Assembly (NCBI RefSeq): GCF_036634195.1
Contig: NZ_JAZIFY010000001.1
Location: 1,188,501-1,252,500 of the forward strand
Direction of reading: 5' to 3'
Origin: Streptomyces sp. P9-A4
GTDB lineage: Bacteria; Actinomycetota; Actinomycetes; Streptomycetales; Streptomycetaceae
Length of the DNA: 64,000 bases
The translations under genes and the position numbers were made by a program. Position 1 is the stretch's first letter; each line of letters begins with the position of its first letter. This document shows positions 1 through 64,000 of the stretch, piece by piece. Under the pieces are notes generated by a model. It saw only the letters and a program-made list of their open reading frames with translations. It made no database searches and had not been told where the DNA came from.

Positions 1-485
1 GAGCGGCGGTAGAGCGGGTCCGCGCAGTCCGGCGAGAGCAGCACCGCGTCCATGCCGAGCGCGGCGGCGCTGCGGAAGATCGCGCCGATGTTGGTGTGGT
101 CGTTCACCGACTCCATCACGACCACCCGCCGGGCGACGCCCAGAAGCTCCGCCGCGTCCGGGAGCGGCTTGCGCTGCATCGAGGCGAGCGCGCCCCGGTG
201 CACGTGGTAGCCGGTCACGCGTTCGGCGAGGTCCGGCTGGATCGCGTACACCGGCGCCGGGACCTCGTCGATGACGTCCCGCATCACGTCGACCCACTTC
301 GCGGAGAGCAGCATCGACCTCATCTCGTACCCGGCCTGCCGGGCCCGGCGGATGACCTTCTCGCCCTCCGCGATGAACAGGCCCTCGGCCGGCTCGCGTC
401 TCCGGCGGAGCTCGACATCGGTCAGACCGGTGTAGTCGCGCAGGCGCGGGTCGTCGGGATCGTCGATCGTGATGAGTTCGGCCAC
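1..485 (-). CDS. TrmH/SpoU-family RNA 2'-O-methyltransferase, partial
   Basis: The gene runs off the window start, so its C-terminal part is missing. About 160 N-terminal residues are visible: a substrate-binding region containing FIAEGEKVIRRA and then the beginning of the SPOUT domain with VNDHTNIGAIFRSAA, the N-x-x-N-x-G-x-x-F-R motif of SpoU methyltransferases. The family transfers a methyl group from SAM to a ribose 2'-OH in tRNA or rRNA; the target cannot be read from this part. The start is a GTG at 485, directly before AELITIDDPDDPRLRDY, without a strong ribosome binding site. The SAM-binding trefoil knot lies outside the window. Confidence 0.85.
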   Translation of the reverse strand, partial: MAELITIDDPDDPRLRDYTGLTDVELRRRREPAEGLFIAEGEKVIRRARQAGYEMRSMLLSAKWVDVMRDVIDEVPAPVYAIQPDLAERVTGYHVHRGALASMQRKPLPDAAELLGVARRVVVMESVNDHTNIGAIFRSAAALGMDAVLLSPDCADPLYRR

Positions 486-598
486 GAGGTGATACTGCCT
501 TGTCCGGGGTGTGGTGCCAATGTGTCGGCCGGGTTCGGGGGCCCTGCCGGGGGTCGGGGGTGCGGGTTTCGGCTTCCTGGAGAGGTCGCCCTCGCGGG

Positions 599-1852
599 CT
601 ACTTCACCAGGCGGTCCGGGGCTTCCCTGACCACGTCGCCGATCACGATGACCGCCGGCGGACGGACCTCCTGGGCCCTCACCGTCTCCGCTACCGTCGC
701 CAGCGTGGCGTCCACCCTGCGCTGCGACGCCGTGGTGCCCTCCTGGACCAGGGCCAGCGGGGTGTCCGGGGACTTCCCGTGGGCGATCAGCGCCTCGGCG
801 ATCTTCCCGATCTTGTCCACGCCCATGAGGATCACGAGCGTGCCGGTCAGCTTCGCGAGGGACGCCCAGTCGACCAGCGAGCGCGGGTCGTCGGGGGCCA
901 CGTGGCCGCTGACCACGGTGAACTCATGGGCCACTCCGCGGTGCGTGACCGGGATGCCGGCCGCACCGGGGACCGAGATCGAGCTGGAGATGCCCGGGAC
1001 CACCGTGCAGGCGATTCCCTCGGCGGCCAGCGCCTGGGCCTCCTCCATGCCCCGGCCGAAGACGAACGGGTCGCCGCCCTTGAGCCGTACCACGGACCTG
1101 CCCGCCTTCGCGTGCTCGATCAGCGCGTTGTTGATGGCCTCCTGGGCCATGAAACGGCCGTACGGGATCTTCGCCGCGTCGATCACCTCGACGTGCGGCG
1201 GCAGCTCGTCCAGGAGGTCACGGGGGCCGAGCCGGTCCGCGATGACCACGTCCGCATCCGCCAGCAGCCGGCGGCCTCGCACCGTGATCAGGTCCGGGTC
1301 GCCGGGGCCGCCGCCCACCAGGGCGACGAAGGGGGTACGGGCGCGGCGCGCGGGCGCGGCGATCGAACCGTCGCGGAGCCCCTCGACGATCGCGTCACGC
1401 ACGGCGGCGGAGCGGCGGGGGTCGTGGCCGGTGAGGACGGCGACGGTCACGCCCTCGCTGCGGCCGGTGGCCGGGGTCCAGGCGGTGGCCGCCTCCGCGT
1501 CGTCCGAGCGCACGCACCAGGTCCGGGTCCGCTCGGCCTCGGCGGACGCGGCGGCGTTCGCGGCCGGGTCCGTGGTCGCCACCAGGGCGTACCAGGCGTC
1601 GGCCAGGTCCCCGTCCTCGTACCGGCGCTTGATCCAGGTGATCTCGCCCGTCTCCGCCATCACGTCCACGGAGGGGGTCGCGGACGGCGAGATCAGTGTG
1701 ATCTCGGCGCCCGCGGCGATCAGGGCCGGCAGCCGGCGCTGGGCCACCTGGCCGCCGCCGAGGACGACTACGCGGCGGCCCGCCAGGCGCAGGCCCACGG
1801 GGTAGGCGGGGTGCGTCGTCGGCTGGGCGGTGTGATCGGCGTGCTCGGCCAT
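599..1852 (-). CDS. cobA: uroporphyrinogen-III C-methyltransferase / siroheme synthase fusion (CysG/CobA type)
   Basis: A 417-residue bifunctional tetrapyrrole enzyme. The N-terminal ~150 residues carry the NAD-binding fold of precorrin-2 dehydrogenase/sirohydrochlorin ferrochelatase (VVLGGGQVAQRRL). The C-terminal ~250 residues are SUMT, which methylates uroporphyrinogen III at C2 and C7 (VGGGPGDPDLITVRGRRLL and RLKGGDPFVFGRGMEEA). This feeds siroheme and the corrin ring. The ATG at 1852 is chosen because GAGGAG lies about 9 nt upstream and the conserved fold begins at once; a longer frame upstream has no family similarity. CobT and CobL genes follow on the same strand, which supports a role in cobamide synthesis. 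The symbol cysG would serve equally well. Confidence 0.93.
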   Translation of the reverse strand: MAEHADHTAQPTTHPAYPVGLRLAGRRVVVLGGGQVAQRRLPALIAAGAEITLISPSATPSVDVMAETGEITWIKRRYEDGDLADAWYALVATTDPAANAAASAEAERTRTWCVRSDDAEAATAWTPATGRSEGVTVAVLTGHDPRRSAAVRDAIVEGLRDGSIAAPARRARTPFVALVGGGPGDPDLITVRGRRLLADADVVIADRLGPRDLLDELPPHVEVIDAAKIPYGRFMAQEAINNALIEHAKAGRSVVRLKGGDPFVFGRGMEEAQALAAEGIACTVVPGISSSISVPGAAGIPVTHRGVAHEFTVVSGHVAPDDPRSLVDWASLAKLTGTLVILMGVDKIGKIAEALIAHGKSPDTPLALVQEGTTASQRRVDATLATVAETVRAQEVRPPAVIVIGDVVREAPDRLVK

Positions 1853-2186
1853 GGGTGAGCGGCTCCTCGGAGGGTGGGTGCTGGCCACTGCTTCGGTGAA
1901 GCGGCTGGTGGGGCCACGATATCGGTGACGGCTACATGTCACGCTGTGATGGATCTCCCGGGGGCTCGGCCGGGCTTCCGCCGTGACGGATCTCCCGGGG
2001 CCGATCCGGTCTCCCCACTGCGTCTCGGGGGATTCCGGTGGCCCCGCCCGGTGGGCCCCTTCCGTGGGGGCCGCTCCGGGACCGTGCTCGGGACCGCATG
2101 ATTCACGGCGCGTGCAGGGACCGTTCTTGTGGGCGTGCTGTTCACGCGCCACCAATCACGCTCTACGTCCCGAACACGGTCCCTGC
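1853..2186 (-). promoter_or_regulatory. leader/promoter region of cobA with direct repeats and hairpins
   Basis: Non-coding stretch between cobT and cobA. It holds an 18-bp near-perfect direct repeat (GTGAYGGATCTCCCGGGG at 1946-1963 and 1983-2000), an inverted repeat GTGAC/GTCAC with an 8-nt spacer at about 1925-1942, and a GCTTC/GAAGC hairpin near the cobA ribosome binding site. GCAGGGACCGT near 2116 recurs inverted near 2180. I could not recognise the conserved B12 box or core of a cobalamin riboswitch on either strand. Function unassigned; probably transcriptional control or leader structure of cobA. Confidence 0.4.
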
Positions 2187-2220
2187 GCGTCCCCCACTCG
2201 CGTATGTGGGTGGGGGACGC
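2187..2220 (-). terminator. hairpin downstream of bluB-cobT
   Basis: Perfect 11-bp inverted repeat GCGTCCCCCAC/GTGGGGGACGC (2187-2197 and 2210-2220) with a 12-nt loop, ten bases after the cobT stop codon. There is no T-run, as is usual in this genome, so it is probably a terminator or mRNA-end stabilising hairpin. Confidence 0.7.
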
Positions 2221-2230
2221 TTCGGCGGTC

Positions 2231-5200
2231 CTACTTCTCGGTGACGCCCGCCGAGTCGAACGTGGCCACCTCGTGCATCGCGCGGGCCGCGCTCTGCACC
2301 AGCGGGAGGGCCAGCAGGGCGCCCGTGCCCTCGCCGAGGCGGAGGTCCAGGTCGACCAGGGGGCGCAGGCCCAGCTTGTTGAGCGCGGCCACATGGCCGG
2401 GCTCCGCGCTGCGGTGGCCGGCGATGCAGGCCGCCAGCGACTCGGGGGCGATGGCGCGGGCGACCAGGGCCGCCGCGCCCGTGGAGACGCCGTCCAGGAT
2501 CACCGGGGTACGGAGGGACGCCGCGCCCAGGATCAGGCCGACGAGGGCCGCGTGCTCCAGGCCGCCGACCGACGCGAGGACGCCGATCGGGTCCGCCGGG
2601 TCCGGCTTGTGCAGGTCGAGGGCGCGACGGACCACATCCACCTTGCGGGCGTGCGTCTCGTCGTTGATGCCCGTGCCGCGGCCGGTGACCTCGGTCGGGT
2701 CGACGCCCGTGTAGACCGAGATCAGGGCGGCGGACGCGGTGGTGTTCGCGATGCCCATCTCGCCCGTGAGCAGCGCCTTGTTGCCTGCCGCCACCAGGTC
2801 GCGGGCCGTCTCGATGCCCACCTCGATCGCCGCCAGTACTTCTTCGCGGGTCATCGCCAGGCCGGTGGTGAAGTCAGCGGTTCCCGGGCGGACCTTGCGC
2901 GGAAGCAGGCCCGGCGTGGCCGGGAGTTCGGAGGCGACGCCCACGTCGATGACGCAGACCTCGGCGCCCACCTGGTTGGCGAAGGCGTTGCAGACCGCTC
3001 CCCCGCCGAGGAAGTTGGCCACCATCTGGCCGGTGACCTCCTGCGGCCACGGGGTCACGCCCTGGGCGTGGACACCGTGGTCGCCGGCGAAGATCGCGAC
3101 CGCCGCGGGCTCCGGGATCGGCGGCGGGCAGACCCGGGAGAGGCCGGAGAGCTGCGCGGAGATGATCTCCAGCATGCCCAGCGCCCCGGCGGGCTTGGTC
3201 ATGCGCTTCTGGCGCTCCCAGGCCTCGCCCAGCGCCTTGGCGTCCAGCGGGCGGATGTTGGCGATGGTCTCCTGGAGGAGGTCGTGCGGCTCCTCGCCGG
3301 GCAGGGCGCGGCGGCCGTACGTCTCCTCGTGGACGACCCAGGCGAGCGGGCGGCGCTTGGACCAGCCCGCCTGCATCAGTTCGGGCTCCTCGGGGAACTC
3401 GTCGACATAGCCGACGCAGAGGTACGCGACCACTTCGAGGTGCTCGGGGAGGCCCAGCGTGCGGACCATCTCGCGCTCGTCGAAGAAGCTGACCCAGCCC
3501 ACGCCGAGGCCTTCGGCCCGGGCCGCGAGCCAGAGGTTCTCGACCGCGAGCGCCGAGGAGTACGGGGCCATCTGCGGCTGCGTGTAGCGGCCGAGGGTGT
3601 GGCGACCGCCCCGGGTCGGGTCCGCCGTCACCACGATGTTGACCGGGGTGTCGAGGATCGCCTCGATCTTCAGTTCCTTGAACTGCTTCGCCCGGGCCTT
3701 GGGCAGCGACTTGGCGTAGGCCTCGCGCTGGCGCTCGGCCAGTTCGTGCATCGTCTGCCGGGTCTCGGCGGAGCGGATGACGACGAAGTCCCAGGGCTGC
3801 GAGTGGCCGACGCTGGGGGCCGTGTGGGCGGCCTCCAGGACGCGGAGCAGCACCTCGTGCGGGATCGGGTCGGAGCGGAAGCCGTTGCGGATGTCGCGGC
3901 GCTCGCGCATGACCCTGAGGACCGCTTCGCGCTCGGCGTCGTCGTAACCCGGGGCCGGGGCGGACTCCGGGGAGGGGGCGGACTCCTGGTCCTCTTCCGG
4001 CGCGGTCGCGGGAGCCGGCTCGGTCGCGGGAGCGGACTCGGCCTCGGGAGCGGACTCGGGAGCGGGCTCGGCCTCGGGAGCGGCATCGAGGTCGGGGGCC
4101 GCGTCGAGGTTCGGGGTCTCGTCGAGGTCGGGGGCCGCCGTGGCCTCCGGCTCCGTGTCGGGGACGGCCTCGGCGGTCTCCGGCTCGGTGGCGGGCGTCG
4201 CCACGTCGGCCGCGAGCGGCTCGGGGGTCTCCGTGGGCTCCTCGGCCGCTGCGGGCTCCGCCTCCGCCGGTACGGGCTCGGGGGCTTCCTCCGCCACCAG
4301 CGGGAGCTCCTCGGCCGCCACCTCTACGGGGGCCTCCTCGGGCGTGCTGATCGCCTCGGCTTCGGGCTCCGTCGGCTCCTCGGGCGTCTCCGGCTGCGGC
4401 TCCGTCTCCGGGGCCTGCTCCGCTTCCCGTACGGGCTCCGGGGCGGCTTCCGCCTCCGGCTCTCGCGGTGCGGGGACGGTGGCCTCGGGCGCTACGGCCT
4501 CGGCGGCCGGGGGCTCGGTGGGCTCCGCCACGGGCTCCTCGGCGGCCTCCACCGGGGTGGCCGCCACGGGCTCCGACGGCTCCTGCCGCTCGGGGGCCTC
4601 GGCCGGTTCGGCTTCCGGGGTCTGCGGGGCCGGGACCGGGGCCAGGTGCGGGGTCGTCGGGACCGAGCCCTCGACCTGCACGAACTGGCCGTTCGGAGGG
4701 ACGACCGTTTCTGCGGGGGCCGGCTGTGCCACCGGCTCCGGCGGCTGCGCGGCCCACGGCTCCGCGCCCTGCGGCGCGAGCTGCTGGTCCTGCGCGATGT
4801 CGAAGTACTCGGGGCCGGTGGTCGGCGGGCCCGGGTTGCGTACCGGCACCGGCGCGGGGCCGGTGGCCACGAGCGGCTCGGGCACGGGGACCGGGGCGGG
4901 CTGCGGGACCGGCGCGGCGGCCGGGCCGCGGTCGGCCAGCGAGAGGACGACCCCTCCGGCCTCGGGCACGGGCGGGCCCATGTGCAGCGGGCGGCGGGCC
5001 GGACCGGGCGCGGGCGCCGGGGCGGGCGGGGGCACGCGGACCCCGCCGATGTCGACGGAGCCGGTGTCGAGGATGCCGGGCTCGTAGCCGTGGTCGGTGA
5101 CGACCTGCTCGTGCGGGGGCACGGGAACCTCGTGCGGTGGCACGGGCACGCCGTGCGCCGGAGTGCCGGCGAGCGGGACGCCGTGCGCGGGGGTACCGGC

Positions 5201-5680
5201 GAACTGCTCGGCCGGGATTCCGTGCGCCGGAGTGCCCGCGAGCGGGACGCCGTGCGTCGGGGTGCCCATGGGCTGCGCGAGCGGGACGCCCTGCGGCGGG
5301 GTCTGCGTCTGCGGGGCCGTCAGGACGTCGGCGAGCGCCACGGCGTCGAGCGGGGCCGTGAGCGGGTCCGGCAGGGGCGCGGCGAGCGGGTCGCCCGGCT
5401 GGGGCTGCGCCTCCTGGTGCGGTACGCCCTGCTGGGGGGCCGTCTGGTTCGGGACCATCGGCGGGGGCGGCACGGCGACCGGCGGCGCGGGCGGGACGCC
5501 CGGCGGGTGCTCGCTCCAGGCGCCCTGGGCGCCCGGCATCAGCAGCAGGTCGTCGTCCTCTGTGGTGTGACCGGAGGGGTCCAGGAAGGTGTACGCGCCC
5601 GGAGCGGGGATGCCCGGCTGCTCGACCATGCCTGAGTTCTCCGGCAGTCCCTCGCCCGGGACCTGGCCGGTGTCCGTCAT
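2231..5680 (-). CDS. cobT: BluB-CobT fusion with long disordered N-terminus (DMB synthase / NaMN:DMB phosphoribosyltransferase)
   Basis: A 1149-residue protein in three parts. Residues 1 to about 575 are low-complexity Pro/Ala/Glu/Val-rich sequence with GTPAHGVPLA-like repeats. Residues about 578-795 are a nitroreductase-fold BluB domain (RRDIRNGF, SVGHSQPWDFVVIRS), which makes 5,6-dimethylbenzimidazole from reduced FMN. Residues about 800-1149 are CobT, which transfers ribose phosphate from nicotinate mononucleotide to that base (AIFAGDHGVHAQGVTPWP; general-base Glu in LRLGEGTG, about E1117). Both domains look intact, so production and activation of the lower ligand are joined in one chain. 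The ATG at 5680 has GAGGGG 5-6 nt upstream. Stand-alone CobT is about 350 residues, so the length here comes from the fusion and tail. Confidence 0.92.
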   Translation of the reverse strand: MTDTGQVPGEGLPENSGMVEQPGIPAPGAYTFLDPSGHTTEDDDLLLMPGAQGAWSEHPPGVPPAPPVAVPPPPMVPNQTAPQQGVPHQEAQPQPGDPLAAPLPDPLTAPLDAVALADVLTAPQTQTPPQGVPLAQPMGTPTHGVPLAGTPAHGIPAEQFAGTPAHGVPLAGTPAHGVPVPPHEVPVPPHEQVVTDHGYEPGILDTGSVDIGGVRVPPPAPAPAPGPARRPLHMGPPVPEAGGVVLSLADRGPAAAPVPQPAPVPVPEPLVATGPAPVPVRNPGPPTTGPEYFDIAQDQQLAPQGAEPWAAQPPEPVAQPAPAETVVPPNGQFVQVEGSVPTTPHLAPVPAPQTPEAEPAEAPERQEPSEPVAATPVEAAEEPVAEPTEPPAAEAVAPEATVPAPREPEAEAAPEPVREAEQAPETEPQPETPEEPTEPEAEAISTPEEAPVEVAAEELPLVAEEAPEPVPAEAEPAAAEEPTETPEPLAADVATPATEPETAEAVPDTEPEATAAPDLDETPNLDAAPDLDAAPEAEPAPESAPEAESAPATEPAPATAPEEDQESAPSPESAPAPGYDDAEREAVLRVMRERRDIRNGFRSDPIPHEVLLRVLEAAHTAPSVGHSQPWDFVVIRSAETRQTMHELAERQREAYAKSLPKARAKQFKELKIEAILDTPVNIVVTADPTRGGRHTLGRYTQPQMAPYSSALAVENLWLAARAEGLGVGWVSFFDEREMVRTLGLPEHLEVVAYLCVGYVDEFPEEPELMQAGWSKRRPLAWVVHEETYGRRALPGEEPHDLLQETIANIRPLDAKALGEAWERQKRMTKPAGALGMLEIISAQLSGLSRVCPPPIPEPAAVAIFAGDHGVHAQGVTPWPQEVTGQMVANFLGGGAVCNAFANQVGAEVCVIDVGVASELPATPGLLPRKVRPGTADFTTGLAMTREEVLAAIEVGIETARDLVAAGNKALLTGEMGIANTTASAALISVYTGVDPTEVTGRGTGINDETHARKVDVVRRALDLHKPDPADPIGVLASVGGLEHAALVGLILGAASLRTPVILDGVSTGAAALVARAIAPESLAACIAGHRSAEPGHVAALNKLGLRPLVDLDLRLGEGTGALLALPLVQSAARAMHEVATFDSAGVTEK

Positions 5681-6009
5681 GCGTACCCCTCGCCCATCGC
5701 TTGTTCCTTCAGACCTGCGCCCGTCGACAACAACGAGCGCGTGCGCCGCGCGGCACGAAGAACACGCGGACACCCACACATTGTCGCGGCCCCCGGCCTT
5801 CGTGGCAGGGAGATTCGCCACGGTGCTCTGTGGACTGCGCCACGTCGCGCGGTCCCCCCTTGTCGCGTACCACGTCAGCGGCACAAAGCGGCCACCCGAT
5901 CAGGACATTGCCGAACGAATCGCCGAACATCCGGATGCGGTACAACAATCGGCCAGCCTACCCGTCTCCGGGGGGCCTCACGGTCGGGGGTGGGGTCGCC
6001 CCGGCGGGC
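5681..6009 (-). promoter_or_regulatory. intergenic region upstream of bluB-cobT
   Basis: 329 bases between cobL and the fusion gene. Reading frames here have no family similarity. The region must hold the bluB-cobT promoter, but I could not assign convincing -35/-10 boxes, and no B12-riboswitch core is recognisable. Confidence 0.35.
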
Positions 6010-7233
6010 CTACGCGGAGTTCGCCCTGCGTCCGGACAGCAGGAACACGACGGAACGCTCGCGTTCCGACCAGTCGGCCGGGTCGAGACCGACGGTCTGG
6101 AGGAGGAGGCTCTCGACCGTGTAGCCGCCGCCCGCGAGGGCGGCGCCGATCGCCTCGGCCTCGTCGCGGGTGGAGGCGTGGGCGACGATCCGTTCCGGTC
6201 GCCGGTCGGTGCAGGCCGTGACGACGGGGACGCCGCCCGCCGCGATCCGTACGACATCGGGTTCGGGCAGGTTCTCCAGGACGTGCGGGGCGCGGCCCGG
6301 GACGGTCTGGAGGGGTACGCCGTGGCGGCGTGCGGCCTGCTCGGTGCGGGCACAGGCGGCCGGGTCGGCGTCCACGGCGATGACGGCGGCGCCGAAGCGG
6401 GCGGCCTCGACGGCGAAGGCGCCGCCCGCGCAGCCGATGTCCCAGACGAGGTCCCCGGTGCGGGGGCCGAGGCGGGCGAGCTGGGCGGCGCGGAGCGACG
6501 GGTCCTCGCCGGTGCCGGTCCGTCCGCCCTCGTGCCCGTACTCCTCCATGGGCAGGCCCCAGCCCCGTACGGACCGGGCCGCCGTGTCCTGGCCGGCCAG
6601 CCAGGGGGTGCCGGGGGTTCCGCCGGTGGTGCCGCCGCCGATGACGAGGACGACGTTGGGGTCGCGCCAGCTGTGGTCGGCGGCCCTGTCGGAGGTGAGG
6701 ACGGACACCTGTTCGCGGTCGGTGCCGAGCTCCTCGCAGACGACGAAGGTGCGGTGGACCCCTTCGAGGAGAAGGGCGAGTTCGGCGGGTCCCGCGCCGG
6801 GCGAGGTGAGGACGGCGACCTTGGGGTGGGCGCGGCAGACGTTGACGGCGCGGCGCAGGGTGCGCTGGTGGGCGACGACGATCCGGGCGTCCTCCCAGGG
6901 CATGCCGGCGCGGGCGAAGGCGGCGGCGACCGAGGAGACGGCGGGGACGACCTCGACCTCGAGGCCGTGTTCGGGGGCGCGCAGGGTGCGGACGACGCCG
7001 AAGAAGCCGGGGTCGCCGTCGGCGAGGACGACGGCGGTGCCGCGGTGGCCGGCGATGCGGCGGGCGGCGAGGTCGACGCTGCCGAGGCGGATGCGTTCGG
7101 CGGCGGGCGGCACCTCGGGCAGCGCCAGGTGGTGGGCGGCGCCGGCCACCAGGGTGGCGGCGGAGAGCGCGGACCGGGCCGCCGAGGTGAGGGGCGAACC
7201 GTCCCAGCCGATCACCGTGACGCGGTCGGCCAT
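6010..7233 (-). CDS. cobL: precorrin-6Y C5,15-methyltransferase (decarboxylating), CbiE-CbiT fusion
   Basis: A 407-residue bifunctional corrin-ring enzyme. Residues 1 to about 200 are the CbiE tetrapyrrole methylase (VTVIGWDGSPL, ADGDPGFFGVVRTL), methylating C5. Residues about 215-407 are CbiT with a Rossmann SAM site (LVWDIGCAGGAFAVEAA), which methylates C15 with decarboxylation of the C12 acetate. Fusion of the two is typical of the aerobic cobalamin route. The ATG at 7233 is preceded by GGAG. It lies on the same strand as the CobT and CobA genes but is separated from them by 329 bp, so co-transcription is uncertain. Confidence 0.93.
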   Translation of the reverse strand: MADRVTVIGWDGSPLTSAARSALSAATLVAGAAHHLALPEVPPAAERIRLGSVDLAARRIAGHRGTAVVLADGDPGFFGVVRTLRAPEHGLEVEVVPAVSSVAAAFARAGMPWEDARIVVAHQRTLRRAVNVCRAHPKVAVLTSPGAGPAELALLLEGVHRTFVVCEELGTDREQVSVLTSDRAADHSWRDPNVVLVIGGGTTGGTPGTPWLAGQDTAARSVRGWGLPMEEYGHEGGRTGTGEDPSLRAAQLARLGPRTGDLVWDIGCAGGAFAVEAARFGAAVIAVDADPAACARTEQAARRHGVPLQTVPGRAPHVLENLPEPDVVRIAAGGVPVVTACTDRRPERIVAHASTRDEAEAIGAALAGGGYTVESLLLQTVGLDPADWSERERSVVFLLSGRRANSA

Positions 7234-7303
7234 CGTCGTCGTCTCCTGGTGTCGTCGCAGGTCGGGAGGTGTGCCGAGCGTACCCCGCGCGGGCCGGCGG
7301 GGC

Positions 7304-7939
7304 TCAGCTCCAGTCGGTGAAGGAGGAGTATCCGGCCTCGGCCATCTGGTCGGCGACGCCGTCGAGGTCCTCTGGGAGGAGGCCCCAGACGATGAAGTCG
7401 GTGCGCAGATCGGTCCAGCTGCCGTCCTCGGTGCGGGTGCGGGCTATGCAGGCGTTGCGCAGGACGCCTTCGCTGATGCAGCCGATCTTCTGGGCCACCT
7501 GCTGGGAGGCGGTGTTGTCGGCGGCCGTGCGGAGTTCCAGACGTTCGAACCCCTGGTCGCCGAAGAGCCACTGGGCGGTGGCGAGGGCGGCCTCGGAGGC
7601 GTACCCCTCGCCGCGTGCCCAGGGGGCGATGATGTAGGAGATCTCGGTGGTGCGGACCCGCCAGTCGGTCCTGCTCAGCTGGATGACACCGACGAGGCGC
7701 TGGGTGAGGAACTCGGTGACGGCGAGGTCGATGCCCCGGCCCGCGGCGCGTTCGGCGGGGGCGTACTCGGTGATCCATCGGTGGGCCGCGGCCTCGGTGT
7801 AGGGCTGGGGCACCGCGGTCCATGCGGCCACGAGTTCGTCGTTCATCATCTCGGCGAGGGCGGGGGCGTCCGCCTCTTCGAGCGCGCGCAGCACCAACCG
7901 GTCCGTGTTGATGGAGATGTCCGGAAAGGTGGTAGTCAT
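7304..7939 (-). CDS. GNAT N-acetyltransferase (RimJ/RimL-like)
   Basis: A 211-residue GNAT protein of the RimJ/RimL/SpeG type: N-terminal TDRLVLRALEEADAPAL, the pre-acetyl-CoA strand RTTEISYIIAPWARGEGYASEAA (motif A, pyrophosphate loop) and NTASQQVAQKIGCISEGVLRN (motif B). Such enzymes acetylate alpha-amino groups of proteins, polyamines or small molecules; the substrate is not evident. The ATG at 7939 has GGAG 8 nt upstream; another in-frame ATG at 7951 has poorer spacing. It is 70 bp upstream of cobL's start on the same strand and may be transcribed into it. Confidence 0.85.
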   Translation of the reverse strand: MTTTFPDISINTDRLVLRALEEADAPALAEMMNDELVAAWTAVPQPYTEAAAHRWITEYAPAERAAGRGIDLAVTEFLTQRLVGVIQLSRTDWRVRTTEISYIIAPWARGEGYASEAALATAQWLFGDQGFERLELRTAADNTASQQVAQKIGCISEGVLRNACIARTRTEDGSWTDLRTDFIVWGLLPEDLDGVADQMAEAGYSSFTDWS

Positions 7940-8045
7940 GCGCAGCTCCATGCCGTGGACCGTCCGAATCGACCGTGAACGCACAGCATGCAGCATGCGG
8001 CCGCCGCCGCGCATGGCCGGGTGGGGTGTCGGGCGGGGGTGCGGC

Positions 8046-8082
8046 GAAGGCCCCGCGCACCGGACGGGATGCGGGGGCCTTC
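8046..8082 (-). terminator. terminator hairpin of metNIQ
   Basis: GAAGGCCCCGC pairs with GCGGGGGCCTTC (one bulged G) across a 14-nt loop, about 70 bp after the metQ stop on the minus strand. Strong stem, no T-run. Confidence 0.7.
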
Positions 8083-8148
8083 TGCCCAAGGACCGTACGG
8101 GGGAACCGGTCTGACGGTCCCTCGGCCGATGGTCCTCGTCGGGGGCTG

Positions 8149-9003
8149 TTACTTGACGGCGCCGAAGGCCGGGATGATCGAGCCCTTGTAGGTGTCCTCG
8201 ATGTACTTCTTCACCTCGGGCGAGTTGAGGAGCTTCGCGAGCTTCTGCACGCGGGCGTCCTTCTCGTTGCCCTCCTTGACGGCGAGGAAGTTGGCGTAGG
8301 GGTTGCCCTCGGCCTTCTCCAGGGCCAGCGCGTCCTTCGCCGGCTCAAGCTTGGCCTCGATGGCGAAGTTGCCGTTGATGACGGCGGCGTCCACGTCGTT
8401 CAGGGCGCGGGGCACGGTGGCGGCCTCCAGCTCCTTGAACTCCAGGCCCTTCTTGTCGGTGATGTCGGAGATCTTGGCGTTGGTGCCGACACCGGGCTTG
8501 ATCGTGATCAGGCCGTTGTCGGCGAGCAGCTGGAGGGCGCGGCCGCCGTTGGTGGTGTCGTTGGGGACGGCGATGGTCTGGCCCGCCTTGATGTCCTTCA
8601 GCGACTTGAGGTTCTTGGAGTAGAGGCCCAGCGGCTCCAGGTGGACGTTGACCACCGGGACGATGTGGGTGTTGTTCTTCTTGTTGAAGTCGTCGAGGTA
8701 CGGCTTGTGCTGGAAGAAGTTGGCGTCGACCTGGCCGGTCTCGGTGGCGGTGTTCGGCAGGATGTAGTCCGTGAACTCCTTCACCTCCAGCTTCAGGCCG
8801 GCCTTCTCGGCCAGGTTGTCCTTGACGTAGTTGAGGATGTCGGCGTGCGGCGTCGGGGACGCGGCGACGACGAGGGCCTTGTCGGCGTCTCCGGAGCCGG
8901 CCGCCTTGGAGGACGGGTCCGAGGAGGTGCCGCAGGCGGTGAGGCCGAGGGCGAGGGCGGCGGTGGCGGCGATGCCGGCGGTGAGCTTGATGTTCTTACG
9001 CAC
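8149..9003 (-). CDS. metQ: methionine ABC transporter substrate-binding lipoprotein MetQ
   Basis: A 284-residue NlpA/MetQ lipoprotein. The signal peptide ends in the lipobox LTAC (Cys24), so it is exported and lipid-anchored. The mature part shows the family pattern VVAASPTPHADILNYVKDNL, VDANFFQHKPYLD and VPNDTTNGGRALQLL. It captures L- or D-methionine and delivers it to the MetI permease. The GTG start at 9003 follows an AGAGG site. It is the last gene of the metN-metI-metQ operon, 92 bp after metI. Expression probably depends on the leader peptide at 11028-11114. Confidence 0.93.
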   Translation of the reverse strand: MRKNIKLTAGIAATAALALGLTACGTSSDPSSKAAGSGDADKALVVAASPTPHADILNYVKDNLAEKAGLKLEVKEFTDYILPNTATETGQVDANFFQHKPYLDDFNKKNNTHIVPVVNVHLEPLGLYSKNLKSLKDIKAGQTIAVPNDTTNGGRALQLLADNGLITIKPGVGTNAKISDITDKKGLEFKELEAATVPRALNDVDAAVINGNFAIEAKLEPAKDALALEKAEGNPYANFLAVKEGNEKDARVQKLAKLLNSPEVKKYIEDTYKGSIIPAFGAVK

Positions 9004-9095
9004 GAAGAGTGCCTCTTTCAGGTGGAGCGGTGGACGCCTGGACAACAAGTCCGGGCTGTTCTTCGAAGGACGAAGTCTGGGGTGGCCGGGGGGCG

Positions 9096-9764
9096 TTACG
9101 CGGTACGGCCCCGGCGGGCGAGGAGTCGTACGACCCCGTCGCCGATGAGCTGGACGACGGTCACGATCAGGACCAGCACGACCACGGTGACCAGCATGAA
9201 CGTGGTGTCGAAGCGCTGGTATCCGTAGGTGACGGCCTTGGATCCGAGGCCTTCGCCGCCGACCGCGCCGGCCATCGCCGAGTAGCCGATGAGGACGATG
9301 ACCGTGGTGGTGACGCCCGAGATCAGCGAAGGCAGGGCCTGCGGGAGCAGCACCTTGCGGACGATGGTGGGGATGCCGCCGCCCATGGCCTGGACGGCCT
9401 CGACGAGTCCGTGGTCGACCTCGCGGACCGAGGTCTCGACGAGCCGGGCGAAGAAGGGGATGGCGCCGATGGCGAGCGGCACGATCATCGCGGTCGGGCC
9501 GATGAAGGTGCCGACGACGAAGGTGGTGAAGGGGATCAGGGCGATCAGCAGGATGATGAAGGGCAGCGAACGCCCGACGTTCACGATCGCACCGACGATC
9601 TTGTTCACCGGCCGGTTCTGCAGCAGTCCGCCCTTGTCCGTGAGGACGAGGAGGATGCCGAGCGGCAGGCCGCCGAGCACGGTGACGACGGTGGCCCACA
9701 GGACCATGTAGAGCGTGTCGACGGTGCCCTGCTCCAGCAGGGGCTGCATCTCGGACCAGGTCAC
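9096..9764 (-). CDS. metI: methionine ABC transporter permease MetI
   Basis: A 222-residue polytopic membrane protein with about five transmembrane segments. The cytoplasmic ABC-interacting loop EAVQAMGGGIPTIVRKVLLP fits the EAA motif, and the length matches the family (about 220). It forms the homodimeric channel with MetN. Its ATG overlaps the metN stop by 4 nt (ATGA), so translation is coupled. Confidence 0.93.
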   Translation of the reverse strand: MTWSEMQPLLEQGTVDTLYMVLWATVVTVLGGLPLGILLVLTDKGGLLQNRPVNKIVGAIVNVGRSLPFIILLIALIPFTTFVVGTFIGPTAMIVPLAIGAIPFFARLVETSVREVDHGLVEAVQAMGGGIPTIVRKVLLPQALPSLISGVTTTVIVLIGYSAMAGAVGGEGLGSKAVTYGYQRFDTTFMLVTVVVLVLIVTVVQLIGDGVVRLLARRGRTA

Positions 9765-10816
9765 TTGGCACCTTCCTTCACCAGCACGGGCGCGGTGGCC
9801 GGCTCCTGCGATTCCTCTTCGACGACCTCGACCTGGAGGCCCTGCTCGCGCAGGAAGCCGACCGGGACGACGTTGTCCTCGTACCGTCCGGGCAGTTCGA
9901 TCCGCATCCGGCCGATCTGCTTGCCGCCGACGGTGTCCATCGCCGCCCCGAGGATCGAGATGTCGATGTTGTACGTGCGGGAGAGCTGCGAGATGACCGG
10001 CTGGGTCGCGGACTCACCGTGGAAGGTGACGTCGACGACGGTGCGGTCGGGGCCGGTGTGCGAGCCGCTGACCGGGAAGAGTTCGGCCGCCAGCTGGGAG
10101 CCGGGGGTGGCCAGCAGCTCGCCGACGGTGCCGGACTCGACGACGCGGCCGTGCTGCATCAGCGCGGCGGAGTCGCAGATGGTCTTCACGACGTCCATCT
10201 CGTGGGTGATGAGGAGGACGGTGAGGCCGAGCTGCTGGTTGAGGTCCCGCAGCAGCTGGAGGATGGAGCGGGTGGTCTCCGGGTCGAGGGCGCTGGTGGC
10301 CTCGTCGGAGAGCAGGACCCTGGGCTCGCCGGCGAGGGCGCGGGCGATGCCCACACGCTGCTTCTGGCCGCCGGAGAGCTGGCCGGGGTAGGACTTCGCC
10401 TTGTCGGCGAGGCCGACCAGGTCGAGGAGTTCGAGGGCCCGGCGGGAACGCTCGGCGCCGGAGACGCCGAGGATCTCCAGGGGAAGTTCGATGTTGTCCT
10501 TCACCGTGCGGGAGGACAGCAGGTTGAAGTGCTGGAAGACCATGCCGATGCTGCTGCGCGCCCGGCGCAGGTCCCGGCCCGCGCGGCGGCCCTTGCCGGC
10601 GAGGGCGGTGAGGTCGAGGCCGTCGACGGTCACCGTGCCGGAGGTGGGGCGCTCCAGGAGGTTGACGCAGCGGATGAGCGAGGACTTGCCGGCGCCGCTC
10701 TGGCCGATCACGCCGAAGACCTCGCCCTCGCGGACGTGGAGGTCGACGCCGTCCAGAGCGGTGACCTGCCGGCCGCGCGACTCATAGACCTTGGTCAGGC
10801 CCGAAGTGGTGATCAC
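9761..10816 (-). CDS. metN: methionine ABC transporter ATP-binding protein MetN
   Basis: A 351-residue ABC ATPase: Walker A GQSGAGKSS (38-46), signature LSGGQKQRVGIARAL, Walker B VLLSDEATSALDP, and a C-terminal NIL domain (about 265-345; YNIDISILGAAMDTVGGKQIG) that in MetN homologues binds methionine and inhibits transport from inside. First gene of metNIQ, starting at GTG 10816 (MITTSGLTK). It lies 211 bp downstream of a Cys/Met leader-peptide ORF, which suggests attenuation in response to sulfur amino acids. Confidence 0.95.
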   Translation of the reverse strand: MITTSGLTKVYESRGRQVTALDGVDLHVREGEVFGVIGQSGAGKSSLIRCVNLLERPTSGTVTVDGLDLTALAGKGRRAGRDLRRARSSIGMVFQHFNLLSSRTVKDNIELPLEILGVSGAERSRRALELLDLVGLADKAKSYPGQLSGGQKQRVGIARALAGEPRVLLSDEATSALDPETTRSILQLLRDLNQQLGLTVLLITHEMDVVKTICDSAALMQHGRVVESGTVGELLATPGSQLAAELFPVSGSHTGPDRTVVDVTFHGESATQPVISQLSRTYNIDISILGAAMDTVGGKQIGRMRIELPGRYEDNVVPVGFLREQGLQVEVVEEESQEPATAPVLVKEGAK

Positions 10817-11027
10817 AGGGGGTTTCCGTCACTGTCGAGTGCGCGACGCGGGGTCCGTCGTGCACGGGGCATTCGTCGATTCGGACAGTCAGGCGCACGG
10901 AAGCCGCTCCGGCGGGTGACCGGGGTTCGGCGGGGTGCGCGGGGCGGGCACGGTCCGTCGCCGGAAGGCGGGCGGATCGGCGCGGCCGTCGGTCTCGCTT
11001 CGGGGCGCGGGACTCAGGCGGGGGCCC
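10817..11027 (-). promoter_or_regulatory. putative attenuator region between leader peptide and metN
   Basis: 211 very GC-rich bases between the leader-peptide stop codon and the metN start. The octamer GACGGACC occurs twice on the minus strand, 100 bp apart (10952-10959 and 10852-10859). Several competing GC stems can be drawn, but I could not settle a single terminator/antiterminator pair by eye. Confidence 0.4.
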
Positions 11028-11114
11028 TCAGAAGGCGCACATTCGACACATACAACGAGCACCGGGCGTCGTGATCGCCTCGGTCGCAAGGGTGCGGCTG
11101 CTCGTCGTGGTCAT
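11028..11114 (-). CDS. Cys/Met-rich leader peptide of the metNIQ operon
   Basis: A 28-codon ORF starting at ATG 11114 and ending at TGA 11030-11028. The last eight residues are CMCRMCAF, so three Cys and two Met codons sit just before the stop; the first part is plain (MTTTSSRTLATEA). A -10-like TTTACT at 11127-11122 lies exactly 7 nt before the ATG, so the mRNA may begin at the start codon (leaderless). Known actinobacterial cysteine attenuators are short, often leaderless ORFs with Cys codons near the end: ribosome stalling when charged tRNA is scarce alters downstream RNA folding. The position fits that role for methionine uptake. Confidence 0.75.
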   Translation of the reverse strand: MTTTSSRTLATEAITTPGARCMCRMCAF

Positions 11115-11195
11115 GGGTGCAAGTAAACCATGCGCAGGTGCGAACGAAACGGGGCTGTCCGAATAGCGGACGTCGTTGAGACGTCATGCGGACAG
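11115..11195 (-). promoter_or_regulatory. promoter region of the met leader with dyad repeats
   Basis: Contains TTTACT (11127-11122) as a -10 candidate and a nested dyad: CTGTCCG (11155-11161) pairs with CGGACAG (11189-11195), enclosing smaller repeats GTCCG/CGGAC and ACGTC/GACGT. No clear -35 hexamer at 17 bp. The dyad could be an activator or repressor site. Confidence 0.4.
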
Positions 11196-11426
11196 CGTGG
11201 AGGCGGGGGTTCCGGTCCGCTTTCCCGGTGTGGCCTGCGGGGAAGGGGCCGGTGGATCGGGTGGCCCGCGGAGGTGCGAGGGGGCGGGTGCGGGGGCCGG
11301 TTGTGGCCAAGGCCACCTTCGGGGGCCAGGGGGCACCGGGGGGGCGGGGGTGGAGCGGCGGGAGCCGCGGGGGTGCGGCAGGGGGCGGGCGCATCCGGCC
11401 GTCCGGACCGTAATACCCTCGGGCGC

Positions 11427-11789
11427 ATGCTTGACGTCCTGACGGTCGCGGTCTCCGTGGCCGCGCTCGCCCTCGCCGCCTGGTGCGGCTTCGCCGCCTT
11501 CCGCGACCAGCCGACCAAGGACTGGCACTTCATCGGCATGGCCGTGGTGACCTTCCTCGTCGTGGTCCAGCTGATCGCCGGGATCGTGCAGCTGGCGCGC
11601 GGCGAGAAGGCCGAGGAGGGGGCGACGATCTTCGTCGCCTATCTGATCGGGGCGCTGTGCGCGGTGCCCATCGCCGGATTCATGTCGCTCGCGGAGCGCA
11701 GCCGGTGGGGTTCGGCCACGGTGGCCGCCGGCGCGGTCGTCCTCGCCGTGCTCGAAGTGCGTCTCTACGACATCTGGACGGTGGGCTGA
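11427..11789 (+). CDS. small integral membrane protein, unknown function
   Basis: 120 residues with four hydrophobic stretches (about 1-24, 38-55, 66-84, 92-112) separated by short charged loops (FRDQPTKDWH, ARGEKAEEG, LAERSRW). I do not recognise a family. A TAATAC box at 11411-11416 lies 10 nt before the ATG and there is no ribosome binding site, so the transcript may have almost no leader. The next gene starts 2 nt after the stop and is also a small membrane protein; the two are probably an operon. Confidence 0.75.
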   Translation: MLDVLTVAVSVAALALAAWCGFAAFRDQPTKDWHFIGMAVVTFLVVVQLIAGIVQLARGEKAEEGATIFVAYLIGALCAVPIAGFMSLAERSRWGSATVAAGAVVLAVLEVRLYDIWTVG

Positions 11790-11791
11790 GC

Positions 11792-12238
11792 ATGACCGGG
11801 ACGCAGGAGACGCAGGAGAAGGCCGCCCCGGGCGGGAAGACCCGGCTCGTCACGGGCCCCGGCATGCTGCTGGTCTGGCTGTACGGCGTGATGTCGGTCG
11901 GCGCGGTCTCGCGCTCGATCTACCAGATCGCCTCCGAGTTCGACCGGGCGCCACTCGCGTACTCCCTGTCGGCGGTGGCGGCGGTCGTCTACGTCTTCAT
12001 CACGTACACGCTGGTGCGCGGCGGGGAGAAGGCCCGCAGGGCGGCGCTGGTGTGCTGCGCCGCCGAGCTCGCGGGCGTGCTGATCGTCGGGGCCTGGACG
12101 CTGGCGGAGCCGTCCGCCTTCCCGGACGCGACGGTCTGGTCGGACTTCGGCTACGGCTACCTCTTCATCCCGGTGCTGCTGCCGCTGACCGGCATCTGGT
12201 GGCTGCGCCGGTCGCGTACCGAGGCCCCGGCCGCCTGA
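11792..12238 (+). CDS. small integral membrane protein, unknown function
   Basis: 148 residues. After a hydrophilic start (MTGTQETQEKAAPGGK) come about four membrane segments (LLVWLYGVMSVGAVS, LAYSLSAVAAVVYVFITYT, AALVCCAAELAGVLIVGA, GYLFIPVLLPLTGIWWL) and a short Arg-rich end. The layout resembles small DUF-type membrane proteins of actinobacteria, without a recognised function. It starts 2 nt after the preceding membrane-protein gene, and its stop lies 1 nt from the stop of the convergent GNAT gene. Confidence 0.75.
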   Translation: MTGTQETQEKAAPGGKTRLVTGPGMLLVWLYGVMSVGAVSRSIYQIASEFDRAPLAYSLSAVAAVVYVFITYTLVRGGEKARRAALVCCAAELAGVLIVGAWTLAEPSAFPDATVWSDFGYGYLFIPVLLPLTGIWWLRRSRTEAPAA

Positions 12239-12249
12239 GTCAGGCGGCC
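12229..12249. terminator. bidirectional terminator palindrome made of two stop codons
   Basis: The convergent genes end 1 nt apart, and both finish Ala-Ala-stop. GGCCGCCTGA (12229-12238), one G, then TCAGGCGGCC (12240-12249) form a perfect 21-bp dyad lying inside both reading frames. It probably ends transcription from both sides. Confidence 0.65.
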
Positions 12250-12731
12250 TTCTCCAGGGTCACCAGGGTGAGCCCGGGGCCCAGCTCGCGGGTGGCGACC
12301 TGGGCGTACCCCTTGCTGCGGTAGAGGCGGAGGTTGCCCTCGCTGCGGTGGCCGGTGAAGAGCTGGAAGCGCTTCGCGGACGCCTTCGAGACCGGGGCCG
12401 CTTCGGCGAAGTGGCGCTCGATGCCGTCGAGGAGCCGACCGCCGAGACCGTGCCGCCGCATGCGGGGGTGCACGATCAGCTTGGCGATCCGTACCGTGCC
12501 GTCCTCGTCGACGCAGGCCCGCACGGAGGCCACGACCTCGTCACCGAGCCGGGCCACGAGCCCGTGTCCCTCGTCCAGTTCGGCGCGCAGGGCGTCGAGG
12601 GACTGGGTGAGCGGTTCGATGGACCAGTCCCCGTACAGCTCCGCCTCGCTCTGGTAGCAGAGGTACTGCAGCTTCAGGATGTGCTCCGCGTCCCGCACGT
12701 CCGCTGCTGAGATGGTCACGCTCAGGCCCAT
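12240..12731 (-). CDS. GNAT N-acetyltransferase
   Basis: 163 residues with a GNAT core: VTISAADVRDAEHILKLQ at the N-terminus, RIAKLIVHPRMRRHGLGGRLL as the acetyl-CoA pyrophosphate loop (R-x-x-G-x-G/A variant), and a C-terminal half with NLRLYRSKGYAQVATRE, as in amino-acid or antibiotic acetyltransferases. Substrate unknown. The ATG at 12731 has GGGAGG 9 nt upstream; longer in-frame starts at 12752 and 12764 lack one. Confidence 0.85.
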   Translation of the reverse strand: MGLSVTISAADVRDAEHILKLQYLCYQSEAELYGDWSIEPLTQSLDALRAELDEGHGLVARLGDEVVASVRACVDEDGTVRIAKLIVHPRMRRHGLGGRLLDGIERHFAEAAPVSKASAKRFQLFTGHRSEGNLRLYRSKGYAQVATRELGPGLTLVTLEKAA

Positions 12732-12768
12732 GTGTGCACGCCTCCCGCTCATCTGGTCGATCATCGGT

Positions 12769-13359
12769 TTACCGCACCCTTCCCCGTCGGCCGGGGGCGG
12801 GAACCTTTGCGGTCAGCATTCTGCGCAGGCATCCCAGGCAACGGGAACGCATCGGCCCCAGACTGCCCTGTGAGATACCCAACTCTCCTGCGATTTCCTG
12901 GTAGGTGGGGTCCTCGGGGTCGAGCATCGCGGTCAGCACCCAGGGACAGCGGCCCGGCGTCCGGGTGACGGCGGCGAGCAGGTCGCGACGGCCCTCGGCG
13001 ACCATCAGGGAGTGTTCCGGGGAGCCGTGGGGCTCGGCACCGACCGGCTCGTGGACGGGCTCGTCGCGGTACGGGCGTTCGCGGTCGCTGGTCCGGCGGG
13101 CCCGGCGGGCCTCGGCCCTGACGGCCCGGCGCAGCCATTCGGCGGGCCGCTCGGGGGCGGCACCGGTCTCCCGCAGCTGTTCGAGGAGGCGGAGCCAGAC
13201 GGCCTGTTCGAGGTCGCCCGGGTCGACACCGGCGGCCGGCGCCTCGGCGTCGGACTCGGCGGCGAGCAGCGGCGCGAGGGCGGCGAGGAGTCCGGGGGCG
13301 GTCTCCTGGACGGGGGCCGGGGCTGGGGTTGCGGCGGGGGTGGTGCCGGGGGTGGTCAT
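12769..13359 (-). CDS. small sigma-70/ECF-like RNA polymerase sigma factor
   Basis: About 196 residues. An Ala/Pro-rich start is followed by a sigma2-like helical part (DLEQAVWLRLLEQLRE, PAEWLRRAVRAEARRARR) and a region-4 helix-turn-helix (LDPEDPTYQEIAGELGIS, SQGSLGPMRSRCLGCLRRM), the pattern of sigma factors that bind the -35 element. No partner anti-sigma gene is adjacent. Start choice is uncertain: ATG 13359 or GTG 13368, which lies in the palindrome CCGGCA-TCG-TGCCGG. Neither has a clear ribosome binding site. It may act as a divergent DNA-binding regulator rather than a true sigma factor. Confidence 0.7.
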   Translation of the reverse strand: MTTPGTTPAATPAPAPVQETAPGLLAALAPLLAAESDAEAPAAGVDPGDLEQAVWLRLLEQLRETGAAPERPAEWLRRAVRAEARRARRTSDRERPYRDEPVHEPVGAEPHGSPEHSLMVAEGRRDLLAAVTRTPGRCPWVLTAMLDPEDPTYQEIAGELGISQGSLGPMRSRCLGCLRRMLTAKVPAPGRRGRVR

Positions 13360-13506
13360 GACCGGCACGATGCCGGGGTACGCGGGCGTGGTTGCGATAC
13401 GGGGTTCAAACCACCCGGGAGGGTGTGCGGGCCCGGCCGTCGGGCCCGCACACGGGTACCGGAGCGTCCGCCCGCTCCGTCGCCCCGCCTCCGTCGTCGC
13501 GGTCGG

Positions 13507-14688
13507 TCAGCCGCGGGTGCCGAGGTCCGCGGCGGCGAGCAGCGCGGTGTCCGGGTTGTCGGCGAAGATGCCGTCGATGCCCGTCTCCAGGTACCGCTTC
13601 AGGGAGCCGAAGGCGTCGCCGTACGCCGTCGGGTCCGTGCCCCGGCGGAAGTCCGCGGGCAGGAAGCTGTTCTCGTTGCGGTGGGTGTACGGGTGGAGGA
13701 TCAGGCCCTCCGCGTGCGCGTCCCGGACCAGGGTCGTCGGGTCGCCGAGCCGGCCGCTCGCGTCCTTGGGGATGACCAGGTCGAGGGTGGGGCCGATGCC
13801 CCGGGCGTACGAGGCGATCCAGCGCAGGCCCTTGGGCGTGACCAGGTCCGCGACCGTGCGCGGGTCCCCCGCCTGGACGAAGTCCCAGGGGCGGCTGTTC
13901 GCGCCGGAGAGCAGGACCACGCCGGGCGCGTCCACCAGCTCGGCGAGCCGCTGGATGCTGCTCGGCTCGAAGGACTGGAGGAAGACCGGGGAGTTCGCGC
14001 GGTGGCGACCGTACCGGCGGAGCTGCTTGGCGAGCCGCTCCTCCAGGCCGAGGCCGAGGGAGCGGAAGTACGTGGGGTGCTTGGTCTCGACGTGCAGCCA
14101 GACCTCGCGGCCCCGGCGGCGGCCCTCGTCCTCGGCCCAGCGCAGCACCTCCTCGAAGGTGGGGACGGTCCAGCGGCCGTCGTACAGGGTGTTCTCCTGG
14201 CGGGTGCCCGGGATGCGCTCCTTGGCCCGCAGGGTCTTGAGCTCGGCGAGCGTGAAGTCCTCGGTGAACCAGCCGGTGAGGGCGGTGCCGTCGATGGTCT
14301 TGGTGGTCTTCCGGGACGCGAACTCGGGGTGGTCGGCGACGTCGGTGGTGCCGGTGATGTCGTTCTCGTGGCGGCAGACCAGGTGCCCGTCCTTGGTGGG
14401 GACGAGGTCCTGCTCGATGACGTGGGCGCCGAGGTCGAGGGCGAGCCGGTACGAGCCGAGGGTGTGCTCGGGCCGGTATCCGCTGGCGCCGCGGTGGCCG
14501 ATGACGGTGGGGACCGGGAGGGAGCGGTAGCCGCGGCCGTGGCCGTGCGCCGCGCCACTGGTCCGCTGGTCGTCGGCCCGGGCCGTGCCCGTACCGGCCG
14601 TGAGGGCCGTGGAGGCGCCGAGGACGGTGGCGCCCGCCGCTCCGAGAACCGTCCGCCGCGCCGGGGTCCGGCGTTCGCCCTGGGTCAT
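13507..14688 (-). CDS. glpQ: secreted glycerophosphodiester phosphodiesterase (GlpQ type)
   Basis: 393 residues. A twin-arginine-like leader (RRTVLGAAGATVLG and an Ala-rich stretch ending TARAD, about residue 39) predicts export. The GDPD core begins with IGHRGASGYRPEHT (catalytic His65 and the second His of the HRGxxxxxPEHT pattern at 75) and continues with EQDLVPTKDGHLVCRHE, giving the metal-binding Glu/Asp residues. It hydrolyses glycerophosphodiesters to sn-glycerol-3-phosphate and an alcohol, scavenging phosphate or degrading teichoic acid. The ATG at 14688 has GGAGG upstream. Monocistronic, divergent from the acyltransferase gene. Confidence 0.92.
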   Translation of the reverse strand: MTQGERRTPARRTVLGAAGATVLGASTALTAGTGTARADDQRTSGAAHGHGRGYRSLPVPTVIGHRGASGYRPEHTLGSYRLALDLGAHVIEQDLVPTKDGHLVCRHENDITGTTDVADHPEFASRKTTKTIDGTALTGWFTEDFTLAELKTLRAKERIPGTRQENTLYDGRWTVPTFEEVLRWAEDEGRRRGREVWLHVETKHPTYFRSLGLGLEERLAKQLRRYGRHRANSPVFLQSFEPSSIQRLAELVDAPGVVLLSGANSRPWDFVQAGDPRTVADLVTPKGLRWIASYARGIGPTLDLVIPKDASGRLGDPTTLVRDAHAEGLILHPYTHRNENSFLPADFRRGTDPTAYGDAFGSLKRYLETGIDGIFADNPDTALLAAADLGTRG

Positions 14689-14908
14689 GAAGTGTCCTCC
14701 TGTGTGGTGTCCCGCACCTGTCGACGGGTGTCCCCGACGCTAGGCACCGGGGCCCTACGGGTGGCAGACCTCGGCCGAACATGGCGGAAACACACGTCAA
14801 CACTGCGTATCCACTCGGTGAACCCGATGTGCGCGTGGCGGTGACCCGCGAGTATCGTCCTCAGCTGCACCGTCAGCTCGACTGACCCGCGTCCCACCGG
14901 AGGAACCG

Positions 14909-15580
14909 TTGTCCCGTCTCGCGATCATCAAGGCAGTGCTCGGGCCGGTCATGCGCCTGATGTTCCGCCCCCGCGTGGAGGGCGCCGAGAACATTCCGGG
15001 GACCGGTCCCGTCATCCTCGCGGGCAACCACCTGACCTTCATCGACTCGATGATCATGCCGATCTGCCTGGACCGTCCGGTCTATTTCATCGGCAAGGAC
15101 GAGTACGTGACGGGCAAGGGCCTCAAGGGCCGGGCGATGGCCTGGTTCTTCACCAGCGTCGGCATGATCCCGGTGGACCGGGACGGCGGCCGCGGCGGTG
15201 TCGCGGCGCTGATGACCGGCCGCCGGGTGCTCGAGGAGGGCAAGATCTTCTCGATCTACCCGGAGGGCACCCGCTCCCCCGACGGCCGGCTGTACCGGGG
15301 CCGTACGGGCATCGCGCGGCTCACTCTGATGACGGGCGCGCCGGTGATCCCGTTCGCGATGATCGGCACCGACAAGATCCAGCCGGGCGGGTCGGGTTTC
15401 CCGCGTCCGGGCCGGGTGACGGTCCGCTTCGGCGAGGCGATGGAGTTCTCGCGGTACGACGGGATGGACCGCGACCGCTATGTGCTGCGGGCGGTGACGG
15501 ACTCGGTGATGGCCGAGGTCATGCGGCTGTCGGGGCAGGAGTACGTGGACATGTACGCCACGAAGGCGAAGGCCGCATAG
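14909..15580 (+). CDS. plsC: 1-acyl-sn-glycerol-3-phosphate acyltransferase (PlsC family)
   Basis: 223 residues of the PlsC/LPLAT family: N-H-x4-D motif as NHLTFID (His41, Asp46), VPVDRDGG-like block at about 88, and EGTRS at 119-123 binding the glycerol phosphate. It acylates lysophosphatidic acid or a related lysophospholipid at the membrane. It starts at TTG 14909, supported by GGAGG 5 nt upstream. A strong terminator hairpin follows the stop. The symbol is for the family; streptomycetes carry several paralogues. Confidence 0.88.
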   Translation: MSRLAIIKAVLGPVMRLMFRPRVEGAENIPGTGPVILAGNHLTFIDSMIMPICLDRPVYFIGKDEYVTGKGLKGRAMAWFFTSVGMIPVDRDGGRGGVAALMTGRRVLEEGKIFSIYPEGTRSPDGRLYRGRTGIARLTLMTGAPVIPFAMIGTDKIQPGGSGFPRPGRVTVRFGEAMEFSRYDGMDRDRYVLRAVTDSVMAEVMRLSGQEYVDMYATKAKAA

Positions 15581-15594
15581 CGCCGTGAACGTGT

Positions 15595-15636
15595 GAAGGT
15601 GCCCCGTACGGCCTGGCGGCTGTACGGGGCACCTTC
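15595..15636 (+). terminator. terminator of the plsC-like gene
   Basis: A perfect 15-bp stem, GAAGGTGCCCCGTAC (15595-15609) with its complement (15622-15636) and a 12-nt loop, begins 14 bp after the acyltransferase stop. It faces the convergent MFS gene and may serve both. Confidence 0.85.
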
Positions 15637-15650
15637 GTGTTTCCGGTCGT

Positions 15651-15716
15651 GTTCCCGGGGCGTCAGTGCTCGACGCCGTCCTCGTTCCCGGGGCGTCAGT
15701 GCTCGACGCCGTCCTC
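15651..15716. repeat. 33-bp exact tandem duplication of the MFS gene 3' end
   Basis: Two identical 33-bp units (15651-15683, 15684-15716). The unit nearest the gene contains the last six codons (EDGVEH) plus the stop; the outer copy repeats the same codons and stop. Each unit holds a GGCGTC/GACGCC mini-hairpin around the stop. Confidence 0.9.
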
Positions 15717-17243
15717 CAGCTTCTGGCCCTTGAGCAGGAACCAGGCGGCGACCGCCGTGGCCAGGAGGACCGCCGCGCCGACGCCGGCCGCGATCCGCAG
15801 GCCGTCGACGAAGGCGTCCTGGGCGGCGGACATCAGGGCCGTCGCGGTGTCCGGTGCCAGGGCGCCGGAGGCCTCGGCCGCACCGCCGAGCGACTCGTGG
15901 GCGGCTGACGCGACGTCGGACGGGACACCGGCCGGGGTGGCGAAGCCCCGGTAGACTCCGGTCACGATCGAGCCGAGGACGGCGATGCCGAGCGCGGCGC
16001 CCAGTTCGTAGGCGGTCTCGGAGACCGCCGAGGCGGAACCGGCCTGTTCCTTCGGGACGCTGGAGAGGATCACGTCGGCGGTGACGGTGAACGCGAAGCC
16101 CGCGCCCACACCGACGACGAGCAGGGCGGCACCGAGCAGCGGGTAGCCGGTGTGCTGGTCGATCGTCGTCAGGGCGGCGAGGGAGAGGCCGACCGCCGCG
16201 AGACCGCCGGCCACCACGGACCGCACGGAGAAGCGCCGGGCCACGAGACCCGCGATCAGACCGGCCGTGACCGCGCCGACGGCGGCGGGGAGTTCGGCGA
16301 GACCGGCCTCCAGCGGCTGGCGACCCTGGACCAGCTGGAAGAACTGGGACAGGAAGAACACCAGGCCGGAGAGGCCCAGGATCGTCAGCAGGTCGGCGAG
16401 GACGGCGCCCGAGAACCCGCGGTGGCGGAACAGCCGCATGTCCAGGAGCGGCGTCGGCAGGGTCAGCTGCCTGCGGACGAACCAGGTCAGGGCGCCCACG
16501 CCGACGAGCCCGGCGAGCCCCACGTCGAGCGACGGCCCCTTGGAGGCCAGCTCCTTGATCGCGTAGACGATGCCGATCATGCCGACGAGGGAGAGCAGCA
16601 CGCTGGGCAGGTCCCAGGGACCCTGGGTCGGGTTCTTGGACTCGGGGATCAGCTTGATGCCGACGACCACGAGGACGGCCATGACGGGCAGGTTGATCAG
16701 GAAGACCGAGCCCCACCAGAAGTGCTCGAGGAGGAAACCGCCGACGACCGGACCGACGGCGGCGCCGGCCGAGGCCATGGCACCCCAGATGCCGATGGCG
16801 AGGCTGCGCTCGCGCGGGTCGTGGAAGAGGTTCCGGATGAGCGCCAGGGTGGACGGCATCAGGGTGGCACCGGCGACACCGAGCAGCGCGCGGGCCGCGA
16901 TCATCATCTCGGGGCTGGTGGCGTAGGCGTTCAGCACGGAGACGGCACCGAAGGCGGTGGCGCCGATGAGCAGCAGCTTCTTGCGGCCGATCCGGTCGCC
17001 GAGGCTGCCCATGGAGACCAGGAGTCCGGCGATGACGAAGGAGTAGACGTCGCCGATCCAGAGGAGCTGGGTGCCGGTGGGCTTGAGGTCCTCGGAGAGG
17101 AAGGGGGTGGCGAGTCCGAGCACCGTGGCGTCGACCGCCACGAGGAGGACGGCGAGGACGAGGACGGACAGGGCGAGCCACCGACCGGGGCCGCCGCGCA
17201 CGCCCTCGGTATGTCCGGTGTTCCTGACGGTGGTGGTGGTCAC
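15696..17243 (-). CDS. MFS drug exporter, DHA2 (EmrB/QacA) family
   Basis: 515 residues, about 14 transmembrane segments. Motif C region LAVLLVAVDATVLGLATPFL, motif A GSLGDRIGRKK after TM2, RALLGVAGATLMPSTLALI (motif B) and LGAALGIAVLGSI (antiporter motif C) fit proton-coupled multidrug export. Starts at GTG 17243, overlapping the stop of the upstream TetR gene by 4 nt (GTGA); the two form a regulator-pump operon. The substrate is unknown. The 3' end is tandemly duplicated (see 15651-15716). Confidence 0.92.
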   Translation of the reverse strand: MTTTTVRNTGHTEGVRGGPGRWLALSVLVLAVLLVAVDATVLGLATPFLSEDLKPTGTQLLWIGDVYSFVIAGLLVSMGSLGDRIGRKKLLLIGATAFGAVSVLNAYATSPEMMIAARALLGVAGATLMPSTLALIRNLFHDPRERSLAIGIWGAMASAGAAVGPVVGGFLLEHFWWGSVFLINLPVMAVLVVVGIKLIPESKNPTQGPWDLPSVLLSLVGMIGIVYAIKELASKGPSLDVGLAGLVGVGALTWFVRRQLTLPTPLLDMRLFRHRGFSGAVLADLLTILGLSGLVFFLSQFFQLVQGRQPLEAGLAELPAAVGAVTAGLIAGLVARRFSVRSVVAGGLAAVGLSLAALTTIDQHTGYPLLGAALLVVGVGAGFAFTVTADVILSSVPKEQAGSASAVSETAYELGAALGIAVLGSIVTGVYRGFATPAGVPSDVASAAHESLGGAAEASGALAPDTATALMSAAQDAFVDGLRIAAGVGAAVLLATAVAAWFLLKGQKLEDGVEH

Positions 17244-17791
17244 TTCTCCACGCTCCTGCGCGCTCCGCCGAGCAGCAGCTCGGCGATCATGTACTGGAAG
17301 TCCTTGGCGGCGACCCGGCCGTCCTGCACGGCCCAGGCGCCGGAACCGATGAGCCCGTAGAGGGCCTCGGTGAGCCAGGCGGGGGTCAGGTCGATCCGGA
17401 AGACGCCTTCTTCCTGGCCTCGCCGGAAGAGGGCGGAGACCCGGGCGTCGAGGCGTTCCCAGCCGTCGTTCTGCTGGTCGCCCTCGAAGAGCTGGTTCTC
17501 GGTCACGAGGAACGAGAGCAGCGGCGCGACGGGCTCGACCTCGGCGATGAGCCGGCGTACGGCCTCGTCGGCGGGCCCTTCAGCGGTGCGGGCCCGGTCG
17601 TGGGCCGCCTCCAGCTCCTGGAGGCCCAGCTCTTCGAGCGCCCGCACCAGGGCCTCCCGCCCGGCGAAGTGCCGGTGCAGCGTGGCCCGGCCGATCCCCG
17701 CGGCGCGGGCGACCTCGTCCATGGTGGCGGTCGCCTTGCGGGTGAGCAGGGCGGCTGCGGCACGGAGCACCTGGATGCGATCGACTGACAT
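17240..17791 (-). CDS. TetR-family transcriptional repressor
   Basis: 183 residues. The N-terminal helix-turn-helix is clear (TMDEVARAAGIGRATLHRHF, about 23-42); the C-terminal ligand domain is Leu/Ala-rich and variable. It very likely represses itself and the downstream exporter. The ATG at 17791 is preferred because the longer frame from 17818 would begin inside the operator palindrome; no strong ribosome binding site is present. A TATGGT -10 candidate (17803-17798) lies just upstream. Confidence 0.92.
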   Translation of the reverse strand: MSVDRIQVLRAAAALLTRKATATMDEVARAAGIGRATLHRHFAGREALVRALEELGLQELEAAHDRARTAEGPADEAVRRLIAEVEPVAPLLSFLVTENQLFEGDQQNDGWERLDARVSALFRRGQEEGVFRIDLTPAWLTEALYGLIGSGAWAVQDGRVAAKDFQYMIAELLLGGARRSVEK

Positions 17792-17806
17792 GAGACGACC
17801 ATACAC

Positions 17807-17832
17807 CGAATGAGACATCGATGTCTCATTCG
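17807..17832. promoter_or_regulatory. 26-bp perfect palindrome, probable TetR operator
   Basis: CGAATGAGACATC followed by its exact reverse complement. It lies 15 bp upstream of the TetR start and covers the -35 position of its promoter (-10 TATGGT). On the other strand GATAAT (17832-17837) could be the -10 of the divergent HAD gene, so one operator may control both directions. Confidence 0.8.
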
Positions 17833-17876
17833 ATAATTCGACGCCTCACCGCAGGCGGGAACGGAATGCTGTGAAC

Positions 17877-18386
17877 ATGACGAAGCCACTGCTGCTGATC
17901 GACGTCGACGGGCCACTGAATCCGTACGCGGCACAGCGCGAGCGGCGCCCCGAGGGGTACACGACGCACCGGATGCGGCCCGGCGGATGGTTCGGGACGA
18001 AGCCGCTGCGGGTCTGGCTGAATCCGGAGCACGGCGACGAGCTGCTCGCGCTCGCCGAGGCGTACGAGCCGGTCTGGGCGACGACCTGGAAGGGTGAGGC
18101 GAACGACTGGATCGGGCCCCATCTCGGGCTGCCCGAGCTGCCGTTCATCGACTGGCCCCAGATGCACGGAAAGGCCCCTCGCGGGACCTTCTGGAAGACG
18201 CAGTACATCCTGGAGTACGCGGCCGGGCGGCCGTTCGCCTGGGTCGACGACGACATCACCTCGTACGACCACGAGTACGTGGAGCGGAACCACCTCGCCG
18301 CCGCCCTGCTCCTGCACGTCGACCCCCGGATCGGGCTGATCCGGCCGGACTTCGACGCACTCGCGGAGTGGGCGGCGGCGCTGTGA
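17877..18386 (+). CDS. HAD-superfamily-like protein
   Basis: 169 residues. LLLIDVDGPLNPYAAQ at the N-terminus matches HAD motif I (D-x-D-G), with both catalytic aspartates, and WVDDDITSYDHEY near residue 122 resembles the acidic motif IV. In between, ATTWKGEANDWIGPHLGLP is typical of small actinobacterial HAD-like proteins including the 'Swiss Army Knife' RNA-repair group. Substrate unknown. ATG 17877 or GTG 17871 are both possible. Divergent from the TetR gene across the palindrome, so possibly co-regulated. Confidence 0.75.
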   Translation: MTKPLLLIDVDGPLNPYAAQRERRPEGYTTHRMRPGGWFGTKPLRVWLNPEHGDELLALAEAYEPVWATTWKGEANDWIGPHLGLPELPFIDWPQMHGKAPRGTFWKTQYILEYAAGRPFAWVDDDITSYDHEYVERNHLAAALLLHVDPRIGLIRPDFDALAEWAAAL

Positions 18387-18432
18387 ACTGCTGAGCGGGC
18401 CTGGTGGGTGGGCCGAGGTGGCCTGCCGGGTG

Positions 18433-20605
<2,173 letters not shown>

Positions 20606-20606
20606 C

Positions 20607-20630
20607 CGCCCCACGCGCGCGCGTGGGGCG
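20607..20630. terminator. 24-bp perfect palindrome between convergent genes
   Basis: CGCCCCACGCGC followed by its exact complement, 2 bp after the stop of the split-barrel gene and 68 bp from the argR stop. It can act in both directions. The centre is alternating CG. Confidence 0.8.
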
Positions 20631-20697
20631 GGGCGGGGGCTTCCCCCACGTCGACGGGCGCGGCGCGAGCGCCGGTCGGGCCGCCGTGCCGGGAGGG

Positions 20698-21234
20698 TCA
20701 GCGGTCCTTCTGGGCCAGGCGCAGCAGGTGGTCGGCCAGGGCCTGGCCGCCCGTGGGGTCGCGGCTGATGAGGAGCAGGGTGTCGTCGCCCGCGATCGTG
20801 CCGAGGATCGCTTGGAGTTCGGCCTGGTCGATGGCCGACGCGAGGAACTGGGCGGCGCCCGGCGGGGTCCGCAGGACCACCAGGTTGGCGGAGGCCTCGG
20901 CCGAGATCAGCAGTTCGCCGGAGAGGCGCCGCATGCGCTCCTCCTTGGCGGACTCGCCGAGCGGTGCCTGCGGGGTGCGGAAGCCGCCCTCGCTGGGCAC
21001 CGCGTAGATCAGCTCGCCGCCGGTGTTGCGGATCTTCACCGCGCCCAGCTCGTCGAGGTCGCGGGAGAGCGTCGCCTGGGTGACGCTCAGCCCGTCGTCC
21101 GCGAGGAGCTTGGCGAGCTGGCTCTGCGAGCGCACCGGCTGCCGGTTGAGAATGTCGACGATCCTGCGGTGGCGTGCGGTGCGGGTCTGCGGAACGGACG
21201 GCCCGCCGTGCTCAATTTCCTGCGCGTCGGTCAT
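20698..21234 (-). CDS. argR: arginine repressor ArgR
   Basis: 178 residues. The N-terminal winged helix ([38 protein letters not shown]) binds ARG boxes. The C-terminal hexamerisation/arginine-binding domain includes [18 protein letters not shown] and [15 protein letters not shown]. Last gene of argCJBDR, starting 7 bp after argD with GGAG upstream of the ATG, so the repressor is made with the enzymes it controls. Targets in this window are probably the argC, argH and argG promoters. Confidence 0.95.
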
Positions 21235-21241
21235 CGTCGTC

Positions 21242-22447
21242 TCATTCTCCGGTTCGTCCTTGCCCGTTCGCCACGTCGAGGACTCCGGGCAGGGCCCGGA
21301 GGAAGGCGTCCGCCTCGGCGTCGGTGAGGACCAGCGGAGGCATGATCCGTACGACATCGGGGGCGGGCGCGTTCACCAGGAGGCCGGCGTCCTGAGCCGC
21401 CTGCTGCACCTGCGGTGCGAGGGACTCCGTGAGCACGATACCCAGCAGCAGGCCCGCACCACGGACGTGGGAGACCAGCGGGTGGCCCAGACCCTCGATT
21501 CCCTGGCGCAGCCGCTCCCCGACCGCCTTCACGTGGTCGAGGGCCGCGTCGGCGCCGAGGGTGTCCAGTACGGCGAGCCCGGCGGCGCAGGCGATGGGGT
21601 TCCCGCCGAAGGTGGTGCCGTGGTGGCCGGGTGCGAACAGGTCCGCGGCCGGGCCGAACGCGACGGTCGCGCCGAGCGGGAGGCCGCCGCCGAGGCCCTT
21701 GGCGAGGGTGACGACATCGGGCTCGACGCCCTCGTGGGCCTGGTGCTCGAACCAGTGGCCGCAGCGGCCGATGCCCGTCTGCACCTCATCGAGGACGAGC
21801 AGGGTGCCGGTGGCGCGGGTGATCTCCCGTGCGGCCTTGAGGTAGCCGGGCGGCGGGACGACGACGCCGTTCTCGCCCTGGATGGGCTCGATGACGACGA
21901 AGGCGGTGTCCTCGGTGACGGCGGCGCGCAGCGCGTCCACGTCGCCGTACGGGACGTGGGTGACGTCGCCGGGCAGCGGCAGGAACGGGGTCCGCTTGCC
22001 GGGCTGGCCGGTGAGCGCCAGGGATCCCATGGTCCGGCCGTGGAAGCCGCCCTGGGTGGCGACCATGTGGGAGCGGCCGGTGAGCCGGCCGATCTTGAAC
22101 GCGGCCTCGTTGGCCTCGGCGCCCGAGTTGCAGAAGAAGACCTTGCCCGGGCGGCCGAAGAGGCCGAGGAGCTTCTCGGCGAGGGCGACGGGCGGCTCGG
22201 CGACGAAGAGGTTGGAGACGTGGCCGAGGCTCTGGATCTGCCGGGTGACGGCCTCGACGATCGCCGGGTGGGCGTGGCCGAGGGCGTTGACGGCGATGCC
22301 GCCGACGAAGTCGAGGTACTCCTTGCCGTCGGCGTCCCAGACCTTGGCGCCCTCACCGCGGACGAGGGGCAGCTGAGGGGTGCCGTAGTTGTTCATGAGG
22401 GAGCCCTGCCACCGCTGGGTCAGCTGCTCGTTGCCGGTGCCGCTCAT
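21242..22447 (-). CDS. argD: acetylornithine aminotransferase
   Basis: 401 residues, class-III PLP aminotransferase. It converts N-acetylglutamate semialdehyde to N-acetylornithine. [18 protein letters not shown] carries the PLP-contacting Asp, and [14 protein letters not shown] holds the Schiff-base lysine (Lys250). [15 protein letters not shown] is the substrate/cofactor loop. Start ATG shares one base with the argB stop (TGATG). Fourth gene of argCJBDR. Confidence 0.96.
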
Positions 22448-23363
22448 CAGTCCCCCTGTCCGTCCGGCACGACCATCGTGCCGATGCCCTCGTCGGTGAA
22501 GATCTCCAGCAGGATCGAGTGCTGGACCCGGCCGTCGATCACGCGGGCCGTGGTGACGCCGTTCCGTACGGCGTGCAGGCAGCCCTCCATCTTGGGGACC
22601 ATGCCGCTGGAGAGCTCGGGCAGCAGCTTCTCCAGCTGGCTCGCGGTGAGCCGGCTGATGACCTCGTCGCTGTTCGGCCAGTCCTCGTACAGGCCCTCGA
22701 CGTCGGTCAGGACCATCAGGGTCTCGGCGCCCAGCGCCGCAGCGAGTGCCGCAGCCGCCGTATCAGCATTGACGTTGTAGACATGTCCGTCGTCCTGGGA
22801 GCGGGCGATGGAGGAGATGACCGGGATGCGGCCGTCCTCCAGGAGCGCCTGGATGGCACCGGTGTCGATGGCGGTGATCTCGCCGACCCGGCCGATGTCG
22901 ATCTGTTCGCCGCCGATCACAGGGCGGTGCCGGGTGGCGGAGATGGTGTGGGCGTCCTCGCCGGTGAGGCCGACGGCGAGCGGGCCGTGCTGGTTGAGCA
23001 GCCCGACGAGCTCGCGCTGCACCTGGCCGGCGAGGACCATCCGTACGACGTCCATGGCGTCCTCGGTGGTGACCCGCAGGCCCGCCTTGAACTCGCTGAC
23101 GATGCCGTGGCGGTCGAGGGCGGCGCTGATCTGGGGGCCGCCGCCGTGGACGACGACCGGCTTGAGGCCGGCCTGGCGCAGGAAGACGACGTCCTGGGCG
23201 AAGGCGGCCTTGAGGTCCTCGTCGATCATGGCGTTGCCGCCGAACTTGATGACGACCGTCTTGCCGTTGTGCCGCGTCAGCCAGGGCAGCGCCTCGATGA
23301 GGATCTGGGCCTTGGGGAGCGCGGTGTGCTTCCGGGTCGTGCTCTCGGGGTTCTGGGGCTCGC

Positions 23364-23367
<4 letters not shown>
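22447..23367 (-). CDS. argB: acetylglutamate kinase
   Basis: 306 residues of the amino-acid kinase family; it phosphorylates N-acetylglutamate. [15 protein letters not shown] and [13 protein letters not shown] are the nucleotide and substrate glycine loops, and [19 protein letters not shown] the conserved C-terminal region. The N-terminal extension ([18 protein letters not shown]) resembles the helix that allows hexamerisation and arginine feedback in other NAGKs. ATG at 23367 overlaps the argJ stop by 4 nt; its stop overlaps argD. Confidence 0.96.
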
Positions 23368-25626
<2,259 letters not shown>

Positions 25627-25757
25627 CGAGAGGTGGTCGGGGTGGCGGGGCTGGGGGTGCCCGAGGGACGGGTGCGTGATCGGCAGGGGCTCGCATGGCG
25701 TCGGCGGGGGCTCGTACGCGGTCGGCGGGCGGGTCGTCGCGCCGGCGGTCGGCGGGG

Positions 25758-26290
25758 CTAGGAGGTCTTTCGGCCCCGGGCCGGGCCGTGGGCGTCCGTC
25801 GGGGCCTCCTCGTCCGGATTCGTGGGCCGGGTCCGTTCGGCCCACGCCGCCACCGGAGGGCCCGCCGCGCCCAGGAGCGCGAAGAACACACCGAGGAGCA
25901 GCCAGCCGGTGTGTCCGAGCGCGAGGACCGCGCCGGTGAGGATCACCGGGGCGAGGGCCTGGCCCGCGTCGAAGCCGATGCCCAGGAGGCCTTGGTACTG
26001 GCCCTGGGCGTGGTCGGGTGCGAGACCGAAGCCGCGTGCGTAACCGCCCGAGGACTCCCACACCTCGCCGACGCTGTGGACGACCACCGCGAGGACGGCG
26101 AGCACCGGTGCGACCCAGGCGGGAACATCGACCGTCAGCGCCATCACCGGGCAGCTGACGAGGAACAGGAACCCGGCGCGGCGGAACGCGCGCCGTGTTC
26201 CTTCGGTCGGGGCAGGGGCTGACAGTTCGGCACGCCCACGAGCGCGACGAGTCCGGCGCAGGCGAAGCCGGCGGCGTTTCCGGTCGGATT
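25758..26290 (-). pseudogene. MFS transporter remnant, 5'-truncated and frameshifted
   Basis: The last 129 residues are an open frame starting at MMALTVDVPAWVAP with three good membrane helices and SVGEVWESSGGYARGFGLAP, typical of the C-terminal half of an MFS protein. Reading upstream in the same frame gives PTEGTRRAFRRAGFLFLVSC without a start; further up, another frame continues the similarity (NPTGNAAGFACAGLVALVGV), so a frameshift lies near 26220-26230. The N-terminal half is absent: the TmrB-like gene begins at 26335. Best read as a decaying gene. Confidence 0.65.
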
Positions 26291-26334
26291 GACAGCGGCC
26301 GTTTCCCGGGGTTCGGCTCGGCCCGCGCCGCCCA

Positions 26335-26859
26335 TCACCCCCTCACGGACTCCGCGATCCGCTGCGCGGCCTGGCCGGGCGTGAGGTGTGTGGTGTCGAC
26401 GACCTCGGCCTCACCGTGCAGCCACGTGCGGGCGGCCTCGGCGTAGTGCTGGAGGTGGTGGAGACGGAACGGGGAGTCGGGGCCGATGACGGTGTCGCCC
26501 GCGATGCGCCGGCGCAGGGTCTCCTGGTCGGCGTGGAGCACGAAGTGCCGTACCGGAATGCCGTGGCGGGCGAGGCCCGCGCCGATCTCGCGCCAGTACT
26601 CCTCGACCAGGACGGTCATCGGCATCACCAGAGTGCCGCCGGTGTAGTCGAGCACGCGGCGGGCGGTCTCGACGACGAGCGGGCGCCACGGCGGCCAGTG
26701 CTGGAAGTTGTCCGTCGCAGGCAGCCCGGGCGTGATGTCCATGAGCGTCTCGCCGACCTTCTCGGCGTCGAGGACCCGCGAATCGGGGATCAGGTCCCGC
26801 ACGAGTGCGGCGGTCGTCGTCTTGCCCACGCCGTGGGTGCCGTTGAGCCATACGATCAT
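26335..26859 (-). CDS. TmrB-like P-loop ATPase/kinase
   Basis: 174 residues. MIVWLNGTHGVGKTTTAALV is a Walker A loop with the short N-terminus typical of TmrB (tunicamycin-resistance) and related nucleoside-kinase-like proteins. HFVLHADQETLRRRI gives the lid arginines and EVVDTTHLTPGQAAQRI the C-terminal helix. The role is probably phosphorylation or ATP-dependent binding of a small hydrophobic compound; not certain. ATG 26859 is at the conserved beginning. It separates the arginine operon from argG. Confidence 0.8.
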   Translation of the reverse strand: MIVWLNGTHGVGKTTTAALVRDLIPDSRVLDAEKVGETLMDITPGLPATDNFQHWPPWRPLVVETARRVLDYTGGTLVMPMTVLVEEYWREIGAGLARHGIPVRHFVLHADQETLRRRIAGDTVIGPDSPFRLHHLQHYAEAARTWLHGEAEVVDTTHLTPGQAAQRIAESVRG

Positions 26860-27047
26860 GGGCTCGAATTTAGCGTCGGCTGCGGAGGTACGGGGCTGAA
26901 CCCCTGAACGGAGGCGCGCGGCGAGGGCGGGCGCGAGCCACGAGAGGCACGCCGTACGGGAGGCATCACCTACCGAAGCCGCCGACGGCAGCAGGGGTGG
27001 ACCGGCGCCGGACGCGCCGGTTCCGTCATCACTCACCACCACCCCCT

Positions 27048-28537
<1,490 letters not shown>

Positions 28538-28571
28538 CCCACCCCCGTCGAGCCCCCCGCTCGACCACCCC

Positions 28572-28611
28572 CGGAAGCCGGCTCGACGCCCCCGCGTCGA
28601 GCCGGCTTCCG
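28572..28611 (+). terminator. argG terminator
   Basis: Perfect 18-bp stem (CGGAAGCCGGCTCGACGC and its complement) with a 4-nt CCCC loop, 34 bp after the argG stop. Confidence 0.88.
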
Positions 28612-28741
28612 CGCGTGGAAACTCGGGCGCACGGGGGCCATCGGCCCTGCATAATGCGCGGGCGCTCCGTTGAGCGAGCGCGCGTGATCGGCACGGAACA
28701 GGGCGGGGCCGGGGGTGGCCTGCCCATGGGGAGACATCGGG

Positions 28742-29242
28742 ATGACGGGTACGGCAGGGGTGGCGGGGGCCGCGGAGGCGGCAGAGGCCGCCGGGGCTGC
28801 GGAGGCCGCCGGGGCTGCGGAGGCCGCCGGGGCTGCAGGGGTGGTCCGGACGGCGGGGCGGGACTGTCCCGAGTGCGGCGCGCACGTGCCGGACGGCGGG
28901 CGCTATGTCACCTGGTGCGCGGCGTGCGACTGGAACGTGGACCCCGGGACGCGGGACGAGGAGACGCCGGGGCGCGTCGAACGCCTGCGCCGGCGCCTGG
29001 CCCAGCGCGACGGGGAACGACTCCTCGCGGAGCTCACGGAGGGAACGGACCGGACGGGGCTCGCCGGACGTACGGGGCTCACGGAAGGCGCGGGGGCCTC
29101 GCAGCGCACGGAACCCTCACAGCGCACGGAACCCTCGGAGCGCCCGGGTCCTGCGGAGCGTACGGCGTCCGCCGAGCCCGCAGAGTCCTCCCGGCGACCG
29201 GCGCGGCGCGGCCTCGCCGGCCGGATGGCCGTACGGGGCTGA
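28742..29242 (+). CDS. zinc-ribbon protein with Ala-Glu repeat tail
   Basis: About 166 residues. The first 35 are almost only Ala, Glu and Gly (AAEAAGAAEAAGAAEAAG), encoded by 18-bp tandem repeats at about 28760-28838. Then CPECGAHVPDGGRYVTWCAACDW gives a four-cysteine zinc ribbon, followed by an Arg/Glu-rich helix (VERLRRRLAQRDGERLLAEL) and a low-complexity Thr/Glu/Pro tail. The ribbon plus following helix resembles the N-terminus of actinobacterial membrane proteins carrying an M48-type peptidase, but no peptidase part follows here. Function unknown; start ATG 28742 has GGGGAG about 10 nt upstream. Confidence 0.6.
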   Translation: MTGTAGVAGAAEAAEAAGAAEAAGAAEAAGAAGVVRTAGRDCPECGAHVPDGGRYVTWCAACDWNVDPGTRDEETPGRVERLRRRLAQRDGERLLAELTEGTDRTGLAGRTGLTEGAGASQRTEPSQRTEPSERPGPAERTASAEPAESSRRPARRGLAGRMAVRG

Positions 29243-29256
29243 GCCGTCGCCCCCTC

Positions 29257-29283
29257 TGTCACATCGCCCAGCGCCCTCGCGTC
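29257..29283 (+). promoter_or_regulatory. ECF41-type autoregulated promoter
   Basis: TGTCACA (29257-29263), exactly 16 bp, CGTC (29280-29283): this equals the published ECF41 target pattern. It lies 35 bp upstream of the SigJ-like gene, so the factor probably drives its own expression. I found no second copy in the window. Confidence 0.78.
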
Positions 29284-29318
29284 AACACCGTGACGGATTC
29301 GACGAGGAGTGGGGCGCC

Positions 29319-30281
29319 ATGCACGACGACACCTTTCTGACGGCGCTGACCGGGCGCTTCGACGCCCACGAGGAACAGCTGCGGAACGTGGCCCTGCGGA
29401 TCACGGGCTCGCCGGCCGAGGCCGAGCAGGCGCTCGCGGCGGCACGGGCGGGCCTCGGCCGGGACGAGGGGGCGGCGGGGGTACGGGCCTGGCTGACGGC
29501 ACTCGTGGGCCTGGAGTGCGTACGGCGAGTCCAGGGGCGCGGGGCGGAGGGCGAGACCGGGGCGGGCGGAGCCGGTGCGAGCGAGACCGGGGCGGGCGGA
29601 GCCGGTGCGAGCGAGACCGGGGCGGGCGGAGCCGGTGCGAGCGAGACCGGTGGGGGTGGGACCGGTGCGAGCGGGAGTGGTGGGGGTGCGCCCGGTCCCC
29701 GCGCCGCAGCGGACGCGGACCGGTGCCCCCTCGATTCCGTCTGGCTCGCGCTGTTCGTCGTACTGGAATCCCTCAGGGCCGAGGAACGGCTCGTCTACGT
29801 CCTGCACGACGTCTTCGGTCTGCCGCCGTACGAGACCGCCCGTATCGCCGGTGGATCACCGGACGAGGTGGGGCGCCTGGCCCGGCGGGTGCGGGCCCGG
29901 ATCCGGGGCGGCGGGGCGGCCGGATCCGAAGGGGACGCCGGGCGGCAGCGGGCCGTCGTGGACCGGTTCCTGGCTGCCGCACGCGCGCGTGACGCCCGTG
30001 TGCTCGCCGCCGTGCTGGACCCGGACGTCGTCGCGTACTCCGAGCGCGGCCCGGTGCACGGCGCACCGGCGGTCTCCGAGGGGGCGGCGGCGTTCGCGCG
30101 GTTCGCGGACGCCTCCCGGCCCGCGCTGGTCGACGGCGCCCTCGGAGCGGTCGCGTTCGTCGACGGGCGGCCGGTCTCCGCGGTGGCGTTCACGCTCCGC
30201 CTGGGCCGCATCACGACCCTGACCATCACCACCGGAGAGCACCGGGTACGCGCCCTCGACCTGGCCTTTCCTGAATCCTGA
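29319..30281 (+). CDS. SigJ/ECF41-like sigma factor with C-terminal SnoaL-like domain
   Basis: 320 residues. Sigma2-like helices (HEEQLRNVALRITGSPAEAE, VRAWLTALVGLECVRRV) are followed by a repeat-rich linker, sigma4 (LRAEERLVYVLHDVFGLPPY, TARIAGGSPDEVGRLARRV) and a SnoaL-like C-terminal domain (VVDRFLAAARARDARVLAAV) that in ECF41 factors tunes activity instead of an anti-sigma. The usual DGGG motif is replaced by SERG, and the sigma2 tryptophans are missing, so it is divergent. The linker has three exact 30-bp repeats (ETGAGGAGAS). A matching promoter lies upstream. The usual COE-type partner gene is not adjacent. Confidence 0.82.
   Translation: MHDDTFLTALTGRFDAHEEQLRNVALRITGSPAEAEQALAAARAGLGRDEGAAGVRAWLTALVGLECVRRVQGRGAEGETGAGGAGASETGAGGAGASETGAGGAGASETGGGGTGASGSGGGAPGPRAAADADRCPLDSVWLALFVVLESLRAEERLVYVLHDVFGLPPYETARIAGGSPDEVGRLARRVRARIRGGGAAGSEGDAGRQRAVVDRFLAAARARDARVLAAVLDPDVVAYSERGPVHGAPAVSEGAAAFARFADASRPALVDGALGAVAFVDGRPVSAVAFTLRLGRITTLTITTGEHRVRALDLAFPES
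29553..29672 (+). repeat. 30-bp in-frame tandem repeats in sigma-factor linker
   Basis: Three exact 30-bp units (29553-29582, 29583-29612, 29613-29642) and a degenerate fourth (29643-29672), each coding a Gly/Ala/Ser/Glu/Thr decapeptide. They lengthen the linker between sigma2 and sigma4 without breaking the frame. Confidence 0.9.
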
Positions 30282-30389
30282 CCCCCTCGGGTACGGGGTG
30301 GACCCCGACCCGCGTGTCAGGGTCAACTCCGTGGAAGGGCAGGGTGATCCCGGACAGCGGGGCAGCCGGTCGACGCCTAGCCTTGAGGC

Positions 30390-30794
30390 ATGATCATCGA
30401 TGCGCAGACCCGGGTAAGGGTCGCCCGCCCTTCACGGGATCTGGCCGCCGCCGAGCGGTTCTACGTCGACGGACTCGGACTTGAGGTGCAGTGGCGAAGC
30501 ACCTCGGCGGAGCCGGGCAGGCACGACCTGCTCATGGTCGGGCCTCCGGACGGAAGTTGGCACTTCGAGCTGACGCGTGATCCCGGGCGTCCGCTGGAGC
30601 CCGCCCCGACCGTGGACGACCTGTTCGTCGTCTATCTGGGGGCGCCCGTCGAGGAAGAGCAGGTGCGGCGGCTGGTCGAGGCCGGTGGGACCCGGGTGGC
30701 CGCGCACAATCCGTACTGGGACGAGTGGGGTGTCACCGTCGCCGACCCCGACGGGTACCGACTCGTCCTGTGCTCCCGCACCTGGGGCATATGA
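30390..30794 (+). CDS. VOC (glyoxalase/dioxygenase) family protein
   Basis: 134 residues, one vicinal-oxygen-chelate module: RVARPSRDLAAAERFYVDGL at the N-terminus, HFELTRDP in the middle and VTVADPDGYRLVLCSRTW at the end are typical. Metal ligand positions cannot be fixed with certainty. Substrate unknown; some members bind metals, others drugs such as bleomycin. ATG 30390 has TAGCCT 6 nt upstream and no ribosome binding site, so it may be leaderless. Monocistronic, closed by a hairpin. Confidence 0.8.
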   Translation: MIIDAQTRVRVARPSRDLAAAERFYVDGLGLEVQWRSTSAEPGRHDLLMVGPPDGSWHFELTRDPGRPLEPAPTVDDLFVVYLGAPVEEEQVRRLVEAGGTRVAAHNPYWDEWGVTVADPDGYRLVLCSRTWGI

Positions 30795-30796
30795 GG

Positions 30797-30831
30797 GCGG
30801 GGCGCGGCGGGAGGTCCCGGCCGCGCCCCGC
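30797..30831. terminator. hairpin between convergent VOC and rlmG-like genes
   Basis: GCGGGGCGCGG pairs with CCGCGCCCCGC (11 bp) across a 13-nt loop, 2 bp after the VOC stop and 16 bp from the rlmG-like stop. Confidence 0.7.
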
Positions 30832-30846
30832 TCCCGCGGAATCGGA

Positions 30847-32013
30847 TTACGCCGCGGTCCGCACCGCTCGCAGGACGACGAACTTCGCGTCGCTGGCGAC
30901 GAGTTCGCTGTTGCCGAAGATCCGGCGCAGCGTGACGTGGTAGCCGAGGTGGCGGTTGCCGATGACCCACAGTTCGCCGCCCGGCCGCAGCGCGCGCCGC
31001 GCGTCGGTGAACATGCGGCGGGCCGTGCGGTCGGTGGTGGCCTGGTGGGTGTGGAACGGCGGGTTGTTGAGCACGAGGTCGACCGAGCCCTCGGGCAGGT
31101 CCGACAGCCCGTCGCCGACGAGGAACTCGGCCTTGCGTCCGGCGCCCACGTGGGTGCGGAAGTTCTCCTCGGCGGAGGCGACGGCCTGGTAGGACTCGTC
31201 GGTGAAGATCAGTTCCGCGTCGGGTTCGTGGAGGGCGACGGCGAGGCCGACCACGCCGTTGCCGCAGCCCAGGTCCGCGACGCGGGCCCGGCCGAGGTGA
31301 CCGGGGAGGTTCGCGAGGAGGAAGCGGGTGCCGATGTCGAGGCGGTCGGCGCAGAAGACGCCGGCGTGGTTGGTGACCGTCAGCCCGGGGAGACCGGGCG
31401 CGGGGGTGTCCGCCGGAAGGTCGTACCGGTGCGGCCAGGGGTTGGGGCGCGGCGTGAGGGACCGGTCGGGCGTGGTGTGGATCAGCCGGGCCTTCTTCAC
31501 CGCGAGGGAGGTGCGGGTGGGACCGAGGATCCGCTCGAAGAGGCGGAGGGTGGAGGTGTGGATCTCCTTGACCATGCCGGTGCCGATGATCACCGTGTCC
31601 TCGTGCACGGCGGGTGCGAGCCGGTGCAGCTGGTCCTCCAGAAGAGCGAGGCTCTTGGGGACGCGGACGAGGAGGACGTCGATCCGCGGGGGCGGCGGGT
31701 CCTGGGTGGTGAGCAGCCGGACGGCGTCCGGGGCGGCTCCGGCGCGCGCGAGGTTGGTCCGCGTGGCCTGTACTCCGAGGTAGGAGTCGGAGATCTGGAC
31801 GAGTTCGCCGGGGCCGGCGGCCTGGAGTGCGGTGACGAGGGCTCCCCAGCGGTCGCCGAGGACGGCGACGGTGCCGGACAGGTCGGTACCGGCCTCGGCC
31901 AGGTGGCCGAGGAGGTACTCGTCGGACGCGTCCCAGGCGCGCAACTGGTCGCGCGGGTCCTCGGGATGGCGGGTGAGCGCGAAGGCGCCCCATGACGTGG
32001 TCAAACGGTTCAT
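30847..32013 (-). CDS. rlmG: RlmG-like rRNA (guanine-N2) methyltransferase
   Basis: 388 residues. The C-terminal half is a class I SAM methyltransferase (VADLGCGNGVVGLAVAL, then VLNNPPFHTH, the NPPF motif for base-amino methylation). The N-terminal half is a degenerate duplicate of the fold (TVAVLGDRWGALVTAL) without the catalytic motif. This two-lobed plan is that of RlmG/RsmC, which methylate N2 of guanines in 23S or 16S rRNA. The RlmG assignment is by overall pattern; target base is inferred. ATG 32013. Confidence 0.82.
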   Translation of the reverse strand: MNRLTTSWGAFALTRHPEDPRDQLRAWDASDEYLLGHLAEAGTDLSGTVAVLGDRWGALVTALQAAGPGELVQISDSYLGVQATRTNLARAGAAPDAVRLLTTQDPPPPRIDVLLVRVPKSLALLEDQLHRLAPAVHEDTVIIGTGMVKEIHTSTLRLFERILGPTRTSLAVKKARLIHTTPDRSLTPRPNPWPHRYDLPADTPAPGLPGLTVTNHAGVFCADRLDIGTRFLLANLPGHLGRARVADLGCGNGVVGLAVALHEPDAELIFTDESYQAVASAEENFRTHVGAGRKAEFLVGDGLSDLPEGSVDLVLNNPPFHTHQATTDRTARRMFTDARRALRPGGELWVIGNRHLGYHVTLRRIFGNSELVASDAKFVVLRAVRTAA

Positions 32014-32184
32014 CGTGCCCTCAGGCTAGCCGGTCGCGGCCGTCCCCTCTCCCCGTGCGCGTCCACCGGCGCGCGCGGGCGGGCGGATGAGGCCCGATGT
32101 CCCGGGCCCGGGCGGACCCGAGCGGGGCTGGGCAGGGGTGGGTGGGAGACGTGCGGCGGAAGGGGAGGGGCGGGACGGCTGGCC

Positions 32185-32260
32185 GGTCAGTGCACGGCCC
32201 CGTCGAGCCGGAGGGGCGGGGCGGTCAGTGCACGGCCCCGTCGAGCCGGAGGGGCGGAAC
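32185..32260. repeat. 38-bp tandem copies of the 3' end of the phosphatase-fold gene
   Basis: Two 38-bp units (32185-32222, 32223-32260), nearly identical, directly follow the gene's own 3' end, which is a diverged third copy. On the minus strand each unit re-encodes LRLDGAVH-stop, compared with LQLDAALH-stop in the gene. Each forms a GCCCCG/CGGGGC hairpin. Confidence 0.85.
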
Positions 32261-32262
32261 GG

Positions 32263-32838
32263 TCAGTGGAGGGCCGCGTCGAGCTGGAGGTGCCAGAGGC
32301 CTGGGCGGCCGGTGAGGGTGACGGTGGAGAGGGGGCGGACGTCGACGTTCCAGTACGTGCCGGGCGGTGCCTTGAGGGCGTACACGAGGGCGGCCCGTAC
32401 GACGGAGGGTTCGGCGACCGCGACGATGAAGCCGTCCTCGGCCGGGCGGGTGTCGAGCCAGTTCCCTATCCGGATGATGAAGGCGAGGAGGGGTTCGCCG
32501 CCGTGCGGGGCGGTACGGGGGTCGGTGAGCCAGGCGTCGACGGCGGCCGGTTCGAGGGCGGCGACCTCGGCGAGGGTCAGGCCCCGCCAGCGGCCCATGT
32601 CGCAGTCGCGCAGCGCGGGCTGGGCAAGGGGGGCGTAGCCGAGGGCGGTGCCGGTGGCGCGACTGCGCGGGGTCGGGGAGCAGTAGCGCAGCTCGGCCGC
32701 GCCGAGCGGGATGAGCGCGGGCGCGGCGAGCTGCACGTCGTACCAGCCGGCCTCGTCCAGAGGCCGGTCGTCGTCGAAGCGTTCGGCGAGAAGGGAGGAG
32801 CTGCGTGCCGCTGTGACGAGCGTCACCCGAAGACTCAT
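32263..32838 (-). CDS. histidine-phosphatase-fold protein lacking the catalytic residues
   Basis: 191 residues with the general shape of the phosphoglycerate-mutase/histidine-phosphatase fold: ELRYCSPTPRSRATGTALG (the SSPLxRAxQTA-like strand), MGRWRGLTLAEVAAL and LLAFIIRIGNWLDTRP. The usual N-terminal R-H-G is replaced by T-A-A in VTLVTAARSSSL, and the second catalytic His (SHGG) by AEPS. The ATG at 32838 gives a start at MSLRVTLVT. It is therefore probably a non-enzymatic relative. Closest named families are the CobC/GpmB-like phosphatases, but no role can be assigned. Confidence 0.7.
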   Translation of the reverse strand: MSLRVTLVTAARSSSLLAERFDDDRPLDEAGWYDVQLAAPALIPLGAAELRYCSPTPRSRATGTALGYAPLAQPALRDCDMGRWRGLTLAEVAALEPAAVDAWLTDPRTAPHGGEPLLAFIIRIGNWLDTRPAEDGFIVAVAEPSVVRAALVYALKAPPGTYWNVDVRPLSTVTLTGRPGLWHLQLDAALH

Positions 32839-32906
32839 GGCCGCGATCGTGAGGCCGAGGGCGCCGCAGGTCAAGGGTCATCCGCCGGGGCGGGAGGGGC
32901 GGCGGC

Positions 32907-33359
32907 TCAGTGCTGCCCGAGAGTCATCCACTTGTCCGGATTCTGCAGTGGCGTGAAACCGACCTTCTCGTACACGCCGTGCGCGTCGGCCGTGGCGAGC
33001 ATGATGCGGCGCAGCCCGTACGGCTCAAGGTGATCGCGGACGACGGTGACGAGCGCGGTGCCGATGCCGGTGCCGCGGGCCGGACGGTCGACATAGACGT
33101 CACAGAGCCAGGCGAAGGTGGCGTAGTCGGTGACGACGCGCGCGTAGGCGGCGATCTCTCCGGTCTCGCGGTGGTAGGCGCCGAAGTTGAGAGAGGTCGC
33201 GATCGCCCGGTCCTGCTTCTCGCGAGGTCGGCCGAGGGCCCAGTAGGCGTCCGTGGAGAGCCAGTGGTGGACACGGGCGGCGTCGATCCGCCCCGGGTCG
33301 GCTGAGATCTCGTACGCACCGTGCATGACGGGGCTGGCGGTGGTCGCGCTGTCGTTCAT
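32907..33359 (-). CDS. GNAT N-acetyltransferase
   Basis: 150 residues, with the YjaB/ElaA-like pattern HHWLSTDAYWALGRP at the N-terminus, WLCDVYVDRPARGTGIGTAL as acetyl-CoA loop (R-G-T-G-I-G) and VYEKVGFTPLQNPDKWM at the end. Substrate unknown. ATG 33359 follows GGAAG. Upstream MocR gene is on the same strand with a 111-bp gap. Confidence 0.85.
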   Translation of the reverse strand: MNDSATTASPVMHGAYEISADPGRIDAARVHHWLSTDAYWALGRPREKQDRAIATSLNFGAYHRETGEIAAYARVVTDYATFAWLCDVYVDRPARGTGIGTALVTVVRDHLEPYGLRRIMLATADAHGVYEKVGFTPLQNPDKWMTLGQH

Positions 33360-33470
33360 GAGCGAAGGCTTCCAGTGACGGCGGGGCTTGTCAGGTGAAT
33401 TTGCCGGGGCGGGGGACCGCCGGGAGGGGGTGGGACCGGGGCGGCGGGGCGCGGCGGGCGGCCGGGGCAT

Positions 33471-34907
33471 TCAGGGGGTGAGCTCGTCGACGGCCGTCCT
33501 GAGGCGGCGTACGCCCTCCGCGATCTCGGTGGGGCCCGCGACACCCGCGAAACTCAGCCGGATGTGGCCGGCGGGGGGCTCGGCGCAGAAGTAGGGGCGG
33601 CCGGGTGCGGCGGCGACGCCGGTCCGCAGGGCGGCGGTGAGCAGCGCGGCCTCGGGCACGGTGTCGGGGAGGCGGAGCCAGAGGTGGTAGCCGCCGTAGG
33701 GGACGTGGGGCAGCGCGAGTGCGGGCAGATGGCGGGCGACCGCGCCGGCCAGTATGTCGCGGCGGCTCCTGAGCTCCTGGGAGACGCCCCGCAGATGGCG
33801 GTGCCAGGCGGGCGAGCCGACGAGTTCGAGCGCGGCCTCCTGGAGCGGCCGGGGCACGAAGAAGCTGTCGACGACCTGGATGGCGCGGAGCCGTTCCAGG
33901 ACGGGGCCCCGGGCGGCGAGGGCGCCGACCCGCAGGTTCGGCGAGGTGATCTTCGTGAGTGAGCAGACGTGGACGACGACGCCGTCGGGGTCGTCGGCGG
34001 CGAGCGGCGCGGGGAGCGGCGGCGCGTCCTCGTGGACGAGGCGGCGGGCGAAGTCGTCCTCGACGACGAAGGCACCGGCGGCGCGCGCGATGCGGACCAC
34101 CTCGCGGCGCCGTTCCGGGGCGAGCACAGCCCCGGTCGGGTTCTGGAAGAGCGGCTGGCAGACGAAGACCCGGGCTCCGGTGGCGCGGAACGCGGCTTCG
34201 AGGAGTTCGGGGCGGACCCCGTCGGCGTCGGTGGGTACGGGGACGGGGCGGAGCCCGGCGGCTCGGGCGACGGCGAGCATGCCCGGATAGGTGGGCGACT
34301 CCACGAGGACGGGGGTGCCGGGCGGTGCCAGGGCCCGCAGGGCGGTGGTGATGGCGGACTGGCCGCCAGCGGTGATCAGGATCTCGGCGGCGGTGACACC
34401 GCCGCCGATCTCGCGGGCGAACCACTCCCGCAGTTCGGGCAGGCCGTCGGTCGGCGGCCTGCTCCAGGCCCCGGGGCGACGCCCGGCGCGGGCGAGGGCG
34501 GCGGCGAGGGCCCGCTCGGGCTGGAGGGAGGCATGGAGGTAGCCGCCGTTGAACTCGACGACGCCGGGCGGCGGCGCGGCGAGGGTGACGAGGACACCGG
34601 AGGCGTCGACGGCCCGGGGCACGAGTTCGGTGGCGGTGTCGGCGCTGAGCGCGAGCTCCTGCCAGGAGGTGTCCCCGGTGGCGGGGGCGGCGGTCCTGGG
34701 CTCGGCCCGGAAGGCGCCGGCGCCGGGGCGGGTGACGACGAGCCCTTCGGCGGCGAGCTGTGCGAGGGCCCGGGTAACGGTCACCGGAGAGACCCGGTAG
34801 CGCTCGACGAGTGCCCGGCTGGACGGCAGTTTTCCACCAGGTGAGTAGCAGTTCAACTCCCCACGCAGGGACTGCGCCAGCTCCGCGACACTGCTACGCT
34901 CATTCAT
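33471..34907 (-). CDS. MocR/PdxR-type regulator (GntR HTH fused to aminotransferase fold)
   Basis: 478 residues. Residues 1-70 are a GntR winged helix (SPGGKLPSSRALVERYRVS, TRALAQLAAEGLVVTRPG). Residues about 95-478 are a class-I aminotransferase domain with the PLP lysine in CSLTKITSPN (Lys319) and FQNPTGAVLAPERRREV. Such regulators sense PLP or amino compounds. Its ATG (34907-34905) overlaps the divergent EamA gene's ATG (34906-34908), so the regulator probably controls that exporter and itself from promoters that reach into each coding region. Confidence 0.92.
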   Translation of the reverse strand: MNERSSVAELAQSLRGELNCYSPGGKLPSSRALVERYRVSPVTVTRALAQLAAEGLVVTRPGAGAFRAEPRTAAPATGDTSWQELALSADTATELVPRAVDASGVLVTLAAPPPGVVEFNGGYLHASLQPERALAAALARAGRRPGAWSRPPTDGLPELREWFAREIGGGVTAAEILITAGGQSAITTALRALAPPGTPVLVESPTYPGMLAVARAAGLRPVPVPTDADGVRPELLEAAFRATGARVFVCQPLFQNPTGAVLAPERRREVVRIARAAGAFVVEDDFARRLVHEDAPPLPAPLAADDPDGVVVHVCSLTKITSPNLRVGALAARGPVLERLRAIQVVDSFFVPRPLQEAALELVGSPAWHRHLRGVSQELRSRRDILAGAVARHLPALALPHVPYGGYHLWLRLPDTVPEAALLTAALRTGVAAAPGRPYFCAEPPAGHIRLSFAGVAGPTEIAEGVRRLRTAVDELTP

Positions 34908-34935
34908 GAGAGCAAACAATAGCGCTACTGCCACG
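34890..34935. promoter_or_regulatory. divergent promoters at overlapping start codons (mocR/eamA)
   Basis: On the plus strand TACGCT (34895-34900) is placed to start the EamA mRNA at its ATG (34906); on the minus strand TATTGT-like sequence just downstream of the EamA start could serve the regulator. CTACGCT and AGCGCTAC flank the starts as a loose dyad. No other intergenic space exists. Confidence 0.55.
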
Positions 34936-35889
34936 TCGACGATAGCGGTCACCGCCACCGCCGAAAGCGCCACCGCCGCCGCGAGCGCGACCGCCACCGC
35001 GCCCGCCACCGCCGCCCCGAGCGCCATCGACCCGTTGCGTCGCGGCACCCTCCTCGCCGTTCTCGGCGTGCTCTCCTTCTCGCTCACCTTCCCGTCGACC
35101 GTCTGGGGCCTGGAGAGCTTCGGCCCCTGGTCCCTGGTGACGGTGCGCTCCACGCTCGCCGCCCTCATCGCGGGCGTCTTCCTCCTCGTCGGCCGGGTGC
35201 CGCTGCCGGAGCGCCGCCACTGGGCGGGCCTCGCGGTGGTCGCCGGCGGGGTCGTCATCGGCTTCCCGCTCCTGACGACGCTGGCCCTTCAGACGTCCAC
35301 CACCTCGCACGCCGCCGTCGTCGTGGGCCTGCTGCCGCTCACCACGGCGACCTTCGCGGCGCTGCGGACCGGGCGCCGCCCTTCCCGTACCTTCTGGGGC
35401 GCGGCCGTGTCCGGCGCGGTCGTGGTGATCGCCTTCACGCTCCAGCAGAGCGGTGGCGCCGTGTCGCGGGGTGATCTGTACCTGTTCGGCGCCCTGCTCG
35501 TGTGCGCCGCCGGCTACACCGAGGGTGGCCGCCTCGCCCGGCTGATGCCCGGCTGGCAGGTCATCGGCTGGGCCCTGATCCTCTGCCTGCCGCTGATGGT
35601 GGCCGGCTCGGCCGTGGCCCTCTCCCTGGAACCGGTGCGTCTGACCGCCCACGGTGTCATCGGTCTGGTCTGGGTGGCCGCCGGTTCCACCTTCTTCGGC
35701 CTGTACGTCTGGTACCGGGGCATGGCGTCGATCGGCATCCCGAAGGCGAGCCAGCTCCAGCTGGCGCAGCCGCTCCTCACCCTCTTCTGGTCGGTCTTCC
35801 TGCTCGGCGAGACGCTGCCGCTCGCCGCCCCGCTCGCGGCGGTGGCCGTGCTGGTCTGCATCGCCGTCACTCAGCGGGCGAAGAGCTGA
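34906..35889 (+). CDS. EamA/DMT-family transporter
   Basis: 327 residues. A Thr/Ala-rich N-terminus of about 40 residues (SATAAASATATAPATAAPSA) precedes about ten membrane helices in two EamA repeats (LLAVLGVLSFSLTFPSTVWG; SQLQLAQPLLTLFWSVFLLG near the end). Such carriers export amino acids or metabolites. Divergent from a MocR regulator, with which it shares overlapping start codons; a PLP- or amine-responsive exporter is a fair guess. Possibly leaderless. The odd N-terminus could mean that a later start is used, but the divergent overlap holds either way. Confidence 0.88.
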   Translation: MRANNSATATSTIAVTATAESATAAASATATAPATAAPSAIDPLRRGTLLAVLGVLSFSLTFPSTVWGLESFGPWSLVTVRSTLAALIAGVFLLVGRVPLPERRHWAGLAVVAGGVVIGFPLLTTLALQTSTTSHAAVVVGLLPLTTATFAALRTGRRPSRTFWGAAVSGAVVVIAFTLQQSGGAVSRGDLYLFGALLVCAAGYTEGGRLARLMPGWQVIGWALILCLPLMVAGSAVALSLEPVRLTAHGVIGLVWVAAGSTFFGLYVWYRGMASIGIPKASQLQLAQPLLTLFWSVFLLGETLPLAAPLAAVAVLVCIAVTQRAKS

Positions 35890-35972
35890 CGCGACGAACC
35901 GGGGTGATCCAGGACACAATGGCAGACAGAGGTTCCGAGCAGGACAAGCGCGGTCGCGAGGAGGTCACCCCG

Positions 35973-36176
35973 ATGCAGGCGAATGTGGGCGACAAACTGC
36001 TGGTGCACGGCCGGACCGTCGGTCATCACGACCGTACGGCCGAGGTCCTTCAGGTACTGGGGGAGAACGGCATGCCCCCGTACCGCGTGAAGTTCGACGA
36101 CGACGGTCACGAGGCCCTGATGTCGCCGGGCCCCGACACCGTCGTACGCCACCATCCGGAGGCGGGAATCGGCTGA
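35973..36176 (+). CDS. DUF1918 protein
   Basis: 67 residues matching DUF1918: MQANVGDKLLVHGRTVGHHD, EVLQVLGENGMPPYRVKFDD and VRHHPEAG. Small single-domain SH3-like barrel, function unknown; common in actinobacteria. ATG 35973 has GAGGAGG 8 nt upstream; an upstream in-frame ATG at 35919 lacks one. Follows EamA by 84 bp. Confidence 0.85.
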   Translation: MQANVGDKLLVHGRTVGHHDRTAEVLQVLGENGMPPYRVKFDDDGHEALMSPGPDTVVRHHPEAGIG

Positions 36177-36201
36177 GCCGGCGGACCCCGCCCCGGACAG
36201 A

Positions 36202-36220
36202 CCGACGCGCGACGCGTCGG
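36202..36220. terminator. hairpin between DUF1918 and glycosidase-like gene
   Basis: CCGACGCG/CGCGTCGG, 8-bp perfect stem with a CGA loop, 26 bp after the DUF1918 stop. The neighbouring 80 bp is low-complexity CCG/GAC sequence. Confidence 0.55.
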
Positions 36221-36304
36221 CCCCGGCGCCGGCCCCGAAGCCGACGCCGACGCCGACCGGCCCCCGCCGCGCCCGGCCTTGGCTGCCCTATCCCCGCGGC
36301 TGCC

Positions 36305-37648
36305 CTACCGCCGCCCTCCCCACCCCGGCGGACGGAGCCTCGGCGGGCGGACCGTGGTCGGGTAGTGGTCCGCCACCACGGTGCTCATCGCCCCGATCGG
36401 GTCCGACGCGATCTCCTTCGCCGCGAAGTAGCAGTGGCCTTCCACGCCGGGGTGGCCGGCGGCGAGGTCCAGGTGCCGTGACAGTTCCTTCGGGTCCTGC
36501 CAGGCGGCGGGCTGGGCCGGGTCGCCGGCCTTGTAGAGCGCCTCGCCGATGTACAGCCGGACGCCGGTGCCCCGTACGACCGCGTCCCACCAGGGCAGCA
36601 GCTTGGCGTAGTCGGCGGCCGGCAGGCCGATGTTCCAGTACAGCTGCGGCACGACGTAGTCCACCCAGCCCTCCCGGATCCACTTCCGGGTGTCGGCGTA
36701 CAGGTCGTCGTAGGTCTGCACGCCCGCGCGGGTGTCCGATCCCTCCGGGTCGGTGGCGACGTTCCGCCAGACCCCGAAGGGACTCACCCCGAAGGCCACG
36801 TCGCGCTTGATCTCCTTGATCCGCGCGGCCGTGCCGGAGACCAGCAGATCCGTGTTGTTCCGCCGCCAGGACGCCTTGTCGGGGAAGTCCCCGCCGTATC
36901 GCGCGTACGCCTCGTCGTCGGCGAAGACCTGCCCGGCCACCGGGTACGGGTAGAAGTAGTCGTCCCAGTGCACGGCGTCGATGTCGTAGCGCCGCAGCGC
37001 GTCCAGCATCGCGTCCTGGACGAACTGCCTGACCTCGGGAAGCCCCGGGTTGTAGTAGAGCTTGCCGCCGTAGGGCAGCACCCACTCGGGGTGCAGCCGG
37101 GCCGGATGGCCGGCGGTGAGCCGGGTCGGGTCGGTGTGGTTGGCCACCCGGTACGGGTTGAACCAGGCGTGCAGTTCGAGCCCGCGCGCGTGCGCCTCCT
37201 CGACGGCCGTGCCCAGCGGGTCCCAGCCGGGATCGCGGCCCTGCGTCCCGGTGAGGCACTGTGCCCAGGGCTCGTACGGCGAGGGCCAGAGCGCGTCGGC
37301 GGTGGGCCGGACCTGGAGGACGACCGCGTTCAGCCGGCGCTCGACCGCGGTGTCCAGGTGGGCGAGGAGTTCGGCGCGCTGCTTCTCGGTGGTCAGGCCC
37401 GCGCGGGAGGGCCAGTCGCGGTTGGCGACCGTGGCGATCCACACACCCCGGAACTGCCGTCGCCGAGGCGCTCCGCCCGCGTCGGGACCGGCCCGCTCCT
37501 CCGGTACGGGCGGAGCCGATCCCTCCGGCGGGGAAGCGGCGACCGCACCGGCCCCGGTCCCCGCCGCCGTCACCGCGCCCGCGCCCGTCACGGCCAGCGC
37601 CGCTCCCGCGGCGCCCGTCACGAATCCTCTTCTGCCGAAAGGCCGCAC
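36305..37648 (-). CDS. secreted family-10-like glycosyl hydrolase (GHL10/DUF187)
   Basis: 447 residues. A twin-arginine leader (VRPFGRRGFVTGAAGAALA, Ala/Gly-rich to about residue 40) predicts Tat export. The catalytic domain starts at FRGVWIATVANRDWPS and contains NAVVLQVRPTADALWPS, ELHAWFNPYRVA, DAVHWDDYFYPYP and GEALYKAGDP, typical of GHL10 (DUF187) enzymes believed to act on peptidoglycan or related glycans. The GTG at 37648 is chosen because AGGAGGGG lies 7 nt upstream. Monocistronic. Confidence 0.87.
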   Translation of the reverse strand: MRPFGRRGFVTGAAGAALAVTGAGAVTAAGTGAGAVAASPPEGSAPPVPEERAGPDAGGAPRRRQFRGVWIATVANRDWPSRAGLTTEKQRAELLAHLDTAVERRLNAVVLQVRPTADALWPSPYEPWAQCLTGTQGRDPGWDPLGTAVEEAHARGLELHAWFNPYRVANHTDPTRLTAGHPARLHPEWVLPYGGKLYYNPGLPEVRQFVQDAMLDALRRYDIDAVHWDDYFYPYPVAGQVFADDEAYARYGGDFPDKASWRRNNTDLLVSGTAARIKEIKRDVAFGVSPFGVWRNVATDPEGSDTRAGVQTYDDLYADTRKWIREGWVDYVVPQLYWNIGLPAADYAKLLPWWDAVVRGTGVRLYIGEALYKAGDPAQPAAWQDPKELSRHLDLAAGHPGVEGHCYFAAKEIASDPIGAMSTVVADHYPTTVRPPRLRPPGWGGRR

Positions 37649-37805
37649 TTGTACCCCTCCTGTGTCGGATACGTCACACGCACCCGGACAGCATGCCCGC
37701 CCCGGACGATCGATCATCGGTTAATGAGCGGTAACGTCGTGGGGTCGAGGCGGACGCACCGGAATCACACGGGCCCCCGCCGCCAAGAAGAGCGAAAGGC
37801 ACGAG

Positions 37806-38678
37806 GTGACGGACTCCATGGCCGACATTGAGCGCGTCGGAGTGGTGGGCTGCGGCCAGATGGGCGCGGGCATCGCAGAGGTGTGTGCCCGGAGCGGCCT
37901 TGAGGTGAAGGTCGCCGAGACCACCGGCGAGGCGCTGGAGATCGGCCGCACACGCCTCTACAACTCGCTGGCCAAGGCCGCCGAACGCGGCAAGATCAGC
38001 GAGGAGGAGCGGGACGCGACGCTCGCGCGGCTCAGCTTCACCACCGACCTCGGCGAGTTCGCCGACCGTGACCTCGTCATCGAGGCGGTCGTGGAGAACG
38101 AGCAGGTCAAGACCGAGATCTTCCAGGTCCTCGACCAGGTGATGACCCGCCCGGACGCCATCCTGGCCTCGAACACCTCCTCCATCCCGCTGGTCAAGCT
38201 GGCCGTGGCGACCTCCCGCCCCGACCAGGTCATCGGCATCCACTTCTTCAACCCGGCCCCGGTGCAGAAGCTCGTCGAGCTGATCCCGGCCCTCACCACC
38301 TCCGAGGGCACGATCAGCCGGGCGCAGGCCTTCGCCGAGAAGGCGCTCGGCAAGCACGCGATCCGCGCGCAGGACCGTTCCGGCTTCGTGGTCAACGCGC
38401 TGCTGGTGCCGTACCTGCTCTCCGCGATCCGGATGTTCGAGTCGGGCATCGCCAGCCGCGACGACATCGACAACGGCATGGAGTTCGGCTGCGCCCACCC
38501 GATGGGCCCGCTGAAGCTCTCGGACCTCATCGGTCTGGACACGATCGCCTCGATCGCCGACTCGATGTACGCCGAGTTCAAGGAGCCGCTGTACGCCGCT
38601 CCCCCGCTGCTCCAGCGGATGGTCGACGCGGGCCGCCTCGGCCGGAAGACGGGCTCGGGCTTCTACCCGTACCCCTGA
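37806..38678 (+). CDS. 3-hydroxybutyryl-CoA dehydrogenase
   Basis: About 290 residues. VGVVGCGQMGAGIAEVCARS is the NAD-binding loop; ASNTSSIPLVKLA (Ser/Asn), IGIHFFNPAPVQKLVELI (catalytic His, with the Glu) and DRSGFVVNALLVPYLLSAI, then AHPMGPLKLSDLIGLD complete the family pattern. It oxidises/reduces 3-hydroxyacyl-CoA in butyrate, PHB or beta-oxidation routes. GTG 37806 or ATG 37818 could be the start; AAAGG precedes the former. A 15-bp terminator follows. No other fatty-acid gene is adjacent. Confidence 0.92.
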   Translation: MTDSMADIERVGVVGCGQMGAGIAEVCARSGLEVKVAETTGEALEIGRTRLYNSLAKAAERGKISEEERDATLARLSFTTDLGEFADRDLVIEAVVENEQVKTEIFQVLDQVMTRPDAILASNTSSIPLVKLAVATSRPDQVIGIHFFNPAPVQKLVELIPALTTSEGTISRAQAFAEKALGKHAIRAQDRSGFVVNALLVPYLLSAIRMFESGIASRDDIDNGMEFGCAHPMGPLKLSDLIGLDTIASIADSMYAEFKEPLYAAPPLLQRMVDAGRLGRKTGSGFYPYP

Positions 38679-38704
38679 TCCCTCCCCCGGCGCTCCGCGC
38701 CCCT

Positions 38705-38744
38705 CCGGACGGCCCGTACACCCGCACAGGTACGGGCCGTCCGG
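38705..38744. terminator. terminator between hbd-like and Nudix genes
   Basis: Perfect 15-bp stem CCGGACGGCCCGTAC and its complement (38705-38719, 38730-38744) with a 10-nt loop, located between convergent stops (38678 and 38765). Confidence 0.85.
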
Positions 38745-38764
38745 CGTCTGCGGGGCCCTTGACG

Positions 38765-39295
38765 TCAGCCGAGCCGCAGATGGTGGAGCATCAGCAGTCC
38801 GGCGGCCATGTTGGCGGCCGGGACCTCGCCCCGGGCGATCATGTCCGGGACCTGTTTGAGCGGGACCCAGGCCCGCCGCGAGGATTCGAAGTCGTCCTGC
38901 GGCGGTCCGGTGTACGTGGCCTCCTCGGACCAGTACAGATGGTGCCGGGCGTCGGTGAGGCCGTTGGACGGTTCGACGGTGAGGAGATGGCGCAGCGGCC
39001 CCGGCCGCCAGCCGGTCTCCTCCTCCATCTCGCGGGCGGCGGCCGTCTCGACGTCCTCCCCGTCCTCGACGACACCGGCGGCCAGTTCCCAGCCCCAGCT
39101 GTCGGTGATGAAGCGGTGGCGCCAGAGCATCAGCACTTCGTCGGCGTCGTTGACCGCCGTGGCGACGGCGACCGGACGGAGCCGGATCAGATAGTGGTCG
39201 AGGCGGCGGCCGTCCGGGAGTTCGACGTCCGCGAGGTTCACTTGGAACCAGCGATTCTCATACACAGAGCGTTCGCTCAGTTTCGTCCACTGCAC
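38765..39295 (-). CDS. Nudix hydrolase
   Basis: 176 residues with a complete Nudix box: Gly, five residues, Glu, seven residues, REMEEETGW (starting GVVEDGEDVETAAA). Preceding strands (YENRWFQVNLADVELPDGRR) resemble ADP-ribose/GDP-sugar hydrolases of the NudF type. It cleaves a nucleoside diphosphate linked to X. The start is taken as GTG 39295, giving MQWTKLSERSVYEN, with GGTGG 8 nt upstream. 62 bp after the NsdA-like gene on the same strand. Confidence 0.9.
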   Translation of the reverse strand: MQWTKLSERSVYENRWFQVNLADVELPDGRRLDHYLIRLRPVAVATAVNDADEVLMLWRHRFITDSWGWELAAGVVEDGEDVETAAAREMEEETGWRPGPLRHLLTVEPSNGLTDARHHLYWSEEATYTGPPQDDFESSRRAWVPLKQVPDMIARGEVPAANMAAGLLMLHHLRLG

Positions 39296-39357
39296 GTTTT
39301 TGCCACCTTCCGACTGGTCGGTGCTTGTTTGGTGGCAATATCGCAGCAGTTCGGCCC

Positions 39358-40698
39358 TCACAGGGGAACGCGCAGCGTCCCGTCGATGAGAGCCGCCGCC
39401 TCCCGGGCCTCGCCTCCGCCACTCGTCAGCAGCCGCGCCCTGACCTGGCGCAGCCGGTCCCGCAGCCGCCGCGACTCCATCCCCCGCGCCCGCTCCGTCA
39501 TCTCGACCGCCGTACGGGCCGCCGCGTCCGACTCCCCCCGGCACAGCTGGATCTGGCAGAGCATGGCGAGCCGGTGCACCCGGCCCCGGTCGTGCGAGGG
39601 CGTCCCCACCGCCGTCGACGCGTGCTCGTGGGCTGCGGAGAGATCACCCAGACCGAGGAGTGCCTCGGCGACCTGGACGTTGACGAACCCCGGCTGGACA
39701 TAGCCCGTCTCGGCCGGCTCCTCGCCCGGAGTGATCCGATCCGCCGCCGTCTCGGCCCGCCGGATGCAGGCCAGCGCGGCGATGCCGTCGCCCAGATGCG
39801 CGTACGCCTTCGCCTGCATCGCCGTCAGATCGGCGGCGAGCGCCGGGGTGATCTGCCGCCCCGCCGCCCGGAGCGCCGCCTCCGCGAACGCCACCGCCTG
39901 CCGGTACTCCCCCATGAACAGCGACTGGTTGACGAGCAGCGCGATCACATAGGCGCCGAGGCCCCGGTCGCCGCTCGCCTTCGCGAGCCGCAGCGCCTGG
40001 TGGAAGTAGCGCTGGGCGAGCCCGTGGGCGTCCGCGTCGTAGGCGCAGATGCCCGCCACCGCGACGAGACCGCCGGTGGCCCGGTGCAGTCTGCGCCCGA
40101 GCGCGTCGCTGTACGAACCCCGCAGCAGCGGCGCGGTCTCGGTGGTGAGGAAGCCGACGATCCGGGCCCGGGTCGCGATGCCCCCGGCCTTGCGGTACAT
40201 CTGCTCGTAGTGGGAGCGGGCCGCGCTCAGCACGGCGATGTCGACCTCCGAGACCGAGGTCCGCCCGACCCGGGACACGTCCATGTCCTCCGGCGGGTTC
40301 TCCCACTCCCACACCGGCATCACCGCCGGGGTGCCGGTCACGGCCGGCGCACCCACTATGTGCGGCCGCTGCTGTTCGTCGGAGCGCCACAGCGCTGCCG
40401 CCCGCTCCACGAAACCGGACAGCGGCGAGCCGACCGCCGGCAGCGGTCCGCCCGGCACCCCGAAGCCGATGTCGTCCAGGGTCACCTGCCGGTGCAGCCG
40501 GGCGGCCAGCACCTCGCAGATCAGGTCGGGCACCTGGCCGCGTGGCCGCTGGCCCTTCAGCCAGCGGGCCACGGCGGTGTGTTCGTAACGCAGGGCGAGG
40601 CCCCTGGACCGGCCGGCCCGGTTCACATGGGCGGCCAGTCCGGCGTTCGAGACGCCCGCTTCGTCGAGCAGGGCGTCGAGCAAGGTGTTGGGCTGCAT
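39358..40698 (-). CDS. NsdA-like TPR regulatory protein
   Basis: 446 residues. The first ~75 contain a divergent helix-turn-helix region (NAGLAAHVNRAGRSRGLAL, YEHTAVARWLKGQRPRG). The rest is helical with TPR-like repeats (LRLAKASGDRGLGAYVIALL, AKAYAHLGDGIAALACIRRA, EALLGLGDLSAAHEHASTAV). This plan is that of the streptomycete NsdA/NsdB family, regulators of sporulation and antibiotic production; the family assignment is by pattern. ATG 40698. A single gene with the Nudix gene downstream. Confidence 0.78.
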   Translation of the reverse strand: MQPNTLLDALLDEAGVSNAGLAAHVNRAGRSRGLALRYEHTAVARWLKGQRPRGQVPDLICEVLAARLHRQVTLDDIGFGVPGGPLPAVGSPLSGFVERAAALWRSDEQQRPHIVGAPAVTGTPAVMPVWEWENPPEDMDVSRVGRTSVSEVDIAVLSAARSHYEQMYRKAGGIATRARIVGFLTTETAPLLRGSYSDALGRRLHRATGGLVAVAGICAYDADAHGLAQRYFHQALRLAKASGDRGLGAYVIALLVNQSLFMGEYRQAVAFAEAALRAAGRQITPALAADLTAMQAKAYAHLGDGIAALACIRRAETAADRITPGEEPAETGYVQPGFVNVQVAEALLGLGDLSAAHEHASTAVGTPSHDRGRVHRLAMLCQIQLCRGESDAAARTAVEMTERARGMESRRLRDRLRQVRARLLTSGGGEAREAAALIDGTLRVPL

Positions 40699-40945
40699 GG
40701 CCGCTCCGGTCGCTCGGTGAACTCAGCGTAGCGGTGGCCGAATTCGTACGGGCCGTACCAGTGCGGAAGGCGCGCCTCGGGTCCGCATCGCTTCGGGCGG
40801 TTTCGCACGGGGTGTGAACCAAGTACTCGTTCTTCCGGTCCGCGTACTCTGCCGCGCTCGTCCCCGCACCGCTTGACTGTGCATCTCGCCGCAAGGCGAC
40901 GACCGGGCCGCCGACTCCCCCTCGTACAGTGCGGCCGCCCGGTCC
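40699..40945. other. intergenic, no gene seen
   Basis: The stretch between the NsdA-like start and the terminator of the phosphatase gene. It should contain the promoter of the NsdA-like gene; a short dyad ACGGGCCGT is near 40748. No ORF with recognisable similarity. Confidence 0.5.
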
Positions 40946-40998
40946 GCGTCGCCCGCCCCGCTGATCTGCCCGACACTCCGTGGCGGGGCGGGCGACGC
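40946..40998 (-). terminator. terminator of the SpoIIE-type phosphatase gene
   Basis: 15-bp perfect stem GCGTCGCCCGCCCCG/CGGGGCGGGCGACGC with a 23-nt loop, 19 bp after the gene's stop on the minus strand. Confidence 0.75.
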
Positions 40999-41017
40999 CG
41001 GCCCCGGCCCCCTCCGC

Positions 41018-42085
41018 TCAGCAGTGGGAGGAGGGGGCGGGCCGGGGGCGGCGCAGCCCGGGTTCGGCGGGCTGCGCCGGTACCCGGACGCGGTCGTTGC
41101 GTACGACGAGCAGGGCGATGTCGTCCGTGAGCCGGCCGCCCGTGTGGTGCAGCAGGGCCGTGTGGACCCGGTGCACGAGGGCGGCGGGCGCCTCGCCGGG
41201 CGGGCCGGCCAGGGCGGTGCCGAGCGCGAAGAACCGGCCGCGCTGGTCACGGGCCTCCTCCGCGCCGTCGGTGTGGAGGACCAGCGTCTCGCCGGGCAGC
41301 AGCCGGGCCCCGGTGTACGGGGTGAGCACGGCGGGCAGCGGCAGGACGCCGAGCGGGGGCAGGGGTTCGCCGAGCGCGAGCCGCTCCACCGTCCGCCCGA
41401 CACGGTACGGGCCGGGGTGGCCGCAGTTGAGGACCGACAGACGCCCGTCGGGCCCGATCTCCAGGAGCAGCAGCGTCACGAACTCCTCGGCCACGGGATG
41501 CTCCGGCGCCGTCCCGGAGCGCGCCGGGTGCTCCTCCCCGGCCCGCTCGCGGAGGTGCCGGTCCAGGGCCCGTTCCAGTCGGCGCAGCACCCCGTCGAGG
41601 CCGGGTTCGTCGTGCGCGGCCTCGCGGAAGCTCCCGAGCACGGCGACCACCGCGCCGAGTGCGGCGAGCCCGTGGCCCCGTACGTCCCCGATGACCATCC
41701 GCACCCCGTAGGGCGTGGCGACCGCCTCGTACAGGTCCCCGCCGACGGAGGCGCCCCGGGAAGCGGACAACTGCCCCGCGGCCAGGGCAAGTCCGTGGAG
41801 CCGGGCGGGCGGCGGACGCAGCAGGACCCGCTGCGTGGCGACCGCGACGGCCCGCACCCGCGCCAGCTCGCGCACGAGCCCCCACCGGAGTCCGAGGACC
41901 AGACCGATGCCGACGGTGAGGAACACGACGCTGGTGGCGATCCGCATGGGCAGCCCCGGCTGCCTGGCCAGCGGACAGCCGAACTTCCATGCCACGGCCA
42001 CCGCACCCCATGCGGTGGGAAGAACGAGCGGGGCCAGCCGGCGGAGCCGGGAGCCATCGGAGACCAACGACCTCGTACGGATCAT
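41018..42085 (-). CDS. membrane PP2C-type phosphatase with SpoIIE domain
   Basis: 355 residues. Two hydrophobic helices lie near the N-terminus (LAPLVLPTAWGAVAVAWKFG; IATSVVFLTVGIGLVLGL), followed by a PP2C/SpoIIE domain: SVGGDLYEAVATPYGVRMVI, GDVRGHGLAALGAVVAVLGS, LSVLNCGHPGPYRV, LVLHTDGAEEARD and LTDDIALLVVRND, with the metal-binding Asp residues. These enzymes dephosphorylate anti-anti-sigma factors. ATG 42085 follows GGGAAGGG. No anti-sigma partner is adjacent. Confidence 0.92.
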   Translation of the reverse strand: MIRTRSLVSDGSRLRRLAPLVLPTAWGAVAVAWKFGCPLARQPGLPMRIATSVVFLTVGIGLVLGLRWGLVRELARVRAVAVATQRVLLRPPPARLHGLALAAGQLSASRGASVGGDLYEAVATPYGVRMVIGDVRGHGLAALGAVVAVLGSFREAAHDEPGLDGVLRRLERALDRHLRERAGEEHPARSGTAPEHPVAEEFVTLLLLEIGPDGRLSVLNCGHPGPYRVGRTVERLALGEPLPPLGVLPLPAVLTPYTGARLLPGETLVLHTDGAEEARDQRGRFFALGTALAGPPGEAPAALVHRVHTALLHHTGGRLTDDIALLVVRNDRVRVPAQPAEPGLRRPRPAPSSHC

Positions 42086-42306
42086 GCACGGCCCTTCCCG
42101 AGCCCCGCCAGCGCCCGAAGGCCCTGCGGCCCACAGGTGTCCGCCCCTGCGGCCGCGTTGATTCTGCCGACCGCGCACCCCGCCACGGAACACCCCCCGA
42201 CGATCTCACCCGAAGGAGTGAGCGCCCTCGCCCCGCCGCCCTCCGCCAGGGCTCCGCCACGCGAACAGGCGTGCCGCTCCCGGCCGTAGGTGCGTGCCCG
42301 ATACGG

Positions 42307-42343
42307 CGGAGGGCCGCCCCGGGAATCCCGGGGCGGCCCTCCG
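42307..42343 (-). terminator. pheST terminator
   Basis: A 17-bp perfect stem (CGGAGGGCCGCCCCGGG and its complement) with an AAT loop, 18 bp after the pheT stop. Very stable; the plus-strand side reads into TTGTGT. Confidence 0.85.
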
Positions 42344-42361
42344 TTGTGTCGTACTCGCGGG

Positions 42362-44890
42362 TCAGGCGCCGCGCAGGGTGGCGCCGGTGCGCTCGGTCGC
42401 CAGGGCGACGGCCGCGTCCCGGGCGGCCGTGGCCTCGTCGACCGTGAGGGTGCGGTCCGAGGCGCGGAACTTCAGGGCGTACGCCAGGGACTTGGTGCCC
42501 TCGTCGAGCTGGTCGCCGGTGTAGACGTCGAACAGCCGGACGGACTCCAGGAGTTCACCCGCGCCCTCACGGAGAGCGGCCTCGACCTCGGCGGCCGGGA
42601 CACTGCCCGCGACGACCAGGGCGACGTCCTGGGTGGCGACCGGGAAGGAGGAGATACGGGGGGCCTTGAGCGGGCCCTCGTTCGCCTTCTCCAGGAGGTC
42701 CAGGTCGATCTCCATCGCGCAGGTGCGGGCCGGCAGGCCGAAGGCCTTGACCGCGCGCGGGTGGAGCTCGCCGGCGTGACCGACGAGGACCTTCTCGCCG
42801 TCCACCTCGACGTGGAACGCGGCGCAGCGGCCCGGGTGCCACGGGGCGTGCAGGTCGGCGCTGATGATCAGCTCGACCCCGGCCTCGGCGGCCACGGTCC
42901 GGCCGGCCTCGATCGCGTCCGCCCAGTCGGACGGGCGGCCCTTGCCCCACCAGCCGGCCTGCTCGCGCGCACCGGCGAGGACGACGGCGGCGTGGCGCGG
43001 CTGAGCGGGCAGCGCGGCGTTGACCTCGGCGATCTCCTCGTCGGTCGGACGGCGGTCGACGCCCAGACGGACGGCGACGCCGGGGGCTCCCTCGGGCCGG
43101 AAGACCAGACCCGTCTCGAAGAGCGCCAGGTCGTGGCTGCCGCGGCTGTCGTTGCGGCGGAGCGCGCCGAGCAGGCCCGGGAGCAGCGTCGTACGGAGCG
43201 CGGGCTCCTCGTCCGAGAGCGGGTTGACCAGCTTCACGAGGCGGCGACGGGCGTCGTTCGCGTCGAGGCCGAGGTTGTCGAGGGCCTGCTCGCCGATGAA
43301 CGGGTAGTTCAGCGCCTCGACGTAACCGGCGCCGGCGAGGGCGCGGCCCACCCGGCGGTGGGTGCGCTGGCGCTCGGTGAGCCCGCGGCCGGCCGGGGGC
43401 TTGGGCAGCGTGGAGGGCAGGTTCTCGTAGCCCTCCAGCCGGATGACCTCTTCGGCGAGGTCGTTCGGCTCGTTGAGGTCGGGGCGCCACGAGGGCACGG
43501 TGACGACGAGCTCGTCCTGGCCGTAGACGTCGCAGCCGACCTCCTGGAGGCGGCGGACGACGGTCTCGCGGCCGTAGTCGACGCCCGCGACCTTGTCCGG
43601 GTGGTTCGCCGGCAGGGTGATCGTGCGCGGCGCGGACGGGGCGCTGATCTCGGTGACGCCGGCCTCGGCCGTACCGCCCGCGAGCAGCACGAGCAGGTCG
43701 ACGGTGCGCTGCGCGGCGGCGGCCGCGGCCTGCGGGTCGACGCCCCGCTCGAAGCGCTTGGACGCCTCGGAGGACAGCTTGTGGCGGCGGGCCGTACGGG
43801 CGATCGAGATCGGGTCGAAGTGCGCGGCCTCGATGACGACCTCGGAGGTGCCGGTGATGTAGCCGGTCTCGGGGTCGGTCTCGGGGTCGGCGATCTCGGT
43901 GTTGGCACCGCCCATGACGCCCGCGATGCCGATCGGGCCGCGGTTGTCGGTGATGACCAGATCCGCGGCGTCCAGGACGCGCACGGTGCCGTCGAGCGTG
44001 GTGATCTTCTCGCCGGCCTCGGCGCGGCGGACCCCGATGGGGCCGTCGAGCCGGCCGCGGTCGTAGGCGTGCAGCGGCTGACCGAGCTCCAGCATCACGT
44101 AGTTGGTGACGTCCACGGCCAGCGAGATCGGGCGCATGCCGGCCTTCTGGAGGCGGCGCTGCAGCCAGATCGGGGAGCGGGCCTCGGGCGCCAGGCCGAC
44201 GACGGTGCGCGCGGTGAAGCGGTCGCAGCCGATCGGGTCGGTGACCTGGACCGGGTAGCCGTACGAGTTGGGCGCGGGCACGTCGAGGAGCGCCGGGTCG
44301 CGCAGCGGCAGCCCGTAGGCGGTGGCCGTCTCGCGGGCGACGCCGCGCATCGAGAGGCAGTAGCCGCGGTCCGGGGTGACGGCGATGTCGAGGACCTCGT
44401 CGAACAGCTCCAGGAGGACCGTGGCGTCGGTGCCGACCTCGTGCTCCGGCGGCAGCACGATGATGCCGTGCGTGCCGTCGTCGCCCATGCCGAGCTCGTC
44501 GCCGGAGCAGATCATGCCCCGGGAGACCCGGCCGTACGTCTTGCGCTCGGCGATCCGGAAGTCACCGGGGAGCACGGCGCCGGGCAGGGCCACGACGACC
44601 TTGTCGCCGACGGCGAAGTTCCGGGCGCCGCAGATGATCTCCTGGGGCTCGCCGGTGCCGTTGGCCGGGCCGACGTCGACGGTGCAGAAGCGGATGGGCT
44701 TCTTGAATTCCGTCAGCTCCTCGATGGTGAGGACCTTGCCGACCGCCAGCGGGCCGGTGAGGCCGGCGCCGAGCTTCTCGACGGTCTCGACCTCGAGGCC
44801 CGCGGAGACGAGTTTGGCCTGGACGTCTCGGCCGGTCTCCGTCACCGGCAGGTCGACGTACTCCCGCAGCCAAGAAAGCGGGACCCGCAT
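42362..44890 (-). CDS. pheT: phenylalanyl-tRNA synthetase beta subunit
   Basis: 842 residues, usual length. The N-terminal part has an EMAP-type tRNA-binding fold ([20 protein letters not shown], about 48-155). The B3/B4 editing region and B5 DNA-binding fold follow ([24 protein letters not shown] block near 440), and a C-terminal ferredoxin-fold anticodon-binding domain ends the chain ([20 protein letters not shown]). It forms the alpha2beta2 enzyme with PheS. The start overlaps the pheS stop by one base (TGATG), coupling translation. Confidence 0.96.
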
Positions 44891-46017
44891 CAGATCTCCA
44901 TCCCGAACGGCCGGGTGAACCGGACGTCACCCTCGACCATGTCTCGCATGTCGTCGACGTTGTGGCGGAACATCAGCATCCGTTCGATGCCGAACCCGAA
45001 GGCGAATCCGCTGTACTTCTCGGGGTCCACACCGCAGGCGACGAGCACCTTCGGGTTGACCATGCCGCAGCCGCCCAGCTCGATCCAGCCCTCGCTGCCG
45101 CAGGTGCGGCAGGGGCGGTCCGGGTTGCCGACGGACTCGCCGCGGCAGACGTAGCAGAGCATGTCCATCTCTGCCGACGGCTCGGTGAACGGGAAGAAGT
45201 TCGGGCGGAGCCGGGTCTTCATGTCCGGGCCGAAGAGCGCTTGGACCATGTGGTCCAGGGTGCCCTTGAGGTCGGCCATGGTCAGGCCCTCGTCGACGGC
45301 GAGCAGCTCGATCTGGTGGAAGACCGGGGTGTGCGTGGCGTCGAGCTCGTCGGTGCGGTAGACGCGGCCGGGGCACACGACGTAGACCGGGGGCTCCCGG
45401 TCGATGAGCGTGCGGGCCTGGACCGGCGAGGTGTGGGTGCGCAGCACGACACCGGACTCGTCGCCCGTGGTGCCTGCCGGCCCCTCGACGAAGAAGGTGT
45501 CCTGCATCTGGCGCGCCGGGTGGTCCGGGACGAAGTTGAGGGCGTCGAAGTTGAACCACTCCGCCTCGACCTCGGGGCCCTCGGCGACCTCGTACCCCAT
45601 GGAGACGAAGACGTCGGAGACGCGCTCCATGAGCGTGGTCAGCGGGTGCCGGGCACCGGCCGGGACGCGGTCGTACGGCAGGGTGACGTCGACGGCCTCC
45701 TCGACGAGGACGCGCGCGTCGCGCTCGGCCTCCAGCTCGGTCTGCCGGGCGGCGAGCGCCTTGGAGACGGCGCCGCGGGCCTGGCCCACGATCTTGCCGG
45801 CGGCGGCCTTGGCCTGCGGGGGCAGGGCGCCGATCTCCCGGTTGGCGAGCGCCAGCGGCGAGGTGCCACCGGTGTGCGCGGTCTTCGCCTGCGCGAGCGC
45901 GTCGAGGTCGCCCGCGGCGGCGAAGGCGGCGAGCGCCTCGTCCCGCATGCGCTCGATCTCTTCCGGTTTCAGTGCCTCGACCTCAACCGGGTCGTACGAC
46001 TTATTGGGTGCGGACAT
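44890..46017 (-). CDS. pheS: phenylalanyl-tRNA synthetase alpha subunit
   Basis: 375 residues. The N-terminal coiled coil (about 15-90) recognises tRNA; the class II catalytic core has [11 protein letters not shown] (motif 2 area), [14 protein letters not shown] and [19 protein letters not shown] (motif 3). Four cysteines in [10 protein letters not shown] and [10 protein letters not shown] form a zinc-ribbon-like insert common in actinobacteria. ATG 46017, upstream GGAAGAG site. The upstream region carries a TAGACT -10 candidate at 46096-46091; no T-box is recognisable. Confidence 0.96.
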
Positions 46018-46174
46018 CTCTTCCCGTGCTTCCGTTGGCTTGGCTGGGCGGCCCCGCTCGACGTCAAGGGCGCAAACGTGCCAAAGGACGAGTCTAACGG
46101 GGCGCGGGGACGCGAATGAGCCCGTGGGCAGGCCGGGCGGCTCCTGATCTCGTACGGTCTCGCCTGCTGAGACG

Positions 46175-47407
46175 TCAGAGAAGGTGGGCCGGGGTGCCGA
46201 CGGGCAGGATAAATCGGAACTCGGCCCCGCCGCGGGGGCCCCTGCCGACGGTGATGGTGCCGCCGTGGGCCTCGACGACGCCCTTGACGATGTAGAGGCC
46301 GAGGCCGGTGCCGCCGCGTTTGCTGCCCCGCCAGAAGCGGGTGAAGACGCGGTTCATCGACTCCTCGGGGATGCCGGGGCCCTCGTCGCTCACGGTGACC
46401 TCCGTCCCCTCTTCTCCGTCGTCGCACGTCGTGGCGGGTGCCACCTCGATGGTGACGGTTCCGTCGCCGTGGCGCACCGCGTTTTCCAGGAGGTTGCCGA
46501 GGATCTGGTCGATCTTGTCGGGATCGGCCCAGAGCGCGGGCAGTCCCGGCCTGATCCGTACGAAGAAGCGGTCCGGCGACTGGCCGGCCGTGGTGTGCAC
46601 CTGGACGTGGCGGCCGACGGCGGCGGCGATGTCGACGGGCTGACGGCGCACTTCGAGCCGTCCCGAGTCGATCCGGGAGATGTCGAGGAGTTCCGCGATG
46701 AGCCGCTTGATGCGGCCCGCGTCGGCGTCGACGGTCTCCAGCATCAGCCGCTTCTGCTCGTCGTTGAACCGCTCCCACTTACCGAGCAGGGTGGCGGTGA
46801 AGCCCTTGACGGAGGTGAGAGGGGAGCGCAGTTCGTGGGCGACGGTGGCGATGAGTTCGGCGTGGCTGCGCTCGGTGCGGCGGCGGGCCTCGGTGCCGCG
46901 CAGACAGACCACGACCCGGCGCACGGGTCCCGTGGGGTGTTCGCGGATGTACGTGGCGGAGACGAGGACCTCGCGTCCGCCGGGCAGCAGCAGATTGCGC
47001 TCGGGCTGGCCCCGCCGGGTGGCGAGTCCCCCGTAGGGGTCGGTCAGGGCCCACCAGCGGCGGCCCTTGAGGTCTTCGAGGGGCAGGGCCTGGTCGAGCG
47101 GGAGGCCGAGGGCTCGGTCGCCGGGGACGGCGGTGATGCGCCGGGCGGCGGCGTTGAAGCAGACGACGCGGCCGGTCTCGTCGGCGACGACGAGTCCGTC
47201 GGGCAGGTCGTCGGGGTGGACCCCGGCGAATCCCGGGGCCTCGGCCGCACCCGGCGGCTGCGAGGTGCCGGGCGGTTCCGCGGCGTGCGGCGGCTCCGGT
47301 ACGCCCGGCGGCCCTGGAGCGCCCGGTGGTTCGGGGGCTCCCGGCTGTTCCGGGGCGTGCGGCGCGGCGCTCCGTGCCTGTGCGGGACTGTCCGTGCCGA
47401 CCGTCAT
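46175..47407 (-). CDS. soluble PAS sensor histidine kinase, orphan
   Basis: 410 residues. A Pro-rich N-terminus (about 15-60) precedes a PAS domain ([20 protein letters not shown], about 62-165), then HisKA with the phospho-accepting His191 in [16 protein letters not shown], and HATPase with N-box [17 protein letters not shown] and [12 protein letters not shown]. No membrane helix is seen, so sensing is cytoplasmic. No response-regulator gene is adjacent, so its partner is elsewhere. ATG 47407; the short intergenic gap of 157 bp to pheS has no obvious link. Confidence 0.9.
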
Positions 47408-47488
47408 CCCCGTATCCCACCCCTCCGTGTAGCGCAGTGGGCCCCCGAGTGCGTCACTCTACTGGGCGGGAGAGGCGGAATGGACCCC

Positions 47489-48328
47489 TCAGGCGGAGGT
47501 TCGGGGACGCTGTGCGCGGGCGGAGGCGTACAGGCAGACCGCGGCGGCGGTGGCGAGGTTGAGACTCTCGGCCTTGCCGTGGATGGGGACGCGCACGACG
47601 GCGTCGGCGAGGGCCCTGGTCTCCTCGGGCAGCCCCCAGGCCTCGTTGCCGAAGATCCAGGCGGTCGGGCCGCCCATGGTGCCGGCGTCCAGCTCCGCGT
47701 CGAGGTCGTCCTCGCCCGCCCCGTCGGCGGCGAGGACGCGCACGCCCGCGCCCTTCAGTCCGGCGACGGCCTGCTCGACGGGGACGCCGACGGCCACCGG
47801 CAGGTGGAAGAGGGAGCCGACGGAGGCGCGTACGGACTTGGGGTTGTAGAGGTCGACGGAGGCGTCGGTGAGGACGACGGCGTCGGCGCCGGCCGCGTCG
47901 GCGCAGCGCAGCACCGTGCCGGCGTTCCCGGGGTCGCGTACGTGGGCGAGGACGGCCACCAGCTTGGGCCGGGCCGCGATGATCCCCTCGAACGGCGAGT
48001 CGAGGAACCGGCAGACGCCGACGAGCCCTTGCGGGGTGACGGTCTGGGAGACCTCGGCGAGGACGGTGTCGGCGGCGTAGTGGACGCGGGCGCCGGCGGC
48101 GCGGGCGGCCTCGACGATGGCACCGTAGCGCTCGGCGGCCTCGACGGTGGTGAAGAGCTCGACGAGGGTGGGCTCGCCGGTGGAGCCGCGGTGCTCGACG
48201 GCCTCGCGGACGGCCTGCGGGCCCTCGGCGATGAAGAGGCGGTCCTTGCCCCGGAAGTTGCGCTTGGCGAGCCGCCGGGCGGCGACGACGCGCGGGGAAC
48301 GCGGGGAGATCAGCTCGGGGGTGACCAT
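47489..48328 (-). CDS. TrmH/SpoU-family RNA 2'-O-methyltransferase
   Basis: 279 residues. FIAEGPQAVREAVEHRG is the N-terminal substrate-binding domain. The SPOUT domain has HVRDPGNAGTVLRCADAAGA (motif 1), FGNEAWGLPEE (motif 2) and VRVPIHGKAESLNLATAAAV (motif 3), all intact. It resembles RlmB/TsnR-type proteins; methylated nucleotide unknown. Located between an rplT gene and a kinase gene, as in other streptomycetes where it follows rplT; 173 bp separate it from rplT, including a hairpin. Confidence 0.92.
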   Translation of the reverse strand: MVTPELISPRSPRVVAARRLAKRNFRGKDRLFIAEGPQAVREAVEHRGSTGEPTLVELFTTVEAAERYGAIVEAARAAGARVHYAADTVLAEVSQTVTPQGLVGVCRFLDSPFEGIIAARPKLVAVLAHVRDPGNAGTVLRCADAAGADAVVLTDASVDLYNPKSVRASVGSLFHLPVAVGVPVEQAVAGLKGAGVRVLAADGAGEDDLDAELDAGTMGGPTAWIFGNEAWGLPEETRALADAVVRVPIHGKAESLNLATAAAVCLYASARAQRPRTSA

Positions 48329-48440
48329 GAGGTGCGGCGGTTCTCTCTTCGGGGCCGGGAGGCTTCGGGGTCCGGGGACATCGCGGCCGTACGGGGCCGG
48401 GGGCGTCGGGGTCCGGTGCGTGCGTCAGAGGGCGGACGCA

Positions 48441-48488
48441 CCCGGACCCGCCGACGCGAGCGCGCCTGCGGGTCCGGGCAGAGGTACT
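48441..48488 (-). terminator. infC-rpmI-rplT terminator
   Basis: CCCGGACCCGC (48441-48451) pairs with GCGGGTCCGGG (48478-48488), 11 bp with a 26-nt loop, 13 bp after the rplT stop. TGCGTC/GACGCA (48421-48440) forms a second small hairpin further on. Confidence 0.7.
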
Positions 48489-48501
48489 GCGGCCTGGAAG
48501 A

Positions 48502-48888
48502 TCAGGCGGCGGCCTTCGGGGCGTTGACGTCGGCCGGCAGAGCCTTCTGCGCGACCTCGACCAGCGCGGCGAACGCGTTGGAGTCGTTGACGGCCAGCTC
48601 GGCGAGGATCTTGCGGTCCACCTCGATGTTGGCGGCGTTCAGACCCTGGATGAGGCGGTTGTACGTCATGCCGTTCTGGCGGGCAGCGGCGTTGATGCGC
48701 TGGATCCACAGCCGACGGAAGTCGCCCTTGCGCTTCTTGCGGTCGTTGTAGTTGTAGACCAGCGAGTGGGTGACCTGCTCCTTGGCCTTGCGGTACAGGC
48801 GCGAACGCTGACCGCGGTAGCCGGAGGCCGCCTCGAGGATCGCCCGGCGCTTCTTGTGGGCGTTGACTGCCCGCTTGACGCGTGCCAC
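48502..48888 (-). CDS. rplT: 50S ribosomal protein L20
   Basis: 128 residues. [40 protein letters not shown] and [20 protein letters not shown] are diagnostic. It binds 23S rRNA early in assembly. Third gene of infC-rpmI-rplT. ATG 48888 follows AAGGAG. Regulatory L20 sites known elsewhere are not visible here. Confidence 0.97.
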
Positions 48889-48965
48889 TTGTTAACTCCT
48901 TGTAGCGGGGTCGTGGTTGGACTCACACGACCCGAAAAACGAATGGGTCCCGGACCTGGCCGGAA

Positions 48966-48983
48966 GCCCCCGTCGCCGGGGGC
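48966..48983 (-). terminator. small hairpin between rpmI and rplT
   Basis: GCCCCCG/CGGGGGC, 7-bp stem with a 4-nt loop, 11 bp after the rpmI stop. Possibly a partial terminator or RNA-processing site that sets L35:L20 mRNA ratio. Confidence 0.45.
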
Positions 48984-48994
48984 GGGTGATCAGA

Positions 48995-49189
48995 TCAGAT
49001 GCCCAGCATCTTCTTGATCTTGGCCGCGTCGCCCGGGGCCATCTCCGCGGTGCCGGTGAGGCGACGGGTCAGCTTGGACGACTTGTGCTCGAGCAGGTGG
49101 CGCTTGCCGGCGCGCTCGCGCAGGATCTTGCCGGAGCCGGTGACCTTGAAGCGCTTCTTGGCACCGGAGTGCGTCTTGTTCTTCGGCAT
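48995..49189 (-). CDS. rpmI: 50S ribosomal protein L35
   Basis: 64 residues: [20 protein letters not shown] at the start and [24 protein letters not shown] at the end match L35. Highly basic, binds 23S rRNA. ATG 49189, after GGAGATACGGCGCG; the longer open frame upstream (from 49234) has no similarity. Middle gene of the operon. Confidence 0.96.
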
Positions 49190-49312
49190 CGCGCCGTATC
49201 TCCTCGTCAGTGGCGCTCCCCCCGGTGCGGGCACCGGACGTCCGGGAGCGTCAATTCTTCGTTTGGTGGTTCGGGGCGGGGCCCGGGGCTGCCTGGATGG
49301 CAGCCCGCCGGG

Positions 49313-50005
49313 TCACGCCTCGGGGGTCTCGGCCGGAGCCTCGACGACCTCGGCCTCGACGGCCTCGGTCTCCGCGGCCTCGGTCTCGGCGACCTCGGCG
49401 GCCGGAGCCTCGGACGTCTCCTCGGAGGCGACGCCCTGACGCTCGGCCTTGCGTGCGGCCTGGGCCTCACGGGCCTCGGCCATGGCCTCGGTCTTCTTCT
49501 TGTGCGGGCCGAGAACCATGATCATGTTCCGGCCGTCCTGCTTCGGGTTGGACTCGATGAAGCCAAGCTCCTCGACGTCCGACGCCAGCCGCTGAAGCAG
49601 CCGGAAACCGAGCTCGGGGCGGGACTGCTCACGACCACGGAACATGATCGTGATCTTGACCTTGTCGCCCTGCTTGAGGAACCGGACGACGTGACCCTTC
49701 TTGGTGTCATAGTCGTGCGGGTCGATCTTCGGCCGGAGCTTCATCTCCTTGATGACCGTGTGCGCCTGGTTCTTGCGCGCCTCACGGGCCTTCATGGCCG
49801 ACTCGTACTTGAACTTCCCGTAGTCCATGAGCTTGCACACGGGCGGACGGGCGTTCGCCGCGACCTCGACCAGGTCGAGGTCGTACTCCTGTGCGAGCTC
49901 CAGGGCCTTGGCAAGCGGAACAATCCCGACCTGCTCGCCGCTGGGTCCGACAAGTCGCACCTCGGGAACGCGAATCCTGTCGTTGATGCGGGGCTCGGCG
50001 CTGAT
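49313..50005 (-). CDS. infC: translation initiation factor IF-3, AUC start
   Basis: About 230 residues: N-domain ([38 protein letters not shown]), C-domain ([37 protein letters not shown]) and an acidic Ala/Glu-rich tail of about 50 residues absent in E. coli IF-3. It prevents subunit joining and proofreads initiator tRNA. The conserved start ISAEPRIND has ATC as its first codon, preceded by AGGAGG 4 nt upstream; the nearest canonical in-frame start upstream is a TTG 24 codons back without a ribosome binding site. Rare start codons are the known device of infC autoregulation in other bacteria. Confidence 0.9.
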
Positions 50006-50089
50006 GGATCCTCCTCGGTAGCACCACGCGACCGCCTGGCGGACGGACGCGCAACGTCTGTTTTCTGAGACCAACCGAGCCGGAGCATG

Positions 50090-50121
50090 AAAAAAGCCCC
50101 GGACGGGACACAGGCGGGGCT
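50090..50121 (-). terminator. intrinsic terminator in the infC leader (attenuator)
   Basis: On the minus strand AGCCCCG (50121-50115), a 13-nt loop, CGGGGCT (50101-50095), then six T. It lies 85 nt before the infC start, with the infC promoter further upstream. Intrinsic terminators with a T-run are otherwise absent from the window, so it probably controls read-through into infC-rpmI-rplT. Confidence 0.72.
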
Positions 50122-50361
50122 CCAAAGAAATACCGGAACACCACCACGGTCTACCGCGGGGCGCACATCGGGCGGCTCCAATCGTCCGTACGGAACGATG
50201 GGCGCCACCTGACCGGTGACCCGCCACCCGCGAGGGTGGTCAGGTGGGAGTACGGAGCCTCCACTTGTGGGCCGGGCACACAAGTGTCCGGCCGGTCATT
50301 ACACAAGGTTAGCAGGACCCGGCGGTCGGCGCTAACCGAGGACCGGCATATCGTATGAGGC

Positions 50362-50748
50362 ATGAGCGAGACGCCCCAGAACGAGTCCCCGGACTCCCCC
50401 GACTCCGCCGAGTCCCCCGATTTCGACGCCATGACCCGCGACATCGCGGAGGTCCCCGCCGTCGAGGTGATCGTGACCGTCGCCGTCAACCTGATGAGCG
50501 CCGCCGCGGTGAAGCTCGGGCTCACCGAGGAGGGCGACAAGTACAAGGACCTCGACGAGGCCCGCAAGCTGGTGCACGCCCTCGCGGGTCTGCTGGACGC
50601 CGGCGCGACGGAGGTCTCCTCCTTCCACGCCGCTCCCCTGCGGGACGGCCTGAAGTCCCTCCAGCTCGCCTTCCGCGAGGCCTCCCTGGTCCCGGACGAG
50701 CCGGGCCAGGGGCCGGGCGAGAAGTACACCGGACCGGTGTACGGCTAG
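50362..50748 (+). CDS. DUF1844 protein
   Basis: 128 residues with the conserved core MTRDIAEVPAVEVIVTVAVN, LMSAAAVKLGL and YKDLDEARKLVHALAGLLDA, GLKSLQLAFREAS. Family function unknown; often next to IF-3 genes. The first 25 residues are Ser/Pro/Asp-rich and disordered. Convergent with the SseB gene, 7 bp between stops. Confidence 0.88.
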   Translation: MSETPQNESPDSPDSAESPDFDAMTRDIAEVPAVEVIVTVAVNLMSAAAVKLGLTEEGDKYKDLDEARKLVHALAGLLDAGATEVSSFHAAPLRDGLKSLQLAFREASLVPDEPGQGPGEKYTGPVYG

Positions 50749-50755
50749 AGGTTTC

Positions 50756-51487
50756 CTACCGCTTCACGTAGAAGGGCTCGCCCGGAGGGGTGGCCGAGGC
50801 CGGCAGCAGTGCCAGGTCGAGGCCCCGCACCAGGCGGGCCCTCAGTGTTTCGTCGGCCGCCAGGGCGCGGGCGACGCGCTGGGCGGCCTCCGCCGGGGAG
50901 GTCTCCCCGTCGAGGACCAGGGCGAGCGTTCCGTCGGCGGCGCCCGGACCCAGGTGGGCGCTGAGCACGGCGGGCTCGGCGGCTACGGCGGCCCGTACCG
51001 CTTCCCGTACGGCGGGGTCGTCGAGCGGGTCGGCGCTGGAGCGGCCCTCGGCGAGGGCGAGCAGCGCCGGTCCCGCCAGCTGGTACGGCACCGGGCCCGC
51101 GAGGTCCAGGACGAGCGTGTCCGCCTTCTCGTGCGCGAGGGCCTGGAGCGCCTGCGGCAGCGGTACGGCCACCGGCCGGGCCGCCGGGTCCCACAGGGCG
51201 AGCGAGGCGATCGAGGTGAAGGCGGGCAGGGCGCGCCGGTCGCCGGCCGTGAGGGTGGGGACCGCCATGTCGCTGGTCTTCTCGCGGCGCAGGCCGTTCT
51301 CGTCGGTCTCGACCTCGCCGAGGACGGCGACCACAGGGACGAGCAGCCGGGCGTCGCGCAGGGCGTCCAGGACGGGGCCGTGGGCGGTTCTGTCCTCCGC
51401 CCAGGCCGCGAGGGCCGCGGCGAGCCGCGGGTCGGCGGTGCCGTCGTCGTCGGAGAAACCGGGGTCCGGAATGTTCTTGAGCGCCAC
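50756..51487 (-). CDS. SseB-family protein
   Basis: 243 residues. The N-terminal SseB domain is clear (RLLVPVVAVLGEV, MAVPTLTAGDRRALPAFTSI, SLALWDPAARPVAVPLPQAL, LVLDLAGPVPYQL). The C-terminal half is Ala-rich with a second ferredoxin-like part (AHLGPGAADGTLALVL). SseB proteins have no firmly known reaction; some enhance serine-related enzyme activity. GTG start 51487. Downstream, three bases before the DUF1844 stop region, the two genes converge. Confidence 0.87.
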   Translation of the reverse strand: MALKNIPDPGFSDDDGTADPRLAAALAAWAEDRTAHGPVLDALRDARLLVPVVAVLGEVETDENGLRREKTSDMAVPTLTAGDRRALPAFTSIASLALWDPAARPVAVPLPQALQALAHEKADTLVLDLAGPVPYQLAGPALLALAEGRSSADPLDDPAVREAVRAAVAAEPAVLSAHLGPGAADGTLALVLDGETSPAEAAQRVARALAADETLRARLVRGLDLALLPASATPPGEPFYVKR

Positions 51488-51533
51488 GCACCGAGCCTAA
51501 CGGTCCCTCTGGAAGGTCCGGGCCGCCGGGTCC

Positions 51534-51686
51534 TCGGGAGGTCCGGTGGGGCCGGTTCGGTGGCCGGGAGGTGTGGTGGGGCCGCTTCGGTCGTCAGGAG
51601 GTCCAGTGGGGGCCGCTTCGATCGTCAGGAGGTCCAGTGGGGGCCGCTTCGATCGTCAGGAGGTCCGGTGGGGGCCGCTTCGATCG
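51534..51686. repeat. 31-bp tandem array at the 3' end of the mycosin gene
   Basis: Five consecutive units of 29-31 bp end at the gene's stop codon: two diverged (51534-51593), two identical (51594-51624, 51625-51655) and one with a single change (51656-51686). Each exact unit begins with the reverse complement of the stop (TCA) and the last codons; the gene's own 3' end shares the first 17 bp. A weaker copy may lie at about 51510-51533. Confidence 0.9.
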
Positions 51687-52862
51687 TCAGGAGGTCCGGT
51701 GGGCGCGGCGCAGGACGACGGCGGTCAGGAGCAGCAGGGCGCCGAGGCCGCCCGCGAGGGGGGCGAGCAGGCCGATGGGGCGGCTCTCCTCGGCGGGGGG
51801 CAGCGGTCCGGGGCCGAAGTACCGCCCCCGATAGCCGGAGCTCGTGGCCTTGGGGTCGCCGCCCTCGATCTTCCCGCCGGCGGCGATCGCGGCGGCCGGG
51901 TCGATCGTCCCGTACCCCTTCGAGTCGCTGCGGCCGCCCTTCGGCCGGCTGCGGGCGGTGTCGATGAGCAGCCGCTTGACCTGTGCCGGGGTGAGGTCGG
52001 GGTGCGCGGCGCGGACGAGGGCGACGGCTCCGGAGACGAAGGCGGCGGCGGCGCTGGTGCCCCAGCCCTCGTAGTAGCGGCGGTCGGGGTCCGCGATGGC
52101 GATGTCGACGCCGGGGGCGCTGACCGTGGCGTACCAGCGGCGGGTGGAGAAGGAGGCGTGGGTGCCGTAGCGGTCGACGGCGGCGACGGCGATGACGCCG
52201 GGGTAGGCGGCCGGGTAGGAGATGTGGTCGCCCTTCTCGCCGCCGTTGCCTGCGGAGGCGACGACCGAGACGCCCTTCGCCAGGGCGTACTGGACGGCCG
52301 CGTCCTCGCCCGCGTCGGGGTGGGCGGACTCGGAGTCGTCGCCGAGGGAGAGGTTGATGACGTCGGCGCCGTGGTCGGCGGCCCAGCGGATGCCCTCGGC
52401 GAGGGCCGTGCCCCGGGCCTTGCGGGCCTTGTCGCGGGCCTTGTCGGTGCCCTCCAGGATCACCCGCACCGGGAGGATCTCGACGTCGGGGGCGATGCCG
52501 AGGACACCGTCCTCGCCGCCGGGGCCGTGGCCGTGACCGGCGATGATGCCGGCCATCGCGGTGCCGTGCCGGGCCCAGGCGCGGTCGCCCCTGGAGGCGC
52601 CGAAGCCGATGAGGTCGCGGCCGGGCAGCACCGAGCCCTCCAGGTCCGGGTGCTCGGCGTCCACCCCGGTGTCGAGGACGGCGACCGTGATGCCCTCGCC
52701 CTTGGTGGTGCGCCACGCCTCCGTGGTGTGGAGGGCTTCGAGACCCCACTGCCGGTCCCGGATGGAGTCGGCGTACGCGGGCGTGGTGACGGCGGGCAGG
52801 ACGGAGAAGGCGGTGGCGAGCAGGACGGCGGCGGGGGCGCGCAGGCGGGTGGTACGGGTCAC
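51687..52862 (-). CDS. mycosin-like subtilisin-family protease (membrane-anchored)
   Basis: 391 residues. Sec signal peptide to about residue 30 (TPAYA), S8 catalytic triad Asp64 (VAVLDTGVDAEHPD), His99 (RHGTAMAGIIAGH), Ser270 (GTSAAAAFVSGAVA) and oxyanion Asn in SAGNGG, then a C-terminal transmembrane helix (PLAGGLGALLLLTAVVL) and a short Arg tail. This plan is that of the mycosin proteases of type VII secretion. The GTG at 52862 overlaps the upstream gene's stop by 4 nt, so the two are co-translated. No EccB/C/D, EsxA/B or PPE genes are in the window. Confidence 0.9.
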   Translation of the reverse strand: MTRTTRLRAPAAVLLATAFSVLPAVTTPAYADSIRDRQWGLEALHTTEAWRTTKGEGITVAVLDTGVDAEHPDLEGSVLPGRDLIGFGASRGDRAWARHGTAMAGIIAGHGHGPGGEDGVLGIAPDVEILPVRVILEGTDKARDKARKARGTALAEGIRWAADHGADVINLSLGDDSESAHPDAGEDAAVQYALAKGVSVVASAGNGGEKGDHISYPAAYPGVIAVAAVDRYGTHASFSTRRWYATVSAPGVDIAIADPDRRYYEGWGTSAAAAFVSGAVALVRAAHPDLTPAQVKRLLIDTARSRPKGGRSDSKGYGTIDPAAAIAAGGKIEGGDPKATSSGYRGRYFGPGPLPPAEESRPIGLLAPLAGGLGALLLLTAVVLRRAHRTS

Positions 52863-54316
52863 CTGGCGTCCTCCTGCTTCGTCATCGCCTCGGCGGTCGC
52901 GCGCAGCTGCTTTTCGAGCCGGACGGTAATGCCCTTGGCCTCGTGGCCGAGGCCGGACTGCGCGGTGGCGTCGGTACGGCCCTTGGCCATGGCCGCTTCG
53001 GCGGGCTGCGGGCGGTCGACGGGCCGGCCGTCGGCGAAGCCGGAGACGGCGGTGACGACGACGGGGAGGTCGGCGGGGGCGTTCAGCCACCAGCCGGCGC
53101 GCTGCGGGGCGCCGAAGCGGGCCGCGACGGTGCCGGGCCCGGCGAGGGCCGGTGGGACGTCCGCGCCGAGGCGGGTGGTGAGACCGGGGCCTAGGGCGCG
53201 CTGCGCGGTGGCGTCGGCGCGGGTGAAGACGAGGCCGACGGTGATCACACTGCTGGCGGTGGCGTCGGTGTACGTCGCGCGCAGGACGCGCTCGCAGCCG
53301 AGCGGCCGGAGGGTGGCGAGCAGGCCCTTGGCCAGGACGGCGGGCGAGCAGGCGGCGTCCGGGGCGACGACGATCCGGGTCCAGGTGCGCGCCGAGCCGC
53401 CGGGACCGGCGGCCGAGCCGACGAGGGTGCGGGGAAAGAGGTTGTCGACGGGGGCGTTGTGCCACAGCTCCTTGGCCTCCGCGTACCCGGGGGGCTCGGC
53501 GGGCGCACCGGGCTCGGCGGCGGCCAGCCAGGTCCCGGCGAGGGCGCCTCCGATGAGACCGACGCCGAGGACGGCGCAGGCGGCGACGGCGACGGTCCGC
53601 CCGACCCGCCGCTCCGGCACGGGCCGAAGCCGCGTGGTGGTCTCGACGGGCGCCTCGGGGGGCAGGGGGAGGCGGCGGTGGGAGGCGTGGGCGTGCGGGC
53701 CGTGGGCGGCGTGAGCGCCGTGGGTGTGGCCGTACGGGGAGGTGGCCTGCCGGGCGGGAGCCGGGGCGGGCGGGGCCCAGGGGGCGGGGGCCTGACCGGA
53801 ACGGGCGGGCGCCGGAGGGGAAGCGGCGTGGGCGGAGCCCGTAGCGGGCCCCGAGACGGGCGGCATGGGGGCGGCGGAGCCGGGGGGCGTGGCGAGGGGG
53901 CGGGAGGCGGGCCGGGGCGGAACGGCACCGGCCGGACGGGAGGCCGGACGCGGCGGAGCAGACGGCGGCGCACCCGCCGAACCGGACGTCGTCGGACCCG
54001 CAGAACCCGACGCCGACCTGCGCGGAACAGGCTGCGCCGCACCCGGCGGACCGGAAGCCGGACGCGGCGGAACAGACGGAGCCGCACCGGACGCCGCCGA
54101 CCTGCGCGGAACCGGCTGCGCCGCACCCCCAGGGCCGGACGATGTCGGGCCCCCGTCAGCCGGCTTCGGTCTCGGCGGAGCCGTGGGCGTCGTGCCCGTC
54201 GGTTGCGACGGGCGGATCGCGCGGAGTCTCGTCGTCGTCTCCGCCTCCGTCGGTTCGGGGGCGGGCAGCAGCGCGTCCGTGATGCGGGAGGGCGTGGAGG
54301 GGTGCTCGCCGGTCAT
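52859..54316 (-). CDS. single-pass membrane protein with Pro-rich cytoplasmic tail, mycosin partner
   Basis: 485 residues. Residues 1 to about 230 are Pro/Ala/Gly/Ser-rich (AAQPVPRRSA and SAPPRPASRPAGAVPPRPA repeats). One transmembrane helix follows (TVAVAACAVLGVGLIGGALA, about 246-268), then about 215 extracellular residues containing two cysteines (CSPAVL, LGCERV). I do not recognise a named family. Coupling to the mycosin gene by GTGA overlap suggests one complex: anchor, inhibitor or substrate. ATG 54316; divergent from the aldolase gene with 108 bp between. Confidence 0.8.
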   Translation of the reverse strand: MTGEHPSTPSRITDALLPAPEPTEAETTTRLRAIRPSQPTGTTPTAPPRPKPADGGPTSSGPGGAAQPVPRRSAASGAAPSVPPRPASGPPGAAQPVPRRSASGSAGPTTSGSAGAPPSAPPRPASRPAGAVPPRPASRPLATPPGSAAPMPPVSGPATGSAHAASPPAPARSGQAPAPWAPPAPAPARQATSPYGHTHGAHAAHGPHAHASHRRLPLPPEAPVETTTRLRPVPERRVGRTVAVAACAVLGVGLIGGALAGTWLAAAEPGAPAEPPGYAEAKELWHNAPVDNLFPRTLVGSAAGPGGSARTWTRIVVAPDAACSPAVLAKGLLATLRPLGCERVLRATYTDATASSVITVGLVFTRADATAQRALGPGLTTRLGADVPPALAGPGTVAARFGAPQRAGWWLNAPADLPVVVTAVSGFADGRPVDRPQPAEAAMAKGRTDATAQSGLGHEAKGITVRLEKQLRATAEAMTKQEDAR

Positions 54317-54424
54317 CCCCGTCCCCCGCTCGTGTCGACAATGCCCGTCACTCTACGGGCTGTTCCCCCCGGCTCGGGAACCCAGGGGCTACCCACTCGT
54401 AAACCTGTCTGGCAAGCTCGGGCC

Positions 54425-55627
54425 ATGACTCCCCGTGCCGCCGACCGGGCCCGCTACGACCGGGCCACCGCTCACCTCGACGCGCCCGTGGCGATCGTCG
54501 ACCTGGAGGCCTTCGACGCCAACGCGGCGGACCTCGTACGCCGGGCCGGCGGAAAGCCGGTCCGGGTGGCGAGCAAGTCCGTGCGCTGCCGGGCGCTCCT
54601 GGAACGGGTGCTCGCGCGGGAGGGCTTCGCGGGCATCATGTCTTTCACCCTCGACGAGTCGTTGTGGCTGGCCCGCGCCGGTTTCGAGGACGTCCTGCTC
54701 GCGTACCCGTCGGCGGACCGTTCCGGTTTCGGGGAGCTGGCCCACGACCCGAAGCTGGCCGCCGCGGTGACCGTGATGGTCGACGACGTGGCGCAGCTGG
54801 ACCTGATCGACGCCTCCCGCGCGGGTGGGACGGAAGAGGTCCGGGTCTGTCTGGAGCTGGACACCGCGCTGAGTCTGCTGGGCGGCCGGGTACGGATCGG
54901 TGCCCGTCGTTCCCCGCTGCGCGAGCCCGCGGAACTGGCCGAGCTGGCCCGCTCGGTGGTGCGGCGTCCCGGGTTCCGGCTGGTCGGGATCATGGCGTAC
55001 GAGGGTCATGTCGCGGGTGTCGGTGACGCGGTCGCGGGCCGGCCGCTGCGGTCGCGGGCGATCCGGCTGATGCAGTCGGCGGCCCGCAGGGAGCTGGCGG
55101 AGCGCAGGGCGGCCGTGGTGCGGGCCGTGCGGGCGGTGGCGCCGGACCTGGAGTTCGTGAACGGCGGCGGCACGGGCAGCGTGCAGCACACGGCCGCCGA
55201 GGACGCGGTGACGGAGATCGCGGCGGGTTCGGGGCTGTTCGTGCCGCGGCTCTTCGACAACTACACGTCCTTCTCCGGCCGCCCGGCCGCGCTCTTCGCG
55301 CAGCCCGTCGTCCGTCGTCCGGGCGTCGGGGTGGTGACCGTCCTCGGCGGTGGTTACCCGGCGTCCGGGGTCGCCGGGCCGGACCGGCTCCCCGTCCCGT
55401 ATCTGCCGGAGGGTCTGCGGTACGACCCGCAGGAGGGCCCCGGCGAGGTGCAGACCCCGCTGCTCGGCTCGCCGGCGGACGACCTGCGGATCGGCGACAA
55501 GGTGTGGTTCCGGCACGCGAAGGCCGGCGAGCTGTGCGAGCGCTTCGAGAACCTGCGTCTGGTCGAGGGCGACCGCGTCACGGCGACCGTGCCCACCTAC
55601 CGCGGCGAGGGCATGACCTTCCTCTAG
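54425..55627 (+). CDS. alanine-racemase-fold amino-acid lyase/aldolase (D-threonine aldolase-like)
   Basis: 400 residues. APVAIVDLEAFDANAADLVR begins the racemase-type PLP barrel, PVRVASKSVRC carries the Schiff-base lysine (about Lys51), and EGHVAGVGD, LEFVNGGGTGSVQHTA and GSGLFVPRLFDNY match the fold III family of D-threonine aldolases and D-serine dehydratases. The C-terminal half (PRLFDNYTSFSGRP, WFRHAKAGELCERFENL) includes the metal-binding His/Cys pair. Substrate uncertain. ATG 54425; a 14-bp terminator follows. It stands alone. Confidence 0.85.
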   Translation: MTPRAADRARYDRATAHLDAPVAIVDLEAFDANAADLVRRAGGKPVRVASKSVRCRALLERVLAREGFAGIMSFTLDESLWLARAGFEDVLLAYPSADRSGFGELAHDPKLAAAVTVMVDDVAQLDLIDASRAGGTEEVRVCLELDTALSLLGGRVRIGARRSPLREPAELAELARSVVRRPGFRLVGIMAYEGHVAGVGDAVAGRPLRSRAIRLMQSAARRELAERRAAVVRAVRAVAPDLEFVNGGGTGSVQHTAAEDAVTEIAAGSGLFVPRLFDNYTSFSGRPAALFAQPVVRRPGVGVVTVLGGGYPASGVAGPDRLPVPYLPEGLRYDPQEGPGEVQTPLLGSPADDLRIGDKVWFRHAKAGELCERFENLRLVEGDRVTATVPTYRGEGMTFL

Positions 55628-55646
55628 GGAAGGTGCCGGTACGCCG

Positions 55647-55678
55647 GACAGCCGGGCGTCTCATGACGCCCGGCTGTC
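55647..55678. terminator. terminator between aldolase and SDR genes
   Basis: Perfect 14-bp stem GACAGCCGGGCGTC and complement with loop TCAT, 20 bp after the aldolase stop; convergent SDR gene stop at 55704. Confidence 0.88.
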
Positions 55679-55703
55679 GCGTGTGGGGGGCAGCGGGTGG
55701 GGC

Positions 55704-56489
55704 CTAGAGCGGCGTCACGTACGCGCCCGCGATGCCGCCGTCCACCAGGAAGTCGCTGGCGTTGACGAAGGAGGAGTCGTCGCTCGCGAGGAAGGCGACG
55801 GCGGCGGCGATCTCCTCGGGCTCGGCGAAGCGGCCGACGGGGATGTGGACGAGGCGGCGCGCGGCCCGCTCGGGGTCCTTGGCGAACAGCTCCTGGAGCA
55901 GCGGGGTGTTGACGGGCCCGGGGCAGAGGGCGTTGACGCGGATGCCCTCGCGGGCGAACTGGACGCCCAGCTCGCGGGACATGGCGAGCACGCCGCCCTT
56001 GGAGGCGGTGTAGGAGATCTGGCTCGTGGCGGCGCCCATGATGGCGACGAACGAGGCGGTGTTGATGATGGAGCCCTTGCCCTGGCGGCGCATGTAGGGC
56101 AGGGCCGCCTTGCAGCAGAGGTACACGGAGGTCAGGTTGACGTCCTGGACGCGCTTCCAGGCCTCCAGGCCGGTCTCCAGGATGGAGTCGTCCTCGGGGG
56201 GCGAGATGCCGGCGTTGTTGAAGGCGATGTCGACGGAGCCGTAGGTGTCGAAGGCGGTCCTGAACAGTGCCTCGACCTGCTCGGGGTCGGTGACGTCGAC
56301 CTGGACGAAGGTGCCGCCGACCTCTTCGGCGGCGGCCTTGCCGGCCGTCGCGTCGATGTCGCCGCAGACGACGTTCGCGCCCTCGGAGGCGAGCCGGCGG
56401 GCGGTGGCGAGGCCGATGCCGCTGCCGGCTCCGGTGATGACGGCGGTACGGCCGACGAGGCGGCGGCAGATGTTCTCTTCGTTGCTCAT
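55704..56489 (-). CDS. short-chain dehydrogenase (3-oxoacyl-ACP reductase-like)
   Basis: 261 residues: cofactor loop TGAGSGIG (19-26), NNAGISPP, the serine in NTASFVAIMG and YTASKGGVLAMSR (Tyr/Lys pair), and the C-terminal AAAVAFLASDDSSFVNASDF. DIDATAGK after the second strand favours NAD. It follows the aldehyde dehydrogenase gene by 5 bp, so it is part of the glnA4 operon and probably oxidises the alcohol or processes the aldehyde of the glutamylated substrate. ATG 56489. Confidence 0.88.
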   Translation of the reverse strand: MSNEENICRRLVGRTAVITGAGSGIGLATARRLASEGANVVCGDIDATAGKAAAEEVGGTFVQVDVTDPEQVEALFRTAFDTYGSVDIAFNNAGISPPEDDSILETGLEAWKRVQDVNLTSVYLCCKAALPYMRRQGKGSIINTASFVAIMGAATSQISYTASKGGVLAMSRELGVQFAREGIRVNALCPGPVNTPLLQELFAKDPERAARRLVHIPVGRFAEPEEIAAAVAFLASDDSSFVNASDFLVDGGIAGAYVTPL

Positions 56490-56494
56490 ACGGG

Positions 56495-57850
56495 TCAGGC
56501 CTCCGTGCTGATGAAGACGTTCTTGGTTTCGGTGAAGGCGGTCAGTGCGTCGGGGCCGAGTTCGCGGCCGAGGCCGGACTGCCGGTAGCCGCCGAACGGG
56601 GTCCAGTAGCGGACGCTGGAGTGGGAGTTGACGGAGAGGTTGCCGGCCCGGACGGCGCGGGAGACGCGCAGGGCGCGGCCGACGTCGCGGGTCCAGATGG
56701 AGCCGGACAGGCCGTACTCGGTGGCGTTGGCGAGGCGGATCGCGTCGGCCTCGTCGTCGAAGGGGAGGACGACGGCGACGGGGCCGAAGATCTCCTCGAC
56801 GGCGCAGGGCGCGTCCTCGGGCACATCGGTGAGGACGGTCGGCGGGAACCAGAAGCCGGGGCCCTCGGGGGCCTTGCCGCGGATGGCTTCGAGGTCGTCG
56901 GTCACGTAGGAGCGGACGCGGTCGAGCTGGGCGCGGGAGATGAGGGGGCCCATCCGGGTGCGCTCGTCGAGCGGGTCGCCGACGACGATCTCCTCGATGG
57001 CGGGGGTGAGGAGTGCGAGGAAGCGGTCGTACGCGCTCCGCTGGACGAGGATGCGGGTACGGGCGCAGCAGTCCTGCCCGCTGTTGTCGAGGAAGGCCAT
57101 CGGCGCCGCCGCCGCCGCGGCCTCCAGGTCCGCGTCGGCGAAGACGATGTTGGGGCTCTTGCCGCCGAGTTCGAGGGTGATCCGCTTCACCTGGTCGGCG
57201 CACTTCGCCATGATCGACTTTCCGACGCGGGTGGAGCCGGTGAAGACGATCTTGGCGATGCCGGGGTGTTCGACGAGGGCGTTCCCGGCGACCGGGCCGG
57301 TGCCGGGGAGGACCTGGAAGAGGCCTTCGGGAAGGCCCGCCTCCAGGGCGAGTCCGGCGAGCCGCAGTGCGGTGAGCGGGGTGGTCTCGGCGGGCTTGAG
57401 GAGGACGGCGTTGCCGGCGGCGAGGGCGGGTGCGGTGGCCCAGGCGGCGATCGGCATGGGGAAGTTCCAGGGGGCGATGACGCCGACGACCCCGAGCGGT
57501 TCGAGGATCGTGATGTCGAGGCCGCCGGCCACCGGGATCTGGCGGCCGTTGAGGCGCTCCACTCCCCCGGCGGCGAAGTCGAGCAGGTCGCGGACGTTGC
57601 CCGCCTCCCAGCGGGCGTTGCCGATGGTGTGGCCGGCCTCGGTGACCTCCAGGCGGGCGAGTTCCTCGATGTGGTCGTCGACGACGGCGGCGAAGCGGCG
57701 GAGCAGCCGGGCCCGGTCGGCGGGCGCGGCGGCGGCCCAGCCGCGCTGGGCGGCGGTGGCCCGTGCGACGGCGGCGTCGATGTCGGCGGGGGTGGCGGCG
57801 GGGACGGTGGCGACGAGTTCCTCGGTCGCCGGGTTCAGTACCTGGAGCAA
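56495..57850 (-). CDS. NAD-dependent aldehyde dehydrogenase
   Basis: 451 residues. GVVGVIAPWNFPMPIAAWAT and FTGSTRVGKSIM bind NAD; the catalytic Glu is in LELGGKSPNIVFAD, and the catalytic Cys is about Cys261 in SGQDCCARTR. The length is somewhat under the usual ~480 because the N-terminus is short. Similar to gamma-glutamyl-aminobutyraldehyde/betaine-aldehyde dehydrogenases. TTG start at 57850 has AGAGG 7 nt upstream. 39 bp after the GlnA4-like gene; the pair suggests oxidation of a gamma-glutamyl aldehyde. Confidence 0.92.
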   Translation of the reverse strand: MLQVLNPATEELVATVPAATPADIDAAVARATAAQRGWAAAAPADRARLLRRFAAVVDDHIEELARLEVTEAGHTIGNARWEAGNVRDLLDFAAGGVERLNGRQIPVAGGLDITILEPLGVVGVIAPWNFPMPIAAWATAPALAAGNAVLLKPAETTPLTALRLAGLALEAGLPEGLFQVLPGTGPVAGNALVEHPGIAKIVFTGSTRVGKSIMAKCADQVKRITLELGGKSPNIVFADADLEAAAAAAPMAFLDNSGQDCCARTRILVQRSAYDRFLALLTPAIEEIVVGDPLDERTRMGPLISRAQLDRVRSYVTDDLEAIRGKAPEGPGFWFPPTVLTDVPEDAPCAVEEIFGPVAVVLPFDDEADAIRLANATEYGLSGSIWTRDVGRALRVSRAVRAGNLSVNSHSSVRYWTPFGGYRQSGLGRELGPDALTAFTETKNVFISTEA

Positions 57851-57889
57851 CGCGTTCCTCTCAGAGGCGGTTCAGCGGCGTTCGAGGGC

Positions 57890-59254
57890 TCAGAGGCGTT
57901 CGAAGGAGCGGCGCAGTTCCCAGTCGGTCACGGCGGCGTCGAAGGCGTCGAGTTCGACGCGGGCCATGTTGCGGTAGTGGGCGACGACCTCGTCGCCGAA
58001 GGCGGCCTTGGCGATCTCGCTGGTGTCCCAGAGTTCGGCGGCCTCGCGCAGGGTGGTGGGGACGTGCGCGTACTCGGCGGTGTAGGCGTTCCCGGTGCAG
58101 GGCGGGGGGAGTTCGAGCCGCTGCTCGATGCCGTGCAGACCGGCGGCGACCAGGCCGGCCACGGCGAGGTACGGGTTGACGTCGCCGCCGGGGAGGCGGT
58201 TCTCGAAGCGGGTGGAGCGGCCGTGGCCGACGACCCGGAGGGAGCAGGTGCGGTTGTCGTGGCCCCAGGCGACGGCGGTGGGCGCGAAGGAGCCGGGCTG
58301 GAACCGTTTGTAGGAGTTGATGTTGGGGGCGTAGAGGAGGGAGAAGTCGCGGAGGGCGGCGAGCTGTCCGGCGAGGAAGTGCCGCATGGTCGCGGACATG
58401 CCGTGCTCGTCGTCCCCGGCCATCACGTTCTCTCCGTCGGCGTTCTGGAGGGAGAGGTGGATGTGGCAGGAGTTGCCCTCGCGCTCGTTGTACTTCGCCA
58501 TGAAGGTGAGCGAGTGGCCCTCCTGGGCGGCGATCTCCTTGGCTCCCGTCTTGTAGACGGCGTGCTGGTCGCAGGTGACGAGGGCCTCGTCGTACTTGAA
58601 GGCGATCTCGTGCTGGCCGGGGTTGCACTCGCCCTTGGCGGACTCGACGGTGAGTCCGGCGGCGGTCATCTCGTTGCGGATGCGGCGCAGCAGGGGTTCG
58701 ATGCGTCCGGTACCCAGGACGGAGTAGTCGATGTTGTACTGGTTGGCGGGGGTGAGGCCGCGGTAGTTCGCGTCCCAGGCCTGCTCGTAGCTGTCCTTGA
58801 AGACGATGAACTCGAGTTCGGTGCCGACGTGGGCGGTGAGGCCGTGTTCCGCGAGGCGCTCCAGCTGGCGGCGGAGGATCTGGCGGGGTGCGGCGACGAC
58901 GGGGGTGCCGTCGGCCCAGGCGAGGTCCGCGGTCACCATGGCGGTGGCCTCGTTCCAGGGGAGGCGGCGGAGGGTGGTGAGGTCGGCGTGCATCGCGAAG
59001 TCGCCGTAGCCGCGGTCCCAGGAGGACATGGCGTAGCCGTCGACGGTGTTCATCTCGGTGTCGACGGCCAGCAGGTAGTTGCAGCCCTCGGTGCCGTGGC
59101 CGAGTACCTCGTCCAGGAAGAACGGGGCGGCGAACCGCTTGCCCTGGAGCCGCCCCTGCATGTCGGGGAAGGCCAGGACGACGGTGTCGATCTCGCCGCT
59201 CGCGACGAGGGCGCGTAGCTCCTCGACGGCGAGCGGGGGTTTGCGGTCTGCCAC
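57890..59254 (-). CDS. glnA4: gamma-glutamyl ligase, glutamine-synthetase fold (GlnA4-like, ethanolamine)
   Basis: 454 residues. It has the GS fold: beta-grasp (LAFPDMQGRLQGKRFAAPFF), metal/glutamate sites VGTELEFIVF and AKGECNPGQHEIAFKY, NSCHIHLSLQ, and the C-terminal NRTCSLRVVGHGRSTRFENR with catalytic Arg and Glu. It lacks the adenylylation loop of GlnA. Neighbours (ethanolamine permease, ALDH, gamma-glutamyl hydrolase) match the known GlnA4 locus of S. coelicolor, which makes gamma-glutamylethanolamide. GTG 59254 has GGAGGAG 7 nt upstream; a longer frame from 59308 would overlap the operator. The gene name rests on context; GlnA3-like polyamine ligase is the alternative. Confidence 0.85.
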   Translation of the reverse strand: MADRKPPLAVEELRALVASGEIDTVVLAFPDMQGRLQGKRFAAPFFLDEVLGHGTEGCNYLLAVDTEMNTVDGYAMSSWDRGYGDFAMHADLTTLRRLPWNEATAMVTADLAWADGTPVVAAPRQILRRQLERLAEHGLTAHVGTELEFIVFKDSYEQAWDANYRGLTPANQYNIDYSVLGTGRIEPLLRRIRNEMTAAGLTVESAKGECNPGQHEIAFKYDEALVTCDQHAVYKTGAKEIAAQEGHSLTFMAKYNEREGNSCHIHLSLQNADGENVMAGDDEHGMSATMRHFLAGQLAALRDFSLLYAPNINSYKRFQPGSFAPTAVAWGHDNRTCSLRVVGHGRSTRFENRLPGGDVNPYLAVAGLVAAGLHGIEQRLELPPPCTGNAYTAEYAHVPTTLREAAELWDTSEIAKAAFGDEVVAHYRNMARVELDAFDAAVTDWELRRSFERL

Positions 59255-59290
59255 GGGATTGCTCCTCCTTCGGCCTGCCGGAAGCCATAA

Positions 59291-59306
59291 GGTATTGCGG
59301 AAGACC
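59291..59306. promoter_or_regulatory. 16-bp imperfect palindrome, candidate FadR-type operator
   Basis: GGTATTGCGGAAGACC, dyad GGTnTTnCGnAAnACC, in the 89-bp space between the divergent glnA4-like and FadR-type genes. GCAAT occurs twice around it. Placement suits binding by the regulator to control both directions. Confidence 0.55.
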
Positions 59307-59343
59307 ATTGCTTGGGAAGTGCTGGAGAAGGGGAAACGAGAAC

Positions 59344-60072
59344 GTGGCCAGTACGAGTGAATCGGCGGACCGGCTGACGCCCGTGCTGCGGCCGGTGCGG
59401 GCGGGCAACGGCTTCGAGGAGGCCCTGGAGCAGATCCTCCAGGTCGTGCGGCTCGGTCTGGTGCCCGGCGGGCAGCGGCTGCCCGCCGAACGGGAGCTGG
59501 CCGACCGGATGGGGATCAGCCGGGTCACGCTGCGCGAGGTGCTCAAGGTCCTCCAGGAGCAGGGTCTGGTGGAAAGCCGGCGCGGCCGGTACGGCGGCAC
59601 CTTCGTGCTGCCCCGCGTCCAGACGGCCGACGAGGACGAGCTGCGCCGCCGGATCGCCTCGGTCGACATGGAGGACACCCTGCGCTTCCGTGAGGTCCTC
59701 GAGGTGGGCGCGGCGGGGCTCTGCGCGGCCCACGGTCTCGACGAGGCGGGCGCCGGGCGGCTGCGGGCCGCCGTGGCGGCGACCCATGACGCCCCGCTGG
59801 CCGATTACCGCCGCCAGGACACCCTGCTCCACCTCACGCTCGCCGAGCTGTCCGGCTCGCCGACGCTGACCGCGCAGTACGCGGCCGTGCGGGCGACCGT
59901 GAACGATCTGCTCGACTGCATCCCCCTCCTCGTACGCAATCTGGAGCACTCCCAGCACCAGCACACCGCCCTGGTCGACGCGGTGCTCGACGGGGACGCG
60001 GACGCGGCACGCGAGGTGATGCGGGAGCACTGCTCGGGCACGGCGGCGCTGCTGCGGGGCTTCCTGACCTGA
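59344..60072 (+). CDS. FadR-family (GntR) transcriptional regulator
   Basis: 242 residues. Winged helix at about 20-90 (QRLPAERELADRMGISRVTL, REVLKVLQEQGLVESRRGRY), then an all-helical FCD ligand domain (about 105-240) with the metal-binding pattern FREVLEVGAAGLCA, DTLLHLTLAELSG and HTALVDAVLDGDADAA. Probably senses a carboxylate or glutamyl compound. GTG start 59344, after a GGAGAAGGGG region. It lies between the oppositely directed glnA4-like gene and the permease gene, so it is the likely regulator of the whole cluster. Confidence 0.9.
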   Translation: MASTSESADRLTPVLRPVRAGNGFEEALEQILQVVRLGLVPGGQRLPAERELADRMGISRVTLREVLKVLQEQGLVESRRGRYGGTFVLPRVQTADEDELRRRIASVDMEDTLRFREVLEVGAAGLCAAHGLDEAGAGRLRAAVAATHDAPLADYRRQDTLLHLTLAELSGSPTLTAQYAAVRATVNDLLDCIPLLVRNLEHSQHQHTALVDAVLDGDADAAREVMREHCSGTAALLRGFLT

Positions 60073-60137
60073 GGCACGCGCGCGTGGGGCACGCGTTCGT
60101 GGGGCCCGGCGGCGGGCGCGTAACCCGAAAGTAACGC

Positions 60138-60158
60138 ACGGGGGTTGCGCTCCCCCGT
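60138..60158 (+). terminator. hairpin between FadR-type gene and permease
   Basis: ACGGGGG/CCCCCGT, 7-bp stem with a 7-nt loop, 66 bp after the regulator's stop. Terminator of the regulator, or a leader structure of the permease mRNA. Confidence 0.5.
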
Positions 60159-60176
60159 CGGCCACCGCAAAGGTAT

Positions 60177-60196
60177 GGGACCAATCCATTGGGCCC
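60177..60196. promoter_or_regulatory. 20-bp dyad upstream of ethanolamine permease
   Basis: GGG-A-CCAAT-CC-ATTGG-G-CCC: arms are complementary except one position each. It lies 22 bp before the permease start and just after an AGGTAT -10-like box (60171-60176). Probably an operator, not the same sequence as the dyad at 59291-59306 although both are near GGTAT. Confidence 0.5.
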
Positions 60197-60218
60197 GCTG
60201 TGGGGAGCTGACGCTGCC

Positions 60219-61676
60219 ATGACGCTCGAAGACACGACCGGGAGCACACCCGGGGGCACGACCCCGCCGAAGGACGACTACCTGGAGCGCCGGGCGCTGC
60301 GCCGCGGCAGCGCCGGATGGCTGCTGCTCACCGGGCTCGGTGTCGCCTACGTCGTCTCCGGGGACTTCTCCGGCTGGAACATCGGCCTGTCGAAGGGCGG
60401 CTTCGGCGGACTCGCCGTCGCCACCGTCCTGATGGGCGCGATGTACGCCTGTCTGGTCTTCGCGCTCGCCGAACTCTCCGCCATCCTGCCCACCGCGGGC
60501 GGCGGTTACGGCTTCGCCCGCCGGGCGCTCGGCACCTGGGGCGGGTTCCTCACCGGGACCGCGATCCTCATCGAGTACGTCCTCGCCCCGGCCGCGATCT
60601 CGATCTTCATCGGCGACTATGTCGAGTCCCTCGGCCTCTTCGGCCTGGAGTCCGGCTGGCCCGTCTACCTGGTCTGCTTCGCGCTGTTCATCGGGATCCA
60701 CCTCTGGGGCGTGGGCGAGGCCCTGCGCTTCAGCCTCGTCGTGACGGCGATCGCGGTCGCGGCGCTCGTCGTCTTCGCGCTCGGCGCCCTCACCGACTTC
60801 CACGTGGACGGCCTGAACGACATCCCGGTCGACGGCGAGGCCTTCGGCTCCAACTCCTGGCTGCCGTTCGGCCTGTTGGGGATCTGGGCCGCCTTCCCCT
60901 TCGGCATGTGGTTCTTCCTGGGCGTCGAGGGCGTGCCACTTGCCGCCGAGGAGGCGAAGGACCCGGTCAGGTCGATGCCGAGGGCGCTCGCGATCTCCAT
61001 GGGCGTCCTGGTACTGCTCGCCGTGATGACCTTCTTCGCCGCGACCGGGGCGCACGGCTCGGCCGCCGTCCAGGAGGCGGGCAACCCGCTCGTCGTGGCG
61101 CTCCAGGGCGACGGGGAGCCGACCGCGCTCAGCCGCTTCGTGAACTACGCGGGCCTCGCCGGTCTGGTGGCCTCCTTCTTCTCCCTCATCTACGCCGGCT
61201 CGCGCCAGCTCTTCGCGCTCTCCCGGGCGGGCTACCTGCCCCGCTTCCTCTCCCTCACCAGTCGCCGGAAGTCGCCGTACCTGGGACTGCTCATCCCGGG
61301 CGCGATCGGCTTCGCGCTGGCCGCCGGGACCGGCGACGGGGCCCGGATGCTCAACATCGCCGTCTTCGGCGCCACCATCTCGTACGCCCTGATGGCGCTC
61401 TCCCACATCGTGCTGCGGCGCCGCGAGCCGGGACTGCACCGGCCGTACCGCACGCCCGGCGGGATCGTGACCTCCTCGGTGGCGTTCGTACTGGCCCTGT
61501 CGGCCCTGGTCGCGACCTTCCTGGTGGACCGGACGGCGGCGTTCATGGCGCTCGGGGTGTACGTGATCGCCCTCGCCTACTTCGCGTTCTACAGTCGGCA
61601 CCATCTGGTGGCCAGGGCGCCCGAGGAGGAGTTCGCGGCGCTCGCCGCGGCCGAGGCCGAACTCGAACGCGACTGA
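60219..61676 (+). CDS. ethanolamine permease (APC family)
   Basis: 485 residues, about 12 membrane helices. AYVVSGDFSGWNIGLSKGGF, LSAILPTAGGGYGFARRALG and FFLGVEGVPLAAEEAKDPVR match the ethanolamine permease group of the APC superfamily. The first 30 residues are hydrophilic. ATG 60219, with GGGGAG 12 nt upstream. It precedes the gamma-glutamyl hydrolase gene by 34 bp; both are probably one transcript under the dyad at 60177-60196. Confidence 0.9.
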   Translation: MTLEDTTGSTPGGTTPPKDDYLERRALRRGSAGWLLLTGLGVAYVVSGDFSGWNIGLSKGGFGGLAVATVLMGAMYACLVFALAELSAILPTAGGGYGFARRALGTWGGFLTGTAILIEYVLAPAAISIFIGDYVESLGLFGLESGWPVYLVCFALFIGIHLWGVGEALRFSLVVTAIAVAALVVFALGALTDFHVDGLNDIPVDGEAFGSNSWLPFGLLGIWAAFPFGMWFFLGVEGVPLAAEEAKDPVRSMPRALAISMGVLVLLAVMTFFAATGAHGSAAVQEAGNPLVVALQGDGEPTALSRFVNYAGLAGLVASFFSLIYAGSRQLFALSRAGYLPRFLSLTSRRKSPYLGLLIPGAIGFALAAGTGDGARMLNIAVFGATISYALMALSHIVLRRREPGLHRPYRTPGGIVTSSVAFVLALSALVATFLVDRTAAFMALGVYVIALAYFAFYSRHHLVARAPEEEFAALAAAEAELERD

Positions 61677-61710
61677 TCCCCCGACGCTCCGCACCCTTGG
61701 AGGAACTCCC

Positions 61711-62469
61711 GTGACCAAGCCGCTCATCGGCGTGACCACCTACCTGGACCAGGCCCGTTGGGGGGTGTGGGACATGCGCGCCGCGCTGCTGCCCGCCCCG
61801 TACCCGCGGCTCGTGCAGGAGAGCGGGGGGATCGCGGTGATGCTGCCCCCGGACGGGCCGGAGGCCGCCGCGGCGGTGGTGGCCCGGCTCGACGGGCTGG
61901 TCGTCGCGGGCGGTGCGGACGTCGAGCCCGTACGGTACGGGGCCGAGCCCCACCCCCGTACCGGCCCGCCGGCCAGGGAGCGGGACTCCTGGGAGCTGGC
62001 CCTGATCGACGCGGCGCTCGCCTCGGGGACCCCGTTGCTCGGCATCTGCCGGGGGATGCAGCTCCTGAACGTGGCCCTGGGCGGGACGCTGGTCCAGCAT
62101 CTCGAGGGGCATGTGGAGGCGGTCGGGGTGATCGGCCGGCACGCGGTGAAGCCGGTGCCGGGCACCCGGTACGCCTCGCTGGTCCCGGAACTCGCCGAGG
62201 TCCCGACCTATCACCACCAGGCGGTCGACCGGCTGGGCACGGGACTCGCGCCCTCGGCGCACGCGGAGGACGGCACGGTGGAGGCGGTGGAACTCGCGGC
62301 CCCGGCCTGGGTCCTCGGCGTCCAGTGGCATCCGGAGATGGGCGAGGACCTGCGGGTGATGCGGGGCCTGGTCGAGGCGGCGGCAGCGGCTGCGGCAACC
62401 TCATCGGCGTCGGTGACACCGGCGGCGGCGGCGACTTCGGCGGCGTCGGGCGCGGTGGGGCGCGCCTGA
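61711..62469 (+). CDS. gamma-glutamyl-gamma-aminobutyrate hydrolase-like class I amidotransferase (PuuD family)
   Basis: 252 residues. GVTTYLDQARWGVWDM at the start, GADVEPVRYGAEPHPRTGPP, the nucleophile in LLGICRGMQLLN (Cys113) and VQWHPEM (His207, Glu209) form the GATase triad of the PuuD family, which frees glutamate from gamma-glutamyl amides. The last 30 residues are Ala/Ser-rich. GTG start 61711 with GGAGG 7 nt upstream. In this cluster it would release glutamate from the oxidised gamma-glutamyl intermediate. Confidence 0.9.
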   Translation: MTKPLIGVTTYLDQARWGVWDMRAALLPAPYPRLVQESGGIAVMLPPDGPEAAAAVVARLDGLVVAGGADVEPVRYGAEPHPRTGPPARERDSWELALIDAALASGTPLLGICRGMQLLNVALGGTLVQHLEGHVEAVGVIGRHAVKPVPGTRYASLVPELAEVPTYHHQAVDRLGTGLAPSAHAEDGTVEAVELAAPAWVLGVQWHPEMGEDLRVMRGLVEAAAAAAATSSASVTPAAAATSAASGAVGRA

Positions 62470-62481
62470 CGGCTGGTGCGG

Positions 62482-62522
62482 ACGCGCGCGCGTGCGTACG
62501 TGCGCGCGTGCGTACGTGCGCG
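62482..62522. repeat. 41-bp alternating purine-pyrimidine tract with 16-bp direct repeat
   Basis: From 62482 to 62522 every base alternates purine and pyrimidine, mostly CG with some GT/AC steps; GTGCGTACGTGCGCGC occurs twice in it. It lies between convergent genes (stops at 62469 and 62535). Such tracts favour left-handed DNA and hairpins. Confidence 0.85.
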
Positions 62523-62534
62523 GCTCCTGCCCGC

Positions 62535-63989
62535 TCAGACGGCCGCGCGGGCGGCGAGCACCGTGCGGTCGTTCCGCATCAGGAGGGCGTAGAGGGCGGC
62601 GGAGACGCCCATGCCGACCGGGAGGGAGAGGTCGATGCCGCCGAGGGCGGCGGCGACCGGTCCGGTGTAGACGGTGTTGACGCAGAGCGCGGCGGTGGTG
62701 ACGCCGACGACCAGGGCGGAGGCGCCCGCCACGTTGACGCCGGCGGTGTACCAGAACGGGCCGCCGGGCGTCTCGTCCGAGAGCGCGACCCCGTCGTAAC
62801 GGCAGCGCCGCAGCAGGACGTCGGTGGCGTAGATCGCCATCAGGGGGCCGATGAGGACGGTGATCACCTGGAGCGCGTTGCTCACGGTGTCCAGGAAGTT
62901 GGAGACCAGCAGCCCGTACAGGGTCAGGGCGATGGCGACGGCCCCGTCGAAGAGGACGCTGACGGAGCGCCGGATGCGCAGGCCGACGGCCTGGAGCGCG
63001 AGTCCGGCGCTGTACGCGGTCAGGGCGTTGATGGCGATGGTGCCGAGGACCAGGGCGAGCAGGAAGACCGGGACGAACCAGCCGGGCAGGATCTCCTGGA
63101 GGGCGGTCTGCGGGTCCGTCATGTCGACGGCGGTGGCCGCGAAGGCGCCCAGCGAGCCGACGACGATGCTGGGCACGAAGGCGCCGAGCGCGGTCCAGCC
63201 GATGATCGCCTTCTTCGAGGCCGTACGGGGCAGGTAGCGGGAGAAGTCCGCGCTCGTCGTGTACGAGAGCGGGCCCGAGGCGACCATCGTGGTGCCCGCG
63301 AGCAGCAGGGCCCAGAGGTCGACGCCGGTGACCCGCGCGGCGGGGGTGTACGAGAAGTCCGCGTGCCGCAGCACGGCGAACGCGACGACGGTGAACGCCC
63401 CGGCCAGGACCAGGGTGATCGGCAGGTACAGCTTGATGATCAGGCCGTGCCCGTAGACGCTGATGACCAGCGTGAGTGCGGCGATGATCACGATGACCGC
63501 CACTTTCACCGGGGTCGTCGCGGTCATGCCGGTCTTCTCGACCAGCGCGAAGGCGGCGGTGGCCGCGGCGGCCAGGTTGAGGGCGAAGTAGCAGACGGAG
63601 ACGAGCCAGCCGCCGACCGCGTTGTTCACCCGGTTGCCGAGGACGCCGTAGACCGCCCGGGTGATCACCTCGCTGGGCGCGCCGGCCGCCGGCCCCGAGG
63701 TGGCCAACAGGCCCGTGAGCAGCCAGAAGAGGTTGCCGACGACGGTCACCGCGATGGCCTGCCAGAGGCTCAGGCCCATCAGGACGAGGGCGCCGCCGAT
63801 GACGAGGCTGAGGTAGTTGACGTTCGCCGCCGCCCAGACCGAGAACAGCTCGCGGGGGTGCCCGTGGCGCTCGGAATCGGGGATGTGGTCGATGCCGTGG
63901 GCCTCGATGCGGCCGGGCCGGTCGGAGGCCGGCGGGGTGACCGCTGCGTCCTGAGAGCGTGGGAGCGGATCGGGGATCGTGGAAGCCAT
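62535..63989 (-). CDS. NCS1-family purine/cytosine permease
   Basis: 484 residues, about 12 membrane helices. HPRELFSVWAAANVNYLSLV is the NCS1 N-terminal signature; SYTTSADFSRYLPRTASKKA marks the conserved loop between helices 6 and 7. Transports nucleobases, hydantoins or related compounds; in some ethanolamine/amine clusters such permeases move amines, so its substrate is open. ATG 63989 follows GGAGGG with 5 nt spacing. It converges on the hydrolase gene. Confidence 0.88.
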   Translation of the reverse strand: MASTIPDPLPRSQDAAVTPPASDRPGRIEAHGIDHIPDSERHGHPRELFSVWAAANVNYLSLVIGGALVLMGLSLWQAIAVTVVGNLFWLLTGLLATSGPAAGAPSEVITRAVYGVLGNRVNNAVGGWLVSVCYFALNLAAAATAAFALVEKTGMTATTPVKVAVIVIIAALTLVISVYGHGLIIKLYLPITLVLAGAFTVVAFAVLRHADFSYTPAARVTGVDLWALLLAGTTMVASGPLSYTTSADFSRYLPRTASKKAIIGWTALGAFVPSIVVGSLGAFAATAVDMTDPQTALQEILPGWFVPVFLLALVLGTIAINALTAYSAGLALQAVGLRIRRSVSVLFDGAVAIALTLYGLLVSNFLDTVSNALQVITVLIGPLMAIYATDVLLRRCRYDGVALSDETPGGPFWYTAGVNVAGASALVVGVTTAALCVNTVYTGPVAAALGGIDLSLPVGMGVSAALYALLMRNDRTVLAARAAV

Positions 63990-64000
63990 GCGGCCCTCCG

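Follow-up and report, generated by a model that had tools for sequence, protein, structure and literature searches.

The amino acid read by a leader-peptide attenuator is normally the one belonging to its own pathway. In the window, by which we mean the whole 64,000-nucleotide stretch of Streptomyces sp. P9-A4 DNA analyzed here, a small open reading frame (ORF) preceding the methionine importer operon metNIQ ends in a run of codons for both cysteine and methionine. This raises the question of whether a single leader peptide may read both sulfur amino acids, as a sequence-only reading of the locus had proposed.

The leader ORF upstream of metNIQ

The sequence-only reading described a 28-codon ORF ending in CMCRMCAF, 211 nt before metN. 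Coordinates, residues and distance are confirmed: the C-terminal tail is RCMCRMCAF, with three Cys and two Met within the final eight residues, and 211 nt separate the stop codon from the GTG start of metN at 10816 (Table 1). We shuffled the 450 nt preceding metN 1000 times, preserving dinucleotides. None of the shuffled sequences contained an ORF of at least 10 codons with five Cys plus Met (at least two Cys and one Met) within the final eight residues, and two of the 1000 reached three Cys plus Met. Elsewhere in the genome, the search for a second copy of the leader gave no hit better than E 0.058.

Table 1. Coordinates of the leader, its sequence and RNA features, and the metNIQ genes in the window.
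Feature	Position	Strand	Basis
Inverted repeat CGTCCGCTATTCGGACA (GTCC-N7-GGAC), possibly bound by a transcription factor	11156..11172	minus	179/189 Streptomyces genomes
-10 box TTTACT of predicted leaderless promoter, ending 7 nt before leader ATG	11122..11127	minus	184/189 genomes
Leader ORF (metL orthologue), 28 codons, MTTTSSRTLATEAITTPGARCMCRMCAF	11028..11114	minus	ORF listing, frame conservation, S. lividans metL
Predicted RNA three-way junction P1-P3 within ORF	11045..11112	minus	comparative pairing
Helices of the junction	P1: 11100-11112 with 11045-11060; P2: 11085-11096; P3: 11061-11084	minus	predicted
Candidate regulatory codon run R C M C R M C A F	11031..11057	minus	tail conservation in 189 genomes
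CGA-AUG codon pair	11040..11045	minus	in frame in 187/189 genomes
GGGC directly 3' of stop codon	11024..11027	minus	spacing conserved
Hairpin H1, CCCGC(GCCCCGAA)GCGAG, one C.A mismatch in this genome	10994..11011	minus	conserved loop
Hairpin P4, arms GUGC (10862-10865) and GCAC (10839-10842), just before metN ribosome-binding site	10839..10865	minus	compensatory change
Conserved TCGACAGTGACGGA, metN ribosome-binding zone	10825..10838	minus	exact in 139/189 genomes
metN, methionine importer ATPase	9761..10816	minus	Pfam ABC_tran and NIL
metI, permease	9096..9764	minus	Pfam BPD_transp_1
metQ, binding lipoprotein, approximate start	8149..8988	minus	Pfam Lipoprotein_9 on 8152-8988

For comparison within the genus, 199 Streptomyces genomes were searched and the regions upstream of metN were taken. 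Seven genomes had no metN match better than about 1e-58 and three had upstream sequence that was too short (G050; G008 and G073 gave no candidate), leaving 189 usable regions, all of which contain the leader ORF. The ORF is real and apparently translated, as judged from the behavior of its reading frame. With the ATG behind the -10 box as the start and CGAATG located upstream of GGG[CT] irrespective of frame, the two are separated by a multiple of three nucleotides in all of 184 genomes, a count that omits five genomes without the core described below (L233, L249, L256, L261 and L263). This holds over a range of 69 to 96 nt, 36 of the 184 deviating from the usual 69 nt, although the genomes are related and independent length changes are therefore fewer than 36. 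In contrast, no triplet rule holds between CGAATG and the H1 loop, the spacing leaving remainders of 0, 1 and 2 in 32, 35 and 116 of 183 genomes.

The ORF is probably leaderless, an arrangement that the sequence-only reading had raised as a possibility on the basis of a -10-like TTTACT 7 nt before the ATG. This box is indeed present, and in 184 of the 189 genomes it is found 6 or 7 nt ahead of the leader ATG; the start in this genome is a predicted one. In S. lividans, the transcription start of the orthologue metL is given as mapped and leaderless in the data of PMC8079986. Further upstream, the GTCC-N7-GGAC repeat has a median position of -57 relative to the leader ATG. Near-matches to the repeat examined in the window's own genome were, by eye, not obviously located at sulfur genes.

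The leader ORF itself is already published (metL, 2021), and what is new here is its comparative anatomy. More specifically, Table 4 of PMC8079986 includes metL (SLIV_29928), MSTTSDRTPATEATTTPGARCMCRRMCAF, upstream of metNIQ in S. lividans TK24, as a methionine leader peptide. It shares with the window leader its place, operon and a tail of the GARCMCR(R)MCAF type, and probably also the leaderless start; three of the genomes compared here (L195, L198 and L220) encode a peptide identical to it. The metL passages of that paper call its termination 'unclear', without a typical Rho-independent terminator, and name methionines and threonines, not cysteine; the cysteine side, a comparative analysis and the RNA core are not described in them. 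A literature search, mostly of open-access journals, recognised no other paper on this leader. The window leader has no Pfam family match, and an NCBIfam search at E up to 10 with this and four other metN leaders returned no family.

A leader of its own, MSGTGIALVSRRHVDLGRMSSAICPAR, precedes the probable cys operon of this genome (PF01507 matches), and this leader matches NCBIfam NF042934 (L396 and L400, G000:C1 about 6019890-6019943). The cut-off of this model is passed at six places in the genome, one of which (L402) precedes a gene that is rhodanese-like by eye. We take NF042934, NF042936 and NF042933 to stem from the work of Canestrari 2020.

Cysteine and methionine codons in the tail

The sequence-only reading hinged on whether relatives keep the Cys and Met codons. 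Cys is present in all 189 Streptomyces tails, two or more Cys in 185, and both Cys and Met in 188, the sole tail without Met (L261) having four Cys. The most constant feature of the tail is RM, found in 188 of 189 leaders. Among 150 distinct 28-codon leaders, Met 25 is nearly invariant (146), and the last Cys is replaced by Arg in 38. Before the tail, Cys is rare, at 1.1% of leader residues.

Arg codons are also abundant in the tail, and codon choice there is distinctive. Across the 189 leaders, tail Cys codons are TGT (388) and TGC (146) and tail Arg codons are CGT (174), CGA (187), CGC (129) and CGG (8), whereas the first 66 metN codons of the same genomes use TGT 2 and TGC 187 times for Cys, and CGA 53 and CGC 856 times for Arg. 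Because this choice differs from early metN, the tail is evidently held at the nucleotide level too. The CGA-AUG pair lies 12 nt from the ORF end in 184 of the 187 genomes that have it in frame, and 9 nt in the other three.

Reading of methionine alone, as metL is filed for S. lividans, would agree with the interpretation published in the metL entry of PMC8079986, with an operon that resembles a methionine importer by Pfam, and with the near invariance of Met 25. We nevertheless regard it as improbable, since Cys occurs in every tail despite its rarity before the tail, and is also found in leaders of another family, f17, albeit by a test requiring both Cys and Met.

This test was part of a search outside Streptomyces, where 83 genomes had a metN match and 40 upstream regions were fetched, comprising all 35 of family f17 and five of other families. 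An ORF with a Cys and Met cluster was found at shuffle p <=0.05 in 16 of the 35 f17 regions, about two being expected by chance; the remaining 19 had no significant ORF of this kind, nor did the four testable regions of other families, a fifth not being long enough. The test demands at least one Cys and at least one Met and is blind to leaders with Cys only. Several of the 16 ORFs are, by eye, unrelated in sequence. One type, VMCRGxRMCGxxRMCAMGGMPSMR, holds four to seven Met (L317, L318, L320, L321, L323 and L324). That unrelated f17 ORFs carry Cys together with Met argues that both amino acids matter. Effectively, the part of the sequence-only proposal that concerns the codons has stood, both types being kept in Streptomyces and in the 16 f17 regions, and by comparison the proposed reading of both Cys and Met is well supported.

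A second small ORF, itself conserved and ending in PYPPG or in LPFPPGTR plus up to two residues, was seen upstream of metN in 11 of 43 regions (L313, L314, L315, L317, L320, L323, L324, L331, L332, L343 and L046). PPG is a known stall motif. Three of these ORFs tried against NCBIfam gave no match, and in the 189 Streptomyces regions the motifs LLSHAP/HAPYP/APYPPG were found in none and LPFPPG/SHLP/THLP in one.

A different account is that of an attenuator of the mycobacterial type that reads Cys alone, in which Met codons would be bystanders kept by RNA structure and a stalled ribosome would unmask the metN ribosome-binding site. Leaderless ORFs with Cys codons regulate downstream genes in Mycobacterium smegmatis (Canestrari 2020, as described in PMC9031893), and the sections of PMC1262725 (Seliverstov 2005) on cysteine list candidate Cys leader peptides before cys operons, including those of Mycobacterium. 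The metN leader resembles the mycobacterial polycysteine ORFs in being short and probably leaderless, in having Cys codons near the stop and in preceding a sulfur-metabolism gene. It likewise shares with the Cys leaders, as these are presented in PMC1262725, the Cys codons near the stop and the absence of a visible terminator, for which Rho is suggested there. The two or more Cys of nearly all Streptomyces tails, the four Cys of L261 and the three f17 leaders whose tail has Cys without Met (L327, L330 and L335) also agree with this account. However, in the metN leader Met is about as constant as Cys and the RNA core is specific to metN, unlike in the mycobacterial ORFs. Moreover, the constancy of RM, the frequent replacement of the last Cys by Arg and the Met-rich f17 type all speak against it. 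Taken together with the pairing results below, we consider the account by Cys alone unlikely.

RNA structure within and beyond the ORF

In the predicted fold of the window leader, helix P1 of the three-way junction joins the 5' end of the mRNA to the codon run. Across 112 distinct 28-codon ORFs, 96.4% of the cells of P1-P3 are paired and 6 of 25 pairs show changes on both sides; none of 500 shuffles was as good on any of four measures, and in slid versions the share of paired cells is 21-42%. Double changes are more numerous in one of these versions (-2) than in P1-P3 (9 vs 6), so that the support for P1-P3 rests on the cells paired as well, and pair-breaking single changes also occur, for example in 19 of 150 at 10-60. 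The sequence-only reading had suggested folding as a check for alternative hairpins. Single-sequence folds are not exceptional, either for the window ORF (z -1.44, 15 of 200 shuffles as good) or for the full leader (z -1.09, 15 of 100), and it is the comparison of the 112 ORFs that reveals kept pairing. P1-type pairing reached shuffle p 0.05 in 7 of the 13 Streptomyces leaders tried and in 3 of another 9, and P1 was clear by eye in about half of 14 individually folded Streptomyces leaders. Global alignment and fold of whole leaders was too gappy, the fold of joined ends was weak, and the stretch from the codon run to H1 gave no convincing consensus fold.

The codon run and the sequence that follows it hold a core consisting of CGA-AUG, GGGC and, at a varying distance, hairpin H1. 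In 181 of 187 genomes, 12 or 13 nt separate CGAATG from GGG[CT], and the exact H1 loop is found in 183 of 189. Among the 187 genomes with in-frame CGAATG, 183 have both H1 and GGG[CT], three have neither and one has GGG[CT] only, a co-occurrence that is suggestive only, the sequences being related. H1 is absent from two Kitasatospora loci and from S. oceani.

A covariance model of the core, R1, rests on 23 sequences, part of which came from genomes that were then also among those searched. Among 394 genomes of the class, 47 had matches at E up to 0.01. The 42 matches at E 1.5e-9 or better, 39 in Streptomyces and three in family f17, are without exception located immediately before metN and on its strand (coordinates compared by hand); six weaker matches (E 2.8e-4 to 0.0099) are not at known metN places or are in a genome without a metN match. 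G497, the only Streptomyces among these genomes in which metN was not matched at the cut-off, had no R1 match. An Rfam covariance-model search over 10700-11300 at E up to 10 found no match. Elsewhere in the window, Rfam RF02830 (Scr1601 RNA) matches 50089-50300 on the minus strand. Two ideas on H1 were discarded. As a genome-wide motif, H1 had 11 near-matches besides the metN copy at two mismatches, compared to 7 for a reversed-pattern control; and the pairing of its loop with UUCGGG in early metN codons would call for TTCGGG, which is present in merely 20 of 189 genomes.

It could be argued that P1-P3, GGGC and H1 form a riboswitch-like or protein-bound element to which the ORF is secondary, given the conservation at synonymous positions, the compensatory changes and the nearly invariant H1 loop. 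We hold this to be highly improbable, for the frame is kept in all 184 genomes, the P1-P3 sequence is not common to the f17 leaders that have the core, and the search at E up to 10 returned no Rfam match.

Closer to metN, the arms of hairpin P4 pair in 165 of 175 genomes, 14 without the anchor being omitted, versus 24 of 175 when shuffled; the arms are GUGC/GCAC in 143 and the compensatory GUAC/GUAC in 14. A classical transcription attenuator has an intrinsic terminator with a U-tract, unlike the metN leader: none was found in 10780-11220, and the stretch from stop codon to metN contains TTTT in 10 and a T-rich stretch in 9 of 189 genomes. This stretch is 45% C and 29% G, with C above G in all 189 genomes. 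The same excess is seen in the first 200 nt of metN in all 189, and C excess alone is therefore weak evidence for Rho.

No support was obtained for direct pairing between the codon run and the metN ribosome-binding site. Pairing of UGUCGAAUGUGCGC with GCGCACUCGACAG is no better than in shuffles (median p 0.24, 63 of 189 genomes), matched and mismatched partners average -23.7 and -23.6 kcal/mol, both sides being too conserved for covariation, and p is >=0.1 in nine other leaders (five f17, two Kitasatospora, Actinomadura and S. oceani). At least some genomes, among the rows listed, alter one side of the pairing but not the other. The mean unpaired probability of the metN Shine-Dalgarno sequence (ACGGA) in 43 genomes is about 0.4 whether computed locally, in the full leader or without the leader ORF, a value that does not speak for or against sequestration. 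For the account by Cys alone, the pairing with the ribosome-binding site is unsupported. The LEU element before leuA of Actinobacteria, as outlined in PMC1262725, is similar in that its codon run lies inside a conserved RNA structure; the difference is that pairing between this run and the Shine-Dalgarno box of leuA is described there. In its treatment of actinobacterial methionine operons, PMC1262725 reports no conserved RNA structure upstream, unlike the metN leader here.

Proposed mechanism and significance

A mark of ribosome-mediated attenuators is the translation of an ORF whose codons are cognate to the pathway, and on comparative evidence the metN leader has such an ORF. We conclude that the leader is very likely an attenuator, and we favor, as the probable reading of these comparisons, a leaderless leader peptide that attenuates metNIQ by ribosome position and reads both Cys and Met. 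A lack of charged Cys- or Met-tRNA would make the ribosome pause within the codon run, with CGA-AUG as the most consistent site, thereby keeping P1-P3 open and freeing GGGC to contact the H1 loop (GCCC). With a good supply, the ribosome would reach the stop codon, cover GGGC and leave, and metNIQ expression would fall, either via Rho acting in the C-rich untranslated leader or via RNA that limits metN translation. Because Cys can be derived from Met in actinomycetes, a lack of Cys would create a demand for Met import. Counting against this model, a shortage of Met should also slow initiation, and Arg codons abound in the tail as well.

A more specific version is a ruler, in which a ribosome at CGA-AUG, 12-13 nt before GGGC, would allow the contact between GGGC and the H1 loop and a ribosome at the stop codon would not, one peptide thereby reading both sulfur amino acids including the methionine needed for initiation. 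We offer this version tentatively and consider it doubtful.

Physiology in other Streptomyces has been described in part. In the oxidative-stress data of PMC4991794, metN, metI and metQ of S. coelicolor rise 5.2-, 3.5- and 2.3-fold alongside Cys-biosynthesis genes, a co-induction that fits a link to Cys. The same source attributes the metNIQ stress response to HbpS-SenS-SenR and places a predicted SenR site 31 nt upstream of metN, so the leader need not be involved. In the expression data of PMC5702194, the metNIQ operon of S. clavuligerus is among the most up-regulated genes after megaplasmid loss.

If the dual reading is true, one ribosome sensor would join two linked amino-acid pools, and methionine would be readable even though initiation also uses it. 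The RNA core specific to metN, without a match in Rfam, offers a candidate switch that can be tested in a genus used for making antibiotics.
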